From NCBI RefSeq assembly GCF_901538355.1, contig NZ_LR593887.1:3262920-3326919 (forward strand): a stretch of 64,000 nt of DNA, read 5' to 3'. Source of the stretch: Tuwongella immobilis. GTDB taxonomy: Bacteria > Planctomycetota > Planctomycetia > Gemmatales > Gemmataceae. Position 1 is the stretch's first letter. Every line of letters begins with the position of its first letter. The notes under the pieces are model-generated. The model saw only the letters and a program-made list of their open reading frames with translations, made no database searches and was not told where the DNA came from. The position numbers were made by a program, and so were the translations under genes. This document shows, piece by piece, positions 1 through 64,000 of this stretch.

Positions 1-2
1 CC

Positions 3-179
3 ACGATGCGCTCGCTGGGCGACCATCGGGATTCGATCGAAGGCTACGAAGCCAGCAAATGGATTCTCCAGGATTACGGTGACGTTCTGGTGCATGTCTT
101 CGATCCGGAAACCCGCGATTACTACAAACTGGAAGAACTGTGGGCGGATGCTCCACGGATCGATTGGCAAAACGCGTAA
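3..179 (+). CDS. rsfS: Ribosomal silencing factor RsfS (Iojap family), 3' part only
   Basis: The gene is cut by the window edge; the last 58 or so residues are visible, ending in a TAA stop. RsfS binds ribosomal protein uL14 on the large subunit and blocks subunit joining when nutrients are short. The visible part carries the family's C-terminal signature: an EGYEASKW segment, then [14 protein letters not shown], then a [14 protein letters not shown] segment and a short tail ending DAPRIDW. The product is therefore the complete C-terminal half of the fold. It lies 74 bases upstream of coaD on the same strand and may be cotranscribed with it. The N-terminal half is outside the window. Confidence 0.88.
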
Positions 180-253
180 CCTTTTTCTCCTTCCCTCGCC
201 GATTTCCTGAGATGGAAATCGGCGAGAGTTTCGGATGCTCTGCGAGGCTCCCC

Positions 254-784
254 ATGTCCCAGAAGCTGACACCGCGGATTGCGGTCTACACCGGAGTGTT
301 CGACCCGGTCCACTTGGGACATCAAGATTTGATTCATCGCAGTAGCGAACTCTTCGATAAACTGATCGTCGCCGTGGGCATCAACCCCGACAAAAAGACC
401 TTCTTCGACATTCATGAACGGGTTGCCCTGCTGAAGAAAGTCACAGCAGACTATCCCAATGTGGAAGTCCACCCGTTCACCGGGTTGGCCGTCCGATTTG
501 TGCGCGAGATGGGCGCGAAAATCATGGTCCGCGGGCTGCGGACACTCAGCGACATGGAGTATGAATTTGCCATGTCTTTGATGAATTTGAATTTGGATCC
601 GGACATCGAGACGGTATTCTTGATGGCGCGTGAGGAATTTTCCCACGTCAGCAGTTCGCTGTTGCGTCAGATTGCGATGCTCGAAGGTGAATTGAGCCGC
701 TTTCTGGACCCGCAAGTGCAAACCGCGCTGCTGGAACGCGCCGGAGTGCGTCGCCTCGCACAAAACAGTCCCACCAATCCATGA
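254..784 (+). CDS. coaD: Phosphopantetheine adenylyltransferase
   Basis: This enzyme transfers AMP from ATP to 4'-phosphopantetheine, the penultimate step of coenzyme A synthesis in the cytoplasm. The 176-residue product matches the usual CoaD length of about 160. It has the nucleotidyltransferase GVFDPVHLGH segment near residue 15 (HxGH motif), the RGLRTLSDMEYE segment of the active site, and the SHVSSSLLR segment near the C-terminus. An upstream in-frame ATG at 140 would add 38 residues with no family match and would overlap rsfS, so the ATG at 254 (MSQKLTPRIAVY) was chosen. The stop is followed 31 bases later by a hydrolase gene on the same strand. Confidence 0.95.
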   Translation: MSQKLTPRIAVYTGVFDPVHLGHQDLIHRSSELFDKLIVAVGINPDKKTFFDIHERVALLKKVTADYPNVEVHPFTGLAVRFVREMGAKIMVRGLRTLSDMEYEFAMSLMNLNLDPDIETVFLMAREEFSHVSSSLLRQIAMLEGELSRFLDPQVQTALLERAGVRRLAQNSPTNP

Positions 785-815
785 TGAGCCGTGCGGTTGC
801 TCGCACGGGCAACCC

Positions 816-2855
816 ATGCCGCCAGTCCTTCCCAATCCCGCGCCCGATGCCCTCACCCAATTCATGGTCGCCGCTGCCGCTCAACGCCGTGCGAACGATC
901 GGCCCCCCCGCACGCAAGCGGAACTCGCCGAACAGCGCACCCAACTGCGACAACAAATCTTTGCCTCCATCGGCGAATATCCGGAAACACACGTCCCACT
1001 CCAAGCCAAAATCGTCGAGGAACTGCCCCGCACCGACTACCGCATCGAGAAACTGCTCTTCCAAACTCGTCCCGATGTTTGGGTGACAGCGACTGCCTAC
1101 GTTCCAAACAATCTTGGATCGCGGAAAGTTCCTGCGGTGTTGGCTGTCCACGGACACTGGCCCTGGGCACGCCGCGATCCGGTGGTCCAGGCGCGCTGTC
1201 TCGGGTTGGTCAAACTCGGATTTTTCGTCTTGGCGATCGATGCAACCGGCGCTGGCGAGCGTCACACCGCACCAGGCCGCGGCACCTATCACGGCGCACT
1301 GTACGGCGCAACCTTGTGGCCGAGCGGACAATCGCTGTTGGGCGTGCAAGTGTACGACAATTTCCGCGCGGTGGAATATCTCAAATCCCGACCGGAAGTG
1401 GATGGCACCAAACTGGGGATCACGGGCGCATCCGGCGGCGGCAATCAGTCGATGAATGCCGGCGCGCTGATCGAGGATTTTCGCTGTGTGGTGCCAGTCT
1501 GCTCGGTCGGAAACTATCAGGCATATCTGCGAGCGGCCTGCTGCGTTTGCGAAGTCATGCCCAATGCGCTCCGCTTCACGGAAGAAGGGGCGATTCTGGG
1601 CCTGCTCACCGCGCCGCGCCATCTGATGGTCATCAATGCCACCCGCGATGCCAATCAGTTCAGCCCGGTGGAAGCGAAGAAGAGTGTCGCCTTCGCGCAA
1701 TCGGTTTACGACTTGCTCGGTGCCGGAAATCATCTCGCGCATCGAATCTTCGAATCTGGCCACGATTACAGTCAACCGATGCGGGAAGCCATGTACGGTT
1801 GGATGACCTTGGCGTTGAAAAACGAAGGCAAAGGCGACCCGATTCCCGAACCAAAGTTCGAAGTCGAAACCCCGGAAACACTGGCGATTTTCAACGGCCC
1901 CAAGCGACCAGTGGTGACCCGCATGTTGCCGGAAGTCGCCAGCCAACTCGGGCAGGCGGAAGTCGCCAAACGGAACACGCTTGCGCCGACGCATGCCCAA
2001 CAATGGGAAGCGACGGCGATTATGCAACGCAACGCGCTCCAACCAGTGCTCGGATTGCCGCGCGAACTCCCGAAACCGATCGCGGAATTGGGCAAACGCG
2101 AAACCGAAGGCGGATTCGTTCGCATTCCCGGAATTCTGCAAGGCGAAGCGGGTCCGATTCCGTTCCGGATGATGGGGTTGAGCAATCGCTTGGGCACGGG
2201 TGCTCCCGTCCTCGCATTATCGTTGGAAGGCAAGGAGGCGGCACTCGCCTCGCCGCTAGTCCAACAATACGCCAAAGCCGGGCATCTGATTTTGGCCCCG
2301 GATTTGCGGGGAATCGGCGAAACCGCCTCACGTTCGGATGCGATTGCCGGTGCGCCCGATCATAATTCCGCCGAACATGCCATCTGGTTGGGATATCCGT
2401 TACTCGGGCAATGGGTGACCGATGTTCAGACGATCCTGAAATGGATGGCGATTCAACCCAATCCCATGGCTCAACTGACCTTGCTTGGAATCGGTCATGC
2501 AAGCATGATTGCATTGACCGTGGCGGCACTTGATCCTGCACTACCTGGACAGGTGGTGGTGCAACAGCCGATGACAAGCTGGGTGACACCTACCGCCTAC
2601 CCGTCGGGGACGCCGATGGGCGTGCTGGTGCCGGGGATTCTGCGTGTCGCCGATGTGCCTCATTTGGCGGCAATGATCGCCCCCCGCCCGCTGACCATCG
2701 TGGACGGGATCACCGCAAGTGGGGTTCGATTGGGATTGGATGCACTGACCGCTGCATTTCAATTTACCCAAACGGTTTACCGAGTAATGGCGGTCGAGAA
2801 ACGATTGCGGATTCGCTGGCGACCGAACTTGTTGAATCTCGTACAAGGGGAATGA
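816..2855 (+). CDS. Alpha/beta hydrolase (acetylxylan-esterase-like) with a second, degenerate hydrolase half
   Basis: The 679-residue product has two hydrolase-like halves. The first (about residues 90-350) has a nucleophile elbow GASGGG with serine, an acid candidate in the NATRDANQF segment and a histidine in ESGHDYSQP, as in acetylxylan esterase and dienelactone-hydrolase relatives. The second half (about 440-660) repeats the strand order, with an LAPDLRGIGET segment, but the expected elbow reads LLGIGHAS, with glycine where the nucleophilic serine should be. The second half is probably not catalytic in the usual way. No clear signal peptide is seen, so location is uncertain. It sits between coaD and a membrane-protein gene whose GTG start is 4 bases after this stop. 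Substrate is unknown. Confidence 0.75.
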   Translation: MPPVLPNPAPDALTQFMVAAAAQRRANDRPPRTQAELAEQRTQLRQQIFASIGEYPETHVPLQAKIVEELPRTDYRIEKLLFQTRPDVWVTATAYVPNNLGSRKVPAVLAVHGHWPWARRDPVVQARCLGLVKLGFFVLAIDATGAGERHTAPGRGTYHGALYGATLWPSGQSLLGVQVYDNFRAVEYLKSRPEVDGTKLGITGASGGGNQSMNAGALIEDFRCVVPVCSVGNYQAYLRAACCVCEVMPNALRFTEEGAILGLLTAPRHLMVINATRDANQFSPVEAKKSVAFAQSVYDLLGAGNHLAHRIFESGHDYSQPMREAMYGWMTLALKNEGKGDPIPEPKFEVETPETLAIFNGPKRPVVTRMLPEVASQLGQAEVAKRNTLAPTHAQQWEATAIMQRNALQPVLGLPRELPKPIAELGKRETEGGFVRIPGILQGEAGPIPFRMMGLSNRLGTGAPVLALSLEGKEAALASPLVQQYAKAGHLILAPDLRGIGETASRSDAIAGAPDHNSAEHAIWLGYPLLGQWVTDVQTILKWMAIQPNPMAQLTLLGIGHASMIALTVAALDPALPGQVVVQQPMTSWVTPTAYPSGTPMGVLVPGILRVADVPHLAAMIAPRPLTIVDGITASGVRLGLDALTAAFQFTQTVYRVMAVEKRLRIRWRPNLLNLVQGE

Positions 2856-2858
2856 CCC

Positions 2859-3716
2859 GTGGGATTACTGGGCGACTTTCTGAGCACGGCTCGGGTGACT
2901 GGTCCGCGTCAACGACTGCTCAAATTCAATCTGCGAGCGGAACCGGCGGGGCGCGATCGTCCCGTGATTCAAGTTACGGGGCGAGCTCCCGGCTTTTGGT
3001 CCGCCTTGCTGAGTATCTTCGGACTTGCCACCGAAAACACGCTGACCGTGACGGCCAACGAAGTCATTCGAGAATCGCGTTCCAAGGGCGGTAATTCGAT
3101 TACCGTCATCCCGATGCGGCAAGTCGCCTCGGTGCTCAAACTCACGCAAAGTAGCTCGTTGTTGCTGCTATTGGGCGCGTTGGGCGTGTTGGGGATGGCT
3201 ACACTGATGTTTTTGCTCTCCTTTGCCTTGGGCAAACAAGGGGAAGCGCTGCTTTCGATCGCGGGTTCGATGTCGATTCCAGGCGCGCTGATGTTGGTGA
3301 GTTTTTTCACCTTCAAGCCGCGCATGGCACTGCTGATTACCAGCACGGGCAGCCATAGTCTTGGGATTTGCTTGGAACCGTCGAACGTGAAGGGGGAATC
3401 GATCACCTTGGATCGGCTCGACGAGATGGTCGAGGTGATTCATGACCTGATTCGGGCTGCGAATTCCGCATCTGCTGCGCCGATTCCCGCGGAGAGTCGC
3501 GCAACTGGTCGGCGTGCCGAGCCCGAAGCCGAGCCAATGGAACCGGAATTCGTCGAAGATTTTGAAGAATCTGCGGCCAATCTGTTCCGACAAGGCGCGG
3601 CGTTGTACAAACAAGGTCGGCACGAAGAAGCCGTCGAAATTTGGCGACGGGTCGCTTCGGATTATCCGGAAACGTCCGCCGGACAAGCCGCAGCTCGGAA
3701 TCTCCGAAAGCTGTAA
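2859..3716 (+). CDS. Membrane protein with C-terminal TPR-like segment, function unknown
   Basis: I do not recognise a named family. The 285-residue product has a soluble N-terminal part with basic stretches, two hydrophobic helices near residues 97-120 and 128-150 (LLLLLGALGVLGMATLMFLL, then an IPGALMLVSFF segment), a middle domain, a charged linker rich in Glu and Pro (about 205-235), and a single TPR-like unit near the end (ANLFRQGAALYKQGRHEEAV and the following EIWRRVASDYPET). The tail therefore probably binds a protein partner from the cytoplasm. The start is GTG, 4 bases after the stop of the hydrolase gene, which implies translational coupling. It converges on the hflK-like gene, with 19 bases between the stops. 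Confidence 0.7.
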   Translation: MGLLGDFLSTARVTGPRQRLLKFNLRAEPAGRDRPVIQVTGRAPGFWSALLSIFGLATENTLTVTANEVIRESRSKGGNSITVIPMRQVASVLKLTQSSSLLLLLGALGVLGMATLMFLLSFALGKQGEALLSIAGSMSIPGALMLVSFFTFKPRMALLITSTGSHSLGICLEPSNVKGESITLDRLDEMVEVIHDLIRAANSASAAPIPAESRATGRRAEPEAEPMEPEFVEDFEESAANLFRQGAALYKQGRHEEAVEIWRRVASDYPETSAGQAAARNLRKL

Positions 3717-3735
3717 TCCCCTGCCCAATCATCGG

Positions 3736-4668
3736 TTAGCGTTTTGGGGGCTGAATGACCTGCGAGAAATCGAGGCCATTTGGTCCCAACGCCCGATCCA
3801 GCAGCTCAATCCGACCTTGCGACTTCATCCGCGTCAGAAATTGCCCCATTTCTTGCCACCAAATCGCTTCCAAAATCCGGGGATTCTCCGCCCGCAATCG
3901 GTGGTACTGCTCCACTCGCTGGAGAAATGCCCGTGCCTCGGCGGTGGCCAGTGTCAATTGTTCGGCTTGGTAGGCATCCGCAAGTTGTTTCTGCCGAAAG
4001 ACTTCCGACTGCGCAAATCGCAACCGCACATCCGCTTCCTGGCGGGCACGATACTCCTGAGTCCGTATGCTGGTTTGGGCCCGATTGACATCATCAAATG
4101 CCGCTTTGACTTCATCTGGCGGCGCGAGGTAATTCACACTGGCCTGCTGAACTTGGATTCCGAGTTGGAATGGCTCAATCCGGCTGGGCAGTTCCGCCAT
4201 CACCCAGCGGGGCAACTCGACATTCCCGGTCAACAGCGCGGAATCGACATCTTGCGACGCAACCCATTCCGCCATCAGCGATTCGGCAGCGCGGGCCACC
4301 AGCAAATCGGCCTGATCTCGGTGCCGAAGATAATCGAGCAATCCCTCGGGTGTCGAGTCGATCGAGTATTCGATTGACAGTTGAGCTTGGATTAAATTTT
4401 GGTCGGCTGTGAGCAACGGTCCCACCGCGGGATTGGGGTCGTTCGGCAATGGTCGTTGCCCGACCAAGAGATTCCGAACCGTCGCCACCTGAATGCGATC
4501 CACGCGATCCACACCCCAGGGAATGGCCCAGTGCAACCCCGGCTGCCAAATATCGACGATTGCCCCAAAGCGACGCACAATCGCTTGCTCTTCCGGGCGA
4601 ACTTGGGTCAGCCCCAAGATGACGCTGAGGCTGATGAGGATGCCGACAATCCAGCGAATCCATCTCAT
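3736..4668 (-). CDS. hflK: HflK-like SPFH-domain membrane protein
   Basis: HflK and HflC are inner-membrane SPFH proteins that form a periplasmic cage around the FtsH protease and limit its access to membrane substrates. This 310-residue homologue has one N-terminal membrane helix (residues 6-22), then an SPFH domain with EEQAIVRRFG, QPGLHWAIPW, and the HflK-specific PPDEVKAAFDDV segment. A charged helical region (about 205-255) is predicted to be coiled coil. It is shorter than E. coli HflK (about 419 residues) and lacks the long Gly-rich cytoplasmic N-terminus. Its ATG overlaps the stop of the hflC-like gene by 4 bases (ATGA), so the two are translationally coupled. It is the last gene of a three-gene minus-strand operon. 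Confidence 0.85.
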   Translation of the reverse strand: MRWIRWIVGILISLSVILGLTQVRPEEQAIVRRFGAIVDIWQPGLHWAIPWGVDRVDRIQVATVRNLLVGQRPLPNDPNPAVGPLLTADQNLIQAQLSIEYSIDSTPEGLLDYLRHRDQADLLVARAAESLMAEWVASQDVDSALLTGNVELPRWVMAELPSRIEPFQLGIQVQQASVNYLAPPDEVKAAFDDVNRAQTSIRTQEYRARQEADVRLRFAQSEVFRQKQLADAYQAEQLTLATAEARAFLQRVEQYHRLRAENPRILEAIWWQEMGQFLTRMKSQGRIELLDRALGPNGLDFSQVIQPPKR

Positions 4669-5669
4669 GGTTTTGCGTCCGATTGAGGCATTTGCGGCGG
4701 TTTGGGAATCGTGGGCGGTTTCAGAAATAAGTCAAACCAAGGATGTTGGGTGGATAGCAGCAGCATGTCGCGGCTCTCCGAAATCATACTCTGATACGAT
4801 TTCAACTTTTGCAAGAACGTGTAAAACTCCCGGTCTTGAGCGTGGGCCTGATTGCGGATCGCATCGGCTTGGGCATCCGCTTCCCCTTCGAGGCGTTGAC
4901 GTTCGGCCTTGGCGGTTGCTTCCAATTTGCGGGCATCGCGTTCGGCGGTGCTGCTGATTTCGGTGGCTTTTTGGCGGCCTTCGCTTTCATATTCGGCGAC
5001 TTTTCGGGCACGTTCGCTGCGAATGCGCTCTGCGATGCTGGTCCGCACCGCCTCGGGAAAGTTCACTCGCCGCAGTCGCACGTCCAAAATTTCGATGCCG
5101 TAATCTTCGCGTGCAATCGCCGCCAGTCGCTCGGTCCCGGCTCCCGCACCACCGCGCACATTCTCCAACCCAAGCCATTGTCGCCGAAAGGCTTCGGCAC
5201 GCTCGGCAGTTTCGACGGGATTCGCCAAGCGGATCAGTTCATCCAGCGGAATGTTGCTCATGACCGCCGCCAATCGACCGTTGAGTCGTGGAGCGAGCAG
5301 CCGCCGCGCCTGTTCGGGAGTGCCGACGGTACGAATGAAGCGATCGACCGCCGCCTTGTCGGGAATCCGCCAGCAGACGAATCCTTCCACCGCGAGGGTC
5401 TTGTCCACGGTGCGGTTCTCACGATCCAACGTCAGCGTCTCCAACGGTGGCAAGTCGAGCAGATGCACGCGGCGATCCAACCGCCGAACCGAATCAATCG
5501 GCCAAGGAAGTTTCCAATGCAGCCCCGCTTCGGTCGAGCCGTCGAAAATCGCAATCGGTGAGCCGAATCGGGTCACATAGGCGAATTCAGTTTGGTCGAC
5601 CGAAAAAAACGAGGTCACCGCCGTTATCGGTACGACGATGAGTATTGCGAGAATCAGCCAGAAACGCAT
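4665..5669 (-). CDS. hflC: HflC-like SPFH-domain membrane protein
   Basis: This is the HflC partner of the HflKC cage. The 334-residue product matches HflC length. It has one N-terminal helix (residues 3-22), an SPFH domain with TEFAYVTRFG and EAGLHWKLPWPIDS, the YGIEILDVRLRRVNFPEAV segment, then a long coiled coil rich in Glu, Arg and Ala (about 205-270) with the EGEADAQADAI motif, and the DREFYTFLQKLKSYQSMI segment typical of HflC. It ends with a Pro-rich tail. It lies 12 bases downstream of the ATPase-SPFH fusion gene and overlaps hflK by 4 bases, so the three are almost certainly one transcript. Confidence 0.88.
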   Translation of the reverse strand: MRFWLILAILIVVPITAVTSFFSVDQTEFAYVTRFGSPIAIFDGSTEAGLHWKLPWPIDSVRRLDRRVHLLDLPPLETLTLDRENRTVDKTLAVEGFVCWRIPDKAAVDRFIRTVGTPEQARRLLAPRLNGRLAAVMSNIPLDELIRLANPVETAERAEAFRRQWLGLENVRGGAGAGTERLAAIAREDYGIEILDVRLRRVNFPEAVRTSIAERIRSERARKVAEYESEGRQKATEISSTAERDARKLEATAKAERQRLEGEADAQADAIRNQAHAQDREFYTFLQKLKSYQSMISESRDMLLLSTQHPWFDLFLKPPTIPKPPQMPQSDAKP

Positions 5670-5681
5670 CGCAATTCCCTC

Positions 5682-8600
5682 TCACGGGTTGGGGCGGATC
5701 GTCGTCGAATCGCTGGGAATGACCATTGCGGGTATGGCGGGTGGGCCGGGCAACGGCGCGGGAATTCCACCCAGATTCGGGCTTGCGGGATCGAGAATCC
5801 ACAGCGTTCGTTTCCCGGGAATTTGCATGGCATCAATGAGGAGTTTGTCTCGCCGCTGCAAGACGCGCACCAATGCCTCGCTTCCCAGACGGAATAGCGT
5901 CAATTGCCCACGAATTTGCCGTTGCTGTTCGCGGTGAATCTGCCATCCCATCCAGCGGATTCCTGGAGCAATTCCCGCATCTGGTCCGCTCATTGCCTGG
6001 AGCAATCCGGCAATGTCTTCCGCACGCGGGATTGTTGTGCGCGATTGCTTCCATGCCAGGAACGCATCCCGCACCGCTGTTGCGTCGGTGACTCGCTCGA
6101 AGGACGTCGCCTCCGCTGCACGGGTGAGCGACATCGACGATTCCAACGCTTTGCCGCGTGTGCGAATCGATTCGGCCTTCGCATCGTTCAAGGATCGATC
6201 CCGCGACTGAATCGCGCGGGCGACTTCGTGGTATGCTGGCACCACTTCTTGCGGCGGGTGCAGATCGTGCAGTGTGACCCCATCCAGTTGAATTCCCAGG
6301 CCACCTTCCACAATTCGGTCGCAGACTCGTTGGAGTTTTTTCGTCACTTCGTCTTGGATGGCCGAGCGTTCGACGGTGAGGATTTCCAGGAAGGCACGAC
6401 TCGCGATCGATTCACGCAAAATGCTCTCTGTTTGAGCACGAATCATCCCTTCGGGGTCGGTGCTGGCTTGGCGGAATTGCAGCGGGTCATGGATGGTAAA
6501 CCGAACCGTGGCCAGGAGTTCCACCAACCCACCATCGCCGGTGATTAACACCGATTCTTCGGGAATGCGCTGCGTGCCGGCTTGATGCACACTTGCCCAA
6601 GTGAGTTCCGCCCCGGCGGCGCTACTGCGATCGAACATCGTCGTTGCAGACCGGCCCAGCATTTCGGGACTGCGAAAGCCGATCTCGACGATCTGAATTC
6701 GATCGATGGCGATGCGATCGAGTTGTTCGATTGGCCACGGATAGCGCATGCTCAACCCTGGCGGAAGCACCGTCACGACTTCGCCAAAGCGTTTGACAAT
6801 CCCCGCTTCGCCCGGTTGAATGATGACAATTCCGGAAACCAGCCACACGCCCAAGCCAATGCTGCCGAGCATTGCCAGCGAGCGGGGCCAATCATGCAGT
6901 CGATCGTGAAGCCAATCGCCAAAATTCGTTCCTTGCGATGACCACCGCTCGATGGTTTGGCGGATTCGCGTGGCGGGAATCGCTTCGGGGAGCATTCGCC
7001 GCTCGAACATCAACAGCCGCATGGAGTTCAGCAGCACCAGCAGCGACCCGAGCTGGTGGTAAATCGCCGCCATCAGTGGCCCGCGCTCGAACCATTCCGG
7101 CGACCAGGCGAGCATTGGCCAAATCCAGGCAATCAGCGCGATTCCGACGAAATTCACGCCGAAACCGAAAATGAGGATATTTTGCCGCATGATTCGCAGC
7201 ATTTGCCGCGACAGCCGAATGAGAAACGGCAGCGGTCGCAGCGGTTCGCTCATCATCAACAGATCGCCGGACTCGACGACCAGATCGGTGCCGCCGACCG
7301 CGATGCCGATACTCGCTTTCGCAAGCGCTGGGGCATCGTTGATGCCATCGCCGATCATCATCACGGTGCGCGGCGGTTGATTCGGTTCGGTTTCCGCCGC
7401 AAGTCGGTCGATTTGCTCCACTTTTTGCTGCGGCCAAAGTTCGGCATGCACGCGAACGCCGGGAGGTAATTGTCGAACGATTGCATCGGCGACGGCTTGA
7501 CGATCGCCGGAGAGCATGGCGATTTCGCGGACTCCCAGTTGCTGCAAATCGGCTACCACCCCCGCCGCTTCCGGGCGAAGTCGGTCGCTGAGGCCCAGCG
7601 CGCCGAGCAAGACTTTTTCGCCGGCAATCAATACGGCGGTTTGCCCGGATTCGTCCATCTGCTGCAGGATGCGGCTGAACGATTCCGGGATCGGTACGCC
7701 GCGTTCTTGCAGCCAGCGACGCGAGCCGACCAGAATCGTTCCGGTTTGGCCGATGGCGAGAATTCCGCCGCCTGGATATGCTTCCAATCGCTTAATCGGT
7801 CGCAGCGACAACTGCGCGGATTTTGCAGCCGACAGGATCGCTCGGGCAATCGGGTGTTCGCTCCCCTGCTCGGCAGTCGCGGCCAAGGTGAGCAGTTCGT
7901 CGGGGCTGGTTCCTTGAAGTGGATAACGATCGACGACTTCGAGCTTGCCTTCGGTGAGCGTGCCGGTTTTATCGAATGCGACGACATTCACTTGGGCGAT
8001 CCGCTCGAATGCAGCCACCCGCCGCACCAGTACCCCCGTCCCGGCGAGTCGCCCCAAGGTGGCAATCACCGCGGCAGGTGTGGCCAAGACCAATGCACAC
8101 GGGCAAGCTACCACCAGCACCGAAAGAACCGGGTAGATGCTGACGCGAATGGCACTGCCCAGCCGAAGTCGCTCCGTCTCGGGGCGGAACGGCCCCATGT
8201 ATGCCAACAAACTCACCAGAAATGTCGCGGCGGCGAGTGCCAGCACAATCGGCAAAAACAGTCGCGCATAGCGATCCGCGATGCGTTCCAGCGTCGCTTT
8301 TTCTTGCAAGGCGCGGCCGGTGAGTTCGATCACTCGCCCCGCGACGGTATCCTTCGCCAAGTGTGTCGCTTCAATCGTCAGCGCACCGAGTTGATTGATA
8401 CTCCCGGCAAGAACCGCATCACCGGGCCGTTTATCGACCGGAACCGATTCCCCTGTCAGCGCCTTGACATCGACGGATGAGGTGCCTTGCCGAATGATTC
8501 CATCAACCGGAACTTTCCCACCGGGTTTCACCACCACGGTATCGCCGACTTGGAGTTCATCGACAAAGACCCGTTCTTCGGTGCCATCGCGGAGCCGCCA

Positions 8601-9059
8601 ACAGCGTTTCGGGAAGAGCTCAACGAGTCGGCCGACAGATCGCTGGGTTCGCTCGAATACCACCGCCTCGAGACATTCGCCGATAAGCCCGATGAGGACC
8701 ACTTCGGCGGCGACGAGCGGTTCACCGACCAAAATCGCGGCAATGCAGGCAATCGCGAGCGCAAGATCCGCACCGAACCGCCCGTCGAGCAGCGAATCGA
8801 TCGAGCCATAGAGCACGCGAGCGCCGCCGAGAATCGCCGCCCAGAGCGCGAAGCGATAGCCCAGAATCGAGCGATCCCAAACCGGAAGCTCCCACCCGTT
8901 TTGGTTGAGCCACCCGGTGAGCAACGGCCCGAGATCCGCGCCAACCAGCAACGTCAACAAGGCGGTGAATGCGTATAGCGGAAGATGATTGGGGGAGTCG
9001 AATATCGTCTCGGTGGCGAGCCGTTCACGATGCATGGAGCATGCCCCCAAAATTCGCAA
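5682..9059 (-). CDS. P1B-type metal-transporting ATPase fused to an SPFH (HflK-like) domain
   Basis: One uninterrupted 1125-residue frame holds two modules. Residues 1-690 are a heavy-metal P-type ATPase: eight likely membrane helices, TGES actuator motif at 202-205, CPC ion site in helix 6 (319-321), phosphorylation Asp363 in DKTGTLTEG, HP motif at 402-403 and GDGINDAP at 570-577. No N-terminal metal-binding CxxC domain is present. The last helix reads YHQLGSLLVLLNSMRLL, with His668 where zinc pumps usually have Asp, so the ion cannot be assigned. Residues about 727-747 form another helix, followed by an SPFH domain (EAGIVKRFG, LPPGLSMRYPWPIEQLDR) and a helical tail to 1125. This half resembles HflK. 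Downstream are hflC and hflK homologues. An alternative start is Met9. Confidence 0.9.
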   Translation of the reverse strand: MRILGACSMHRERLATETIFDSPNHLPLYAFTALLTLLVGADLGPLLTGWLNQNGWELPVWDRSILGYRFALWAAILGGARVLYGSIDSLLDGRFGADLALAIACIAAILVGEPLVAAEVVLIGLIGECLEAVVFERTQRSVGRLVELFPKRCWRLRDGTEERVFVDELQVGDTVVVKPGGKVPVDGIIRQGTSSVDVKALTGESVPVDKRPGDAVLAGSINQLGALTIEATHLAKDTVAGRVIELTGRALQEKATLERIADRYARLFLPIVLALAAATFLVSLLAYMGPFRPETERLRLGSAIRVSIYPVLSVLVVACPCALVLATPAAVIATLGRLAGTGVLVRRVAAFERIAQVNVVAFDKTGTLTEGKLEVVDRYPLQGTSPDELLTLAATAEQGSEHPIARAILSAAKSAQLSLRPIKRLEAYPGGGILAIGQTGTILVGSRRWLQERGVPIPESFSRILQQMDESGQTAVLIAGEKVLLGALGLSDRLRPEAAGVVADLQQLGVREIAMLSGDRQAVADAIVRQLPPGVRVHAELWPQQKVEQIDRLAAETEPNQPPRTVMMIGDGINDAPALAKASIGIAVGGTDLVVESGDLLMMSEPLRPLPFLIRLSRQMLRIMRQNILIFGFGVNFVGIALIAWIWPMLAWSPEWFERGPLMAAIYHQLGSLLVLLNSMRLLMFERRMLPEAIPATRIRQTIERWSSQGTNFGDWLHDRLHDWPRSLAMLGSIGLGVWLVSGIVIIQPGEAGIVKRFGEVVTVLPPGLSMRYPWPIEQLDRIAIDRIQIVEIGFRSPEMLGRSATTMFDRSSAAGAELTWASVHQAGTQRIPEESVLITGDGGLVELLATVRFTIHDPLQFRQASTDPEGMIRAQTESILRESIASRAFLEILTVERSAIQDEVTKKLQRVCDRIVEGGLGIQLDGVTLHDLHPPQEVVPAYHEVARAIQSRDRSLNDAKAESIRTRGKALESSMSLTRAAEATSFERVTDATAVRDAFLAWKQSRTTIPRAEDIAGLLQAMSGPDAGIAPGIRWMGWQIHREQQRQIRGQLTLFRLGSEALVRVLQRRDKLLIDAMQIPGKRTLWILDPASPNLGGIPAPLPGPPAIPAMVIPSDSTTIRPNP

Positions 9060-9340
9060 CAGGATGACGAATCAGCGGATACAATGATTGTACAAAGTCC
9101 GACGCATGCTGCTAGAGAACGCAATCCAGAAATGGTGGACCCGAACGGGGAGCGAATCGCTTGGTCTGAGTCTCGCTTTGCAATTCTTCTGGGATCGTGG
9201 GCGAATGCTTGTCCAGACAGAATTGGGGATCTATAAGTAGGTTGACTTCAAAGGTGTCATAGAAGGTGAAGTAGGCCGTGCCGCTCGCAAAGTTGACCGG
9301 CCCCCCTACCTCGGAACCGCCTGGGTAAGGATGATTGATC

Positions 9341-9976
9341 GTGAACGCACCTGCAACTCCGTCTGATTTGTCAGATCTCTCCGATGGTGCCGACGGAACC
9401 GTCTTCAATGGTACGGTCGATTTGCCGCGAATTCGCCGAGCGGTTCGGGAAATTCTGATTGCAGTCGGCGAAGATCCAGACCGCGAAGGTTTGCTGGAAA
9501 CGCCGGATCGTGTGGCTCGCATGTATGCCGAGATTTTCTCCGGGCTGCATGTCGATCCGCGCGTGCATCTGAAGCGCACCTTCACGCAAAAGCACGATGA
9601 AATGGTGTTGGTGAAGGATATCGAATTTTCCAGCATGTGCGAGCATCACCTGCTGCCGTTCATGGGCAAGGCGCATTTGGCCTATCTGCCCAACGGCCAA
9701 GTCGTTGGCATCAGCAAGCTGGCTCGAATCGTCGATATGGTCGCCCGTCGCCCGCAAGTGCAAGAACGCATGACCGAGGAACTGGCCGATCTGATGATGA
9801 CCGAACTGAATGCCCGTGGCTGTGGGGTCATTCTGGAAGCGGCGCACACCTGCATGAGCATTCGCGGCGTGCATAAGCCCGGTGCCATGACCATGACTAG
9901 CGCCATGCGAGGAGCGTTCCTCGCCTCCGCAACCCGTGCCGAACTCATGGCCCTGATCTTCTCAACCCGCCGATAA
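9341..9976 (+). CDS. folE: GTP cyclohydrolase I
   Basis: FolE converts GTP to 7,8-dihydroneopterin triphosphate, the first step of folate synthesis. The 211-residue product has the zinc ligands in CEHHLLPF and in [10 protein letters not shown], plus the [13 protein letters not shown] and [15 protein letters not shown] segments of the active-site region. The C-terminus is complete. The frame extends to a TTG at 9335, but the AAGGA ribosome site at 9327-9331 lies 9 bases before the GTG at 9341 and only 3 before the TTG, so GTG was chosen. It stands alone, divergent from the metal ATPase operon, with a 281-base intergenic region holding no clear promoter or riboswitch. Confidence 0.95.
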
Positions 9977-10103
9977 TCCGAGTTATCCGGGGGTATGACG
10001 GTCTCAGAATTTCCTGCCGACCATCCCCATTCGCACCGAACTTGCTATACTCACAGTAATCTGCTTCGATGCGAATCGTGATGGTTTTGGCGAGGATCAT
10101 TCG

Positions 10104-13100
10104 GTGACCGTAACACGAGAACAACTGCGAGAAGACCTTCGCGGATGGTTTCGTGGAGATGTGGCACTCGACGATACCTCCAGCATCTTGTACAGCACAG
10201 ATGCCAGTCTGTTTCAAGTCCGCCCACTGGCAGTCGCTTCGCCCAAAGATACCGAAGATCTCTCGGCAATTGTGCGTTATGCCTGGGAAAATCATCTGCC
10301 GATCATTCCGCGGGGCGCCGGGACGGGTGTTGCCGGGGAATCGCTTGGCAGCGGATTGATCGTTGATCTCAGTGTTCATTTTCAGCAGATTCTTGACATC
10401 GGCCCCGATTGGATTCGGGTCCAAGCTGGTGTCACGCTCGAACGGATTCAGGAAACGCTCGCACCGTTGGGCCGCCGGTTATCCATCGATCCGGCAAGTC
10501 CGCTCTGCACCGCGGGTGGGGTGCTGGCGACGAATGCGTCCGGTTCGCGTGCCGTCAGTTGGGGCACAACCCGCGATCATGTGCTCTCCATCCGCGTTTG
10601 CTGGGACGATGGTTCGATTGCGGAAATCAGCCAGGAACCGCTTCCAATTATTTGGCCGAGTAATTCGCAATCTGATTTCGATGACCGACCGGAGCCATTT
10701 TCGGAGAGCGATTCGACGAATCTGGAGTCTCCCGATCGCACGACGACGATTCTGTCGGCGGTCGGGGAGCTGCTCCGAACGCATGCCGGCACGATTTCGC
10801 AAAGTTATGCCCCCGTGCCGTTTGATCGCTGCGGATACCAACTCAAGGATCTGCTTCAGGGGGATCGTGTCGCGCTCGCGCGGCTACTCGTGGGATCGGA
10901 AGGGACGCTGGGAATCGCTACCGAGATTACCTTCCGCACGGTGCCGATTCCGAAATGGCGCAGCATGGTCATGTTCGGCTTTGAAACGCTGGATGAAGCC
11001 CTGATTGCGGGGCTGCATCTCCGCAAATTTCGGCCAACCATGTGCGATTTGCTCGATCGCCGATTGCTCACCCTTGCCCGGCAACTCGCATCCGACAAAC
11101 TTCGCCAAGTTCCCAACGAGGCCGAAGCCGTCCTTCTCGTGGAATTCGAGTGCAACGCCACGCAAGATGCGCGGGACTCCGCTCGCAATGCCATCGAAGA
11201 AATTCAAGAACAACAAAATCGCTCGATTTTCGCGGTTCCCGCCCTCGATGAACCGGCAATTGCCGAATTATGGAAAATTCGGGAAATGGTCCTGCCCAGC
11301 CTGTATGCGTTGGGAGTTGGCTCGCGGCCGTTGGCGTTCATCGAAGATATCGGCCTGGCCCCGGAGCATTTGCTGACATTTCTGCCGCGAGCGTTGGATG
11401 CGCTGCAACGGCAAGAAATTACGGCGACGGTGCTCATCCATGTGCATTCCGGCCAGATTCACCTCCGGCCATTTCTGGATCTTTTTTCGACTGCCGATGT
11501 CGCCCGAATGTGGCCGCTGGCCGAGACAATCTACAATCTGGTGCTGAGTTGCCAGGGGACGATCAGCTCGCAGCACGGGACGGGAATCGCTCGCACGCCC
11601 TGGGTGGAACGCCAATATCCTCGATTATTTCCGATTTTCCGGGAATTGAAGGCGATTTTCGACCCGCGCGGCATTCTCAACCCCGGCAAAATCGTCTCGC
11701 TCGACCCCAGCCGTCAAGCCTGGCCGATGCGGACATTTCCAGCCCGCACTCCGGTTATTGAAGCGATCAGCGAACGTGACCCAGCGATTGAGGGAAGTTC
11801 CCCGCTGCTTTCCGCGGAAACCGAAGTGCCCACGCAAGCCCGCCCGCGAACACCGTTGCTGTTGTGGGAACACAGTTCGCCCGCGATTGAGGCGGTGCGC
11901 TGCAACGGCTGCGGAGATTGCCGCACGACGCGCTCCACCACCCGCATGTGCCCGATGTTTCGCGTCTTGCCACGCGAGGATGCCACGCCGCGTGCCAAAG
12001 CCAATCTGTTCCGCAGCCTGCTGAGCGGTACCCCCGAAGAAGCCGCGGAGTTGGCATCCGACCGCGTCCGCGAAGTCGCAGACTTGTGCATCAACTGCAA
12101 GATGTGTGCCCGCGATTGCTCGGCGCAAGTGAATATTCCCAAATTGATGATCGAAGCACGCTCGCAAAATCAAGCGATGCACGGATTGAGTCGCTCCGAT
12201 TGGGTGCTTGCCCGCATGGAGCACTTCGCCGCCATTGCCAGCCGATTCGCTCCCATCGTCAACCTCCTGCTCCGGGTGCGCTCGGTACGCTGGGCGATCG
12301 AGAAGCTATTCGGCATCTCGCGACATCGGCAGCTTCCGCGCTTCACTCGTCGGAATTTTCTGAAATCCGCTCGCCGTCAGGGGTTATCGCAAAAGCCGAA
12401 GCTCGATCCCAAGACGTTGATTTATTTCGTCGATGTGTTTGCGAATTATAACGATCCATCCATTGCGCATGCTGCCGTTGCAGTGCTGAAGCATCACGGC
12501 TATTCGGTCTATGTCCCGCCGGATCAACTCGGGTGCGGGATGGCGCCGCTGGCCCAAGGCGATGTCGAAACCGCACGCGAAGTCGCCCTGCACCATCTGC
12601 GAATGCTGGCCGATTTCGCCCGCGATGGCCATACGATTATTTGCTCCGAGCCGACTGCCGCCGTGCTGCTGACGCAAGATTATCTGGATCTTCTGGATGA
12701 TCCCGATGCCAAAGTCGTGGCCCGGCAGACCGTCGAACTCACGACATTTCTGGGCGAATTATTGGCCAAAGGCGAATTTCGCACCGATTTTCAGCATCTT
12801 TCGCTGTCGATCGCGCATCATATCCCCTGCCACGTGAAGGCGCTGAATCGCCCCATTGCCTCGCCGGATCTGCTGCGACTAATCCCCGGCATGCAAGTGC
12901 AATTGTTGGACGAAGGCTGCTCGGGAATGGCCGGCGCGTACGGACTGAAAGCGGAAAATTTCGAGCGGTCGCTGGCGATGGGCGAGCCGATGCTCCGCGA
13001 ACTTGCGGGCGAAACCACGACATTCGGCTCCACGGAATGCAGCGCGTGCCGAATGCAAATGGAGCAAGGAAGCGGCAAACGAACGCTGCATCCCGTGCAG

Positions 13101-13178
13101 TACCTCGCGCTGGCCTATAATTTGATGCCCGAACTCGAAAACCGCTTGCGAACCGCGCCGCGCGGCTTGATTTCTTGA
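10104..13178 (+). CDS. FAD-linked oxidoreductase with [4Fe-4S] and CCG domains (D-2-hydroxyacid dehydrogenase type, YdiJ-like)
   Basis: The 1024-residue product has four modules. An FAD-binding domain of the VAO/PCMH type (about 30-260) contains IPRGAGTGVAGESLG and a TNASGSRAVSWGTTRDHVLS segment. The FAD-oxidase C-terminal domain follows (to about 540). A dual-cluster ferredoxin region has CxxCxxC-x9-CP near residue 599 and CINCKMCARDC near 660. A cysteine-rich CCG module near the end contains IPCHVKA, DEGCSGMAG and TECSACRMQ. This layout matches E. coli YdiJ, which oxidises D-2-hydroxyglutarate, and related D-lactate/glycolate enzymes that feed electrons to a quinone or cytochrome. The substrate here is not determined. 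The GTG start follows GAGGA at 10092-10096. moaD starts 16 bases after the stop. Confidence 0.85.
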   Translation: MTVTREQLREDLRGWFRGDVALDDTSSILYSTDASLFQVRPLAVASPKDTEDLSAIVRYAWENHLPIIPRGAGTGVAGESLGSGLIVDLSVHFQQILDIGPDWIRVQAGVTLERIQETLAPLGRRLSIDPASPLCTAGGVLATNASGSRAVSWGTTRDHVLSIRVCWDDGSIAEISQEPLPIIWPSNSQSDFDDRPEPFSESDSTNLESPDRTTTILSAVGELLRTHAGTISQSYAPVPFDRCGYQLKDLLQGDRVALARLLVGSEGTLGIATEITFRTVPIPKWRSMVMFGFETLDEALIAGLHLRKFRPTMCDLLDRRLLTLARQLASDKLRQVPNEAEAVLLVEFECNATQDARDSARNAIEEIQEQQNRSIFAVPALDEPAIAELWKIREMVLPSLYALGVGSRPLAFIEDIGLAPEHLLTFLPRALDALQRQEITATVLIHVHSGQIHLRPFLDLFSTADVARMWPLAETIYNLVLSCQGTISSQHGTGIARTPWVERQYPRLFPIFRELKAIFDPRGILNPGKIVSLDPSRQAWPMRTFPARTPVIEAISERDPAIEGSSPLLSAETEVPTQARPRTPLLLWEHSSPAIEAVRCNGCGDCRTTRSTTRMCPMFRVLPREDATPRAKANLFRSLLSGTPEEAAELASDRVREVADLCINCKMCARDCSAQVNIPKLMIEARSQNQAMHGLSRSDWVLARMEHFAAIASRFAPIVNLLLRVRSVRWAIEKLFGISRHRQLPRFTRRNFLKSARRQGLSQKPKLDPKTLIYFVDVFANYNDPSIAHAAVAVLKHHGYSVYVPPDQLGCGMAPLAQGDVETAREVALHHLRMLADFARDGHTIICSEPTAAVLLTQDYLDLLDDPDAKVVARQTVELTTFLGELLAKGEFRTDFQHLSLSIAHHIPCHVKALNRPIASPDLLRLIPGMQVQLLDEGCSGMAGAYGLKAENFERSLAMGEPMLRELAGETTTFGSTECSACRMQMEQGSGKRTLHPVQYLALAYNLMPELENRLRTAPRGLIS

Positions 13179-13194
13179 TCTCTCAGGTGTGTGT

Positions 13195-13443
13195 ATGGCA
13201 CGTTTGCTCCTGTTCGCACGCTGTCGAGAACTGGCGGGCGTGGATTCCATCGAAATCGACTTTCCGCAATCCGTCCCCCGATCGGTCGCCGACATTCGTG
13301 CCGAGGTTGGATCTCGGTACCCGATGTTGCGCGAGATGCTCCCCCGTTGCATCTTGGCGGCGGATCATCGGCCCATGCTCGAATCGGATTCGATTGAACC
13401 AACAAGCGAACTTGCGCTCATTCCTCCGGTGAGTGGAGGGTAA
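13195..13443 (+). CDS. moaD: Molybdopterin synthase sulfur-carrier subunit
   Basis: MoaD is a ubiquitin-like protein whose C-terminal glycine is thiocarboxylated and donates sulfur to precursor Z on MoaE. The 82-residue product has the MoaD start (LLLFARCRELAG), the middle VADIRAEV helix and the essential C-terminal Gly-Gly. The ATG at 13195 gives MARLLLFARC and matches the family; a GTG two codons earlier (13189) is possible. The gene is 5 bases from moaE and 16 bases after the FAD/Fe-S oxidoreductase, in one operon. Confidence 0.93.
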   Translation: MARLLLFARCRELAGVDSIEIDFPQSVPRSVADIRAEVGSRYPMLREMLPRCILAADHRPMLESDSIEPTSELALIPPVSGG

Positions 13444-13448
13444 TTGCG

Positions 13449-13904
13449 ATGCACTGGTTGCGAATTTCACACGATCCGATTTTGCCAGAACGCTTGCTGT
13501 CGCATGTGGCGCATCGAGATGGAGGCGGGACGGTGTTGTTTCTGGGCACCGTCCGCGAGCATACAGGCACCGAAATCACCACCGCGCTCGAATACGAAGC
13601 TTACCTTCCGATGGCGGAACGACAATTGGTCGAGCTTGCGACGGAACTCGCCGATCGTTGGCCGATTCTCGGGTTGGCGATTGAACATCGGCTGGGGCGT
13701 CTGATTGTCGGTGACATTAGCGTTGGCATCGCGGTCAACTGCCCGCATCGTGCCGAAGCCTTTGATGCGTGCGAGTTTGCGATCGATCGCCTCAAGCAGA
13801 TTGTCCCCATCTGGAAACAAGATCACGCAGCAGATGGTACCGCCAATTGGGTTCATCCGGAACCGACTGCGTCCGAGGCAACTCCCCGAGATCCCCGAAT
13901 ATGA
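13449..13904 (+). CDS. moaE: Molybdopterin synthase catalytic subunit
   Basis: MoaE inserts two sulfur atoms from MoaD into cyclic pyranopterin monophosphate to make molybdopterin. The 151-residue product has the family hallmarks: GGGTVLFLGTVREHT, ALEYEAYLPMA, an IEHRLGRLIVGDISVGIAV strand, CPHRAEAFDACEFAIDRLK and the catalytic-lysine region VPIWKQD. Length is normal for the family. Its stop overlaps the moaA start as ATGA at 13901-13904, which indicates translational coupling. Confidence 0.95.
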   Translation: MHWLRISHDPILPERLLSHVAHRDGGGTVLFLGTVREHTGTEITTALEYEAYLPMAERQLVELATELADRWPILGLAIEHRLGRLIVGDISVGIAVNCPHRAEAFDACEFAIDRLKQIVPIWKQDHAADGTANWVHPEPTASEATPRDPRI

Positions 13905-14965
13905 GCAGTCGATCGATCCACACGCTGCCGCTGATTACCGATCCACTCCCGGCCAATCGGCTGCTGACCATGCCGATGAGCGGCCCGCTCGTTGACACAT
14001 TCGGCCGCGTTCATGATCACATCCGCATTAGCGTCACCGATCGTTGCAACCTGCGCTGCACCTACTGCATGCCGGAAGATGTCACCTTTCAACCCACGGA
14101 AACGCTGCTTCGCTTCGACGAAATCGAACGCATGGTCCGAATTGGCATTGACTTAGGGATCACGCAAGTTCGATTGACCGGTGGAGAACCACTGCTGCGG
14201 AAGAATCTGCCCGAACTCGTCGCGCGCTTGATGCGGATTCCCGGATTGGCGGATCTCGCGCTCACCACCAATGGCATGTTACTCCCCGAACTGGCTCGCC
14301 CGCTTGCCGATGCGGGATTGCCTCGGCTGAATGTCAGCCTGGATACGCTGGATCCCGTTCGATTTCGGAAGCTCGCCCGCCGAGATGGATTGGAGCGCGT
14401 CCTGGAAGGGCTGACGATCGCTCAGTCATGCGGATTTCGTTCGATCAAACTGAATGCCGTGGCGATCCGCAACTTTAGCGAACCGGATTTGCCCGCACTG
14501 GCCACATATGCCCGCAAACAGGGATTTGAACTTCGGTTTATCGAATATATGCCGATCGGCGCGGAACCGTGGGATCGTGCGCAAATGCTGTCTGCACAAG
14601 CGATTCAGTCGATCTTGGAATCGGAATTTGGCCGACTGACTCCAATTCCAGACGCCGATCCGCATGCCCCAGCCCAGGAATTTGCCTATGCCGATGGCCA
14701 GGGGCGAGTCGGGTTCATTGCCTCGGTCACACAACCATTCTGCCGACGTTGCGACCGCATTCGACTCACGGCTGATGGCAAGTTACGCAACTGTCTCTTT
14801 GCGCTCGAAGAGACGGATATTCGACCCTGGTTGCAACCCGACTCCGACCCGGCCCAACTGCAACTGCTGATTCGGCAAAGTGTTTGGGCGAAATGGGAGG
14901 GGCACGAGATTAATTCCGCTCGCTTTGTTCGTCCGGATCGGACGATGCACGCGATTGGTGGCTGA
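13901..14965 (+). CDS. moaA: GTP 3',8-cyclase
   Basis: MoaA is a radical SAM enzyme that makes 3',8-cyclo-GTP from GTP, the first step of molybdenum cofactor synthesis. The 354-residue product has the radical SAM cluster DRCNLRCTYCMPE, the RLTGGEPLLR segment, the second C-terminal iron-sulfur site CRRCDRIRLTADGKLRNC and the C-terminal Gly-Gly (MHAIGG). The frame is open back to 13769 but that part lies in moaE; the ATG at 13901 overlaps the moaE stop by 4 bases and gives the expected length. With moaD and moaE it provides three of the core cofactor steps; moaC is not in this window. Confidence 0.95.
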   Translation: MSSRSIHTLPLITDPLPANRLLTMPMSGPLVDTFGRVHDHIRISVTDRCNLRCTYCMPEDVTFQPTETLLRFDEIERMVRIGIDLGITQVRLTGGEPLLRKNLPELVARLMRIPGLADLALTTNGMLLPELARPLADAGLPRLNVSLDTLDPVRFRKLARRDGLERVLEGLTIAQSCGFRSIKLNAVAIRNFSEPDLPALATYARKQGFELRFIEYMPIGAEPWDRAQMLSAQAIQSILESEFGRLTPIPDADPHAPAQEFAYADGQGRVGFIASVTQPFCRRCDRIRLTADGKLRNCLFALEETDIRPWLQPDSDPAQLQLLIRQSVWAKWEGHEINSARFVRPDRTMHAIGG

Positions 14966-14966
14966 G

Positions 14967-15713
14967 TCAATCGAGCAACGACCGCGATGACCGAAGCATT
15001 TGCGCCGCCAGCCATTGTTGCATTTCGATGAGCAATGCACGATTCGCGGCGCATTGGAGTGATGTCGGGGCGGCGAGTTCGCGAAAGGTGTGATCCACCC
15101 CGAAGGCCGCGAGTTTTTCGGCAAGGCGATCCGCTCCCCGGTGCCACGGCTGATTCGCGGGACAACTCGCAAACCAAATCCCCGACGGCGGTTGCGACGG
15201 ATGAATATGCATGCTGGCCGTGTCTTGCCGGCAGATTTCCGGATTCGGATAGAGCAAATCGAGTTGCGTTCCAAGCCCGAAGACACGTTCCCATTCCAAA
15301 ATGGGTTCCCAAGCTGCAACGACGCGGAATCGTTCCGGGTAGCGAAATGCAATCCGCAAGGCGGCTCCCCCGCCGATGCCATTCCCGGCGAGTGCGACCA
15401 TTCGCGGCGAGGTGCCCCATTCTGCCAAAATGCGCGGGATCACGTCGTCGCACAAAATCGCTTCTTCGGATGGCGGCGACGATGTCTCAGGTGCGGATGG
15501 GGAGAATTGTCGGGCGGTCCAGAATCGGCCATCGCCAAAGATGGTAGCGACGTGAAATCCCTGGGCGGCGAATCCCGACCACCATGATTCGGATTGTGGG
15601 GGTTCCTCGACGAGATCGGCGAGCCAGATCAGCCCATACCGAGACGAGCCAGCGCGTGGCGAAGTCACCACGGTCTGGCCCGCAAATTCCCAGCGAATCG
15701 AATCGAGACTCAT
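14967..15713 (-). CDS. Alpha/beta-hydrolase-fold protein lacking the nucleophile serine
   Basis: The 248-residue product looks like an esterase-D-type alpha/beta hydrolase with about the right length and strand order (GLIWLADL, HVATIFGDG, MVALAGNGIGGGAALRIAF, RVVAAWEP). At the nucleophile elbow, where GxSxGG is expected, the sequence is GNGIGGG, so the catalytic serine is replaced by glycine. A histidine remains near VDHTFRELA. It may be a binding protein or a non-hydrolytic relative. Its start overlaps the stop of the upstream TPR gene by 4 bases, so the two are translationally coupled. It converges on moaA with one base between stops. Confidence 0.65.
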   Translation of the reverse strand: MSLDSIRWEFAGQTVVTSPRAGSSRYGLIWLADLVEEPPQSESWWSGFAAQGFHVATIFGDGRFWTARQFSPSAPETSSPPSEEAILCDDVIPRILAEWGTSPRMVALAGNGIGGGAALRIAFRYPERFRVVAAWEPILEWERVFGLGTQLDLLYPNPEICRQDTASMHIHPSQPPSGIWFASCPANQPWHRGADRLAEKLAAFGVDHTFRELAAPTSLQCAANRALLIEMQQWLAAQMLRSSRSLLD

Positions 15714-16957
15714 TCCGATTTCAACTTTTTCAACTTTTCGCGGATGATTTCCGCTTTCTTTTGATCCCGTTTCGTCGTGATGTCCGTCTTCAACGACTTC
15801 TCGAGCGTCTCGACGGCGGCAGCCTTATCTCCCATCGCCAACAGCACTTCGGCGAGGTGATCCATGATTTCGACGTTCTGCCCTTCCGGCAGTGCCACCG
15901 CACGCATCAGCACTTTCTTGGCTTCGGCATAGTTCTTTTTCTTGAACAACACCCAACCCAGCGAATCGAGATAGGCGGCGTTTTCGGTCAACTCCATTCC
16001 CGGAGCGCGGGCCTTGAGTTGTTCGCGTTGCTTGCGGTCTTCTTCAATCGCCTTCCGAACCAATCGTTCGGATTCGTCCAGATTCATATCGTGATCTGCC
16101 CAAATGTAGCCCAGATCGTTATTGAACGTCGGGTCATTCGGCTTCTGCTTCAAGAGGATTTGCAATTGCTCGGCAGCTTTATCGATCTGATTCAAATCGA
16201 CGTACACCGCGGAGAGGCCGTAGCGGATCGGCTCCGCGGCCGACTGTTTGCGGTCTTCTTCGAGTTCGGATCGGTCGATGCGTTGAAGAATTAAGCGATA
16301 GGTATCGGCGGCTTCTCGCAACGCGCCGGTTTCTCGCAACACCCACGAGCGCAGTTGCAGGAAGAACCAGCCATCGGTCTCCCCTTCCGCCAACGAATCG
16401 AGGAGTTTCAGTGCTTCTTCGCCGCTCCCACTCAACGTCAACGCACGAACTTGTCGTTCGAGGACGGCTGGCTTCAAGCGGGCGAGCAATTCATTCGGCA
16501 GATCCATAAATTCCTGGCAAAGGTCCGCCGTTGCTTCGTATTTTTTCGCATCGAACAGCGTATCAATCAACGCGCGATAGACAAGCGCCTGCTTCGGGGT
16601 ACTCTTCAACAGCTTCGATTGCGTCAATGCTTTGCGATAGAAATATTCCGCTGCCTCGAAATCTTTCACCGCATCGGCTGTGAAGGCGAGCACGACATTC
16701 GCATGGAAGCTAAAAGGGGATTCCTTCGCGCGATCCATTTGCTTGGCAAGCTGGAACAATTTCGGGAGCTTGGGTTTGTCTTTGAGCAGCGTTTGCACTT
16801 CCGCGTTCATGACGTTATCGTCGATCGCTAAATTCAATTCCAGCAAGCGTTTGCGATCGGATTCATCTGAGTCTGCTGCCCGAGCGACGGAGCTGAGCCC
16901 CACGGTCATGGCCAGAAGCCACGCACCCATGCTGCAGCGAATGATCGTGCCAGACAT
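15710..16957 (-). CDS. Secreted TPR-repeat protein
   Basis: The 415-residue product begins with a signal peptide ending near ARAAD (residue 28), followed by helical repeats through most of the chain. Recognisable TPR-like units include DFEAAEYFYRKALTQ, LREAADTYRLIL, IDKAAEQLQILLKQKPNDPT with FNNDLGYIWAD, YAEAKKVLMRAVALPEGQ and KAAAVETLEKSLK, and the tail is lysine-rich. It probably acts in the periplasm as a scaffold. Met10 is an alternative start. The gene is upstream of, and coupled by an ATGA overlap to, the degenerate hydrolase gene. Confidence 0.75.
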   Translation of the reverse strand: MSGTIIRCSMGAWLLAMTVGLSSVARAADSDESDRKRLLELNLAIDDNVMNAEVQTLLKDKPKLPKLFQLAKQMDRAKESPFSFHANVVLAFTADAVKDFEAAEYFYRKALTQSKLLKSTPKQALVYRALIDTLFDAKKYEATADLCQEFMDLPNELLARLKPAVLERQVRALTLSGSGEEALKLLDSLAEGETDGWFFLQLRSWVLRETGALREAADTYRLILQRIDRSELEEDRKQSAAEPIRYGLSAVYVDLNQIDKAAEQLQILLKQKPNDPTFNNDLGYIWADHDMNLDESERLVRKAIEEDRKQREQLKARAPGMELTENAAYLDSLGWVLFKKKNYAEAKKVLMRAVALPEGQNVEIMDHLAEVLLAMGDKAAAVETLEKSLKTDITTKRDQKKAEIIREKLKKLKSE

Positions 16958-17119
16958 ACCTATTTCTCCAACGGGAGTGACCCTGGGCGGCTTGTACCGA
17001 TTTTACCAATTCTACTCATCCTTGCGGAGGGATGCTATTCCAGCTTTTTGGTGCGCAACCGATCGTGCGGATTACGCTTGGAAATTGCGCTGGATCGAAT
17101 CGCGTCGATTTGCAATAGC

Positions 17120-17148
17120 TTGTCGATCGAATCGCGTCGGTGTATATT
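17120..17148 (+). promoter_or_regulatory. Putative sigma-70-type promoter of cysK
   Basis: TTGTCG at 17120-17125 and TATATT at 17143-17148 are separated by 17 bases. They match the -35 consensus at 4 of 6 and the -10 consensus at 5 of 6. The -10 box ends 58 bases before the cysK start. No operator or riboswitch structure was identified. Confidence 0.45.
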
Positions 17149-17206
17149 CGTAGTATTCCGATGAAGTTACTTAACAATCCTTGGTTGCCCGTCTGGAGAT
17201 TGACCA

Positions 17207-18178
17207 ATGTCCGACAATGCCGCGTTTGGCCGTGGGCGAATTTACGACAACATCACCCAGACGATTGGCAATACGCCATTGATTCGCATGCAGCGTGTCG
17301 TCGGGAATGCCCAAGCGACCGTTCTTGCCAAACTGGAGAATTTCAACCCGCTGTGGTCGGTCAAGGACCGCATCGGCGTGGCGATGATCGAAGATGGCGA
17401 ACGCACGGGCAAAATCAACAAAGATACCGTCATCATCGAAGCGACCAGCGGAAACACGGGGATTGCCCTGGCGTTCACCTGTGCATCCCGCGGCTACCGG
17501 TTGGTGATCGCCATGCCGGAAAGCATGTCGTTGGAACGCCGCCGACTCCTGAAAGCATTCGGAGCGGAGCTGCACCTGACCCCTGCCGAAAAGGGCATGT
17601 CCGGTGCGGTGGCTCGCGCCGAGGAATTGCATCGGGAAATCCCGAATTCGTTTATCCCCAGCCAGTTCACCAATCCGGCCAACCCGGAAATTCACCGCAA
17701 AACCACCGCCGAAGAAATCTGGCGTGACACGGCGGGCAAGATCGACATTTTTGTCGCGGGTGTGGGCACGGGTGGCACCATCACCGGATGCTCGGAAGTC
17801 CTGAAGGCTCGCAATCCGGCGCTGAAGGTAATCGCGGTCGAACCGACCAGCAGCCCGGTGATTTCGCAAAAGCTTGCGGGCGAAGACCTTCGGCCAGGGC
17901 GTCACAAGATTCAAGGCATCGGCGCGGGCTTCATTCCCGGTGTGTTGAATCTGAACATCATCGATGAAATCGTCCAAGTGTCCGATGACGATTCGTTCGA
18001 GATGGCCCGTCGGTTGGCTCGGGAAGAAGGCATGCTCTGCGGCATCTCTTGCGGGGCGGCCGCTCACGTGGCACTGCAGGTCGCTCACCGTCCGGAAAAC
18101 GCCGGGAAGACCATCGTGGTCGTGCTGCCGGATTTGGGCGAACGCTACTTGAGCACCGCATTGTATCCGCAAGACTAA
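17207..18178 (+). CDS. cysK: Cysteine synthase (O-acetylserine sulfhydrylase)
   Basis: This PLP enzyme makes cysteine from O-acetylserine and sulfide. The 323-residue product has the PLP-lysine segment [11 protein letters not shown], the substrate loop [13 protein letters not shown], the phosphate-binding [10 protein letters not shown] loop and the C-terminal [11 protein letters not shown] serine region that contacts the PLP ring nitrogen. Length matches CysK/CysM (about 310-325). It is monocistronic: a candidate promoter lies upstream and a hairpin 10 bases downstream. Confidence 0.95.
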
Positions 18179-18188
18179 TTCGGAATCC

Positions 18189-18230
18189 GATCCTCTGGGT
18201 GCGATCGTGATTCGGTCCACCCAGGGGATC
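18189..18230 (+). terminator. Hairpin downstream of cysK
   Basis: A 13-base inverted repeat (18189-18201 with 18218-18230, one G-T pair) follows the cysK stop by 10 bases. The loop is 16 bases and no T-run follows, so termination efficiency is uncertain. Confidence 0.5.
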
Positions 18231-18246
18231 GTTCGAATGCGCATCG

Positions 18247-18477
18247 TTAGGATGCGATTGATTGTGTGGACACGAGGCGAATCAATTCCATGGCGCGGGA
18301 GTACGGCAAGTATCCCGCGTCTTGAAACTGGCTTCGCAACGATTGTAACGTCGCCTGATGTTCGCCTGGAACATTCGCCAACGCATCGAACAGACGTAAC
18401 CCTTTATTTGAGTAGGGCAAATAGCCATTCTGCTCGACCAATCCACGAATCATATCCAACTGTTCGCGTGAGATCAT
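18247..18477 (-). CDS. Small protein with two GYLPYS repeats, unknown
   Basis: The 76-residue product has no family I recognise. It contains two related units, NGYLPYSNKGLRLFDAL and AGYLPYSRAMELIRLV, separated by about 33 residues, so it is an internal duplication of a helix-turn unit. No signal peptide or membrane helix is seen. The frame is open further upstream to 18567, but the ATG at 18477 gives a start just before the first repeat and avoids most of an overlap with the neighbouring zinc-ribbon gene. It lies between convergent cysK and that gene. Confidence 0.5.
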   Translation of the reverse strand: MISREQLDMIRGLVEQNGYLPYSNKGLRLFDALANVPGEHQATLQSLRSQFQDAGYLPYSRAMELIRLVSTQSIAS

Positions 18478-18520
18478 CGACCACCACCCGAGGAGAGAGC
18501 ACGTGATCCGCGACACGGGA

Positions 18521-19309
18521 TCACCGAGTTGATTCGGGAGCCGGAGTCGCAAAAATCTCCTTGGCATCCGAATCGATCAACGTGATTATTAACCAGACAC
18601 CGGCAGGGAATCCAGGAATGCAACAGCAATTCACCAGATTCACCATGCTGGCCACACAGCCGACCATGGCAAACTGGTAGGTTTTCAAGCGAATCGCTTG
18701 AAAGGCACCCACGGCACTCAACAGCGACATAAGCAACCCAAACATCGCACCGCGTTGACGATACGCCATGGCGGCTTGGATGCCCTCTTCGTCCACTTTC
18801 GCGGGGGGCTGGTCCGGATTCGCGGGTACATCTGCTGGAGGATTCACAGGTTGCGCATTGGCCTGCCCGTCTGGCGGATTCTCCGCATTTGCCGGCTGTT
18901 TGGGATCGACCGGGACAACCACCAGTGGTTCATCCAGAAATTGATTGAACATCTGAAGTTCTTGGATGATGAACTTTCGGAACGATTCCGGAAATTGCAA
19001 ACTAAGTGTCACCAGCGTTCCGTTGACAATCACACCCATCAACCCGACCAGCAGCACCAGCATGGCCGGGAACATCAGCGATTCCCGCAACTTATGGCGT
19101 TTCTGCGGTGGCGTCAGTTCGGGTTCCACTGGCGGCAGGTCCGGCAATCGCTCGGGGGCACTCAGAGTCCCATCGGCCAAGCGTTTCGGTGCTTGAAACA
19201 TCGCGTAGCAATGCGGACATTGCACGGGTGTCCCGAACATGCTGGTGGGCACCCGAACCTGTTGATGGCAGGCTGGGCAATGAATGGCCGTGGTTTCCGA
19301 ATCCTTCAT
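18521..19309 (-). CDS. Zinc-ribbon membrane protein, unknown
   Basis: The 262-residue product starts with a zinc ribbon: CPACHQQVRVP, then VQCPHCYAMFQAP, i.e. two CxxC pairs 20-odd residues apart. A Pro-rich linker follows, then a hydrophobic helix (MLVLLVGLMGVIVNG), a Pro/Asn/Asp-rich loop, and two more hydrophobic segments (FGLLMSLLSAVGAF and a Cys-rich CVASMVNLVNCCCIPGFPAG segment). This ribbon-plus-membrane layout is common in planctomycete hypothetical proteins. The frame opens at 19438 but the Met at 19309 directly precedes the zinc ribbon and was chosen. Function is unknown. Confidence 0.7.
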   Translation of the reverse strand: MKDSETTAIHCPACHQQVRVPTSMFGTPVQCPHCYAMFQAPKRLADGTLSAPERLPDLPPVEPELTPPQKRHKLRESLMFPAMLVLLVGLMGVIVNGTLVTLSLQFPESFRKFIIQELQMFNQFLDEPLVVVPVDPKQPANAENPPDGQANAQPVNPPADVPANPDQPPAKVDEEGIQAAMAYRQRGAMFGLLMSLLSAVGAFQAIRLKTYQFAMVGCVASMVNLVNCCCIPGFPAGVWLIITLIDSDAKEIFATPAPESTR

Positions 19310-19404
19310 CGAATCTCTCACCCCAAACTTGGAACAAATTGAGCGAGAAGGCTTCCCGGTCGCTCCTATGATGGATTGTAGCGAGTGATGGCTTCTTTGG
19401 GCGG

Positions 19405-19911
19405 ATGAACCGAGAGATTCTGATGTTGGCAACGGCAATTCCGACTTGGTTGCAAACGTGGCTTCCCGATGGCTGGGGATGGACGCAACTGCTCATTCTG
19501 GCGGTGGTGCTATTCTTTAGCACCATGCTGCTGAGTCTGCTCAGCGTTGCAATCGTGATTGTGCGATTACCCGAAGATTATCTGATGCCCAGCTACGATG
19601 CCAAAGCGAATCGGCCCAAGCATCCGGTGCTGCGAATTCTCTGGCTGATCGCACGCAACGTGTTTGGAATCTTGCTCGTTGCGCTGGGAGTGGTGCTTTC
19701 CTTACCAGGCGTCCCCGGTCAGGGATTGTTGACCATTTTTATGGGATTGCTGGTGATGGATTTCCCAGGAAAACGTCGGTTAGAGCGATGGATGATTGGG
19801 CGTCCCACACTGTTGCAGGCGGCCAATCGGCTGCGTGCCCGATGGAACCGCCCGCCACTGCAAGATCCGCACCGAGCGGAAGTGGTTGCCCCGGAAGAAC
19901 TTACACCGTGA
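19405..19911 (+). CDS. Small integral membrane protein, PGPGW-like
   Basis: The 168-residue product has two hydrophobic stretches, LLILAVVLFFSTMLLSLLSV (about 29-55) and FGILLVALGVVLSLPGVPGQG with LLTIFMGLLVMDF (about 87-118), then a basic C-terminal region (KRRLERWMIGRP). The LPGVPGQG turn resembles the motif of the PGPGW membrane-protein family, whose role is unknown; this assignment is tentative. The ATG at 19423 has a better placed GAGAG ribosome site and may be the true start. The 3' end overlaps the convergent aldolase gene by 11 bases. Confidence 0.6.
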   Translation: MNREILMLATAIPTWLQTWLPDGWGWTQLLILAVVLFFSTMLLSLLSVAIVIVRLPEDYLMPSYDAKANRPKHPVLRILWLIARNVFGILLVALGVVLSLPGVPGQGLLTIFMGLLVMDFPGKRRLERWMIGRPTLLQAANRLRARWNRPPLQDPHRAEVVAPEELTP

Positions 19912-21025
19912 TCAGCCGGTTGCGACTGGCGATTTCCCAGCGATCGACCACTTCCCCCTGGGAAATGACAATCGCATCATGGTGCAACGCACAAGTCGGG
20001 CAAACGTGCATCGGCAGCGCGTAAATCTCGTCGCCGGGCTCGTAGCGATCGGCGACCGGCGTATCGATGGCAAAATGCTCTTCGTTGTGCATGATCGGCG
20101 TGTATTCGGGAATATCCAACAGAGCGATCCGCTTTCCGGCGGGTGGATCGCTGGCAATCGCTTTGTTGCCCAGATCCATCGTCAATCGTCCGGGCGTTGG
20201 CTTGGAAATCACCCGCGTCAGCATCACCGCGGCGGGAATGAACCCGGCGAGATCGGCATAGCGACCCCCGTATCCCGCATCATGCAAGGCAAAGGTGCCA
20301 GGCGAACATTCGAGTCCCGGAACATTCATGGATGCGAACATCGGGAATGTCGGTGTTCCGCCGGCGATCAGCTTCGGCACTGGGCAGCCGCTGCGTTCCA
20401 GAGTCGCCCGCAATTCCAGGAGCGGCCCGATGAGGTTGGCCACCGCTTGGCGGCGTTCATCGATGCTCTCTTGATGATTGTGCCCATCATACGCTTGAAT
20501 CCCGACCGGATTCAGTCCGGGAAGTTGGCACGCTTGCTGATAGAGCGATGCCGCGAGTGGCCCGCAGGCAATCCCGGTGCGGTGGTGTCCCACATCCACA
20601 TCCATCACCACATCCACCGTCAGCCCCTCTTTGGAAACTCCATCGGAGAGGGCTTGGGCGGATTTGGGATGATCGATGAGGCAGGAAAATCGCGTCGCGG
20701 GATACTTGCGAATCAGCGCAACGAGTCGCTGCACATTCGGCCCGACCAACGGATACGCAATCAGCACGTCATCCGCCTGACATTGTCCGAGCATTTCGGC
20801 TTCGGCAATCGTCGCGCATTTGTGCTTGCGAATCCCCTGCGCTTGCTCCATCTTCACAATTTCGCGGGTCTTGTGCGTTTTGACATGCGGTCGCAGCCGA
20901 TCCGCACTTCCGGCCATCTTCACCGCCAGCGCGATATTCTGTTCGATGAAATCACGATAAAACAATAACGCGGGAGAAAACACCGAAGCTGCATTCTTCA
21001 GGCGATACCGGTCGCTGGTCAACAT
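19901..21025 (-). CDS. D-threonine aldolase / D-serine dehydratase-like PLP enzyme
   Basis: The 374-residue product belongs to the alanine-racemase-fold PLP family that includes metal-dependent D-threonine aldolase and D-serine dehydratase. It has the PLP-lysine segment RPHVKTHKTREI near residue 47, a VVMDVDVGHHRTGI strand, QAYDGHNHQ, LIAGGTPTFPM and a C-terminal metal site HVCPTCALH (His-x-Cys), typical of the family. The reaction would be cleavage of D-3-hydroxy amino acids to glycine plus an aldehyde, or deamination; which one is not decided by sequence. The Met at 21025 was chosen over one at 21052. Confidence 0.8.
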   Translation of the reverse strand: MLTSDRYRLKNAASVFSPALLFYRDFIEQNIALAVKMAGSADRLRPHVKTHKTREIVKMEQAQGIRKHKCATIAEAEMLGQCQADDVLIAYPLVGPNVQRLVALIRKYPATRFSCLIDHPKSAQALSDGVSKEGLTVDVVMDVDVGHHRTGIACGPLAASLYQQACQLPGLNPVGIQAYDGHNHQESIDERRQAVANLIGPLLELRATLERSGCPVPKLIAGGTPTFPMFASMNVPGLECSPGTFALHDAGYGGRYADLAGFIPAAVMLTRVISKPTPGRLTMDLGNKAIASDPPAGKRIALLDIPEYTPIMHNEEHFAIDTPVADRYEPGDEIYALPMHVCPTCALHHDAIVISQGEVVDRWEIASRNRLITV

Positions 21026-21159
21026 CCGCCAATCCTCGCTAGATCCCTTCAACGGTGGGTCACATGGGGAGAGGTTGCCAGTGTATCATGATGCGAAACC
21101 AGTGTGGCCAGGAATGGCAAAAAAATGCGGGCTTTCGCAAGCGGTGATGAAATGCAAAC

Positions 21160-21199
21160 CATCCCATGAGCGGTTCCTTTCGGAACCAGTCATGGGATG
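21160..21199 (-). terminator. Long hairpin downstream of ilvB
   Basis: CATCCCATGA (21160-21169) pairs with TCATGGGATG (21190-21199), and an inner GGTTCC/GGAACC pair (21172-21177 with 21182-21187) extends the stem around a 4-base loop. It lies 33 bases past the ilvB stop. No strong T-run follows on the minus strand. Confidence 0.6.
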
Positions 21200-21232
21200 G
21201 CGAAAATGTCAAGCGACGGATCGCCGAAGCGA

Positions 21233-22999
21233 TTAGACCTTGATGATGTCGTGGACGGTCATGCCGGATGGGATCATCGGCAGAACGTGTTCTTGATGCG
21301 GAACGCGGACGTCCAGCAAGAACGGGCCATCCGTTTCGATCATCTCAATCAGCGCGGCGTCGAGATCTTCCTTCTTGATGACCGTGCGGGCCGGCACTTT
21401 GAAGCCTTTGGCCAGGGTCACAAAGTCGGGATACGGTTCGGATTCGTGGCCGGCCCCGAGATAGGTTTGGGCACGATTGCTACCGTGGAATCGGTCTTCC
21501 CATTGGACGACCATCCCCAAATGCTGATTGTTCAGCAGCAGCACCTTGGCATTGATCTTTTCAACATGGGCACAGGCAAGTTCTTGAATGTTCATCAAGA
21601 AGCTGCCGTCGCCGTCGATGTCGATGACCAGATGATCCGGGTGCGCGACCTTCGCTCCCATGGCCGCCGGCAGGCCGAAGCCCATGGTGCCCAATCCGCC
21701 CGAGGTCACCCAGGTTCGCGGATTGTTGAAGTGGAAGTACTGAGCGGCCCACATTTGATGCTGACCGACGCCCGTGGAGACGATCGTCTTATCGAGCATG
21801 TTGCGATCTTTGAGAATCTTCCACATTCGCGCGATGGCGTATTGCGGGAGAATCGCATCTTGGCGATCTTCGTAGCGGAGCGGTTCGGTTTCGCGCCAGT
21901 GATCGATTTGTCGCATCCAGTCGCTGTATCGGCCACCGGCGACGAGATCGGAGTTTTCTTCGCGTTCCAGCAGCGTATTCAGCCCTTGCACGGCTTGCTT
22001 CAGATCGCCATGAACGGCCACATGGGCGACTTTGTTTTTGTGCAATTCCGACGGATCAACGTCGATATGCACGATGCGGCCATGCTTGGCAAATTCGCTG
22101 AGTTTGCCGGTGACGCGGTCATCGAAGCGCACGCCGAATGCCAGCAGCAGATCGGCGTCGTTGATGGCGTAGTTCGAGTACACCGTGCCGTGCATGCCGA
22201 GCATTTGCAAGCAGAGATAGTGCTCGCTGGGGAATCCGCCCAACCCGTGAAGCGTCAGTGCAACCGGAATTCCGGTGAGTTCGGCGAATTTCTTCAGCGC
22301 TTCGGAAGCGCCGGAATGCACGATGCCACCACCACCGTAGATGACCGGCTTCTTGCTGGAGCGAATGAGCTGCATGATTGGTAGCAATTCATCCAGCTTC
22401 GGCGAGCGGCTACCCTTGTAGCCGGGCAGTTGCATCGGCGCATCATAGTTGGGGATGATTTCGCGGTTTTGAATGTCCTTGGGCACATCGATAATCACCG
22501 GACCGGGACGGCCCGTGGTGGCGATGTGGAAGGCTTCTTTCATGATCCGAGGCAGGTCTTCCGTGCGGGTGACCAAGTAGTGATGCTTGGTGATGGCGCG
22601 GCAAACTTCCACAATCGGAGTTTCTTGAAACGCATCCGTTCCGATGACGGGTGTGCTGACTTGGCCGGTAATGGCGATCACCGGAACCGAGTCCATCTTG
22701 GCATCGGCCAGAATGGTGACAAAATTGGTCGCACCGGGGCCGCTGGTGGACATGCAGACGCCGACCTTCCCGGTCGTGCGGGCATACCCGTGGGCCATGA
22801 ATCCGCCGCCTTGTTCGTGTCGCGGCAGAATGGTGCGGATCTTATCGGTTACTCGGGTGAGCGCCTGGTGAATGGGCATGCTCGCACCGCCGGGATAGGC
22901 GAATACGACATCCACACCTTCGTTAATCAGACATTGAACCAGAATATCAGCACCGGATTGCTTTTTCGGTCCGGTTGTGGTCGAGGTGGAATCACCCAT
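21233..22999 (-). CDS. ilvB: Acetolactate synthase large subunit
   Basis: This ThDP enzyme condenses pyruvate to acetolactate (or with 2-oxobutyrate) in branched-chain amino acid synthesis. The 588-residue product has the N-terminal [17 protein letters not shown] segment with the ThDP glutamate region, [15 protein letters not shown], the [13 protein letters not shown] segment, and the ThDP/Mg motif [15 protein letters not shown] followed by [15 protein letters not shown]. Met at 22999 was chosen; an upstream extension to 23125 does not match the family. No small regulatory subunit gene (ilvN) is adjacent on either side. Confidence 0.93.
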
Positions 23000-23163
23000 T
23001 TGCCAGAAACCTCTTCGTTTCCAGAAGCATCGAGAGAGCGCGAATGCCCGGAATCTCAACGAGCTTTTCGCATCCCTGCAGTATAGAGGATCATGACCAT
23101 TTGGCAGGAACCAAAAATGGCCCATCCCCGGAAAATCATCTAAATTTCTTCATCGGGATACCG

Positions 23164-23790
23164 TTAACAACGGGTAGCTCGGCGATTCCGAGTCTTTGGT
23201 TCGCAGAATCGGCCCTGAATGGCCCGCACCAGATCGGCATTATTGCGAATTGGAATCTGAAATTCGGTGAATCCAATCCCGACGACTTCCGGCTCGTGAC
23301 CATCCGAGTTACCCAGACAAGCGAACTGTGGGTATCGTTCGCGTAAATCTTTGGCTCGGCGGCGTAAATCGTCATCCATATTGTTGGACAACATTTCGAT
23401 GCCGTCCAATTCCGGATGTTTCGACAGATAGATGCCTTCGAATTGCTGTCCCCATCGGTTGGGATGGGCGGCGATGGTGGCTGCGCCTTGGGCGTGGGCT
23501 TCGCGGCAAAGGTCAACCCAGTACATTCCCCGGCGAAGTTTGGTTGCGTCGGTCGCGCCGTAGACAAGCAGATCGCCATCTCGACCGCTGACTTCGATTC
23601 CCGAAAGAATTACCAATTCCGGAGCCAACGCACGAAGTTCCTCGAGCTCATCATCCGGCCATTGGTAATCGTGTTCGGTAATCACGATTCCATCCAGCCC
23701 GACTTCGACAGCTCGACGGACTAATTCATGCGGATGCATGATGCTATCCGGGGAGTGACGCGAAGTGTGCAGATGGAGGTCAAATTTCAT
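23164..23790 (-). CDS. PHP-domain phosphoesterase
   Basis: The 208-residue product is a single PHP domain, a metal-dependent phosphoesterase fold. Metal-binding motifs are visible: DLHLHTSRHSPDS at the N-terminus, TEHDYQWPDDE near residue 38, a SGIEVSG segment, AAHPNRWG and GNSDGHEPEVVG. Substrates of related stand-alone PHP proteins include histidinol phosphate, nucleotides and 3',5'-bisphosphates; none can be picked here. The Met at 23790 (MKFDLHLHT) fits the family; the frame is open further upstream into the neighbouring gene. Confidence 0.82.
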   Translation of the reverse strand: MKFDLHLHTSRHSPDSIMHPHELVRRAVEVGLDGIVITEHDYQWPDDELEELRALAPELVILSGIEVSGRDGDLLVYGATDATKLRRGMYWVDLCREAHAQGAATIAAHPNRWGQQFEGIYLSKHPELDGIEMLSNNMDDDLRRRAKDLRERYPQFACLGNSDGHEPEVVGIGFTEFQIPIRNNADLVRAIQGRFCEPKTRNRRATRC

Positions 23791-23848
23791 CACCCAAACT
23801 CCGTGGGAAATCGATGCGCGGGGACGCCACCTTGCGATCCACCCCAGA

Positions 23849-24469
23849 TTAAATTCCCGCGGCTGGTTCTGAAAAGTCCAGATTCGGGAAAGGATATTCC
23901 ATGTAGGTTGCCGTTTCTCGAGCGACACGCTCACCCAGCAATCGGTTCACGACATGGATGGATGCGTCGATTCCCGAAGAAATACCACCCGAAGTAATCA
24001 GATGGCCTGTATCGATGACGCGCTTCGATGGGCAGAGAATCGCTTTCGGGGCAGCGACTTTCAGAAAATCAAATGCTAAATGATGTGTCGTAGCTTCTTT
24101 GCCATCCAGCAAGCCGAGTTTGCCCAGAATCAGCGACCCGGTACAAACACTGAGGACGATTTCCGCGGCGGGAGCCATTTTTTTCACAAATTCCAACGTC
24201 GCGGGGTTGTGAACTTCGCGGCGAGTGCCGTAACCACCCGGAATAATGAGAATATCCGGCTGCGGGCAATCGGCATAACTCAGATGCGGATTGACCGAGA
24301 AGCCTTTGCGGGCCAACACGGGTTGCATCGTTTCCGCCACCAGTTTGACCTCGAACGGGTTTTCTTGTTCCGCGCGGCCGGTCACGGAAAAAACTTCGAA
24401 TGGCCCCGCAAAATCGAGAACTTCGACTTCCTCAAACAGGATGATCGCTACCAGTCGCACTCGGGTCAT
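23849..24469 (-). CDS. DJ-1/PfpI family protein (isonitrile-hydratase-like)
   Basis: The 206-residue product has a class-I glutamine-amidotransferase-like fold. It starts with VAIILFEEVEVLDFAGPFEVF, has IIPGGYGTRREVHNP, the nucleophile elbow SVCTGSLILGKLGLLDG with the reactive cysteine, and a C-terminal TSGGISSGIDASIHVVNRLLG segment. This pattern matches the isonitrile hydratase group and the N-terminal domain of AraC-type regulators; no DNA-binding domain follows. The Met at 24469 was chosen. It lies 58 bases upstream of the PHP gene on the same strand. Confidence 0.8.
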   Translation of the reverse strand: MTRVRLVAIILFEEVEVLDFAGPFEVFSVTGRAEQENPFEVKLVAETMQPVLARKGFSVNPHLSYADCPQPDILIIPGGYGTRREVHNPATLEFVKKMAPAAEIVLSVCTGSLILGKLGLLDGKEATTHHLAFDFLKVAAPKAILCPSKRVIDTGHLITSGGISSGIDASIHVVNRLLGERVARETATYMEYPFPNLDFSEPAAGI

Positions 24470-24557
24470 CGGGATTGCCTCACGAGGAAAACCGTTCAGA
24501 GTTCTGGTTAGTGTAGCACAAATTGGCAAGAACTCCGAGAGGGGAAGCCTGAAACGC

Positions 24558-24586
24558 TTGTCATGGAAATCGATCGCGGTTAAGAT
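24558..24586 (+). promoter_or_regulatory. Putative promoter of the marR-efflux operon
   Basis: TTGTCA (24558-24563) and TAAGAT (24581-24586) are 17 bases apart. A short inverted repeat, TTAG-cctc-CTAA (24601-24612), lies just downstream near the expected transcript start and could be an operator for the MarR protein encoded next; that is only a suggestion. Confidence 0.4.
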
Positions 24587-24631
24587 GTACCAAGAACTGA
24601 TTAGCCTCCTAACCGTTCGGAGCGAGTACCC

Positions 24632-25099
24632 ATGCTCGAATTCGACTTTGAGGCAAGCATCGGCTACTGGACCTCAGCAATCGCACACGCCATGGAACGT
24701 GCGATGAATGAGGAATTGGCATCGCATGGCATCACCTATCAGCAATGGCAGGTCTTGGCCTGGTTGGTCCACGACGGGGAATTGGCCCAGAGTGAACTGG
24801 CCGAGCGGATGAAAATCGAACCACCGACGCTTGTTGGAATTTTGGATCGGATGGAACGTAATGGTTGGATCAGCCGCGAGCCGTGCTTGGTCGATCGTCG
24901 CAAAAAGATGATCCGACCCACACCGCGGGTGGAACCAATCTGGCTGACCATGGTGAGCTGCGCACATAAGATTCGCGCTCAAGCCGCCTCGGGGCTGACC
25001 CCCGAAGAAGTTCAACAGACGCTTCAATCGTTGCAAAAAATGATGACCAACCTGCGCAACGCTCGCTTGCAAAAGGAGAGCGGTCATGATGCGACTTGA
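24632..25099 (+). CDS. MarR-family transcriptional regulator
   Basis: The 155-residue product is a winged-helix regulator. It has the MarR layout: N-terminal dimerisation helix, ITYQQWQVLAWL, the recognition helix region LAERMKIEPPTLVGILDRMER, the wing NGWISREPCLVDRRKKMIRP, and a long C-terminal helix. It is the first gene of an operon with an MFP and an RND pump and overlaps the MFP gene by 14 bases. By analogy with other efflux-linked MarR proteins it probably represses its own operon and is released by a small ligand; ligand unknown. Confidence 0.9.
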   Translation: MLEFDFEASIGYWTSAIAHAMERAMNEELASHGITYQQWQVLAWLVHDGELAQSELAERMKIEPPTLVGILDRMERNGWISREPCLVDRRKKMIRPTPRVEPIWLTMVSCAHKIRAQAASGLTPEEVQQTLQSLQKMMTNLRNARLQKESGHDAT

Positions 25100-26420
25100 A
25101 CCGATGATTCGTCGCGGATTGGGATTGGTGCTGCTACTCGGCCTGCTGCTTGGCAGCGGGTCGCGTGCTTGGGCGCAATTTGGCCCCGCTTCGGTTGCCG
25201 TTTCCACGGTCGTGCAGCGCGAAATTGCGAGTGGGCAAAGTTTCGTCGGCACGATCCGTCCTTCTCGGATTAGTACCATTGGCAGTGCGGTCGATGGCCG
25301 CGTTGAGGAATTATACGTCAACGAAGGTGACCGGATCGAGAAAGGGAAACCAATTGCGAAATTGCGTTCCAAAACGCTCGAACTGGAACGCGATGCCGCC
25401 CAGGCCATGCTGGAGATGTATCAGGCGGAGTTGAACGAACTCGAAAACGGATCTCGCCCTGCGGAAATCGAAGCCGCTCGGGCGAATTTAGCCGTTGCCG
25501 AGGCTCGAGCGGAGTTCACCCGCGCGAAACTGAAACGGACCCGCACGCTGTACACCAACCAACGCACGGTGTCCGAAGAAGAATTGCAAGAAGCCGTCTC
25601 TGCCGCCGCGCAAGCCGAGCAACAGGTCAATCAAAGCAAAGCCGAATTCGCACTGATTCAAGAAGGCCCACGCAAGGAAAAGATTGCGCAGAACAAAGCG
25701 AAAGTGCTTTCCCAGCAAGAGGTTGTGAATCGGCTCAACGACCAAATCGCCCTGCACACGATTCGGGCACCGTTCGATGGGTATATCACCGTCGAACATA
25801 CCGAAGTGGGATTCTGGCAGAAGCGTGGGGATGCCGTGGTGGAAATGATTGAACTCGACGAGGTCGATGTCGAGATTCAAGTCAACGAAGACGCCATCAC
25901 GGGTGTAACCATCGGCTCCAGCGTGCGAGTCGAAATTTCGGCGATTCCGGATCGCGTGTTCGAGGGAACCATCGCGTTCATTGTGCCCCAGGCGAACCCG
26001 CGCTCGCGAACCTTCCCGGTCAAAATCCGATTGAAAAACTCGGTGGTCAACGGTTCTCCACTGCTGAAGTCGAACCTCTTTGCACGGGCGACGCTCCCAG
26101 TGGGTGCCAAAGAAAAGATGCTGCTGGTGCCCAAGGATGCCATCGTGCTGGGTGGCCCTTCCCCGATGGTGTTCATCGTCGATGCCTCACCGATGGATGC
26201 GACGAAATCGATTGCCAAGCCAGTCCCCGTGCAACTGGGGATCACTCAGGGCGGGTTGATTCAGGTGAAAGCCCCCCTGCAACCCGGTCAGAAAGTCATT
26301 GTGCAAGGGAACGAGCGACTCTTCCCGATGGCCCCGGTGATCGTTCAACGCGAATATGCTCCGGATAAGGTCGGACCGCAAAAGTCCGTCCTCGATCCGC
26401 TCGTGCCGAACGCTCCGTAA
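25086..26420 (+). CDS. RND efflux periplasmic adaptor (membrane-fusion protein)
   Basis: The 444-residue product has a signal peptide to about residue 30 (AWAQF), a lipoyl-like half (SAVDGRVEELYVNEGDRIEKG), a long alpha-helical hairpin rich in Ala, Glu and Gln (about 95-205), the returning lipoyl half (IRAPFDGYITVEHTEVG) and beta-barrel and membrane-proximal domains. It links the inner-membrane RND pump encoded next to an outer-membrane channel; no TolC-type gene is in this operon. The start overlaps marR by 14 bases. Met7 is an alternative start. Confidence 0.9.
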   Translation: MMRLEPMIRRGLGLVLLLGLLLGSGSRAWAQFGPASVAVSTVVQREIASGQSFVGTIRPSRISTIGSAVDGRVEELYVNEGDRIEKGKPIAKLRSKTLELERDAAQAMLEMYQAELNELENGSRPAEIEAARANLAVAEARAEFTRAKLKRTRTLYTNQRTVSEEELQEAVSAAAQAEQQVNQSKAEFALIQEGPRKEKIAQNKAKVLSQQEVVNRLNDQIALHTIRAPFDGYITVEHTEVGFWQKRGDAVVEMIELDEVDVEIQVNEDAITGVTIGSSVRVEISAIPDRVFEGTIAFIVPQANPRSRTFPVKIRLKNSVVNGSPLLKSNLFARATLPVGAKEKMLLVPKDAIVLGGPSPMVFIVDASPMDATKSIAKPVPVQLGITQGGLIQVKAPLQPGQKVIVQGNERLFPMAPVIVQREYAPDKVGPQKSVLDPLVPNAP

Positions 26421-26466
26421 CCGCTCTTGCGATTGCAGCCAACAGTTCCCCTTGGAGACGGTCCGA

Positions 26467-29400
26467 ATGATTCCAAAATTCGTACGCAACCCGGTGACAG
26501 TCACCGTTGGGGTGCTGTTGGTTGCCTTGTTCGGCATCATCGGCTTGTTTTCGATGCCGTTACAACTCACGCCAGAAGTGCAAACTCCGACAATCACCAT
26601 CGAAACCCGATGGCCCGGCGCCAGTCCGCAGGAAGTCGAACAGCAGATCGTCATCGAACAAGAAGAACAACTGAAATCCGTCGAAGGCGTGACGAAAATG
26701 TCATCGCAATCGATGGATTCTTCCGGGACGATTACTCTCGAATTCGCCACGGGCACCAACATGTCTGAGGCCTTGCTGAAGGTTCAGACCCGTTTGGCGC
26801 AAGTTCCGAGCTATCCAGAAGATGCGAAAGAGCCGGTCATCAGCACCACGAACTCGGGTGATCGCCCGATTGGGTGGTTCATCCTCCGTGCGAAAGTCGC
26901 ATCTCAGGCCGAAGTCGAAGCCTTTCAGCAGTCGCACCCCGAACTGGCATCGGTATTGGAATCGGCGAAATCCGCCGCCAATTCTGGCTTGCGCTTGAGC
27001 CGATTGCGCGAAGTGGCCGCAACCCATCCGCAAGTGAAGGAATTGCTGCCGCCACCGGATCTGGATGTGACCAAATTCCGGAAATTCGCGGAAGATTTCA
27101 TCGAAGCCCGATTCGAGCGCGTCGACGGCGTGGCGAATGCCAACGTGCTCGGTGGCCGTGAAGAAGAAATGCAAGTCATCGTCGATCCGCAAGCGCTTGC
27201 TGCCCGCGGAATCACCATCGGCGATGTCCGCAATGCCCTGCAAATTCAGAACAAAGACACCTCCGGCGGCGATTTCTGGGAAGGCAAACGCCGATATGTG
27301 CTGCGCACGTTGGGCCAATATCGCCAGCCGGAACAGGTGGCGGATACCATCATCCCCACACGCGGCGGGGTCGAACTCGCCGATGGCCGACCCGTGTATG
27401 TCCGCGATGTCGCCCAAGTCCAACTCGGATACAAGAAGCCGGACGGCATCGTCAAACAATTCGGTGACAGCTCGATTGCCATTAATGCGTTGCGTTCCGT
27501 TGGCGCAAATGTTCTCGACGTGATGGATGGGCTCAAACTCGCCACCGATCAGCTGAACAATGGCATTCTCAAACAACGCGGATTGCAATTGGAGCAAGTC
27601 TACGACGAAACCGAATACATTATCTCCTCGGTCGATTTGGTCCAAGAAAACATCGTCGTGGGTGGATTGCTGACCATTGCCGTGCTGCTGATCTTTTTGC
27701 GCTCGGGGCGGGCGACGTTGGTGATCGCAATTGCGATTCCCGTTTCGATCATCGGCACGTTCTTGGTGATGGCGCTCATGGGGCGATCGCTGAACGTGAT
27801 TTCGCTGGCTGGCTTGGCCTTCGCGGTCGGGATGCTGGTGGATAACGCGGTGGTCGTGCTCGAAAATATCTACCAGCATTACGAAAGCGGCAAATCGCGC
27901 TATCGGGCCGTGGTTGATGGCACCACCGAAGTTTGGGGAGCGGTGCTGTCGTCCACACTCACGACGGTCGCCGTGTTCTTGCCGGTGCTGTTCGTGAAAG
28001 AGGAAGCCGGCCAGTTGTTCCGAGACATTGCGCTGGCGATTTCCGCTGGGGTGTTGCTGTCGATGGTCGCCGCGTTGACCGTCGTGCCGATGCTCGCCGC
28101 TCGATTGCTTCCCAAGGATCGCAAATCGAATGCGAAACACACCAACGGCGCAAATGGGCATGTGGTGCCGGAATCATCCGTTCTGCGAATCATCCTGAAG
28201 CCGTTGGAGCTGTTTGGCAAGGCGTTCGTGGGCATCATCATGGGCATCAACAACCTGCTCCAACGCTGGTTCCTGCTGCGAGTGGGGGCCGTGTTCGGAT
28301 TCATCGGCGTCTCGATTGTCCTGAGTTACTTGATGATGCCGCGCGTGGAATATCTGCCGAACGGCAATCAAAACTTGGTGTTTGGCATCCTGCTGCCTCC
28401 GCCGGGCTACAACCTCGATCAGTTGGTCGAACTCGGCGAACGCATCGAATCCGATCTCAAGCCATATTGGGACATTCAAGACGAAAGCCCCGAAGCATTG
28501 ACGCAGATGAAATATCCGCCGATCAAAGACTTTTTCTTTGTCGCGCGGGGTCGCCAAGTATTCATGGGGATCAAGACCAGCGATCCACTTCGGGCCGGCG
28601 ATCTGGTCCCGTTGATTGGCGAAGTCTCACGCGGTGTTCCGGGGACTTTCGGCATCGCCAAACAAGCGAGCCTGTTTGAACAAGGCTTGACTGCGGGTCG
28701 AACGATCGATGTCGAAATCACCGGCCCAGAATTATCGAAATTGATTCAATTCGGTGGTCGAATCTTCGGCCAAGTCCGTGAAGTGGTTCCTGGCTGTCAG
28801 GCGATCCCGCAGCCGAGTCTCGACTTGTCCAGCCCGGAGGTGCATCTCACGATTCGGCCAGAAGTTGCGGCCGATCTGGGGATGAACGCCGTCGATGTTG
28901 GCTACTCTGTGGATGCGCTCGTGGATGGTGCCTACGCGGGCGATTACTACAAAGGTTCGACCAAGATCGATCTGAGTATCATCGGCGCTCGCCAGTTCGC
29001 ATCGCGGACGCAAGACTTGGGCCAACTCCCAATCGCCACTCGCGGCGGCGAATTGGTCCCACTCGGTGCAATTGCGAATGTGAAAATTTCCAGCGGCCCC
29101 GAGCAAATTAACCACCGACAACGACTGCGGACCATCACGATTCAGGTGGCCCCGCCGCCGAATATCCCGCTTGAAGACGCGATGGAGAACATTCAAGCGA
29201 AGATTTTGCAGCCAATCCTCGATTCCGGCGAACTCGGTCAGGAATACCAGATCACCCTCGCCGGTACCGCCGACAAACTACGCTCGACTTGGACCGCGCT
29301 CAGCCTCAACTTCATTCTGGCGTTGGTCATCACCTATCTACTGATGGCGGCGCTGTTTGAGTCGTGGTTGTACCCGGTGGTGGTGATTGTCTCGGTTCCG

Positions 29401-29991
29401 CTGGGTGCCTTCGGCGGCTTCTTGGGATTGTTCTTGCTGAATCTTTATGTGCTGCAACCGCTCGATGTGTTGACGATGCTTGGATTCGTAATTCTGATTG
29501 GGACTGTGGTGAACAACCCAATTCTGATCGTTGAACAAGCACTGATCGAAATTCGGCAAGGCAAACCGACAAACGAAGCAGTGCTGACGGCGACGCGCTC
29601 GCGGATTCGACCGATCTTCATGACCACCCTGACGACCGTGCTGGGGTTGATTCCCCTTGTCGTCAAGCCGGGGGCAGGCAGCGAGCTGTATCGCGGCCTG
29701 GGGGCGGTCTTCCTGGGTGGTCTGCTCGTTTCGACCGTGGTCTCGTTAATCATCGTTCCGTCCGTCTTCACGATGACCATGAATGCGAAAGCCTTTGTGC
29801 GTCGCATCTTCGGGCTATCCGCCGAGGAAAGCAATATCGATGAGGATCTCTTGGGTGACGACACTTCCCATGTCGTTCCGGTGGAATCCAATGGTGCCCA
29901 TGCCAACGGTAACGGCAATGGCAACGGCAATGGACATGGGAAATCCAACGGGCAACATCAGCCGTCGGGTGAATCGGTGAGCCTGAACTGA
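26467..29991 (+). CDS. RND-family efflux transporter (AcrB type)
   Basis: The 1174-residue product is a proton-driven inner-membrane pump. It starts with [20 protein letters not shown], has an RND porter region, the TM4 motif [19 protein letters not shown] with the proton-relay Asp, a second half with [20 protein letters not shown] and [18 protein letters not shown], and 12 expected membrane helices. It is longer than AcrB (about 1049) because of an insert in the first porter domain (about 140-205), a Asn/Gly-rich insert near residue 560, and a C-terminal tail with a short repeat of Gly-Asn. The start ATG at 26467 lies 46 bases after the adaptor stop. Substrate unknown. Confidence 0.92.
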
Positions 29992-30003
29992 TTCGATTCG
30001 ATT

Positions 30004-30038
30004 TCGGGCGATTGGCTCGCCTTTACCCAATCGCCCGA
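30004..30038 (+). terminator. Hairpin downstream of the efflux operon
   Basis: A perfect 12-base inverted repeat (30004-30015 with 30027-30038, loop 11) starts 12 bases after the RND stop. It is GC-rich but is not followed by a T-run. Confidence 0.5.
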
Positions 30039-30121
30039 ACGCGGTATTCTGCCCTCCATTCACGATGATGCCCCCCTGCGGAACGATGCGTTTCGCGGGG
30101 GATTCTCAAGGAGTGACGACC

Positions 30122-31087
30122 GTGCGGACACTGATTACCGGCGGTGGGGGGTTCATTGGCTCCCACCTTTGCGAACGATTTCTGGCCGAGGGTCACTCGG
30201 TAATCTGTGTCGATAACTTCATTACCGGCACGCTGTCGAACCTGGACGGGTTCCGAAATGATCCCCGGTTCAGCTTTGTCGGGCACGATATTTCGCACCC
30301 GCTGCAAATTCGTGGGCCAATCGATAATGTCTTGCACTTTGCCAGCCCCGCCAGTCCGGTGGATTATCTGAATTATCCCATTCAGACGCTCAAAGTCGGC
30401 TCCCTGGGCACGCACAACACGCTGGGATTGGCGAAGGCCAAAGGCGCACGCTACCTCGTTGCCAGCACCAGCGAAGTCTACGGCGATCCGGAAGTGCATC
30501 CCCAGCGCGAAGACTATTGGGGCCACGTCAATCCGGTGGGGGTTCGCGGTGTTTACGATGAGGCCAAACGCTTCTCCGAAGCGATGGTCATGGCGTACTA
30601 TCGCACGCATAATGTCAACACGCACATCGTTCGCATTTTCAACACCTACGGCGAACGGATGCGGCTCGATGACGGTCGAGTGCTGCCGAATTTCATGGGC
30701 CAAGCGCTACGGGGCGATCCGCTGACCATTTACGGCGATGGGTCGCAGACGCGCAGTTTCTGCTATGTTTCGGATTTGGTCGAAGGGATCTTTCGATTGT
30801 TGTTTACCGATCATCACGATCCGGTAAACCTTGGAAATCCCGAAGAAGTGACGATTCTGGAATTCGCGCAGGAAATTCGGGCGATGTCCGGAAGTGCCAG
30901 CACGATTGCCTACAAGCCGCTGCCCGCGGATGATCCCAAGATTCGGAAACCCGATATTTCCAAAGCCCGACAACTGCTCGGCTGGGAGCCGAAAGTCAAT
31001 CGGCACGAAGGGCTTGCGCGAACGCTGCGCTATTTCCAAGAGAAAGTTGCCAGCGAACAAACCCGCAAAATTGCCAAGGGTGCCTGA
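30122..31087 (+). CDS. UDP-glucuronate decarboxylase-like NAD-dependent epimerase
   Basis: This short-chain dehydrogenase-type enzyme would convert UDP-glucuronate to UDP-xylose for surface polysaccharide. The 321-residue product has the NAD loop [15 protein letters not shown], a [18 protein letters not shown] segment typical of the UXS group, [14 protein letters not shown], the catalytic YDEAK, and an [20 protein letters not shown] segment. The AAGGAG site at 30108-30113 is 8 bases before the GTG at 30122, so that start was preferred over 30065 and 30113. Assignment to UXS is by motif pattern; other UDP-sugar decarboxylases are possible. Confidence 0.85.
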
Positions 31088-31430
31088 GCGGATTTTGGCC
31101 CAACGCAGATTCGGAATCGCTCGGAGTCCGGATCTGCGACGATCATTCCTGCTCGATCCAACTTCCCGCTCGAAAATTCCTTGACTTCCCCCTGGGCTTG
31201 CGTTGACATATCCCATATCGCATGTGTACCAACGCACGAGAGGCCCGTAGTTCGGAGCCGATTTCTGAGGAGAATGGTCATTCTTCTCGGCTCTGAAAAT
31301 TTGGCTTTTACCAATCGAATGGGAACTTCTCCGGCGTTTTTTCGTCAAAACTGAGTGATCGTATCGGGAAATGGAAATCGGGAAGCGGTCCCACCATCCC
31401 CAATCGGATTGCAACAAGGAGCTAGCCGCT
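31088..31430 (+). other. Intergenic region before exbB, with one imperfect hairpin
   Basis: This 343-base region holds no gene I can support. It contains a stem of outer arms GAGCCG/CGGCTC (31255-31260 with 31288-31293) and inner arms of 8 bases around a GGTC loop, with a 7-base bulge on the left side. A TTGACA at 31203-31208 lacks a convincing -10 box. The ribosome site AAGGAG of exbB is at 31416-31421. Confidence 0.5.
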
Positions 31431-32258
31431 GTGTTGACGCGCTGCCGACCGTATTTGCCTGTCTTCTGTCTGCTGGCTGCCGTGCTGATTGTGCTGGTCG
31501 CCCCGGATTTCGTGTTCGCTCAGGAAGGCGCTGAAGGCGAGAAGCCGAAAGAAAACCTGGTGATGTTCATGATCAAGTCGGCAGGGGTCGTCTTCGGACC
31601 GCTGCTGTTGATTATCTCGATCATTCTGGTTGCCTTGATTGTGCTTCTGGCCATGGATCTTCGTGGCTCGCAAGCGATTCCGCCCGGCTTCGTGGATGAG
31701 TTCACCGACACCGTGAACAAACGCAAGTTCAAGGAAGCATTCGAGTTGGCCAAGAACGACACCTCTTTCTTGGCCCGCGTGCTCACCGCTGGCATGAGCC
31801 GCCTGCAATACGGCGTGGAAGATGCCCGCGACGCCGCCCGAAACATGATCGAAAGCATTCGATCCGATAAAGATCAAAAGAATAACTACACCGCCGTCAT
31901 CGGAACCCTGGGACCAATGCTCGGGCTGGTCGGCACGGTGTTCGGGATGATTCTGGCGTTCATGGAATTGAGCCAAGGGGGCACGCCAAACCCCTCCAAG
32001 TTGGCAGACGGGATTTCGCACGCTCTGGTGGTGACCCTGCTGGGCATCGCCCTGTCGGTGCCGGCGATCTTCTTCAATGCGTTCTTCAAGAACCGCATCA
32101 CCCGGATCACCATGGATACCGAACACATTGCGGATGATCTGCTGACCCAGATGTACCACAACTCCAAGAAGGCTGGTCCGGCTGCTCCGCCGGCTGGCCC
32201 CGGCGCTCCGCCGATGCCCGGTGCCCCGGCTGGTGCCCCTCCGGTTCGCCCGGCGTAA
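31431..32258 (+). CDS. exbB: ExbB/TolQ/MotA-type proton channel subunit
   Basis: The 275-residue product is the pentameric channel part of a Ton/Tol-type motor. It has an N-terminal cleavable signal (to about FVFAQ, residue 31), a first membrane helix (GPLLLIISIILVALIVLLAM), a cytoplasmic domain, and helices 2 and 3 in TAVIGTLGPMLGLVGTVFGMI and SHALVVTLLGIALSVPAIFF, the conserved core of the family. The C-terminal 30 residues are a Pro/Ala/Gly-rich tail. The GTG at 31431 is 9 bases after AAGGAG and gives a good signal peptide; an upstream ATG at 31371 lacks support. Two exbD genes follow. Confidence 0.9.
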   Translation: MLTRCRPYLPVFCLLAAVLIVLVAPDFVFAQEGAEGEKPKENLVMFMIKSAGVVFGPLLLIISIILVALIVLLAMDLRGSQAIPPGFVDEFTDTVNKRKFKEAFELAKNDTSFLARVLTAGMSRLQYGVEDARDAARNMIESIRSDKDQKNNYTAVIGTLGPMLGLVGTVFGMILAFMELSQGGTPNPSKLADGISHALVVTLLGIALSVPAIFFNAFFKNRITRITMDTEHIADDLLTQMYHNSKKAGPAAPPAGPGAPPMPGAPAGAPPVRPA

Positions 32259-32368
32259 TTCCTCGGATCGTCGCCGAGTTGCCTCCATCGTGAGACGGAA
32301 GCGGACTCGGCGGCGGATTGCGTGGCATTGGGAATTTCCCACAAAGATCATTCGACGAGGAATGCATC

Positions 32369-32857
32369 GTGTCGCACGGCGCAGAAGATACCGGAGCACC
32401 CAACCTGACACCACTTCTCGACGTGGTGCTTCAGTTGATTATGTTCTTTATGTTGTGTGCGAATTTCGTGATGGAGCAGGTCAACGAATCGATCAAGCTC
32501 CCCGAAGCCACCGCTGCCAAGGCTTTGGACCGCACGCAAACCAGTCTGCTGTATTTGAACGTCGCTTTTAATGGTCACGTCCTCCGCACCGATGGTCCGC
32601 CGTTGACGAATCCCAAGGAATTGGAAGTCTACATGCGGAACCAGTATCGTGACATTCAGGCGATTTTGCGGGCCGATAAGAAAGGCGCGACGGAGAAGGT
32701 CGAAACCACCGTCATCATTCGCGCGGATGCCCGTTGCACCTTCGAACAAGTGTACAACGTCATGCTCGCATGCAAAGCAGCCGGATTCGAAAAACTCCAA
32801 CTTCGGGCCATTGTCTCGGATGGAACATCCGCGACCGGCGGAGGTGCCGCATCATGA
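32369..32857 (+). CDS. exbD: ExbD/TolR-type motor subunit, first paralogue
   Basis: The 162-residue product has a short N-terminus, one membrane helix and a periplasmic domain. The proton-carrying Asp is in [18 protein letters not shown] (residue 18), as in ExbD and TolR. The periplasmic part includes [20 protein letters not shown], the usual ExbD fold. The GTG at 32369 follows GAGGA (32357-32361) by 7 bases and was preferred to the ATG at 32318. The stop overlaps the next exbD start by 4 bases (ATGA). Confidence 0.88.
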
Positions 32858-33345
32858 GCAAGAAGAAGCATGGTCCCGGTGAAGAGGATGTCAAAGTCGA
32901 TCTCCCCATCACCCCGATGTTGGACATGGCGTTTCAGCTGATGGCGTTTTTCATCTTCACGTTCAAACCCCAGCCAACGGAAGGACAGATTTCGCTGTTC
33001 CTGCCGCAGCTAAAGGGGAACGAGAGCGTGCAGATGGCTCCTCCTCCGCCGGATACTCCAGTGGAAGCCAAGGAAGAGTACACCATCATCGTTCGGGCAG
33101 CCGAAGGTCAGATTGCCTCGATCGATTTCCGCGGTCAAGGGGCACCCGAACCATTGGGAACTCAGCCGTCTCGATTGTTGGAACGCTTGAATCAGATTCC
33201 ACGACGCGATGGGGATAATGTCTCCGTCAAAATTGAGTCGGATCCCAAATTGAACTACAATCAATTGATCCGATTGATGGATGTCTGCATCAAGGCGAAG
33301 TTCCCCAGCGTGGGCGTGGCTCCGCTCTCAGCCAGCAGTCAGTGA
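32854..33345 (+). CDS. exbD: ExbD/TolR-type motor subunit, second paralogue
   Basis: The 163-residue product is a second, divergent ExbD. The membrane helix has the essential Asp at residue 24 in [19 protein letters not shown]. The periplasmic domain is different from the first copy, with a Pro-rich segment ([20 protein letters not shown]) and a [19 protein letters not shown] end. Its ATG overlaps the first exbD stop, so both are coupled and may form a heteromeric ExbD pair on one ExbB ring. Confidence 0.88.
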
Positions 33346-33385
33346 GTCGAATCCAGTTCGACCGATTGGGAATGACAATCTTTCG

Positions 33386-33419
33386 ACGATCGGCTCGTTG
33401 TTCTGACGAGTCCGATCGT
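33386..33419 (+). terminator. Hairpin downstream of the second exbD
   Basis: ACGATCGGCTCGT (33386-33398) pairs with 33406-33419, with one bulged T, forming a 13-base-pair stem with a 7-base loop. A short TT and an AT-rich stretch follow. It lies between exbD and the next gene and may end or attenuate the motor transcript. Confidence 0.5.
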
Positions 33420-33514
33420 TTCAATTGGATCCCAAGAAATTCACGAGTGAGCTGCGCGAATTTTTCGGAACTCATTCCAGACAAGCCGCGTCTCAATCCC
33501 ATCGAGAACCAATC

Positions 33515-34501
33515 ATGGCATCCAATCGTCCCATGAACCGAATCCGATCATTGATTTTCCCGTCTCTCGGGGCCTGGGTTGTTGCTCTTTGTTTCGCATC
33601 ATTGGCGAGCGCACAGTCGGCTGCGCCACCCGAATCGGAGACACCGGATCTCAGCCAGTACGAGCGCATTCCAGTCATGCCTCGACCGGAACGATCCTCG
33701 CTCAACGACGATACTCCCCGGACCAACCCGGAAATCGTCGTTCCCGAAGCGCCTGAATCCGAACGGGTGAAGATCGACCAATCGCTGTTTTGGTTCCAAG
33801 GTGTGGAAGACGATCAGCCCATCCGGAGTCAAATTGCGAACGAAGATGAGTTTCAAGCGTACAATTATGTGATGCTGTTCGCAAAGCATCAAGATGATGC
33901 CTTGCTCGACAAATACGCTCGTCGCAATGTTCCGTTAGCGAATCTCATTCGAGAAGTTCGCAAAGATTACTACCGAGAACTGCTCCATTTTCAGGGGCGT
34001 TTGAAATTTGTGCGGACGCTCAAGCCCACGCTCTCGCTTCAAGCCGAAGGGGTTCGAGAGATGTACGAGGGCTGGATTATCCCGGACAATGATTCCAACT
34101 TGCTCTGCGTATTGTTCTTGGAGAAGCCGGAAGGGATCAAGTTGGATGTGGAATTGGATTCGGTGCATGTGCGAGTCAACGGCTACTTCTTCAAGCTGAT
34201 GCGCTACGAATCCAAGGAAAAGAATCCCAAGACGAATGGGCAAATCTGGCGGCGTGCCCCCTTGCTGATGGCCAAGTCGTTGACGTTCTTTACGCCGGTG
34301 AGTACCAAACCGGATGCCTCGGAATTCAAAGCCTTGGCGGCGCTCCTGGCAGGCGGAATGCTGCTGACGACGATCATCCTGGTGGTGATCTTCCGACGAT
34401 CGGATCGAGTCGTCCGCGATGCCCCAGCAGTGCAGTCGATTCAGAAAAACCCGTTTGATGAAGAATCCGAATCGGCGACGAAATCGGAATCGGCAGGATG
34501 A
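33515..34501 (+). CDS. Secreted, C-terminally membrane-anchored protein, unknown
   Basis: The 328-residue product has a signal peptide (about residues 1-33, ending LASAQ), a large periplasmic domain with many charged residues, and a single C-terminal membrane helix (ALAALLAGGMLLTTIILVVIF, about 271-291) followed by a short acidic cytoplasmic tail. I do not recognise a family. The domain contains LLHFQGRLKFVRTL, MYEGWIIPDNDSNLLCVLFL and YFFKLMRYESKEK. Its place between exbD and the toroid gene, on the same strand, suggests it belongs to the motor system. Met7 (33533) is an alternative start. Confidence 0.7.
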   Translation: MASNRPMNRIRSLIFPSLGAWVVALCFASLASAQSAAPPESETPDLSQYERIPVMPRPERSSLNDDTPRTNPEIVVPEAPESERVKIDQSLFWFQGVEDDQPIRSQIANEDEFQAYNYVMLFAKHQDDALLDKYARRNVPLANLIREVRKDYYRELLHFQGRLKFVRTLKPTLSLQAEGVREMYEGWIIPDNDSNLLCVLFLEKPEGIKLDVELDSVHVRVNGYFFKLMRYESKEKNPKTNGQIWRRAPLLMAKSLTFFTPVSTKPDASEFKALAALLAGGMLLTTIILVVIFRRSDRVVRDAPAVQSIQKNPFDEESESATKSESAG

Positions 34502-34580
34502 TGTTCGGGAGCCGATTCGTTCGGGATGGGTGATTTTGGAAGAATTGGCCGAGTTTGATGGATTTTTGCTAGGCGAGAAT

Positions 34581-34610
34581 CGGAATCCCTGTGAAAATAT
34601 GGGGATTCCG
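34581..34610 (+). other. Intergenic hairpin before the toroid gene
   Basis: A perfect 9-base inverted repeat, CGGAATCCC/GGGATTCCG (34581-34589 with 34602-34610), with a 12-base A-rich loop. There is no T-run. It lies 91 bases before the ATG of the toroid gene and may be a processing or attenuation element. Confidence 0.45.
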
Positions 34611-34700
34611 TGGATCGATATGTGTTCAGCGAAAACGGTGTTCTGAGGTCGTCCCCTGTCGATCACCGATCCGCTCATTCGGATCGAAGAGGAGAAACAA

Positions 34701-36290
34701 ATGGCAGATCAACCGGTTGCGAATGCTGGTGCCAAACCAGCAGATGCAAAGGCCCGCCCGCAAGCCGCCGCGGTGATTCGCCGCATGGCGGTGACCCAAG
34801 AAGATGCTCGGGAGCGTCTGCTGAAACGGCAGCTTCCCGCTTGGGTGATTTCGGGGGCATTCCACCTCGTATTCATGGTGCTGTTCGTCGTGTTCTTCTC
34901 CGGGGAAACGGCTGCCCCGGTGGAAGCCAACGACAACTTGGTCGAAACCGTCGTGGAAGACAAGGCGGAAGAACCCGAACAAGATTTGACCAACCCGGAT
35001 ATGGGCTTTGAGTCGGATCTTGCGGCCGCGACCGAAGCCGACCGCGAAGAACCGGAAAACGTCGAAGCTCCGGTTGTTCCCGAAGAGGCGATCGGCAGCC
35101 CATCTGAAACCTCCGAAGCTCCCACGCAAACGCTGGCTCCTCCAGGCGCGAACGAAGTGATGCCCAACGCGGGCACCGCGGTCGGACCGGAAGGAACGGT
35201 TAAGGCGGGTGATGGCGGCGCGGGTGGATCGTTCGCCACTCCTGGCATGCGTGGTCGCTCGGGTGCCACCAAAGATGCCTTGCTGAAATCTGGTGGCGGT
35301 AACCAGCTCTCCGAAGCCGCTGTCGCGCGGGGCTTGGAATGGCTGGCTCGTCAGCAAAAGCCAGACGGCCGCTGGGTTTACGATGGTTCCAGCGCGGGTG
35401 ACACCGTTGCGGCCACCGGAATGGCGCTGCTCCCCTTCCTCGCAGCCGGTCAAACGCACAAGTCGGGTGCCGCCAAGAGTGGCAAGAATTATTCCAAGAA
35501 AATCGCGCTGGGGCTGGAGTATCTCAAGAGCCGTCAGCAACCCAGTGGTGACTTCACGGGTGCCTCGTCGATGTACTCGACCGCGATTGCCGCGGTTGCG
35601 TTGTGCGAAGCCTACGGGATGACCAAAGATCCTTCGTTGAAGCGTCATGCCCAATCGGTTCTGAATTTCATCATGAAGGGTCAAGGCAACAACGGCTCCT
35701 GGGGGTATCGCGCAGGCTCGACCGGGGATACCTCGATCGTTGGCTGGCAGATTCAAGCCCTGAAGTCCGGGAAAATCGCTGATCTGACCGTCTCGGATGA
35801 AATCATGAAGCGAGCCAATAGCTTCTTGGACACCGTCTCCACCGAATCGGGTGCCCGCTATGGCTACACCTCGCGTGGCGGTACGCCGTCGCTGACCGCG
35901 GTTGGTCTGCTCTGCCGTCAATATTCCGCGAACTGGGGTCCGAACAACCCGGCGTTGGCTGCGGGGGTTGACTTCCTGGTGAAAGGCTCGGCACCGCAAA
36001 AGGGTCGCTTTGACATGTATGTGTACTACTACGCGACTCAGGTAGTCCACTTCTACGGTGGTGCCAAGTGGTCCAAGGATTGGAATCCGAAGATGCGCGA
36101 TATGCTCATCGACATGCAAGTGAAGTTGGCCGGGCCGGATCAAGGAAGCTGGGCGGCGGATACGGGTTCAATCGGGTCGCACTGCGGTCGATTGGGCACC
36201 ACCTGCTTGGCACTGCTGACCTTGGAAGTCTACTATCGTCACCTGCCGTTGTACAAACGCGATGCGGGTGGTTTGAAAGACCTGGATTGA
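34701..36290 (+). CDS. TonB/TolA-like membrane-anchored protein with alpha/alpha-toroid domain
   Basis: The 529-residue product has a basic cytoplasmic N-terminus (1-46), one membrane helix (47-67) reading WVISGAFHLVFMVLFVVFF, an acidic Pro-rich linker (68-200) and a C-terminal domain (205-529) of prenyltransferase/squalene-cyclase type repeats. Repeat units include GLEWLARQQKPDGRW, LEYLKSRQQPSGDF, FIMKGQGNNGSWGYR and a final PDQGSWAAD. The helix carries Ser51-x3-His55, the same signature as TonB (S16, H20) and TolA (S18, H22), which contact ExbBD/TolQR. The DxDD cyclase motif is absent, so this is probably a binding toroid rather than a terpene cyclase. The ribosome site GAGGAG precedes the ATG. 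Confidence 0.85.
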   Translation: MADQPVANAGAKPADAKARPQAAAVIRRMAVTQEDARERLLKRQLPAWVISGAFHLVFMVLFVVFFSGETAAPVEANDNLVETVVEDKAEEPEQDLTNPDMGFESDLAAATEADREEPENVEAPVVPEEAIGSPSETSEAPTQTLAPPGANEVMPNAGTAVGPEGTVKAGDGGAGGSFATPGMRGRSGATKDALLKSGGGNQLSEAAVARGLEWLARQQKPDGRWVYDGSSAGDTVAATGMALLPFLAAGQTHKSGAAKSGKNYSKKIALGLEYLKSRQQPSGDFTGASSMYSTAIAAVALCEAYGMTKDPSLKRHAQSVLNFIMKGQGNNGSWGYRAGSTGDTSIVGWQIQALKSGKIADLTVSDEIMKRANSFLDTVSTESGARYGYTSRGGTPSLTAVGLLCRQYSANWGPNNPALAAGVDFLVKGSAPQKGRFDMYVYYYATQVVHFYGGAKWSKDWNPKMRDMLIDMQVKLAGPDQGSWAADTGSIGSHCGRLGTTCLALLTLEVYYRHLPLYKRDAGGLKDLD

Positions 36291-36319
36291 TTCGAGACTG
36301 CGACTGAGACGACCTCCAC

Positions 36320-36351
36320 GCCCGCAAATGAGCCGATGTTCATTTGCGGGC
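36320..36351 (+). terminator. Perfect 12-bp hairpin between toroid gene and mutY
   Basis: GCCCGCAAATGA (36320-36331) pairs exactly with TCATTTGCGGGC (36340-36351) around an 8-base loop. It sits between two convergent genes and may serve both. T-runs on either side are weak. Confidence 0.55.
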
Positions 36352-36365
36352 TGTGTCGTTTGTGC

Positions 36366-37469
36366 TCAATCGAACAGCGACACCGATCGCCCATCGCTCC
36401 GAAGGCGTTGAATCAATTGACGTTGCGGAACACTGACTGGGTAGTTGGCCAATTCTTCCAAGCTCGTCCAAACTTGATTTTGATAGCCGATCGCCGCGAA
36501 CTCACCGGCTTCATGATCCGCCAGCCACGCAGCAAGCTGAATCCGATAGCGCGTGACACCGTGCCGCAATTCGTGAAATTGACAATCGAGTTTGGCGGTG
36601 ATTCCTTGTTCGGTCAACAATCGCCCGGCTGCCTGATCGTTCGATTCGTCGGTGGTTAACACGGTGCGTGGGAACTCCCACATGTCGGCCCAGCGTCCGG
36701 TCTTCGGGCGTTGCACCAGCAGCATTCGCCCAGCGCGGCGGAGGATGACGGCCACTTCCCGAACGGATTCAATCACTGTTGCGGTGGGTGCCATCGGAAT
36801 GCTGGCTTGTTCGCCAAGGTGGTTTGCCGCACAGAAGCTGGCGACAGGGCATTTGGAACAGGCTGGTGCGTCGGGAGTGCAGACCAGCGCACCAAGCTCC
36901 ATGAGCGCCTGATTGAAATCGCCGATGCGAGCGGTCGGCAAAATCCGCTCCGCCGTCTGCCAAAGCCACTTCTTGCCGGTCGTGTCTCGGGGATCATCTC
37001 GATATGCGAATAATCGAGACAGTACCCGAATGGTATTGGCTTCGACGATCGGGAGTCGGAGATCGAATGCCTGGGACAACACGGCCCCAAGAATGTATCG
37101 ACCGACACCGGGAAGTTCCTCCCAGGTTTTCGGGTCGCTCGGCAGACCATTTGTGGATAACGGCGCCAGTTGTTTCGCGGCTTGGTGCAAATGTTTGGCC
37201 CGACGATAGTAGCCTAGCCCTTCCCATTCGCGGAGTACAGTCTGTTCATCGGCGGCGGAAAGATCGTGAATCGTCGGGAATCGGCGAAGGAACCGCTCGA
37301 AGTGCGGAATCACCGTTTTGACTTGCGTTTGTTGCAGCATCACTTCGCTGACCCAGATTCGGTAGGCATCCCGATTGTCTCGCCAGGGCAAAATCCGCTG
37401 ATGGGCATCAAACCAAGCGAGGAGAGCGGTTGCGAATTCGGGGGCATCGGGGGTGGACATCAAATCCAT
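36366..37469 (-). CDS. mutY: A/G-specific adenine glycosylase
   Basis: MutY removes adenine mispaired with 8-oxoguanine. The 367-residue product has the catalytic-glutamate segment IWVSEVMLQQTQV, the helix-hairpin-helix EELPGVGRYILGA, the iron-sulfur cysteines C-x6-C-x2-C-x5-C in CTPDAPACSKCPVASFC, and a NUDIX-like C-terminal domain (REVAVILRRAGRMLLVQRP). The expected catalytic aspartate (LDGNVKRVL in E. coli, D138) is a glutamate here: LPIVEANTIRVLSR. The Met at 37469 was chosen; Met at 37460 (MSTPDAPEF) and one at 37532 are possible. It lies 93 bases downstream of the FHA gene on the same strand. Confidence 0.92.
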   Translation of the reverse strand: MDLMSTPDAPEFATALLAWFDAHQRILPWRDNRDAYRIWVSEVMLQQTQVKTVIPHFERFLRRFPTIHDLSAADEQTVLREWEGLGYYRRAKHLHQAAKQLAPLSTNGLPSDPKTWEELPGVGRYILGAVLSQAFDLRLPIVEANTIRVLSRLFAYRDDPRDTTGKKWLWQTAERILPTARIGDFNQALMELGALVCTPDAPACSKCPVASFCAANHLGEQASIPMAPTATVIESVREVAVILRRAGRMLLVQRPKTGRWADMWEFPRTVLTTDESNDQAAGRLLTEQGITAKLDCQFHELRHGVTRYRIQLAAWLADHEAGEFAAIGYQNQVWTSLEELANYPVSVPQRQLIQRLRSDGRSVSLFD

Positions 37470-37562
37470 GCTCGTCCAAGAAAAGGAAAACACAAGATCC
37501 CTGGCGAAGAGATCTTGTGTCGGGTTGAACATACCGGAGTCGAAATACTCGCGGAGACGCGA

Positions 37563-38294
37563 TTAGGTTCGACGGCGTTGCGTGTACAGTTTCAGAATAT
37601 CCGCTGCGACGTTGGAGTTCGCAACTTTGTCATCGGCTTTCGCGGCCGGTTTTTTGGCATCCGCGGTCGGATTCAACCCTGGCATCTCCATGACGGTGCT
37701 TCCTTCCGGAATTCCGTCTGCGGTCGGCGAGGGAGTATCGTCATCATCGCCCATTCCAAGCAGTAAGGCGGCGAGTCGTTCCGAATTCTGGCCGTCGGTC
37801 TCTTTGGATTCATCGCGGTTGAGCGCAGAATCATCGACCGTCGCGGCGACTGGTTTCGGTGCTGGTTTGGCTGCGGGTGCCACAGTCTTTGCTTCGGAAA
37901 CCACGGTTTCTTTTGCGGAAGCGGCAACCGTTTGCGATGCGGCGGCTTTGGCCGGAGTCGCCGGCATGCTCGGCTTGCTGTCCGATTGAACAACCGGCAC
38001 TTGAATCTGAATCCGGAACTCGAGTGGACCGACCTGCAGATAGTCTTGATCGTTGAGCAGAACTTCTCCGGAAATTTGCGATTTATTGACAAATGTCCCG
38101 TTGGTGCTGCCGAAATCCTTAATGAACACTTTGCCGTCGCGCTGAATGATGGCGCAATGCTGTTTGGAAATGACCTGACTGGCAGGACGGAGTTGGCACT
38201 TTTCGTCCCGACCGATGATAAACTCAGGAACACTAATGGGAATTTGCTTCCCTTGGTGAACCCCTTGGGCAACGATTAGATTAACCTTCATCAC
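37563..38294 (-). CDS. FHA-domain protein with Ala/Pro-rich linker
   Basis: FHA domains bind phosphothreonine peptides. The 243-residue product has the FHA core in residues 1-97: FIIGRDEKCQLRP, VISKQHCAIIQRDG, and DFGSTNGTFVN, with the phospho-binding Arg, Ser and Asn. The rest is a low-complexity Ala/Lys/Pro region (about 100-165), an acidic block (GMGDDDDTPS) and a short basic tail (LKLYTQRRRT). It is likely a phospho-signalling adaptor for a Ser/Thr kinase; no kinase is in the window. It precedes mutY on the same strand. Confidence 0.85.
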   Translation of the reverse strand: MMKVNLIVAQGVHQGKQIPISVPEFIIGRDEKCQLRPASQVISKQHCAIIQRDGKVFIKDFGSTNGTFVNKSQISGEVLLNDQDYLQVGPLEFRIQIQVPVVQSDSKPSMPATPAKAAASQTVAASAKETVVSEAKTVAPAAKPAPKPVAATVDDSALNRDESKETDGQNSERLAALLLGMGDDDDTPSPTADGIPEGSTVMEMPGLNPTADAKKPAAKADDKVANSNVAADILKLYTQRRRT

Positions 38295-38621
38295 ATGACC
38301 CCTTCTCCACGAAACCGATCGATCGGAAGGATTGTCGCGTTATCGACCCGAGCTGAGGTCAGAACCGCACATTCTTTCGCTCAGAGTATCGAAGACAAAC
38401 CAACCAATTCCTGTTCAGACTGGTGAAGTCGATTCGAAATCGACCTCGGGGATTGCGAGGTTCTTATCGGAACTGCCTCGGATAGACTTCGCCAATTCCG
38501 ACAAGTGGAATCACTGGAAATTCTTGCATTTCCCACGCACACTCACCCAGAGGCACACAAAGCCCTAGAATGAGATGGGATAAGAATCTCCACTGAAATT
38601 GTAAGCATTAAGGCAGCCGCC
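38295..38621. other. Intergenic region between FHA and lipoprotein genes
   Basis: This 327-base region separates two divergent genes and should contain both promoters. A small palindrome GTCGATT-cga-AATCGAC (38428-38444) could be a regulator site. An open frame of 78 codons here has no recognisable features and is not annotated. I see no convincing -35/-10 pair. Confidence 0.4.
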
Positions 38622-40157
38622 ATGCAACCGCATTACTCCCCAAATCCACAATCTCCAACCAGTTCCGTCCCCACTCATCGATTGATTTGGTCAATCGGGT
38701 GGGTTGGCGTTGTCCTCCTGGCGGGTTGTGAACAGCGAGTGGAGATGCCAGAACCAACGACTCCGACGCCGTTTGCCCAGCAAACCGTCTCCATCGCGTG
38801 TCCGGATGGTGTCGTCCGGACAGTATTGAATCAGCAGGGACGCATTTGGTCCCAGACACAAAAAGTGACCGTGAATATCCAACCGCGGAATTCGGCGAGT
38901 CGAACCGAAGCGGATATTCAGATCATCCGACCTTGGGAGATTAAGTCTTTTTCTACACAATCGGCAACGATTCCGCCAACTATTTTTGATCCTTCCAATC
39001 CGTTTCTTTGGTCCAGCCTGTTGCCGATCGTTCGAGATAAGATCCTGACTTGGAATCGGACGGTGGTTGCCATGCCGATTATCGGTGAAAGCTATGTGTG
39101 TGTATTTCGATCGGACTGGCTAAACGATCCGAATCACCAAGCGGCGTATTCGAAGAAAACGGGAAAGGCACTGTTACCACCGGAAACCTGGGAAGACTAT
39201 GCCCAGATTGCCGAATACTACGCGGAAGCGTTCAAAAAACCGAGTCTGCCCAGCCTCCCGATTCAAGTCGATGAATTGGATCGCGAATTCTATTCCGTTG
39301 CAAGCTGCTTCGACCGCCCCGCACGAACCGATTCCACGCGCAATCGCAGTGGCGAAGGAGACGTTTCAGCTGCCGAACAGTTTTCGTTCCACTTCCACCT
39401 GGATACTTTGGAGCCACGAATCAATCAACCGGCGTTTCGGGACGCCGTCGCGTGGTTTCAGCGGATTCAACCGCTGCGAGCGACCGCATCCGGAGAAGAT
39501 TCCAGCGAAGCCTTTCGGAACGGAACCGCTGTCCTTGCCTTGGTCAGTCTCGAAGCAGTGCATCGATTTTCTGCCCCCGATTCGCCGATTCGCGAACGAT
39601 TCGATTTCGTGAGGCTTCCCGGATCGACCTACTACTACGAGTTTACCACTCAAGTCAAAACCGAGTTGGCTCAGCAAGTCAATCGCGTCCCTTATTTGGG
39701 GGCTGGTGGTTGGCTTGGTGTGGTTCGTAAGGATTCTGCGGTGAGCAATGCCGCGTTCGACCTGCTCGCTTATCTGGGCAACCCCAACGATGCCGGGCCG
39801 CGCATTCTGCTCACCCCCGAATACGGTGCTGGGCCGTATCGATCTTCGCAAACGGATGCCATGAATCGTTCCTTCTGGGAAGGGTATCAATTGCGTAAGG
39901 ATGTCACTGCGCATCTGCAGGAAGCGCTTCGGCAGATGGTCCCCGCAGGCATCATCAACCCAGTGCTGCGGCTGCGAATCCAAGACGAGGATCAGTATCG
40001 GAAAGCGCTTACCGATATTCTTCCGAAGGTGATTCAAGAACGCCTACCGGCTCAACCCGCGCTCGACTCCGTCGCCAAACAGTGGGCGGCCATCGCCGGA
40101 AAACGGCCGAAAGAAGAATTCCGGCAAGAAATCCGCACGAGTCTGAATCTGCGATAA
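38622..40157 (+). CDS. Solute-binding-protein-like lipoprotein
   Basis: The 511-residue product has an N-terminal signal with lipobox VVLLAGC (Cys36), then a periplasmic-binding-protein type 2 fold: DIQIIRPWEIKSF, VVAMPIIGESYVCVFRSDWL, PPETWEDYAQIAEYY, and GTAVLALVSLEAVHRF. This pattern matches extracellular sugar-binding proteins (SBP_bac_1 group). No permease or ATPase gene is adjacent, so its transporter partner is not known. The last 114 bases overlap the 3' end of the subtilase gene on the other strand. Confidence 0.75.
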   Translation: MQPHYSPNPQSPTSSVPTHRLIWSIGWVGVVLLAGCEQRVEMPEPTTPTPFAQQTVSIACPDGVVRTVLNQQGRIWSQTQKVTVNIQPRNSASRTEADIQIIRPWEIKSFSTQSATIPPTIFDPSNPFLWSSLLPIVRDKILTWNRTVVAMPIIGESYVCVFRSDWLNDPNHQAAYSKKTGKALLPPETWEDYAQIAEYYAEAFKKPSLPSLPIQVDELDREFYSVASCFDRPARTDSTRNRSGEGDVSAAEQFSFHFHLDTLEPRINQPAFRDAVAWFQRIQPLRATASGEDSSEAFRNGTAVLALVSLEAVHRFSAPDSPIRERFDFVRLPGSTYYYEFTTQVKTELAQQVNRVPYLGAGGWLGVVRKDSAVSNAAFDLLAYLGNPNDAGPRILLTPEYGAGPYRSSQTDAMNRSFWEGYQLRKDVTAHLQEALRQMVPAGIINPVLRLRIQDEDQYRKALTDILPKVIQERLPAQPALDSVAKQWAAIAGKRPKEEFRQEIRTSLNLR

Positions 40158-41456
40158 TCCAGTCGCAAAAGACGATAATCGAGCGGGATCGGGGAGCCGC
40201 GCCGGGGAACGGGACGGAAAGCTCGCATGAGCGTCCCGGCACGACCGCACAAAGTCCGCCTGGCGACCTGCCGGGACAGCCGCACGCCACAGTGCCGCCA
40301 ATCCTGCGATCTGCGGCGCGGCGGCGGACGTTCCACCGAACGGCTCCAACCGCGCGGAGAGCGGCACCGGGACGACAGCCACCAACTCCGGCTTGTGGTC
40401 CCGCGACGTGCCGATTCCGCTATACGGAACCCGCTCACCGGAAGAATCGACGGCACCGACTGCAATTACCCGTGGATGATCGCCTGGGAATGCGAGACTA
40501 CCACGCGGGTGATGGTGCTCCAGTTCGCCGCCCAACGCCACCAGTCGAAATCGAACGGGTTTCAGTGGCGAAGCATGCCGATGTGCTGGAACCATCGCAC
40601 GAATTCCATATTCATGATCCGATTGCGCTCGCCAACGAATCGACAATCCGGGCAAATCGCGGGCCGGAATCGCAAACCGCTCCACGGCAACGGGTTGCGA
40701 TGTCGTCGAATCGATCACCTCGAATTCCGGCAACGATTGCGCGTTCGACTGCGATAGCGCCACGCACTCCACCCCCACCGGGCCAGCATTCCAGGGATAA
40801 AAGTCATTGATGGAATCCAGTTGGTCAGGATTCCAATGATGGCAGCCGTCGGCATTGGGCTGCAACTCCCCATGCCAATGGCGTTCGGCGAGATTGCCGA
40901 TCGATGCCACCATCCAGACCGAATTTGTCGGATCTTCCGATCGGAGCAGACGTTGCAACTGCTGATGGATCGCACCGCCGCCCTGCCCATCCGACCACGC
41001 TGGCATCACCACCGAACAGCTGATGATGCTGGCCTGCTGCGCCACGGCCCACTGCACTGCCGCAAGAAACCGATCGGGCTGATTCGGTTCCCAATTCGCC
41101 AACAGAATCTCGGCATCTGGCGCGATGCGATGAATCAGTTCTGCACACAAAAGACCATGTGGGCTGGAGGTTGGCTCTAAGTTGCCATCGCGCCGAAACG
41201 ATTGCGTGACAACGGTTTGCGGTAATTCTCGGCCTAAATGTTGGCGATATCCGCGAAAGCTGGAGTCGAGAACCGCCACACGAATTCCCTGCCCGGTGAA
41301 TCGCTTCGCATGCCAATCTGGAACATTCAGACGATCGATCCATTCGGGAATGTCATGATTCCGATGTTTGGGCGTGGATTGTTGCGCACGACTGGGCGCG
41401 ACCAGGAACCAACTGCCAAGCGGAATCAAAGCGAGTCCGATGATCCAACCGCGCAT
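40044..41456 (-). CDS. Secreted subtilisin-like serine protease (S8)
   Basis: The 470-residue product has a signal peptide (MRGWIIGLALIPLGSWFLV, cleavage near APSRAQ), then a subtilase domain with the catalytic triad visible: Asp in VAVLDSSFRGY, His in SSPHGLLCAEL, and Ser in FGGTSAAAPQIAGLAAL. The oxyanion Asn is in ASIGNLAERH. About 160 residues lie between the Asn and the Ser, including a strand-rich insert. The start was placed at Met41 of the long frame, which gives the signal peptide. It is downstream of metK on the same strand with 155 bases between, and overlaps the lipoprotein gene convergently by 114 bases. Confidence 0.8.
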   Translation of the reverse strand: MRGWIIGLALIPLGSWFLVAPSRAQQSTPKHRNHDIPEWIDRLNVPDWHAKRFTGQGIRVAVLDSSFRGYRQHLGRELPQTVVTQSFRRDGNLEPTSSPHGLLCAELIHRIAPDAEILLANWEPNQPDRFLAAVQWAVAQQASIISCSVVMPAWSDGQGGGAIHQQLQRLLRSEDPTNSVWMVASIGNLAERHWHGELQPNADGCHHWNPDQLDSINDFYPWNAGPVGVECVALSQSNAQSLPEFEVIDSTTSQPVAVERFAIPARDLPGLSIRWRAQSDHEYGIRAMVPAHRHASPLKPVRFRLVALGGELEHHHPRGSLAFPGDHPRVIAVGAVDSSGERVPYSGIGTSRDHKPELVAVVPVPLSARLEPFGGTSAAAPQIAGLAALWRAAVPAGRQADFVRSCRDAHASFPSRSPARLPDPARLSSFATGLSQIQTRADFLPEFFFRPFSGDGRPLFGDGVERGLSR

Positions 41457-41611
41457 GCGATGACTCCGCAAGTTCCGAAACAATCCGGTAACGGTTTCGA
41501 TCGGAATGCGTGGGAAGATCGATTCGCGGAATTCAATGCGAACAACCCGCATCACCGGAAGCGGAGTTCCGGTCACACGGGTTGTAGGAGTGATTCAGAT
41601 TCCGAGCGGGA

Positions 41612-42865
41612 TTACAGCCCGGCATCCGCCTTCAATGCAGCGGCCTTGTCGGTCTTTTCCCAGGAGAATTCGCTCGCGGGCCGACCAAAGTGACCATGTC
41701 GGGCCGAATTGTGATAGATCGGCCGACGCAGATCCAACGATTCGATAATTCCCTTGGGTGTCAGTTGGAAGTGCTTGCGAATCAGGTCGACCAACTTGCT
41801 CTCGGTCAGCGTCGGAATCAGCGTGCCCGAGGTATTCACCCAGATATTCAGCGGATCGGGGTGGCCGATGGCATACGACAGCTGCACTTCGCACTGCGTG
41901 GCCAGCCCAGCGGCGACGATGTTCTTGGCGATATACCGAGCGATATACGCGGCCGAACGATCGACCTTCGTGGGATCTTTGCCGCTGAACGCCCCACCGC
42001 CGTGCCGACCACGACCGCCGTAGGTGTCGACGATGATCTTGCGTCCGGTGAGACCGCAGTCGCCGTGCGGACCACCAATCAGAAAGACGCCAGTCGGATT
42101 GATGTAGACGAAAATATCATGTTCGCCCATGGCCGGAGTCGGTTCATCGGGCTTCATCATCACCAGATTGCCCTTGAGCAGATTCAAATGCTCGGCTTCG
42201 ATCGTGGGACGGATGAGATGATCGATGATTTGCTGCCGCGCTTCGTGGGAAAAGGCGTCCGAACTGCCCTTCTTCACCAGCACCGATTCATCATGCTGGG
42301 TCGAAAGCACGATGGTATGAATGCGGTGCGGGGTTCCATCTGCATGGTATTCCACCGTCACCTGACTCTTGGCATCCGGTCGCAGGAACGGAAGCTTGCC
42401 CGAACGACGCAACTTCGCGTGATTTTCGACCAAGCGGTGCGACAATTGAATGGGCAACGGCATGAGATCCTGCGTTTCGTTGCAGGCGAAGCCGAACATC
42501 ATCCCTTGATCGCCCGCGCCACCGACATCCACGCCTTGGGCAATGTCGGCGGATTGCGCGTGCAGATAGCTATGGATGGTGCAGGTGTCGGCAGCGAAGC
42601 CGATTTTCGGATCGGTGTAGCCAATCTCGCGGATCGTGTCTCGAACGAGCTTTTCAACCACCGGGTAGGAAAGATCCGCACTCGTGGTGATTTCCCCCGC
42701 GACAACCACCAAATCCGTCGTCACCAGCGTTTCGCACGCAACGCGACTTTTGGGGTCTGCTCGGAGACAATGGTCCAGAATCGCATCGCTAATTTGATCG
42801 GAAACCTTGTCGGGGTGTCCCATCGAAACGGATTCACTGGTGAACAGATAGCGGTCCGCACTCAC
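41612..42865 (-). CDS. metK: S-adenosylmethionine synthase
   Basis: MetK makes S-adenosylmethionine from methionine and ATP. The 417-residue product has [32 protein letters not shown], the KGxxD region ([18 protein letters not shown]) and the GGAFSGKD phosphate loop. The start is a GTG at 42865, preceded by AGGAAGGA with 7-base spacing; an ATG at 42964 would add 33 unrelated residues. It lies 108 bases downstream of the phosphohexomutase gene on the same strand. Confidence 0.96.
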
Positions 42866-42973
42866 GACAATATCCTTCCTAGGCAAGTTTGATCGAGCCG
42901 ATCCGAAGCGATATTGTAGGAATTCAGGATTGGCATCGCAATACCGGGCATTCTGCGGTTTCACTCCCAGGGC

Positions 42974-44347
42974 TTACTCCAAGACATCTCGGAAGATGCG
43001 CTGCGTCGCTTCGCAAAGAGAGGTCACGCTCGCATCCGTGGGCGATTCCGCAATAATGCGAACAATTGGCTCCGTGTTACTGGGACGAACATGCAGCCAC
43101 TGATCGGGCCAAGCGATGCGCACGCCGTCGGTTCGGTCGATCTGTGCCACCGTCTGAAACGATCGCACCAGTTGCTCGGCGACGGCGGGCCATCGATCCA
43201 ACGGCAAGTCTACCTTGAGTTTGCGCATCGTGTAGCGTGGCAGTTGCAACACGGCGTCGCTTAACGATTGCCGATGTCGCGCAAGATGCTCGAGAATCAG
43301 TCCCATTCCGATAAACGGATCGCGCACCCAGCCGATTCGTGGGTCAATGACACCGCCATTTCCCTCTCCGCCGATGAGCGCGCTTTCGGAACGAATGCGC
43401 TCGACGACGTTGGCCTCGCCCACGGCCGTGCGAATCAGCTTCAGCCCCGCTCGATGGGCGATATCCTCCAACACTCGCGAGGTTGACATATTGATGACAA
43501 TCGGTCCGGTCGAACTTCCCGCGTCCTGCTCGATGCGCGATTGGACGGCGAGCGCCAGGGTCAACTCTTCGCTCAAACAAACGCCTTTAGACGAGATTAA
43601 TGCCAAACGATCGGCATCCGGATCGAGGACGAATCCGAGATCGGCTTGTTCTGCGGCGACTCGTGGAGCCAACTCAACGAGGTGAGCGGGAGTCGGTTCC
43701 GGCGGATGCACGAAATCGCCGTCCGGCTCGGTGCCCACAGGAATGACATCGCAGCCGAGTTCCGACAGCAATGCGATGGCGAGCGGCCCCCCAGCACCGC
43801 CGTTGGTGTCGAGCAAAACCCGAAATTCCGCCTGGCGAATCAAATCGCGATTGAGATATTGCAACACGCGTTGAAGGTGTTCTTCTTCCATGCCGCGAAG
43901 TTCGGTTTCGTTGCCGATGCCATCCCAAGCGACGTGTGGGTCGGAATCGGCATAATAGGCACGCTCGATGATTCGGCCCTGATCTGCCGGCAACACCGCA
44001 CCATCTGCGCCAAATAGTTTCAACCCGTTCCAGGGTGCGGGGTTATGGCTGGCAGTGATTTGAATGGCCCCACTGGCGCCGCGCGCACGCACCAACACGC
44101 CGCACGTGGGTGTGGGAACGATGCCAATATCCTCGACGTGGCAACCGCTGGCTTGCAGTCCGGCAATCACCGCATGGCGCAGCATTCGTCCCGATGGGCG
44201 AGAGTCACGACCGACCAGGACAACACCGGGATAGCAATGTTGCCCAAACGCACGCGCAAACCGAGTCGCCACCTCAGGGGTAAGAGCGGAGCCAACGATT
44301 CCGCGAATCCCGGACACACTGACAATCAATCCACTGGAATCGGCCAT
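42974..44347 (-). CDS. Phosphoglucosamine/phosphomannomutase-family enzyme
   Basis: The 457-residue product is an alpha-D-phosphohexomutase. It has SGIRGIVGSALTPE, the phosphoserine loop QITASHNPAPWNGLK, the metal loop LDPDADRLALI, a sugar-binding loop GGEGNGGVIDPR, and the phosphate-binding RPSNTEPIVRII. The GGEGNGG loop is seen in both phosphoglucosamine and phosphomannose enzymes, so GlmM or ManB activity cannot be chosen. Products feed cell-wall amino sugars or GDP-mannose. It is followed by metK and preceded by the tRNA-Met region. Confidence 0.88.
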   Translation of the reverse strand: MADSSGLIVSVSGIRGIVGSALTPEVATRFARAFGQHCYPGVVLVGRDSRPSGRMLRHAVIAGLQASGCHVEDIGIVPTPTCGVLVRARGASGAIQITASHNPAPWNGLKLFGADGAVLPADQGRIIERAYYADSDPHVAWDGIGNETELRGMEEEHLQRVLQYLNRDLIRQAEFRVLLDTNGGAGGPLAIALLSELGCDVIPVGTEPDGDFVHPPEPTPAHLVELAPRVAAEQADLGFVLDPDADRLALISSKGVCLSEELTLALAVQSRIEQDAGSSTGPIVINMSTSRVLEDIAHRAGLKLIRTAVGEANVVERIRSESALIGGEGNGGVIDPRIGWVRDPFIGMGLILEHLARHRQSLSDAVLQLPRYTMRKLKVDLPLDRWPAVAEQLVRSFQTVAQIDRTDGVRIAWPDQWLHVRPSNTEPIVRIIAESPTDASVTSLCEATQRIFRDVLE

Positions 44348-44471
44348 ACCACCTACCCTCCTTGCGCGAATTCTCCGACCGCGGTATTGTGACGAGAAAG
44401 ATGGGTTTCTCGCAAGGTGGATTCCAATTGGACCAGGCTGCGGGATGATTTCGAGAGCATTGCGATCAACG

Positions 44472-44505
44472 AAAAAATCACCATTCGTCCGAAGACAAAT
44501 GGTGA
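44472..44505 (-). terminator. Rho-independent terminator of tRNA-fMet copy 1
   Basis: On the minus strand, TCACCATT-x-GTC pairs with GAC-x-AATGGTGA across a TTCG loop, followed by six T residues (44472-44477). It starts 7 bases after the tRNA 3' end. Stem arms are 44478-44489 and 44494-44505. Confidence 0.85.
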
Positions 44506-44512
44506 CTTTGAG

Positions 44513-44586
44513 TTGCGGCGACAGGATTCGAACCTATGACCTCCAGGTTATGAGCCTGGCGAGCTAACCAACTGCTCCACGCCGCG
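44513..44586 (-). tRNA. Initiator tRNA-fMet (CAT), copy 1
   Basis: 74-base cloverleaf with anticodon CAT in loop CTCATAA. Initiator marks: unpaired C1 opposite A72, and A11-U24 in the D stem. The anticodon stem is CCAGG/CCTGG, so the three pairs next to the loop read A-U, G-C, G-C instead of three G-C pairs. The T stem has a G-U pair (ATAGG/CCTGT). CCA is not encoded. Nearly identical to copy 2, with one base difference. Confidence 0.95.
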
Positions 44587-44621
44587 ATCCAGTTTGTGAG
44601 CGTTTGTCACTCACTTCCCAT

Positions 44622-44650
44622 ATCTTAACGCACCGAGTCCGAGTTGGGAA
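44622..44650 (-). promoter_or_regulatory. Putative promoter of tRNA-fMet copy 1
   Basis: On the minus strand, TTCCCA (44645-44650) and TAAGAT (44622-44627) are 17 bases apart. The expected transcript leader contains a hairpin at 44596-44614 (7 pairs, loop ACAAA) directly before the tRNA. Confidence 0.5.
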
Positions 44651-44737
44651 GGCGAGATTCCGAGAGATTTCGCCGCGATCGTGGAATTTCGGCAATCACG
44701 GAAATGGCACCATCGCGGATCAGTCGGCAACGCGTGT

Positions 44738-44785
44738 AAAAACGAAGCAACCGTGATATTCTTCCAATGAAGAACACCACGGTTG
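44738..44785 (-). terminator. Terminator of tRNA-fMet copy 2
   Basis: On the minus strand a 17-base stem (44769-44785 with 44748-44764, a few G-T pairs) with a short loop is followed by CTTCG and five T residues. It begins 4 bases past the tRNA 3' end. Confidence 0.75.
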
Positions 44786-44788
44786 AAG

Positions 44789-44862
44789 TTGCGGCGACAG
44801 GATTCGAACCTGTGACCTCCAGGTTATGAGCCTGGCGAGCTAACCAACTGCTCCACGCCGCG
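44789..44862 (-). tRNA. Initiator tRNA-fMet (CAT), copy 2
   Basis: Same 74-base structure as copy 1: C1 opposite A72, A11-U24, anticodon CAT, stem CCAGG/CCTGG. It differs from copy 1 by one base in the T stem, which here is fully Watson-Crick (ACAGG/CCTGT). CCA is not encoded. It has its own promoter and terminator. Confidence 0.95.
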
Positions 44863-44898
44863 ATCCAGTTTGTGAGCGTTTGTCACTCACTTCCCAGG

Positions 44899-44926
44899 AT
44901 TATAACGGCTCCAGACCGACTGGGAA
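44899..44926 (-). promoter_or_regulatory. Putative promoter of tRNA-fMet copy 2
   Basis: On the minus strand, TTCCCA (44921-44926) and a perfect TATAAT (44899-44904) are 16 bases apart. The leader hairpin (44872-44890) is identical to that of copy 1. Confidence 0.6.
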
Positions 44927-45088
44927 GACGAGATTCTTGCAGAACCGCGATTTCCTGGGAGGTTCGATTTCGACGGGGGAATTTCGAGTTTCGGTTTCTG
45001 CAACGCGATCACCGGGGTTTCCGAATCCGATTTCGGGACATAATACCAGCAATTGGATTCGCATCGTTCATCCGCATCGAGAGTGGGT

Positions 45089-46213
45089 ATGTCTGCTTCG
45101 CCGAACAAAGCCAAACCGCGTGAATGGGCACCCCATATTTGGGAAGGGTTGGATTGGCCCACCTGGATTCGCTTGCTCGTTCGTAATCGGTTCGCCGTCG
45201 CCCCGAAGAAGTGGTACGTCGCGGGGATCGTGTCGTGCATTAGTCTGGGACATACGCTGCTCAACTGGATGCAGCGATCCAAATATGGCGCACGGATTGC
45301 AGAAACGAAACTGCAAGACGATCCGATTTTTATCATCGGCCATTGGCGCTCTGGCACCACACTGCTCCACGAACTGTTGATTCTGGACGATCGGCATTCG
45401 TACCCCACGACATATCAATGTCTGGAACCGCATCATTTTCTGTTGACACAGGATCTGGTCCGCAAGTATCTCAACTTTCTGATGCCCGAACGACGCCCCA
45501 TGGATAACATGGCCGCCGGTTGGGACCGCCCGCAGGAAGATGAGTTTGCGTTGTGCATGATGGGGCAACCGACCACCTATCTGGATTTGGCGTTTCCGAA
45601 TCATCCATCGGTCTTTCCCGGATCGCTCGATCTCTCCGGGCTGACTCCCTGGCAACTGCGGCAATGGAAACGGGCGTTCTTCAAGTTCGTCCAGACGGTC
45701 ACCTTTGACAATCCCAAGCGGATGATTCTGAAATCTCCGCCGCACACCGCCCGCATCCCGCATCTGCTCGATCTGTTCCCGCGCGCGAAATTCATCCACA
45801 TCGTGCGGAATCCGTATGTGGTCTATCCTTCGACGATCAATTTGTGGACATCGTTGGGCAAAAAAGAGGGGCTGCATCCGCCGCGATTCGATGGACTCTC
45901 CGAGCGCGTGTTTCAAGAATACACGACAATGTTTGCCCGATTGGAAGAAGCGCGACCGAAATTGCGACCGGACCAATTCTTTGAGATGAAATTTGAAGAT
46001 TTGGTCGCCTCGCCCATCGAATCGATGCGACGCATCTACGGCCAATTGGATCTGGGCAAATTTCAACGCGTGCAGCCGGCAATCGAAGGCTATTTCCAAC
46101 GCAACGCCGGATTTGAGCGGAACAAGTATCAACTCGCTGCCGACGACAAGGCCCGCATCACCGAGCGATGGGGCCATGTCATTCGACAGTACGATTACCC
46201 AATCGAATCGTGA
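45089..46213 (+). CDS. Sulfotransferase-family protein
   Basis: The 374-residue product would transfer sulfate from PAPS. The PAPS 5'-phosphosulfate loop is IIGHWRSGTTLLHELL and the 3'-phosphate motif is AKFIHIVRNPYVVYPSTINLW. Other segments are MILKSPPHTARIPHLL and FFEMKFEDLVASPIESMRRI. Planctomycetes carry many such genes, with substrates likely to be sugars or lipids; none can be inferred here. The Met at 45089 (MSASPNKAKPREW) was chosen over one at 45053. It converges on nuoM with one base between stops. Confidence 0.85.
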   Translation: MSASPNKAKPREWAPHIWEGLDWPTWIRLLVRNRFAVAPKKWYVAGIVSCISLGHTLLNWMQRSKYGARIAETKLQDDPIFIIGHWRSGTTLLHELLILDDRHSYPTTYQCLEPHHFLLTQDLVRKYLNFLMPERRPMDNMAAGWDRPQEDEFALCMMGQPTTYLDLAFPNHPSVFPGSLDLSGLTPWQLRQWKRAFFKFVQTVTFDNPKRMILKSPPHTARIPHLLDLFPRAKFIHIVRNPYVVYPSTINLWTSLGKKEGLHPPRFDGLSERVFQEYTTMFARLEEARPKLRPDQFFEMKFEDLVASPIESMRRIYGQLDLGKFQRVQPAIEGYFQRNAGFERNKYQLAADDKARITERWGHVIRQYDYPIES

Positions 46214-46214
46214 G

Positions 46215-48023
46215 TTATCGCAGCATCGTCTGCACCCAGTAGGTGGTGCTTGGATCGACCCACGAGAAGATCAATTGCGTGGGGAGCAACCCCAGTGCAA
46301 TCGAAAGAATAACCAACGGCAGGAATACCAACGATTCTCGAAGCGTGAGATCGGGGTATTCCTTGGCCGACGAATTGGTGCCGAGGTAGACGCGCTGGAA
46401 GGTCCACAGCAGGTACCCTGCGGTGAGGATCGACGTCGCAGCGGCCAGAATCGCCAACGGCACCGAGAATTTCCACGTCGCCAGCATGACCAGAATTTCG
46501 CCGACAAACCCGCACAATCCGGGCAATCCCATGCTGGCGAAAAACAGAATCGCACTCATGCCGGTGAACAACGGCATCGGCTCCATCGCCCCGCCCATTT
46601 TCGTCAGATCCCGATGATGGGCGCGGTCGTACATCACACCCACTGCGAAGAATAATCCGGCAGCGGTGATTCCGTGCGCGATCATCTGGAACACTGCCCC
46701 GGCGACTCCCTGCGCCCAATACGCGCCATCGCCGGCTTGCGTCCAGACCGCGAGTCCCAACACCACAAAGCCCATGTGACTGATGGAGGAATAGGCCAGC
46801 AGTTTCTTGTAATCGGTTTGACCGAGCGCGAGAAACGCCCCGTAAACCATGCTGGCAACGGCAATCCACCCCACAATCGTCGCCAATTGTTCCGCGGCAA
46901 ATGGGCAGATTGGCCAGGCGAAGCGAATCAGTCCGAAGCCGCCGAGCTTAAGCAGAATCCCGGCCAGCACCATGCTGATTGGCGTGGGAGCTTCGACGTG
47001 GGCATCCGGAAGCCAGGAATGCAGCGGGAACACGGGAATCTTGATGGCGAATCCGATGGCGAACAAGGCAAAGAAAAGATACTGGCCCCACTTTGTGAAC
47101 AACGGCTGTTCCAAGCGTCGGGGTAAGGCTTTGCTGTCGCCTTCGCCACGCAGATGTCGCGCGGCGGCTTGACCGGCCTTCTGCAAGGTCACGAGATCAA
47201 ACGAATTCAGCACCACTCGATCGCGGGCTTGTTCGATGGTGATGGATGGCACCATCGCGCCACCGGCTCCGGGCTTGCGTTGAGCGCGGCCCAATTCATC
47301 TTCGCTGGCGGCGGCAATCACTTCTTCCACAACGACATCGCTGACATCCGTTTGCGAGACACCCACAATCGCAATCAGAATGCAGACACTGCCGATGAGG
47401 GTGTAAATCACGAACTTCATGGCGGCGTACTTGCGTCGCTCACCACCCCAAATGCCGATCAACAGGTACATTGGGATCAGCATCAGTTCGTAGAAAATGT
47501 AGAACAGAAATAGATCCAGCGCCAGGAATGCCCCGATGACGCCGGTTTGCAGCAACATCAACAAGGCAAAGAAGATGCGCGGCGATTGTTGGATCGACCA
47601 ACTGGATAAGACCGTCACAAAACAGATGACGTTGGTGAGAAGAATCATTGCCATGCCGACGCCGTCCAGCCCGATGGCGAACTGGACGCCGAGCCGCTGA
47701 ATCCAGGGGAATCGTGCGACCCAATCGGTATCCTTGGGCGGACGCGGTGTGGGGGCGTACATGGCCGATAGGCTGGCGTCGGAGCGGGCGTCCAACTGCG
47801 TCTCGGCAGCGCGGCGCGGGCCACCGTTTTCATCCAACGATTGATCCAGCCGCGTGTAAAATCCGATGAGCATGCAGATGGTGAGCGTCAAGGTAATGGC
47901 GCTGCCAAACAGCGCCCACCATCGGCTCAATTCCACCCAGTTTGGACGCAGAAACAGACCGAGAAGGCCGAAAGCCGCTGGGGTGGCCAACACCGCAGTC
48001 ATAAGTTGCAGATCGAATTCCAT
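46215..48023 (-). CDS. nuoM: NADH-quinone oxidoreductase subunit M
   Basis: NuoM is an antiporter-like proton-pumping subunit of complex I. The 602-residue product has the key FYELMLIPMYLLIG segment with the conserved Glu, the FAIKIPVFPLHSWLPDAHVEAPTP motif with the conserved Lys, and about 13 hydrophobic helices. It is longer than E. coli NuoM (about 509) because of a loop near residues 60-105 and an acidic/basic insert between helices (about 222-312). It is the last gene of the nuoHJKLM cluster; no nuoN follows. Confidence 0.93.
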   Translation of the reverse strand: MEFDLQLMTAVLATPAAFGLLGLFLRPNWVELSRWWALFGSAITLTLTICMLIGFYTRLDQSLDENGGPRRAAETQLDARSDASLSAMYAPTPRPPKDTDWVARFPWIQRLGVQFAIGLDGVGMAMILLTNVICFVTVLSSWSIQQSPRIFFALLMLLQTGVIGAFLALDLFLFYIFYELMLIPMYLLIGIWGGERRKYAAMKFVIYTLIGSVCILIAIVGVSQTDVSDVVVEEVIAAASEDELGRAQRKPGAGGAMVPSITIEQARDRVVLNSFDLVTLQKAGQAAARHLRGEGDSKALPRRLEQPLFTKWGQYLFFALFAIGFAIKIPVFPLHSWLPDAHVEAPTPISMVLAGILLKLGGFGLIRFAWPICPFAAEQLATIVGWIAVASMVYGAFLALGQTDYKKLLAYSSISHMGFVVLGLAVWTQAGDGAYWAQGVAGAVFQMIAHGITAAGLFFAVGVMYDRAHHRDLTKMGGAMEPMPLFTGMSAILFFASMGLPGLCGFVGEILVMLATWKFSVPLAILAAATSILTAGYLLWTFQRVYLGTNSSAKEYPDLTLRESLVFLPLVILSIALGLLPTQLIFSWVDPSTTYWVQTMLR

Positions 48024-48074
48024 GATTGCTTTCGTCCCCCCGGAATTCCTTCCCGGTTCTTCCGTGCTGAGCGG

Positions 48075-50243
48075 TTATCTCATCGTGCCGATGAGGGATA
48101 ACAGAATTGCCAGCATGACCAATGTCGTCAAGACCAGCCACCGCAGATAGCGCCGCAATTGCCCACCTTGCCAGCGACTCACCCACGTCGATCCCCACAT
48201 CTGAACGACTGCCGGCGTGCTCATCACCCCATCGACCGTCGCTTCACCGGGAATCGGGTTCCCCTCCATCCGTCGATCGGCCCGCGCCAGGAACCGAGAC
48301 AGCCACAGGCTTGGCCGAAGAATGCAGCGATCGTATGCCCATTCGATTCCCCAGCGATTGCGGAGAAATCGGACGATCGGCAATCGCGTTTCCCACAATG
48401 CGGGGGGCAAGCTCTCCCGCGAATAGCGCCGGTAGGCAATCCACGCTCCGATCACGGTGATGCCCAACGTCAGCAGCCCAGCCGTGGAATGATGCTCCTC
48501 GGCGGCTTCATGCATCGCTTCAAAGCGATGATGCACGATTTCCGGTTCGGCTCGCTCGACAATCTGCCCCAAATGGCTGGCTTCAATCGACCAGACCGGC
48601 CACCCCCAAGCGATGCCAACGCTGCACGCCGCCAGCAGTACCAACGGCACCAACATGACGAAGGGAGACTCGTGCGCGTGTTCATGCAGATGTTCATCAC
48701 GCGGTTTGCCGACAAAGGTCAGGCACCACATCCGGAACATATAGAAGGCCGTCAATCCGACGGATGCAATCGCCAGCCAGAATAACGGAGTATGTTCTCG
48801 TTCCAACTGCACAAATCCAAACACATCGCCGAGGATGCGATCTTTGCTGTACCACCCGCTGAATAACGGTGTTCCGCAAATGGCCAGCACACCGATCAAC
48901 ATCGTCCAGCCCGTGACAGGCATTTTGGGCAATAGGCCGCCCATTTTGCGGAGATCTTGCTCGTGATGAATTCCATGAATCACGCTGCCACTGCCCAGGA
49001 ACAGCAACGCCTTAAAGAAAGCGTGCGTCAGCAGATGCAGCAGCCCGGCCACCCAGCCGCCGATGCCCAAGGCGAGCATCATGAACCCGAGTTGGCTCAC
49101 GGTGGAATAGGCAAGCACACGTTTGATATCCGTCTGCACGGTCGCAATCGATGCCGCCAGGAATGCGGTGATCGCTCCGGAATAGGCAATCACGAGCAGC
49201 GTCGTTTCGGGAAAAATCGGCACACAGCGCGCGACGAGGTAGACCCCCGCCGCAACCATCGTTGCCGCGTGAATCAGCGCGCTCACCGGCGTCGGCCCTT
49301 CCATGGCATCCGGTAGCCAAGTGTGGAGCGGAAATTGAGCGGACTTCCCCGCGCAGCCCAGAAAGATGCCGATGCCCGCGATGATGAGCGGGGTAGACGC
49401 CAGTAACTCGGCATTCTCCGCAAGTAGGTCGCGGAGCGCGGACAGATGCAGGGTTCCGAAGTTGGCCCAGTAGATGCCGATGCCGATAAGAAACCCGACA
49501 TCACCGATCCGATTGATAATGAATGCCTGATTCGCAGCCCGCGCTGCATTCGGTCGCTCGGCGTAATATCCGATCAACAGATACGAACACAGCCCCACCA
49601 ATTCCCAACTCATGAAGATCTGCAACAGATTGTTGGCAATCAGCAGATGCAGCATCGAAAAGGCGAACAGACTCAAATACAGGTAGAACCGCCCGAATCG
49701 GCCACGTCGCTGGAACGGCGCATCGGCACCACTCACCTCGGGATCGACGACCGAAGCCCGCCCTTCCTCGGCCATGTAGCCCATCGAATAGAGGAAGATG
49801 AGCGTGCCGATGAAGCAGACCATCGAAAACATCAGCGCGGTGAGAATATCGATGGAATAGCCCAGTTGCAGCGATAATCCGCCGCTCTCGCCGGGCCACC
49901 CATCGAGTCGAATCCAATCCCAGGATTCGCCCCAACGCTCGGCCAACAGTGCCGGCAATCCCGCATCGGCCTGATATTCGCGCATCACCCGGACGAGTCC
50001 GATTCCGGACAGCACGGTCGCCGTGGCCATTCCTAAGATCGCCAAAACGCCAGACAATCGGCCTGGGGAGTCGCCGCCGGTCAGTCGATAGAGCAATCCG
50101 TAGATCCGCTGTTCGTGGCGAACCGATCGCGCGAGATTTCGCAAATAGCCCATCAGCAGCAGCAACAGAAACACCGCCAATGGAATGGCCGTTGCCAGCA
50201 GGTAAATTCGGCCTGGATGCAGCGGATCTTGGATGCCCAGCAT
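48075..50243 (-). CDS. nuoL: NADH-quinone oxidoreductase subunit L
   Basis: NuoL is the distal antiporter-like subunit of complex I with a long lateral helix. The 722-residue product has FMSWELVGLCSYLLIGYY, SAQFPLHTWLPDAMEGPTPVSALIHAAT, STVSQLGFMMLALGIGG and FFKALLFLGSGSVIHGIHHEQDL, and a C-terminal extension with a final helix. It is longer than E. coli NuoL (613). It lies 7 bases downstream of nuoK and 51 bases upstream of nuoM. Confidence 0.95.
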   Translation of the reverse strand: MLGIQDPLHPGRIYLLATAIPLAVFLLLLLMGYLRNLARSVRHEQRIYGLLYRLTGGDSPGRLSGVLAILGMATATVLSGIGLVRVMREYQADAGLPALLAERWGESWDWIRLDGWPGESGGLSLQLGYSIDILTALMFSMVCFIGTLIFLYSMGYMAEEGRASVVDPEVSGADAPFQRRGRFGRFYLYLSLFAFSMLHLLIANNLLQIFMSWELVGLCSYLLIGYYAERPNAARAANQAFIINRIGDVGFLIGIGIYWANFGTLHLSALRDLLAENAELLASTPLIIAGIGIFLGCAGKSAQFPLHTWLPDAMEGPTPVSALIHAATMVAAGVYLVARCVPIFPETTLLVIAYSGAITAFLAASIATVQTDIKRVLAYSTVSQLGFMMLALGIGGWVAGLLHLLTHAFFKALLFLGSGSVIHGIHHEQDLRKMGGLLPKMPVTGWTMLIGVLAICGTPLFSGWYSKDRILGDVFGFVQLEREHTPLFWLAIASVGLTAFYMFRMWCLTFVGKPRDEHLHEHAHESPFVMLVPLVLLAACSVGIAWGWPVWSIEASHLGQIVERAEPEIVHHRFEAMHEAAEEHHSTAGLLTLGITVIGAWIAYRRYSRESLPPALWETRLPIVRFLRNRWGIEWAYDRCILRPSLWLSRFLARADRRMEGNPIPGEATVDGVMSTPAVVQMWGSTWVSRWQGGQLRRYLRWLVLTTLVMLAILLSLIGTMR

Positions 50244-50250
50244 CGTCGGT

Positions 50251-50571
50251 TCATCCCCTCAGCTCATCTGCGCGGTCGCTATCAACCGTCGCATGATTGT
50301 TGTAAAAATTCAGAATGATCGCCAGCGCCACGGCGGCTTCCCCCGCAGCCAAGACGATCACGACGAGGGCAAACACGCTGCCTTCCATCGCAAATCCAGG
50401 CACATATCGCGCAGCTGCCACGAAATTGATGTTGGCGGCGTTCAAGATCAGTTCGACGCCCATCAGCATCCCAATGGCGTTCCGTTTGGTGAGCAAGCAG
50501 AGCAGCCCACACACGAGCAGAAACGCACTCAGCACCAAGTAACCGTTCAGCCCCGGCTCCATCGCGGTCAC
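50251..50571 (-). CDS. nuoK: NADH-quinone oxidoreductase subunit K
   Basis: The 106-residue product has three membrane helices and the two conserved buried glutamates: MGVELILNAANINF and VLAAGEAAVALAI. It is a small membrane-arm subunit of complex I that belongs to the MrpC group. Its start overlaps the nuoJ stop by 4 bases. Confidence 0.95.
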   Translation of the reverse strand: MTAMEPGLNGYLVLSAFLLVCGLLCLLTKRNAIGMLMGVELILNAANINFVAAARYVPGFAMEGSVFALVVIVLAAGEAAVALAIILNFYNNHATVDSDRADELRG

Positions 50572-51137
50572 TCCTCTGAAGATGGTTCGGGTGATCGGCG
50601 TTTGGCGCGGGCCAAATACCCGGCCCCGAGCAACACCACGAGCAGATGCACCGAGAGTAGTTCGAAGACTAGCAAGAACGTCGGTTGTGGCCGCTTCCCG
50701 TATTCCACCGGAGTCGCGCCCGATTGCAGCCCGAGGAAATTCAAACCGAGTTCGGAGATCGTCGGCATCTCATTCCGAACATCGGGATTTGGCGCGGACA
50801 TCGACAGCGTCGATTGCAGCAGAATTGCGAACAGGGCGATGCCCAGGAGCGCGGCGAAGATCCCTTCCGCCCGTCCAACACGCAGTTGTTTGCGGGGCGA
50901 TTGTGCGGTGAGCATCACACCGAAGATCACCAGCACCATCGTCCCACCGACATAGACGATGAGTTGAGCCGCGCCGAGAAATTCTGCATGGAGCAGAAAA
51001 TACAGCATGGAAATGCCGATGAGCGTGAACAGTAGCCAGACTGCGGAGCGCACGATATTTCGCGTCAGCACGACCGCCATCGCGGAGACGGCGACCAGCG
51101 AGGCCAGTCCCGCAAACAAAATCGCTTCCAGGCTCAT
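50568..51137 (-). CDS. nuoJ: NADH-quinone oxidoreductase subunit J
   Basis: The 189-residue product has five membrane helices, with the conserved AEFLGAAQLIVYVGGTMVLVIFGVML helix whose rotation couples the arms of complex I. Its start overlaps the nuoH stop (ATGA at 51134-51137) and its stop overlaps nuoK. The gene nuoI, usually between H and J, is missing here. Confidence 0.95.
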   Translation of the reverse strand: MSLEAILFAGLASLVAVSAMAVVLTRNIVRSAVWLLFTLIGISMLYFLLHAEFLGAAQLIVYVGGTMVLVIFGVMLTAQSPRKQLRVGRAEGIFAALLGIALFAILLQSTLSMSAPNPDVRNEMPTISELGLNFLGLQSGATPVEYGKRPQPTFLLVFELLSVHLLVVLLGAGYLARAKRRSPEPSSEE

Positions 51138-52360
51138 GCTTGCTCCTTTCGGGATCGCATTCCGGGAGTTTGCATGCCTTCCCAGACGCCGCCGAGCCGT
51201 CCAACTGGCGAGGTCATCGGCTTACTCAACAATCGCACGACGATGAGCAATTTCAGCCCCACCAAACCACCTGCCAGCACATACCGCGTGATTGCTTGCA
51301 CATCCGGCGTCACCATCAACCGCCACAGGCAGACACCCATGAGCAGCACGCAGCTAATCGGCAACAAATATTGCAGGCAAGTGGTCATCACCTGATCGAT
51401 TCGCAGACGCGGCAGCGACCACCGTAGCCACATCATCACAAAAACCAGCGCCAACGATTTGCCGATAAAGACGCTGGCGTCGAGCATACTTCCGAGAATC
51501 AGCCCGAATTGTTCCACCGGCTGGAATGGCAGCAGTCCCGAGTTCCAGCCGCCGAGGAAGAGAAACACGGCCAGGCCGCACTCGGCAAACATGCTCGCAT
51601 ATTCGGCCATGAAGAAGAACGACCACCGCAATCCGCTATATTCGGTGTGAAACCCGGCGACCAATTCGCTTTCGGCTTCCGCGAGATCGAACGGTGCCCG
51701 CTTGCAACTTGCGGTAATGACAATGAAGAAAATCCAAAACGCGGCAAAGGTAAACGGATCGTGGAACAGATTCCAGTTCCAAAATCCGCCCGATTGTTGT
51801 TGTGTGATCGCCGTCAGGCTCAGTGTGCCAGTGGTGACGACGACAATCAGCACGCACAGGGATCGTGGGATTTCGTAACTGACCACCTGCGCGGCTTCTC
51901 GAATCGCGCCGAATAGCGACCATTTGCTTCCCGAGGCGTACCCCGCGAGAATCACGCCGAATACTTCGCTGGAAAGCACCGCGAGCATGAAGAAGGCGGC
52001 GATTCCGAGATCCCAGCCCACCAATCGAGCGCTGAACGGCAACACGATAAAGGCAGCGAATGAGGCACAGAATGCCAAATACGGTGCAATTCGGAACAGA
52101 AACCCATCCGCCGCTTTGGGGACGGTATCTTCTTTTGTGAGCAACTTAATGCCGTCGGCGACGGTTTGCAGCCAACCAAATCGGCCACCCACCCGAGTTG
52201 GCCCCAATCGATCTTGAATGCGCCCCGCGACTTTGCGCTCGGCCCAAATCAAGAACAACGCTTGTACGGCAATATAGCTGACGATCACCCCCGCGGCGAT
52301 TCCCGCAGAGAGCAACAAGACCGCCCAAGCTGGCCAATCTGATAAATATCCGAAAAACAT
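51134..52360 (-). CDS. nuoH: NADH-quinone oxidoreductase subunit H
   Basis: NuoH forms the quinone-chamber floor of complex I. The 408-residue product has the ERKVAGRIQDRLGPTRVG segment, the ASGSKWSLFGAIREAAQ segment, RAPFDLAEAESELVAGFHTEYSG and MMWLRWSLPRLRIDQ, all family signatures, and eight or nine membrane helices. It is the first gene of the cluster and is divergent from scpB. Confidence 0.95.
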   Translation of the reverse strand: MFFGYLSDWPAWAVLLLSAGIAAGVIVSYIAVQALFLIWAERKVAGRIQDRLGPTRVGGRFGWLQTVADGIKLLTKEDTVPKAADGFLFRIAPYLAFCASFAAFIVLPFSARLVGWDLGIAAFFMLAVLSSEVFGVILAGYASGSKWSLFGAIREAAQVVSYEIPRSLCVLIVVVTTGTLSLTAITQQQSGGFWNWNLFHDPFTFAAFWIFFIVITASCKRAPFDLAEAESELVAGFHTEYSGLRWSFFFMAEYASMFAECGLAVFLFLGGWNSGLLPFQPVEQFGLILGSMLDASVFIGKSLALVFVMMWLRWSLPRLRIDQVMTTCLQYLLPISCVLLMGVCLWRLMVTPDVQAITRYVLAGGLVGLKLLIVVRLLSKPMTSPVGRLGGVWEGMQTPGMRSRKEQA

Positions 52361-52480
52361 ATCCGCCTCGGGTTCCGACGTTTTGGCCGATGCCAGTCGG
52401 CTTCGACTTGGTTCGTTTGGAATTGAACGCTACTGTATCGGCCATTCCGAAGTGGAGCAAGCAAAACCAGAGATTCTCCC

Positions 52481-53125
52481 ATGAGCCGCATGATCCAACG
52501 CCGACCTGTGCAATCGAGTTGGCCGCCGCGCCGCTTGCAGAACCACCCCCTGCCCCAAGTGTGGCGATTCAGTCCTGCGAGTCGCCCGCAACCGACCGGC
52601 GAACGAGTCCGCGATGATCGACTCGCCCGACTCGAAGCAGTCCTCTGGCTCAGCGAAGAACCCTTGGCCGCCAACAAAATTGCGCTCTTGTGCGAATTTC
52701 GTGGGGCAGATGAAGTTCGTGCCGGCATCGAAACATTGCGCAAATGGTACATCGAGGATGAATCGCCGTTTCAGATCGAATCCGTTGCCGGGGGATTCCA
52801 ACTCTTGACCCAACCGGCAATGCATCCGTGGCTGGCTCGACTCCATCGCCCGGTAATGGAGTTGAAGCTCTCCCCGAGTGCCATGGAAACACTCGCCATT
52901 GTCGCGTATCGCCAACCGGTGATGCGCGGGGCCATCGAATCGATTCGTGGGGTGCAATGCGGCGATGTGCTGACTCAGCTGATGGAGAAAGGACTCATCC
53001 GCATTTCCGGACGACACGATTCCCTGGGGCGACCCGTGCTGTATGGCACAACCCGCAAATTCCTGCAACTTTTCGGATTGAATCGGATTTCGGATCTCCC
53101 CGACCCCGATGCGTCGAATCCGTGA
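52481..53125 (+). CDS. scpB: Segregation and condensation protein B
   Basis: ScpB binds ScpA and the SMC ATPase to condense and separate chromosomes. The 214-residue product has the two winged-helix units: LARLEAVLWLSEEPLAANKI, RLHRPVMELKLSPSAMETLAIVAYRQP with a following RGAIESIRG segment, and LIRISGRHDSLGRPVLYGTT. A basic N-terminal stretch of about 45 residues precedes the first unit, so translation may start later. scpA is not adjacent. Confidence 0.88.
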   Translation: MSRMIQRRPVQSSWPPRRLQNHPLPQVWRFSPASRPQPTGERVRDDRLARLEAVLWLSEEPLAANKIALLCEFRGADEVRAGIETLRKWYIEDESPFQIESVAGGFQLLTQPAMHPWLARLHRPVMELKLSPSAMETLAIVAYRQPVMRGAIESIRGVQCGDVLTQLMEKGLIRISGRHDSLGRPVLYGTTRKFLQLFGLNRISDLPDPDASNP

Positions 53126-53213
53126 AACTGCAATTGCCGGTTGGCGCGTGATGAACTATGCTTGACTATGTCGATCAAGATGCTTGTATTTGTCCAGCGT
53201 TGGGGATTCAGCG

Positions 53214-54215
53214 ATGCGGTCTCACCATGGTGTCACGATCGGAGCAATGCTGATCTTGCTGCTGCTGAGCGGGTGCCAGCGCGACCAGACGATCGAATTG
53301 TTGAACGTCTCTTACGATCCGACTCGGGAGTTGTATCGCAAGTTGCATCGGATGTTTGCCGAGCAATATCGCGCCGAGACCGGGAAAGACGTGCGGATTC
53401 GTCGTTCGCATGGTGGTTCGAGTTCGCAGGCCAGCGCGGTGATGAACGGATTGCACGCCGATGTGGTCACGCTCGCGGTTCGTCCGGATATCGACGCCAT
53501 TGCCAAGACCGGACGCATTCGTTCCGATTGGCTCACCTCCCAGCCCAATCGATCGCTGCCATATACTTCGACGATCGTCTTTGTCGTCCGTCGTGGTAAT
53601 CCCAAGCAGATCCACGATTGGGACGACCTGGTCAAGCCCGGCGTGCAGGTGATTCCTGCCAATCCCAAGACCGGCGGCGGTGCTCGTCTCAACTTTCTAG
53701 CCGCCTATGGTGCCTTTCGCAAACAAGGGAATTCCGAAGCAGAAGCCCTGGAAAAATTGGGCGTTCTGTATCGCAATGCCCCCGTGTTGGATGGCGGCGC
53801 ACGCTCTGCAACCATCACGTTTGTGCGCAAGAACATTGGCGATGTGCAATTGACCTGGGAAAACGAAGCAGAACTGGAAAAAATCGAACTGGGCGATGCC
53901 ATCGAAATCATTCGACCCAAGGTGAGTATTCTTGCCGAGCCGCACGTCGCGCTGGTCGATCAAAATGTCGACGAAAAAGGGACGCGGGAAATTACTCAGG
54001 CGTTCTTGCAATTTTTGTATTCGGAAACGGCCCAGGAGGTGATCGCCCAGGAATTCTATCGACCGACCAACCCGACCATTGCCGAGAAATATCGCGATCG
54101 ATTCCCGCCCATGGAATTGCTGCGGGTGGATGATGTCGTTCCAGGCGGCTGGGATGCCGCCCAGAAGCGATTTTTCGCCAGCGGTGGAATCTTCGATCAA
54201 ATCTATCGAAAATAA
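53214..54215 (+). CDS. Sulfate/thiosulfate-type binding lipoprotein, orphan
   Basis: The 333-residue product has a lipobox (LLLLLSGC, Cys21) followed by the Sbp/CysP signature ELLNVSYDPTRELYRKLH. Other hallmarks are SHGGSSSQASAVMNGL, NPKTGGGARLNFLAAYG, LTWENEAELE and the C-terminal DVVPGGWDAAQKRFFASGG. The protein should bind sulfate or a related oxyanion outside the cell. No permease (CysT/W) or ATPase (CysA) is adjacent. The Met at 53214 was chosen since it gives a normal lipoprotein signal. Confidence 0.88.
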   Translation: MRSHHGVTIGAMLILLLLSGCQRDQTIELLNVSYDPTRELYRKLHRMFAEQYRAETGKDVRIRRSHGGSSSQASAVMNGLHADVVTLAVRPDIDAIAKTGRIRSDWLTSQPNRSLPYTSTIVFVVRRGNPKQIHDWDDLVKPGVQVIPANPKTGGGARLNFLAAYGAFRKQGNSEAEALEKLGVLYRNAPVLDGGARSATITFVRKNIGDVQLTWENEAELEKIELGDAIEIIRPKVSILAEPHVALVDQNVDEKGTREITQAFLQFLYSETAQEVIAQEFYRPTNPTIAEKYRDRFPPMELLRVDDVVPGGWDAAQKRFFASGGIFDQIYRK

Positions 54216-54247
54216 TCTACCGCCGCACACTGACCGACCGGAAGCGA

Positions 54248-55111
54248 TTATTCTTCGATCACGGGATTGGAAATCGTGCCAATCCCGGCGATTTCCACTT
54301 CAACCACATCGCCCGCCTTCAAGAAGACCGGCGGCTTGCGTGCCACACCAACTCCCGGCGGCGTGCCGGTGAAGATCAGGTCGCCCGGTTCCAACGTCAC
54401 CACCTGCGACAGATATGCCAACATCTGCGGCACGGTGAAGATGAATTCCTTGGTGTTGGAATTCTGCATCGTCTGCCCGTTCAATCGCAGCGACACTTGC
54501 AACGTGTGCGGATTCGTCAGTTCATCCGCCGTCACAATAACCGGCCCGATCGGTGCAAACGTGTCAAACGTCTTGCCGATCATCCACTGTTTTTCCGAGC
54601 CTTTGAATTGCCAATCGCGGGCGGACACGTCGTGACCAACGGTGTAGCCGCCGACATAGCTCATCGCTTCGCTTTCAGCAATGTGCTTGCCGCGCTTGCC
54701 AATCACGATCACCAGTTCGGCCTCGTAATCGACCTTTTGGCTGACCTTCGGGAGCTTGATCGGGTCGCCCGTTGCAATCAGCGTATTCGGAAATTTTCCG
54801 AACAACACCGGCTCGGTCGGAATCGGTTGACCACCTTCGATGGCATGGTCGCGGTAATTCAGGCCGACACAGAGAATTTTGCCGGGATCTTGAATGGGTG
54901 CGAGAAGTTTCGCGCGATCGGCCGGGATCTTGACCGCATCCGGTTTCGCCACCGCCGCCGCTACCTTCGCCAGCCCCTCAGCCCCCGAAGCCAGGATCTG
55001 CCGAACCGAACCCGGCAGATCTGCTTGAGTGGCCAGGAGATCGACGTAGTGATCCCCCACATGAACCGCAGGACGAGCACCGGCATCTGTCAGAAGAGTC
55101 GCCAATCGCAT
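54248..55111 (-). CDS. Fumarylacetoacetate hydrolase-family protein
   Basis: The 287-residue product has an N-terminal FAA-specific small domain and the FAH fold with GKILCVGLNYRDHAIEGG, VLFGKFPNTLIATGDPI, the metal-binding DYEAELVIVIGKRG, YTVGHDVSARDWQ, and GDLIFTGTPPGVG. Members are acylpyruvate hydrolases, oxaloacetate decarboxylases or catechol-pathway hydratases, and the substrate cannot be chosen. The Met at 55111 fits the family start. The gene is convergent with the Sbp-like gene. Confidence 0.85.
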   Translation of the reverse strand: MRLATLLTDAGARPAVHVGDHYVDLLATQADLPGSVRQILASGAEGLAKVAAAVAKPDAVKIPADRAKLLAPIQDPGKILCVGLNYRDHAIEGGQPIPTEPVLFGKFPNTLIATGDPIKLPKVSQKVDYEAELVIVIGKRGKHIAESEAMSYVGGYTVGHDVSARDWQFKGSEKQWMIGKTFDTFAPIGPVIVTADELTNPHTLQVSLRLNGQTMQNSNTKEFIFTVPQMLAYLSQVVTLEPGDLIFTGTPPGVGVARKPPVFLKAGDVVEVEIAGIGTISNPVIEE

Positions 55112-55173
55112 GAGCAGAAAGCTCCTCGGGAGGGAAAAAATCAACCACTGCCAAATCTATGCAATTACTGGCC

Positions 55174-55202
55174 TTGAACAAGAGCCAATTCTCCTCTATA
55201 AA
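55174..55202 (+). promoter_or_regulatory. Putative promoter of the tRNA-Asn pair
   Basis: TTGAAC (55174-55179) and TATAAA (55197-55202) are exactly 17 bases apart, and the first tRNA begins 13 bases past the -10 box. Both tRNA genes probably share this promoter. Confidence 0.6.
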
Positions 55203-55215
55203 TTTCACTACAAGA

Positions 55216-55287
55216 TCCCTGATAGCTCAGCGGTAGAGCAGCCGACTGTTAATCGGCTGGTCGTAGGTTCGAATCCTACTCGGGGAG
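55216..55287 (+). tRNA. tRNA-Asn (GTT), copy 1
   Basis: A 72-base cloverleaf with anticodon GTT in loop CTGTTAA, acceptor stem TCCCTGA/TCGGGGA with one U-G pair, D-arm AGCTCAGCGGTAGAGCA, T-loop TTCGAAT and discriminator G. CCA is not encoded. Confidence 0.95.
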
Positions 55288-55340
55288 TTTTGCAACAACA
55301 TGATCCCACAATAATCGGGATTACTCACCACGAAATTCAT

Positions 55341-55412
55341 TCCCCGATAGCTCAGCGGTAGAGCAGCCGACTGTTAATCGGCTGGTCGTAGGTTCGAATC
55401 CTACTCGGGGAG
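55341..55412 (+). tRNA. tRNA-Asn (GTT), copy 2
   Basis: Identical to copy 1 except for one base in the acceptor stem, which is fully paired here (TCCCCGA/TCGGGGA). It follows copy 1 by 53 bases. Confidence 0.95.
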
Positions 55413-55439
55413 CTTGATTCCATTCAACGAACTTTTCTC

Positions 55440-55479
55440 AACCACTCAGAGTTTTATCCTCTTAGTGGTTTGTTTTTTT
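55440..55479 (+). terminator. Terminator of the tRNA-Asn pair
   Basis: AACCACT (55440-55446) pairs with AGTGGTT, with an inner AGAG/CTCT pair, followed by TG and seven T residues. It lies 27 bases after the second tRNA. Confidence 0.8.
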
Positions 55480-55665
55480 CACTCGTTTTGCATCGATGAT
55501 CAATCTCGAATCCTGACACATCGATGGTATTGAATTTCCGTCTCCAGCATCCCCCTGCACAATCAGTGATGCCCGATCGCGCCAACCGCTTCGCCTCGTC
55601 ACCGATTCTGTTGGTGGATGCGAATGCGATTGTCACGCGAGTGTGGGCGGCCTCTCGGAATCAGC

Positions 55666-56553
55666 CTAGCAGTAGCAATAGGAGTATGGATCCAAGAAAT
55701 AAGTCGAATCGAACTGGATCGCTGTACCGAAACGCGTTTCGAGAGCGGATCGGATCTCCGGAGTGAGCCACGAGAGGCGATCATAAATCCAAATCTGGGT
55801 GGCGGTTAAGCCGGATGATTGGATGAGCACATCTGCAATCTCTGCGGGTAGCCCCTTGGCCAGCAAATAGAGTCTTCGCAAGGATTGGCTTCGCGGGTCG
55901 GAGAGGATTCGCTTTAGCGGGCCGGCCAAGCCATTCCAACTGCCGGAATCTCCCTGGAGCATGATTGTCTCAACGCCCCGCACCGATGGGTTCAGTACCA
56001 ACTCCGCGAGCGAGTCCGCGCTCACGGTGCAATCCGAGAAAACCACTTCTCGCAGGTTGGTTAGGTGGGGTGATTTAGCGAGTGTTGAAAGAACCGCGGC
56101 ATCCACAACAAATTCGTGGAACGCGACTCGTCGGCAACGCCGCAACCACGGAGCAGCCGCGATTCGAGCAGCCGCGGCCACATCCGGCCAATTCGATTCG
56201 CTGAAATCGCATGCCTCCAGTGCGAGCACCCGCTCCAACGGCACACCGGCGTAATCGAACGCATCCTCTCCCCCATACCAACTGGCGGAACGGACCATTC
56301 CACCTTCAAACTCATTGTCATATTCCGTGAGCGCGACATTCTCGGGGCGTTTCAGCAGCATCGTCACCCGGCGTTTGAGTTTCTTGCGTTCCGGATCGCC
56401 GGCTTGGAGCGTGGCCAACTTGCACTGCGCCCGAATCAACTCTGCGTGAGCCGGGTCTCCGTGCGCTTCCTGCCAGGCGGCATAAGCCAACCGAGCGGCA
56501 TCATCATCTGGATTGTCAAAAATCGCCTGAATCAAGGCTTCGCGCTCGTCCAT
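55666..56553 (-). CDS. TIGR02996-type leader protein with LRR-like region
   Basis: The 295-residue product begins with the planctomycete repeat-companion segment (EREALIQAIFDNPDDDAARL, then AYAAWQEAHGDPAHAELIRA). The rest has leucine-rich-like strands (LTNLREVVFSDCTVSADSLAEL, VETIMLQGDS, SLRRLYLLAKGLP). The C-terminus ends YSYCYC. This layout is typical of the large, poorly understood paralogue group in Gemmata and relatives. Function unknown. Divergent from the photolyase gene. Confidence 0.82.
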   Translation of the reverse strand: MDEREALIQAIFDNPDDDAARLAYAAWQEAHGDPAHAELIRAQCKLATLQAGDPERKKLKRRVTMLLKRPENVALTEYDNEFEGGMVRSASWYGGEDAFDYAGVPLERVLALEACDFSESNWPDVAAAARIAAAPWLRRCRRVAFHEFVVDAAVLSTLAKSPHLTNLREVVFSDCTVSADSLAELVLNPSVRGVETIMLQGDSGSWNGLAGPLKRILSDPRSQSLRRLYLLAKGLPAEIADVLIQSSGLTATQIWIYDRLSWLTPEIRSALETRFGTAIQFDSTYFLDPYSYCYC

Positions 56554-56813
56554 CGCATCCCTTTCGTGACGGAAGTCATGAAAGTCGGGACGGTAAATCG
56601 TGCCATTCCACCTGTCAAGGTCGGTCGCAAGATCGATTCTGGCCGCGTTTTCCGTTGCGATGAAACCGACAATGATTTGCGGATTGCATCGACGATGCCT
56701 GTTGAATGTTGATTGACACGCATATGCACCAATCTCAACCGTGGGAGTGATCGATTTGGTTGTTTTGGATGACTCGCGTTCGCGGTTTTGGTCCCGTTCG
56801 TGAGGAACTGCCG

Positions 56814-58343
56814 ATGAATGGGCCGCTGGCGATTTGGTGGATCAAACGTGATTTTCGTCTTGAAGATAACCTGGTGTTATCGGAAGGGGTGAAGTCGTAT
56901 CAACAGATTCTCCCCGTCTATTGTGAAGAACCCGGCTTACTCGCGTTAGAAGACCGTTCGATACTGCATCAACAGGCGTGCCGGCAAGCGGTTGCCTCGC
57001 TGCGACGATCATTGGCTCGCCTCGGGAGTGGGGTGTTTCTCTGTCATCATCATGTGATTCGCGCGTTGGAGCAGATCCGCAATTGGTATCCATTCACCGC
57101 GATTCTTTCACATGAGGAAATTGGTTGTGATTGGACGTATCGCAGGGATCGTCAGGTTCGTGATTGGTGTGATGCGCATGGAATTCACGATCAAGAATTT
57201 CCACAAACGGGTGTGAAACGCGGTGGGATCAATCGGGATCGATTCACACAATTTTGGAATTCTCGAATTGTGGATCAGAAACCGCTTCCCGTTCCAACTC
57301 GGATTCCACTGGCAGAAACCTACCGTCAACGTGCGTTGGAATCGCAACTTCCGCCGCTGGTTGGAATTCCGAGCCATGCCGACGCTTGGCAAACCGTGAC
57401 CGAGCCATCAGCGCATCAAGTCTTAACCTCGTTTGCTTCCAAACGGGGATATGGATATTCCGGTGGCATCAGCTCGCCAAATCGCGCATTTCAAAGCGGC
57501 TCGCGACTCAGCGTGCATCTCGCCTGGGGCACGATCACCCCTCGCAGCATCTATCACACCATTCAACAATATCTGCGACAATATCAGGTGGAGTCATCCG
57601 CTCGATCGACTCAATGGCAGCGAAGTCTCCAGGCGTTTCTGTCGCGATTGCATTGGCGCGATCACTTTATGCAACGATTCGAGATGGACACAGATCTGGA
57701 ATTTCGCAGTCTGCATCCCAACTATCGAGATATTCCCTATTCCAATCGTGAGGATCATTTGGAGGCATGGGTTCATGGTCAGACTGGATTTCCGTTAATT
57801 GATGCCGTGATGCGCTGTCTCCATCACACTGGGTTTGTGAATTTTCGGATGCGAGCGATGACAGTGAGTTTTGCCTGCCATGCGTTGCATCTCGATTGGC
57901 GACTCATTCATCCATACCTTTCCGGTATTTTTCGGGATTATGAGCCGGGAATTCATTGGAATCAGCTTCAAATGCAAGCCGGGGTCAGTGGAATTAACAC
58001 CATTCGGGTCTACGATCCCCAAAAACAATTGCGTGAACAAGATCCGCAAGCCGAGTTTGTGCGGGAGTGGATTCCCGAATTGCGCCACGCATCGATCGCA
58101 GCGATTCACGACCATCACCGCAATCCGATCCCTGGTTATCCGCGACCCATTGTTGATTTCGATTCCGCAACCCGGTTCATGAAGTCCGCGTTATTCGGAA
58201 TCCAACAATTGGCATCCTCGCGACTGGTTGCGAACTCGATTGCCCAACGTCACGGGTCACGAAAACGCCCCACCTCGAGCGGATCTCGGCGAAGTCGCTC
58301 GGCTCCAATCACGCCTTCCTCGCAGGCTAGTTTGTTCGATTGA
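56814..58343 (+). CDS. Cryptochrome/photolyase-family flavoprotein
   Basis: This enzyme is expected to split UV-induced pyrimidine dimers using blue light. The 509-residue product has the antenna-domain start LAIWWIKRDFRLEDN, a linker region, and the FAD-binding domain with LSRLHWRDHFMQRFEM, TGFPLIDAVMRCLHHTGFVNFRMRA, and DYEPGIHWNQLQMQAGVSG. A basic Ser/Arg-rich tail follows. Start ATG at 56814 has GAGGA at 56802 and fits the family. Whether it repairs DNA or only senses light is not certain. Confidence 0.85.
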   Translation: MNGPLAIWWIKRDFRLEDNLVLSEGVKSYQQILPVYCEEPGLLALEDRSILHQQACRQAVASLRRSLARLGSGVFLCHHHVIRALEQIRNWYPFTAILSHEEIGCDWTYRRDRQVRDWCDAHGIHDQEFPQTGVKRGGINRDRFTQFWNSRIVDQKPLPVPTRIPLAETYRQRALESQLPPLVGIPSHADAWQTVTEPSAHQVLTSFASKRGYGYSGGISSPNRAFQSGSRLSVHLAWGTITPRSIYHTIQQYLRQYQVESSARSTQWQRSLQAFLSRLHWRDHFMQRFEMDTDLEFRSLHPNYRDIPYSNREDHLEAWVHGQTGFPLIDAVMRCLHHTGFVNFRMRAMTVSFACHALHLDWRLIHPYLSGIFRDYEPGIHWNQLQMQAGVSGINTIRVYDPQKQLREQDPQAEFVREWIPELRHASIAAIHDHHRNPIPGYPRPIVDFDSATRFMKSALFGIQQLASSRLVANSIAQRHGSRKRPTSSGSRRSRSAPITPSSQASLFD

Positions 58344-58371
58344 GCTTGATGAGCGGTGCGAAGAGTCTGAC

Positions 58372-58400
58372 TTGACAGGATCTTCAGGCGAATTTATGCT
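58372..58400 (+). promoter_or_regulatory. Putative promoter of the sugar aminotransferase gene
   Basis: A perfect TTGACA (58372-58377) and TATGCT (58395-58400) are 17 bases apart, with the -10 box 68 bases before the start codon. One of the clearest promoter-like sequences in the window. Confidence 0.6.
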
Positions 58401-58468
58401 CGGCGCGTGAGATTGAGACGATTCACAGAAATGATCCCAGGATGGGAACTCTCGGAAGGAATCCGGCC

Positions 58469-59611
58469 ATGGCTTCTAACAGTATCCCGATGTGTGATCT
58501 GTTATCGCAATATCGGATGATTCAACCCGAAATTGAAGCGGCCATCGCACGGGTGTTAAACTCGGGCCAAGTGATTAACGGCCCCGAAGTCACCGCCTTC
58601 GAGGAAGAGATTGCACCCGCTTGTGGATCGAAGTTCGCGGTGGGGTGCGGCTCCGGGACGGATGCGATTCTGCTAGCCTTAGCCGCGTTGCAAATTGGGC
58701 CTGGCGATGAAGTCATTCTGCCCCCCTTCACCTTCTTTGCGACGGTCGGTAGCATTTGTCGGATCGGCGCGACGCCGGTGTTTGCCGACATTGATCCGGT
58801 GACGTATAACCTGTCGCCCGAAGAAGTTGCGAAAAAAATCACCTCGCGAACCAAGGCGATTATGCCTGTCCATCTGTATGGGCAATGTGCCGATATGGCC
58901 CCCCTGCAAGATTTGGCCCAATCGCACAATCTCCACATCATTGAAGATGCGGCCCAATCGTTCGGCGCGGAGTATCAAGGGCGTCGCTGCGGTGGGATGG
59001 GCACAATCGGTTCGTTCAGCTTTTACCCCAGCAAAAATCTGGGCACCTATGGCGATGCGGGATTGTGTACAACCAATTCTCCCGAGTTGGCATCGCGGAT
59101 GAAGACGCTCCGCAATCATGGCATGGAACCGAAATATTTCCATAAGATGATTGGCTGGAATGCCCGAATTGACGCCATTCATGCGGCCATTTTGCGGGTG
59201 AAATTAAAATATATTGAACAATGGACCGTCCAACGCCAAGCAGTGGCGGCCCGATATGATGAAATCATTCAAAACTATCGACTCAATTCCTATCTCGATA
59301 GCCCGGTCGCTGCCCCGAATCGTCGCCATGTCTGGAATCAATATGTGATTCGCGTCGCGGATCGAGACGGTTTGGTTGCGCATTTGAAAGCGAATCAAAT
59401 CGGCTGCGAAATCTATTATCCCCTGCCGCTACACCTCCAAGAATGCATGCAATTCTTAGGGCATACTCCGGGTGATTTCCCCGTGAGCGAGGCTGCGGCC
59501 CGGCATGTGCTGGCGTTGCCGATGTATCCCGAACTCAGCGAATCGCTGCAAGTTCGCGTGATTGAATCGTGCTCGGCATTCCTGCGAACGACCATCCGCC
59601 GCGCTGCTTAA
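58469..59611 (+). CDS. DegT/DnrJ/EryC1/StrS-family sugar aminotransferase
   Basis: This PLP enzyme transfers an amino group to a nucleotide-linked keto sugar. The 380-residue product has CDLLSQYRMIQPEIEAAI, GSGTDAILLALAALQIGPGDEV, LPPFTFFATVGSI, IIEDAAQSFGA, and the PLP-lysine motif FYPSKNLGTYGDAGL. The start motif resembles WbpE (UDP-3-oxo-GlcNAcA aminotransferase), but other sugar substrates are possible. The Met at 58469 was chosen. A strong promoter precedes it and a strong terminator follows it, so it is monocistronic. Confidence 0.88.
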   Translation: MASNSIPMCDLLSQYRMIQPEIEAAIARVLNSGQVINGPEVTAFEEEIAPACGSKFAVGCGSGTDAILLALAALQIGPGDEVILPPFTFFATVGSICRIGATPVFADIDPVTYNLSPEEVAKKITSRTKAIMPVHLYGQCADMAPLQDLAQSHNLHIIEDAAQSFGAEYQGRRCGGMGTIGSFSFYPSKNLGTYGDAGLCTTNSPELASRMKTLRNHGMEPKYFHKMIGWNARIDAIHAAILRVKLKYIEQWTVQRQAVAARYDEIIQNYRLNSYLDSPVAAPNRRHVWNQYVIRVADRDGLVAHLKANQIGCEIYYPLPLHLQECMQFLGHTPGDFPVSEAAARHVLALPMYPELSESLQVRVIESCSAFLRTTIRRAA

Positions 59612-59640
59612 TGTCATTTTTCCGACATCCAGAAACCATC

Positions 59641-59680
59641 ACACCCTCTCATGCAACATCATGAGAGGGTGTTTTGTTTT
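59641..59680 (+). terminator. Terminator of the aminotransferase gene
   Basis: A perfect 13-base stem (59641-59653 with 59660-59672), loop CAACAT, followed by TTTGTTTT. It begins 30 bases after the stop. Confidence 0.88.
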
Positions 59681-59740
59681 GGAATATCAACGGATTCCGA
59701 CGATTTCAGATGGGGATGGAATCATGAAGCGATTCCATGA

Positions 59741-59784
59741 AAACGAAAATCCCCTCGATCACGGTTAACGCTGATCGAGGGGAT
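59741..59784 (-). terminator. Terminator of the PEP-CTERM gene
   Basis: On the minus strand a perfect 13-base stem (59772-59784 with 59749-59761), 10-base loop, followed by TTTCGTTTT. It lies 5 bases past the gene's stop. Confidence 0.85.
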
Positions 59785-59789
59785 TGAAC

Positions 59790-60131
59790 TTATTCGCTCA
59801 CTTGAGCCGATTTCCGTTTTTTCCAAGCCGCGAGACACCCCAAACCGGTTAACGCGACAAGAATCGTTGCTGGTTCGGGGACCACGGGTGGTGGTTCCTC
59901 AACGGGTAATTCTGGTTGGCCAGGAGGTTCTTCCTCTTCTGGCGGCAGAATGTTTCCCGGTGGGGACAGCGGGGCTCCAGGCGGGGTCGTGACGAGTGGT
60001 TGTCGGCTTCGAATGCCACTTCCCGGCCAACCAGGCCAGAAGAAGCCAAAGGCGGACTGAGGCATCATGCCAAACACCACTAGACCCGTTAATGTGAGGA
60101 GCATCCCGCGTTTTCCAAATGGAATCCGCAT
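59790..60131 (-). CDS. PEP-CTERM sorting-signal protein, Pro-rich
   Basis: The 113-residue product has an N-terminal signal peptide (LLTLTGLVVFGMMPQSAFG), a very Pro/Gly/Glu-rich middle (GAPLSPPGNILPPEEEEPPG), and a PEP-CTERM tail: VPEPATILVALTGLGC, then LAAWKKRKSA. PEP-CTERM tails are recognised by exosortase for processing and export; no exosortase gene is in this window. The ATG at 60131 follows AAGGGGG by 9 bases; the frame is open to a TTG at 60140. Function unknown. Confidence 0.85.
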   Translation of the reverse strand: MRIPFGKRGMLLTLTGLVVFGMMPQSAFGFFWPGWPGSGIRSRQPLVTTPPGAPLSPPGNILPPEEEEPPGQPELPVEEPPPVVPEPATILVALTGLGCLAAWKKRKSAQVSE

Positions 60132-60265
60132 GCTCACCAACCCCCTTCCATGGGAAAACAGACTTTGCTCGAACGCCCTGGGTGATCAATCCGGAACCAA
60201 CAGGTGTGTGAACATCTGGGCGAGTCATTCATTCAGACCGGAAGATAGCAAACCTCCGATTCCTG

Positions 60266-62305
60266 TCAATCGCGATTTTCGCTCGCCGATGCCGCGACAC
60301 CATTGCGGGATTGTTCGGATCCATTCGATGATTGTGGACGCTTTTGAAGAATCCGTTCCAGATCAATCTCACTTAATTCTTCTTGTTCCATGAGCGCATC
60401 AACCAATGCTTCCAGCTCACGTCGATGCTGCGTCATCAATTCAAAGGCGCGCTCGTCGGCCTCGCGAAGGATGCGCATCACTTCCTCATCGATGAGCGAT
60501 GCGGTTCCTTCGCTGAAATCGCGGGCTTCCTGGATTTCCTTGCCCAGAAACACGTGCTCCTCGCCGATCCGCAGCGAGATTGGGCCGATTCGCTGGCTCA
60601 TCCCATATTGGGCCACCATCGCGCGGGCGATTCGGGTCGCCTGCTTGAGATCGTTGGAATGGCCCGCGAACGCCTGTTGATACATCAGCCGATCCGCGGC
60701 CCGCCCGCCCATGATGAACACCAACTGAGCGCGGAAAAAATCTGCCCCATAATGATGCCGATCTTCGTCAATCGCGGGGATATTCACGCCCAATGCTTGA
60801 CCACGGGGAATGATCGAAACGCGGCTGGGGGGCATCGCTTCAGGCTGGAACCACGACGCAATCGCATGCCCGGCTTCGTGAACGGCGATTTGCCGTTTGT
60901 TTTCTTGACTGAGAATCTCCTCGCGTTTCGGCCCCAGTCGAACTCGATCGGCCGCACGCTCGAAATCGGCATTTGTGATCTTTTCTTGATTGGCACGGGT
61001 GGCTAACAGGGCCGCCTCATTTGCCAGATTTCGCAGATCCGCACCCGTCATGCCGGTCATTTGCTTGGCGATCGATTCCAAATCCACATCATCGGCTAAC
61101 GGTTTATTCCGAACGTGAACTTTCAGAATCTCCAATCGACCTTTCCAGGTGGGCCGATCAATCGTGATATGTCGATCGAATCGCCCCGGTCGCAACAGGG
61201 CCGAATCCAACACATCGGGGCGATTGGTGGCGGCTAACACAATGACCGTTTCATTCGGTGTGAACCCATCCATCTCGCTCAAAATCTGATTGAGGGTCTG
61301 TTCGCGTTCATCCGAGCCGCCGCCCACGCCCGCACCACGCATCCGACCGACGGCATCAATTTCGTCGATAAACAGCAGGCAAGGAGCATTCTCTTTGGCA
61401 TTGCGGAACAGATCCCGAACGCGACTTGCCCCCACGCCAACGAACATCTGAATAAATTCCGAGCCGTTGACCGAGAAAAACGGAACCCCTGCTTCACCGG
61501 CAACCGCTCGGGCGAGGAGCGTCTTGCCAGTGCCCGGCGGCCCAACTAACAACACACCTTTGGGAATTTCCGCGCCGAGTTTTTCAAATCGTTGCGGTTC
61601 ACGCAGATATTCGACAATCTCTTGTAATTCTGCTTTGGCATTATCCATCCCGGCCACATCTTTGAACGTGGAACGGCCGCTTTCTTCGGTCTTCTGATAG
61701 CGCTTGGCGGGGGATTTTGTGAACGTATTGGCCACATTTCCGCCCATCGAATCCCGCATTCGAGGCAGAATAAACAGAAATAGGAACAATAACAGCACCG
61801 CTGTCGAAATCAGAATCATAATCACAAAGCGGCCCCATTCGGAGTAATCCGCTTGTTGATCGATGATTAATTCCGGGACTTCGGGGTGCGCTTTGCGATA
61901 GGTTTCATCCAATGCGAGTAATTCGCGGAGAAACGGATATTGGTTTTCTCCCGGCGGCAACAACACTCGGAATCGGCCTTGTTCGATCTTAAATTCTTTG
62001 GCCAACGCGCTGGCGTCGTCGCGCAATTTGCCCAGCAAATCGACGTTGCCTCGGACATCGAGCCGCTCGACCTCACCATTTTGAATGAGCGTCTGTAATT
62101 GCGTAAATGGAATCACACGCGGCGTGCGAAGTTGAGAAAAGACGAAAAATGCAATAAACGCCAATCCCAAGGAGATGAATAGCACAAATTGAAAGAGGTT
62201 CCCCCGCGGTGGCACGGGAGTTCCCCCCCAACCCGGATCCCGTTGCGGCTTCTTCGGGTCATTGTCTTGGGGACGATTCGACGTTGGTTCAGGGCTGCTG
62301 GACAT
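60266..62305 (-). CDS. ftsH: ATP-dependent zinc metalloprotease FtsH
   Basis: FtsH is a membrane AAA protease that degrades misfolded membrane proteins and regulators. The 679-residue product has a Pro-rich N-terminus, two membrane helices (about 37-58 and 160-181), the AAA core with Walker A GPPGTGKT, Walker B LLFIDEID, the second-region-of-homology [20 protein letters not shown], and the protease zinc motif HEAGHA. The third zinc ligand and C-terminal coiled coil are present. HflK/HflC homologues lie at 3.7-5.7 kb, not adjacent. The gene follows the DUF1501 gene by 133 bases. Confidence 0.96.
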
Positions 62306-62438
62306 ATTTTCTCCTTGCGGACGTCGCCAATCGACGCGGTGTCCCGATTCGAATTGGCGCAGCGTGCCTCATCTCAGCATCTTAGGCGATCGGAAGCAAC
62401 CCTGCCAGATCACCCATTGTCGCTGAGCCGGAGAATTG

Positions 62439-63887
62439 TCAGGACCATAATTTTGCGATCGGTTCCCCGGTGTAAACATGGTGGGGTCGATCTTCGGAAT
62501 CGCGCCACATGGTTTCAGAAGGAATGCCGAGCGCGGAGTAAATCGTCGCCGCAAAGTTTTCCGGCGTTTGAGGATCCGATTTCGGATACGCCCCGCGAGC
62601 GTCGGTCGCCCCGACGACATTGCCACCGCGAATCCCCGCACCGGCCATCCAGACCGTTTGCACCGCCCCCCAGTGATCGCGGCCCGGCAATTGATACGCG
62701 GACGGCAATCGAAACACGCGCGGAGTTCTCCCAAATTCCGACGCCATCACAATTAACGTTTCATCGAGCAGACCACGTTCCTGTAAGTCGTCTAATAATG
62801 CCGAAACGGCTTGATCCGTTGGTGGAAGCAGTTGATTCTTCAGATGTGGGAAGGCATTTCCATGCGTGTCCCAGGTTTCGTTATTGCCTAAATTCACCTG
62901 AACCAGTCGAATTCCCGATTCCACCAGTCGCCGGGCCATTAACAGAGACCAACCAAATAAATTCTTTCCATAGCGTTCTTGCTCGGCCGGCGGCGCTCCG
63001 GTGACATCGAAAATTCCCTGCATGCGATCGCTGGTCAGCAGCGAAATGGCCGCTTGTCGATGCCGATCGAATGATTCAGTCGCCGCGAGTTGATCCATTA
63101 GCCGTTGTTGTTGATGGAATTGTTGTAACAATTGGAGTCGCCCGGTCAGCCGGGAGAGATTTATGCCTTGCGGTAATGAAAGATAGGGTGTTTGAAACCG
63201 TTGACCATATTTGGCGAGATTTTTATCTTGGTGGGAAAAGGCATATTGGGGATACGCACCATATGCTTCGGATGAAAAACTGGAGGCTTCCAAAAACCAG
63301 GGATCACGACTGCGTCCCAGAATCCCCGCAAATTGACCGGGAATCACTCGACCCGTGCGATGGATCAAGCGCTCGGGCAAGACCACCGCAGGCGGAAGAT
63401 TATTCCGTTGCGGAAACAACGCCCCCGCCACTGCCGCAATCGACGGATCATCCGCCGGTCTCGGCTGATTGGGATTAAATCCAGGCGGCGTTCGATTTTT
63501 GCCGGTGAGCATGAGATAATGCCCCGCGGAATGATCATTCGTCGAATGCGTCAATGACCGCACGAGTGCCCAATGCTTCGAGCGCTGAGCGAGTTTGGGG
63601 AGATGTTCGCAGATCGAAATCCCTGGCGTGGCGGTCTGAATCGGTCGAAATTCGCCGCGAATTTCTTCGGGCGCATCCGGTTTGGGATCGAACGAATCAT
63701 GCTGCGACAAGCCGCCGGAGAGAAAGATAAAAATGACGGATTTCGCGCGGGCGCGAGTCGGCTGCGTCGTCGCCTCGGCAAGCGGAGCCAGGTGATTCAT
63801 TCCCAAACCAAGCAGACCGATTGTGCCTGCTTGAATGGCATCCCGGCGACTCCATTGCGGGTGGGCGAATGATTGAGGAAGGTTCAT
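62439..63887 (-). CDS. DUF1501 (sulfatase-like) secreted protein with Tat-type signal
   Basis: The 482-residue product has a twin-arginine leader (SRRDAIQAGTIGLLGLGM) near the start, then the DUF1501 fold: SVIFIFLSGGLSQHDSFDPK, THSTNDHSAGHYLMLTG, LVQVNLGNNETWDTHGNAF, and IVMASEFGRTPRV. This family is expanded in planctomycetes and resembles alkaline-phosphatase/sulfatase folds; its activity is unknown. The Met at 63887 gives the Tat signal at the right place. Partners in planctomycetes are often DUF1553 genes, but none is visible before the window ends. Confidence 0.9.
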   Translation of the reverse strand: MNLPQSFAHPQWSRRDAIQAGTIGLLGLGMNHLAPLAEATTQPTRARAKSVIFIFLSGGLSQHDSFDPKPDAPEEIRGEFRPIQTATPGISICEHLPKLAQRSKHWALVRSLTHSTNDHSAGHYLMLTGKNRTPPGFNPNQPRPADDPSIAAVAGALFPQRNNLPPAVVLPERLIHRTGRVIPGQFAGILGRSRDPWFLEASSFSSEAYGAYPQYAFSHQDKNLAKYGQRFQTPYLSLPQGINLSRLTGRLQLLQQFHQQQRLMDQLAATESFDRHRQAAISLLTSDRMQGIFDVTGAPPAEQERYGKNLFGWSLLMARRLVESGIRLVQVNLGNNETWDTHGNAFPHLKNQLLPPTDQAVSALLDDLQERGLLDETLIVMASEFGRTPRVFRLPSAYQLPGRDHWGAVQTVWMAGAGIRGGNVVGATDARGAYPKSDPQTPENFAATIYSALGIPSETMWRDSEDRPHHVYTGEPIAKLWS

Positions 63888-64000
63888 GGCAGCGATCCAA
63901 ACGTGTGGCAGGTTGGAGTGATCGCTCGAGCATACGTCTGGTTCCAAGATTCCGCCAGAAAGAATTGTCGGTTCTTTGAAAATCCGCCGAGATCGTCCAC

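Follow-up and report, generated by a model that had tools for sequence, protein, structure and literature searches.

An HflK-like SPFH protein fused to a P1B-type metal ATPase in Tuwongella immobilis is one variant of a three-SPFH module with interchangeable metal transporters

We analyzed a window of 64,000 nucleotides from the genome of the planctomycete Tuwongella immobilis (contig NZ_LR593887.1, positions 3,262,920 to 3,326,919) and found that it encodes a P1B-type metal ATPase and an HflK-like SPFH domain as a single protein, in an operon with two further SPFH genes. Our preferred reading, to which we assign a probability of roughly two in three, is that this protein is the transporter-bearing subunit (hereafter SPFH-A) of a three-component SPFH assembly, so that a metal pump would be built into a mixed dome. 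The first-pass annotation of the window had proposed a metal pump within a membrane-scaffold ring and knew of no characterized protein like it. The fusion is real and its three-gene neighborhood fits the proposal, but it is not an isolated case: it is one variant of a module that combines three SPFH proteins with an interchangeable metal transporter.

The gene lies on the minus strand, in a frame that had been taken as coding over its whole length, 5682–9059 (Table 1). This frame is indeed open, but its TTG at 9059 lies too far upstream and translation almost certainly starts at ATG 9035, since the N-termini of relatives (MHRE or MHY) align with this codon and a G-rich stretch directly precedes it. 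Pfam searches placed an E1-E2_ATPase domain (2.5e-50), a HAD hydrolase domain (1.1e-29), and a Band_7 domain (3.4e-20) in this order in one chain. The protein passed the NCBIfam model for heavy-metal P-type ATPases (TIGR01525) with 537.5 bits against a cut-off of 346.25. Its Band_7 domain and SPFH fold place it in the SPFH/Band 7 superfamily; with 121 bits it stayed below the cut-off of the HflK equivalog TIGR01933 (159.4), and it is therefore filed as HflK-like only. The catalytic motifs TGES, CPC, DKTGT, and GDGxND are all present, and they are invariant or nearly so among 29 aligned fused homologues. The domains and motifs thus bear out the earlier description of a complete P1B ATPase and an HflK-like SPFH domain in one frame.

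Table 1 Features of the fused gene and its surroundings; residues are counted from the corrected start, ATG 9035.
Feature	Position in window	Strand	Details
Fused gene: P1B-type ATPase, ninth TM helix, HflK-like SPFH domain	5682..9035	minus	1117 aa, ATG 9035
P1B ATPase part: 8 TM helices, actuator, P and N domains	7008..8990	minus	residues 16-676
TGES actuator motif	8445..8456	minus	residues 194-197
CPC metal motif in TM6	8097..8105	minus	residues 311-313
DKTGT phosphorylation motif	7959..7973	minus	residues 355-359
GDGIND hinge motif	7335..7352	minus	residues 562-567
Linker TM8-TM9, predicted cytoplasmic	6891..7007	minus	residues 677-715; helix order from the model, side from P1B topology
Ninth TM helix, predicted to lead the chain to the periplasm	6822..6890	minus	about residues 716-738
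SPFH/Band 7 domain, HflK-like	6171..6824	minus	
Long coiled-coil helices C-terminal to the SPFH domain, resembling HflK	5856..6251	minus	
hflC-like SPFH gene	4665..5669	minus	12 bp after fused gene; TIGR01932 above cut-off
hflK-like SPFH gene	3736..4668	minus	4-bp overlap with hflC-like gene
GTP cyclohydrolase I gene (folE-like)	9335-9976	plus	divergent from operon
ftsH, one of two full-length copies	60368-62149	minus	same window

An AlphaFold2 model of the whole chain (pLDDT 77.7) runs from the P1B helices through a ninth helix into the SPFH strands and then into long coiled-coil helices. This ninth helix corresponds to an extra membrane helix anticipated near residue 735; it lies at 729–747 of the longer frame, about 716–733 from ATG 9035. 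The predicted ATPase part matches P1B structures, and for the tail modelled alone (pLDDT 79.5) the best match was HflK of the HflK/C-FtsH structures (Foldseek, E 9.6e-17). Because the P1B helices are even in number, the ATPase part should end in the cytoplasm; with the ninth helix crossing the membrane, the SPFH domain and coiled coil should then be periplasmic, as in E. coli HflK.

That an assembly or annotation artefact joined two separate genes is hardly credible. The host genome is a single 6.69-Mb contig, and codon-position GC is even across the ATPase/SPFH junction. The two parts run uninterrupted in one frame at 45 of 45 planctomycete loci from several families, the window included; these loci were picked by their match to the fused protein, so they establish that it exists and is widespread but do not measure how frequent it is. 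The 45 loci, from independent genomes, together with the single-contig genome, rule out an assembly frameshift, one of the two objections raised beforehand. The other, that close relatives might always carry two genes, fails as well: a single chain is found in the Gemmataceae and in several other Planctomycetia. Separate P1B and SPFH genes do stand side by side in more distant Planctomycetota and in some lineages within Planctomycetia, an arrangement that supports a functional link between the two proteins. Some matches to the fused protein fall in shorter frames, at contig edges. At one Gemmatales locus (L149:4241-7532, BPJP01000005.1), a local frameshift within the ATPase portion, either genuine or a sequencing error, splits the gene into two overlapping frames.

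The fused gene is the first of the operon and is followed by the hflC-like and then the hflK-like gene. An hflC-like gene adjoins the fusion at 29 of the 45 loci, in most of which the hflK-like gene is next in line; in 15 genomes where it does not adjoin, both partner genes are found elsewhere. In Gemmataceae, the fusion and this hflC type were both present in 66 genomes, both absent in 7, and discordant in 2 + 2 (Fisher p = 5e-7, from a tally made by hand across related, non-independent genomes, so that the p-value is a guide only). The remaining three SPFH matches of the T. immobilis genome lie at separate places, no further hflK/hflC pair was seen in that genome, and two full-length ftsH genes are present. 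The operon has no conserved neighbors beyond its own genes, the divergent folE and a convergent TPR gene being absent at the other fused loci. A search for inverted repeats upstream of the fused gene (9036–9340), such as a Zur box, gave none that was convincing.

The broader picture emerged from searching the phylum with an SPFH-A profile and collecting the neighborhoods of the matches; a scan of genome contigs by sequence yielded planctomycete loci only, and evidence from beyond the Planctomycetota comes from plasmids and the literature. The three-SPFH set recurs elsewhere in the Planctomycetota with a partner other than a P1B ATPase at the N-terminus of SPFH-A, the first SPFH protein. At three loci (L170, L171, and L177) this partner is a zinc-type CDF transporter (Pfam 4e-33 to 4e-28) with its HxxxD...HxxxD pair present. 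At 13 loci it is an SO_0444 Cu/Zn efflux permease, detected with its own profile; two of these fusions were tested with NF033936 and scored 9e-110 and 4e-119. The remaining SPFH-A proteins bear unassigned multi-helix extensions, and most of them are accompanied by a P1B ATPase encoded as a gene of its own in the same orientation. Within a batch of loci selected on frame length alone, 18 of the 21 three-SPFH operons that have no fused exporter lie next to a P1B gene, whereas none of the 14 canonical hflK-hflC pairs does (p = 3e-7); nor do any of these 14 pairs adjoin a CDF-SPFH or SO_0444-SPFH gene.

We built quick trees of the SPFH and P1B domains, with SH-aLRT as the only support values. The SPFH tree splits into HflC-type and HflK-type domains (support 100), and the P1B-fused and SO_0444-fused domains group together (93). 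In the P1B tree, the fused proteins form one clade and operon-adjacent P1B genes another, which includes plasmid copies from Burkholderia and Rhizobium; the two join with a support of only 42. The P1B genes of CDF-type operons fall with ZntA, which implies at least two recruitments of P1B genes to SPFH operons. The tree thus does not bear out the idea, which we had considered, that every P1B gene linked to SPFH proteins goes back to one origin.

Genes for HflK-like, HflC-like, SPFH, and P1B proteins also stand in a row on plasmids of Aquibium, Burkholderia, Rhizobium, Klebsiella, and Paraburkholderia. These proteobacterial four-gene modules resemble the T. immobilis operon in composition, their HflK-like protein having an N-terminal extension, but their P1B ATPase is a separate gene. 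On the Aquibium plasmid, a CDF transporter is fused to SPFH-A, the P1B ATPase is ZntA-like, and a peptidylprolyl isomerase gene precedes it. On the Paraburkholderia plasmid, a zinc ABC importer operon is located some 3.5 kb from the module, and a PCu(A)C copper chaperone is encoded between the two.

By published annotation only, the unfused module matches the hmtA operon of Pseudomonas aeruginosa, which likewise holds one P1B ATPase and three HflK/HflC-type SPFH genes; the T. immobilis operon brings the same kinds of protein together, with the pump fused to SPFH-A instead of encoded separately. These P. aeruginosa genes (PA2434-PA2439, comprising hmtA and three genes of the HflK/HflC family) were induced 5.6–14.4-fold in a zinc-depleted mutant (PMC4542158), the PA2438 and PA2439 proteins increased under zinc depletion (PMC11761036), and Zur bound the PA2439 promoter in a study in which excess zinc did not repress hmtA mRNA (PMC8531726). 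A three-SPFH operon of this species, PaFlo5-7, is described in a 2026 study of SPFH proteins (PMC13086221) that does not mention HmtA; judging by gene count and order, it is probably PA2437-PA2439. The SPFH genes were deleted in that study, the text of which shows no metal tests and mentions zinc once, for FtsH. The unfused operon is thus already on record, in pieces. We found no published description of a P1B-SPFH fusion in the literature searched, mostly outside subscription journals, and the same literature also appears to lack any account of the transporter exchange or of the statistical association with P1B genes.

What might such an operon build? The E. coli HflK/HflC complex is a 24-subunit alternating assembly around FtsH. 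The T. immobilis set shares with that complex (7WI3, 9CZ2, 7VHQ) the TM helix, the SPFH1/2 domains with their predicted periplasmic location, the coiled coil, and HflC- and HflK-like partners; it differs in having three SPFH proteins rather than two and, in our proposal, a fused pump in place of the FtsH protease as the enclosed partner. SPFH-A and the HflC-like and HflK-like products would assemble into a mixed dome on the periplasmic side of the membrane, with SPFH-A occupying some or all of the HflK-type positions. Anchored at the dome wall, the P1B pump would carry a transition metal across the membrane, with the cytoplasm on one side and the dome-covered part of the periplasm on the other; it would probably serve to deliver or hand over a scarce or toxic metal in a confined space. 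To go by its title, one solved structure (9ZD2) shows human stomatin, an SPFH protein, in complex with a membrane transporter, aquaporin-1; that eukaryotic association is non-covalent and involves a water channel, whereas the T. immobilis protein is a covalent fusion to a metal pump.

Two other explanations deserve consideration. In one, the three SPFH proteins would cage FtsH as in E. coli, with the pump as an accessory that reports on or supplies zinc to this zinc protease. The HflK/HflC-type character of SPFH-A and its partners would suit such a role, as would a genome with two full ftsH genes, one of them in the window, and no other visible hflK-hflC pair. However, ftsH lies outside the operon, and a canonical hflK-hflC pair and a three-SPFH set can coexist in one genome (G165, loci L178 and L181), which argues for separate roles; the lack of metal-transporter genes beside all 14 canonical pairs also speaks against this explanation, and we consider it unlikely. 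Somewhat less likely still is a loose fusion, in which the pump exports metal by itself, like other efflux ATPases, and the SPFH tail serves only to direct it to a membrane domain and forms no functional dome. The P1B part lacks none of its elements and could function independently, and the three genes are scattered in several genomes; yet they co-occur even where scattered, the full coiled-coil region is retained, and at least two other transporter families are fused at the same SPFH position.

The assembly of a transporter-bearing SPFH-A into a mixed dome would, if correct, give transition metals a periplasmic compartment of their own. The fusion of one SPFH position to three unrelated metal-transporter families points to a concrete function for these proteins, the housing of metal transporters, and so does the recurrent pairing with P1B ATPases in Planctomycetota and Proteobacteria. 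Such a function would also offer a testable reason for the presence of SPFH genes at the P. aeruginosa hmtA locus. Whether there is, more generally, a class of SPFH domes with a metal transporter rather than a protease as cargo, in which P1B, CDF, or SO_0444 transporters are swapped on the HflK-type subunit, is in our estimate an evenly balanced question.

The fused ATPase has the fold and all catalytic motifs of CopA and ZntA, from which its C-terminal SPFH extension sets it apart, and no N-terminal HMA domain was found in it. The TM7/TM8 signature of CopA is YN..P and M..SS and that of ZntA is K and D, as can also be read off the E. coli proteins in our alignment. The fused clade shows N (TM7) and H[QE]xxS (TM8), and in this alignment it matches neither the Cu (P1B-1) nor the Zn (P1B-2) signature; assigning the metal from the TM signatures was therefore abandoned. 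Zn(II) is most likely the metal moved, given the CDF site, the SO_0444 family, the ZntA-like partners, and the Zur-linked relative, with Cu as a possible alternative. As for direction, the CDF and SO_0444 substitutes are exporters, which suggests that metal is pumped out towards the dome. The literature on P. aeruginosa HmtA points the other way: this pump was reported as an importer, a claim that needs confirmation according to a review (PMC10393844).

Several further extensions and neighbors of SPFH-A were observed. A membrane domain that we call UX forms the N-terminal part of four SPFH-A proteins (L172:2843-4744, L173:4774-6999, L174:7293-9395, and L188:5949-8201), and other multi-helix extensions, UY and its relatives, occur at L179:6241-8043, L183:6130-8250, and L236:3913-5805. 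Neither UX nor UY (tested on L179) had a match in Pfam or NCBIfam that would name it. UX shows remote similarity to CDF transporters (hhalign E 4.5e-7, probability 93) and lacks the HxxxD metal-site pair; it is perhaps a degenerate transporter kept as a scaffold, which the similarity can only suggest. UX-type operons also have an ABC-transporter ATPase gene (PF00005) beside hflK or the P1B gene (L173, L174, L175, L201, L215, L217, and L219). Finally, the fused P1B proteins of one family (L106, L107, and L108) have histidine-rich stretches, such as HHDHHDHHHHDHD, within their N-terminal 60 residues, and similar stretches occur in many of the SO_0444-SPFH fusions.

Follow-up and report, generated by a model that had tools for sequence, protein, structure and literature searches.

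A planctomycete ExbB-ExbD-ExbD locus with a probable TonB/TolA-like transducer tipped by an alpha/alpha toroid

Background

The closest described counterparts of the system considered here are the vWA-tipped, TonB/TolA-like transducers of PVC bacteria and other phyla, the genes of which neighbour tolQ and a pair of different tolR genes; further transducer systems of this kind are said to await discovery (PMC12204202, 2025). In the classical systems, Ser16 and His20 of TonB and Ser18 and His22 of TolA touch ExbB and TolQ, respectively, in cryo-EM structures, the partners of this Ser/His pair in E. coli being Ser34 and Trp38 of ExbB and Ser28 and Trp32 of TolQ (PMC12215075). For the energising of the outer membrane in planctomycetes, a family of toroid proteins now offers a specific candidate, in which His55 is a residue that can be put to the test. 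Here we analyse a locus of Tuwongella immobilis that lies in a window of 64,000 nt (assembly GCF_901538355.1, contig NZ_LR593887.1, positions 3,262,920-3,326,919 of the forward strand).

The resemblance of this locus to the vWA systems extends to a transmembrane (TM) helix with a docking Ser/His pair, a disordered linker and a globular tip that is not that of TonB, as well as to the adjoining genes, one tolQ/exbB with two different tolR/exbD, and to the presence of both systems in Planctomycetes (PMC12204202). The vWA transducers, however, combine a vWA tip with a TPR gene, whereas here a toroid tip is accompanied by the gene of an OB-fold type-I membrane protein, and no match to the vWA domain was found in the toroid protein by Pfam searches or structure comparison. 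With TonB-ExbB-ExbD and TolA-TolQ-TolR, the locus shares the conserved ion-path residues, the Ser-x3-His anchor helix, the linker and a periplasmic tip; unlike these systems, it involves two different ExbD chains, lacks a TonB_C or TolA tip and a detectable D-box pattern, and comes from a genome without receptor plugs. The tip itself is similar to squalene-hopene cyclase and the six-hairpin toroids, both in fold and in detectable sequence homology (PF13243; Z 27.5 to 2sqc), but it differs from the cyclase in having neither the DxDD acid motif nor the second barrel, and in coming with a membrane anchor helix and a motor operon.

The paper on the vWA transducers makes no mention of toroid, squalene or cyclase (PMC12204202), and a search of journal papers, mostly open-access ones, for planctomycete ExbB/ExbD in connection with toroid, squalene-cyclase or prenyltransferase proteins found nothing on this system. 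The toroid tip thus appears to be undescribed in the literature searched. A preliminary description of the locus had presented it as a candidate undescribed system, which holds for the toroid tip but not for the general idea, already known from the vWA-tipped transducers (PMC12204202).

The five-gene locus

Five co-directed ORFs occupy positions 31431-36290 of the window on the + strand; the genes and the coordinates given in the preliminary description prove exact when ORFs, starts and Shine-Dalgarno sequences are read:

31431..32258, + strand: exbB, 275 aa, GTG start at 31431 after AAGGAG; Pfam MotA_ExbB, 6.8e-26
32369..32857, + strand: exbD1, 162 aa, GTG start at 32369 after GAGGA; Pfam ExbD, 1.4e-19
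32854..33345, + strand: exbD2, 163 aa, ATG start at 32854; Pfam ExbD, 5.4e-14; a divergent second ExbD
33515..34501, + strand: anch, the fourth gene (OB-fold type-I membrane protein), 328 aa, ATG start at 33515
34701..36290, + strand: toroid gene (putative transducer), 529 aa, ATG start at 34701 after GAGGAG; SQHop_cyclase_C PF13243, 1.5e-07

The two exbD genes overlap by 4 nt. Upstream of the block lie an RND pump gene and a UDP-glucuronate-decarboxylase-like (UDP-xylose synthase-like) gene, the latter found also in several relatives, and downstream, on the opposite strand, lies mutY; the names of the pump gene and mutY are read from sequence.

The motor

ExbB consists of a signal peptide, a periplasmic extension and a three-TM MotA/TolQ/ExbB channel subunit, and an ortholog of its gene is present in 59 of 59 relatives. 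Aligned to the solved ExbB structure 5sv0, it retains the equivalents of T148, T181 and P190 and has His at the position of E176. Asp18 of ExbD1 (codon 32420-32422) corresponds to Asp25 of ExbD, the essential membrane aspartate, in the alignment to the ExbD of 6tyi, and Asp24 of ExbD2 (codon 32923-32925) corresponds to Asp23 of TolR, again the essential membrane aspartate, in the alignment to the TolR of 9ddm. Both the MotA_ExbB channel residues and the TM aspartate, here present in each of the two ExbD chains, are features of the ExbB/ExbD (TolQ/TolR) class. Since the motor residues are kept in ExbB and in both ExbD proteins, we are dealing with what looks like a competent motor of the 5:2 type, the axle of which would, most simply, be an ExbD1-ExbD2 heterodimer.

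Does the rest of the genome offer another partner to such a motor? The complete genome of T. immobilis, a single contig of 6.69 Mb, contains no TonB_C or TonB_2 domain and no Plug domain of TonB-dependent receptors, the control genomes having been matched by the same profiles; an ordinary TonB system can therefore be rejected, and the earlier remark that no normal TonB C-terminal domain is present is found to apply genome-wide. The TonB C-terminal domain is missing from most of the 59 genomes tested, T. immobilis included. The OmpA domain yields a single match in the genome, below the cut-off. At the one further ExbB-ExbD-ExbD locus of this genome, no transducer was found beside the motor genes.

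The toroid protein

The product of the fifth gene starts in the cytoplasm, crosses the membrane with one TM helix and continues through 113 residues of disordered linker into a C-terminal alpha/alpha toroid:

34833..34901, + strand: anchor helix, residues 45-67, with Ser51 (codon 34851-34853) and His55 (codon 34863-34865)
34902..35240, + strand: disordered linker, residues 68-180; pLDDT mostly <50; 73% P/E/D/A/G/S/T
35241..36248, + strand: alpha/alpha-toroid domain, residues 181-516, from the AlphaFold2 model and structure match; without DxDD

The AlphaFold2 model, built with 49 relatives, shows a long anchor helix and a toroid for which pLDDT is mostly >90 over residues 200-510; the linker is rich in Pro, Ala, Glu, Asp and Gly. 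The Pfam match to SQHop_cyclase_C (PF13243) is above the cut-off, and among structures squalene-hopene cyclase ranks first (2sqc; Z 27.5, with 285 residues superposed at an rmsd of 3.0 A), ahead of smaller cyclases, cellobiose 2-epimerases and GH76 enzymes; the Pec_lyase model is also matched by 21 of the 49 relatives. Many residues of the domain are invariant in an alignment of 167 sequences. The DxDD (or DxDT) motif of the cyclases is absent from the T. immobilis protein, and the DxDD string occurs, counted wherever it is placed, in only 3 of 137 toroid homologues. Terpene cyclization is thus rejected as the function, and the protein should not be named a cyclase. The fold would allow a glycan or a prenyl/lipid ligand, related folds being no proof of ligand type.

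The anchor helix (LPAWVISGAFHLVFMVLFVVFF) contains Ser51-x3-His55, so that the protein has, like TonB and TolA, a single N-terminal TM helix with Ser-x3-His. A set of 137 distinct planctomycete toroid homologues, each 430 residues or longer, divides into 116 with SxxxH in the anchor, 11 with SxxxN there, 6 with another TM helix and 4 without any; S/H or S/N is accordingly kept in 127 of the 137, against a background of 9 SxxxH among 373 other single-anchor ORFs from the same loci. Asn has been reported to replace His20 of TonB fully (Swayne and Postle 2011, as cited in PMC6957404). Across 167 sequences, S51 (91%) and H55 (87%, with Asn in 5%) are the best-conserved positions of the anchor helix; the rest of the membrane-spanning stretch does not exceed 62%, and the nearest values belong to P46 (82%) and W48 (77%), both of which lead into that stretch. 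With the Ser-x3-His pair as a proxy, these data support a contact between the anchor helix and the motor ring.

Where the second half of the SHLS motif, Leu-x3-Ser, would fall, the T. immobilis protein has Phe62 and Phe66; this half has been described as less conserved in TonB, too (PMC12215075). A strict search for the TonB D-box pattern after the anchor helix gave 4 occurrences versus 9.8 expected in shuffles, so that this pattern shows no excess in the linker. As regards the other side of the putative contact, a by-eye alignment that serves as a lead only indicates that Gemmataceae ExbB seems to keep the TM1 serine and that the position of Trp38 looks aliphatic; such a seemingly aliphatic partner residue in the family counts against TonB-type docking.

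Genomic linkage and a second architecture

In 20 of 37 Gemmataceae genomes, gene coordinates place the OB-fold gene in a single block with exbB and the toroid gene, so the linkage that the preliminary description expected of the five genes does hold in relatives. All 31 of the 31 Gemmataceae genomes with an OB-fold gene have it next to motor genes, the toroid gene or both, and in the sister family it is found beside motor or toroid genes in 7 of 7 genomes. Toroid and motor genes are separated in several relatives, and when the block is broken up in this way, exbB-exbD1-exbD2 stays together at another site. Conservation of the gene order across many genera means that the juxtaposition is not due to chance, and the fact that each pair of genes is linked somewhere, even without the third, argues for one functional unit. 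Outside Gemmataceae, the anchored toroid is usually encoded away from exbBD, and the case for coupling is there made by the SxxxH motif alone. Around motor-unlinked toroids, no recurring neighbour that would reveal a target was found, only RecJ-like and unrelated genes.

The toroid family is represented in 90 of 99 genomes sampled across Planctomycetota. In T. immobilis, only one toroid is anchored and four others are of the secreted type; in the phylogenetic tree, a branch with 99/99 support parts all anchored toroids from the secreted paralogues. Other planctomycetes encode a toroid protein of 700-1220 residues with 2-3 N-terminal TM helices directly after exbD, and in most instances exbB immediately precedes the pair. 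SxxxH is present in the last TM helix of 12 of 13 such proteins, and this helix would exit the membrane in the TonB direction. The proteins with 2-3 TM helices form about three lineages within the anchored-toroid group, and this second exbB-exbD-toroid architecture supports, as a separate line of evidence, the coupling of toroid and motor.

A possible mechanism and the alternatives

We believe, with a probability of roughly three in four, that the locus encodes a proton- or ion-driven envelope motor of the ExbB-ExbD type with a TonB/TolA-like transducer that has an alpha/alpha toroid as its tip. An ion-driven motor with a toroid output domain had been proposed at the outset, and it gains support from the linkage, the Ser-x3-His pair, the motor residues and the absence of TonB_C. 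Under this scenario, five ExbB subunits would form the ring and ExbD1 together with ExbD2 the two-chain axle; the toroid protein would dock its single N-terminal helix on the exterior of the ring via Ser51 and His55, and its flexible linker of 113 residues would span the periplasm, carrying the toroid. The toroid might grip a partner, either a protein associated with the outer membrane or peptidoglycan, or a glycan or lipid held in the cavity, on which the ion-driven motion of the motor would pull; the OB-fold protein would serve this machine as a dedicated accessory, as its strict linkage suggests. We infer the 5:1:1 stoichiometry, the physical docking, the force and the partner, the force presumably acting on the outer membrane. 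Our best guess as to the purpose is a Tol-like upkeep of the envelope, with the handling of surface glycan as an alternative.

Could the toroid, instead, be a membrane-tethered periplasmic enzyme acting on glycans or isoprenoids, which the docked motor regulates or positions, with no pulling involved? The fold is common to cyclases, cellobiose 2-epimerases and GH76 enzymes, and the Pec_lyase matches among the relatives, the many invariant residues of the domain and the UDP-xylose synthase-like gene just upstream, here and in several relatives, all fit this possibility; yet the DxDD of the cyclases is missing, no catalytic set of cyclases, epimerases or GH76 enzymes has been shown for the toroid, and a motor-docking helix followed by a long disordered linker is the plan of TonB and TolA, and we consider an enzyme of this kind unlikely. 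A motor that works with a different transducer, or with none encoded in the cluster, the toroid gene being a mere bystander, would be compatible with the separation of toroid and motor in several relatives and with the absence of a D-box pattern, but this strikes us as very improbable in the face of a linkage conserved in many genera, the SxxxH pair in the toroid anchor, the second exbB-exbD-toroid arrangement and a genome devoid of the TonB C-terminal domain. Hardly tenable is the notion of a true TonB or TolA the tip of which has diverged past recognition: the same three parts, helix, disordered linker and globular tip, are indeed there, but the tip is an all-helical toroid of 336 residues homologous to squalene cyclases, as opposed to the alpha/beta tip of about 90 residues in TonB and TolA, and the toroid fold contradicts such a descent.

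The transducer with a toroid tip, which we prefer, suggests that planctomycetes pull on their outer envelope with an undescribed part, and it would make the TonB anchor helix an exchangeable motor adaptor for different tips, be it a beta-fold, a vWA domain or a toroid. Hundreds of proteins that have been matched only to squalene-cyclase families would thereby become candidate motor parts. A bolder and doubtful, if conceivable, extension is that a phylum-wide family of toroid-tipped transducers has largely replaced TonB and TolA in Planctomycetes and pulls non-protein cargo, either a glycan of the surface or a lipid of the outer membrane that sits in the toroid cavity; if true, non-protein pulling would be a third output mode of 5:2 motors, besides receptor opening and Pal release.

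The OB-fold protein

The product of the fourth gene consists of a signal peptide, helices, a periplasmic OB-fold domain (residues ~156-258) and a C-terminal TM helix, followed by a basic cytoplasmic tail, RRSDR; it has no match in Pfam or NCBIfam. In the AlphaFold2 model, pLDDT of the OB region is >90, and the structural matches are OB-fold proteins at Z 7-8, many of them nucleic-acid-binding; these matches are generic, and a function was not derived from them. In some relatives of the protein, two OB-type domains appear to be present, as judged from the alignment.

Toroid proteins in other planctomycetes

Among genome stretches from other planctomycetes (L092, L093, L094, L245-L253 and L256), exbB-exbD is followed by a toroid protein of 700-1220 aa with two or three transmembrane segments, the last of which carries the Ser/His motif SxxxH in 12 of 13 cases. 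The toroid anchor of L062, L064, L065, L052, L057, L089, L124, L131 and L168 carries a natural His-to-Asn replacement, SxxxN; a His-to-Asn change at the motif His of Escherichia coli TonB is reported to be functional, as cited in PMC6957404. Anchored toroid genes are duplicated in tandem in several genomes (L044, L046, L052, L053, L061 and L063), one of the copies in L046 appearing split.

Genomic context

Window 30065-31087, directly upstream of exbB: UDP-glucuronate-decarboxylase/UDP-xylose-synthase-like gene
L194 (C1:4588000-4604000, own genome), 7724-9977, minus strand: second ExbB-ExbD-ExbD locus
Window 44512-44586 and 44788-44862, minus strand: tRNA-Met/Met pair
Window 55216-55287 and 55341-55413, plus strand: tRNA-Asn/Asn pair

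The first of these genes, which possibly hints that surface glycans are involved, has the same position in five relatives (L048, L049, L066, L075 and L089). At the second motor locus, no recognisable transducer was found; next to it lie a gene resembling hisA and one that encodes a long protein, WD40/tricorn-like. Both tRNA pairs are closely spaced.
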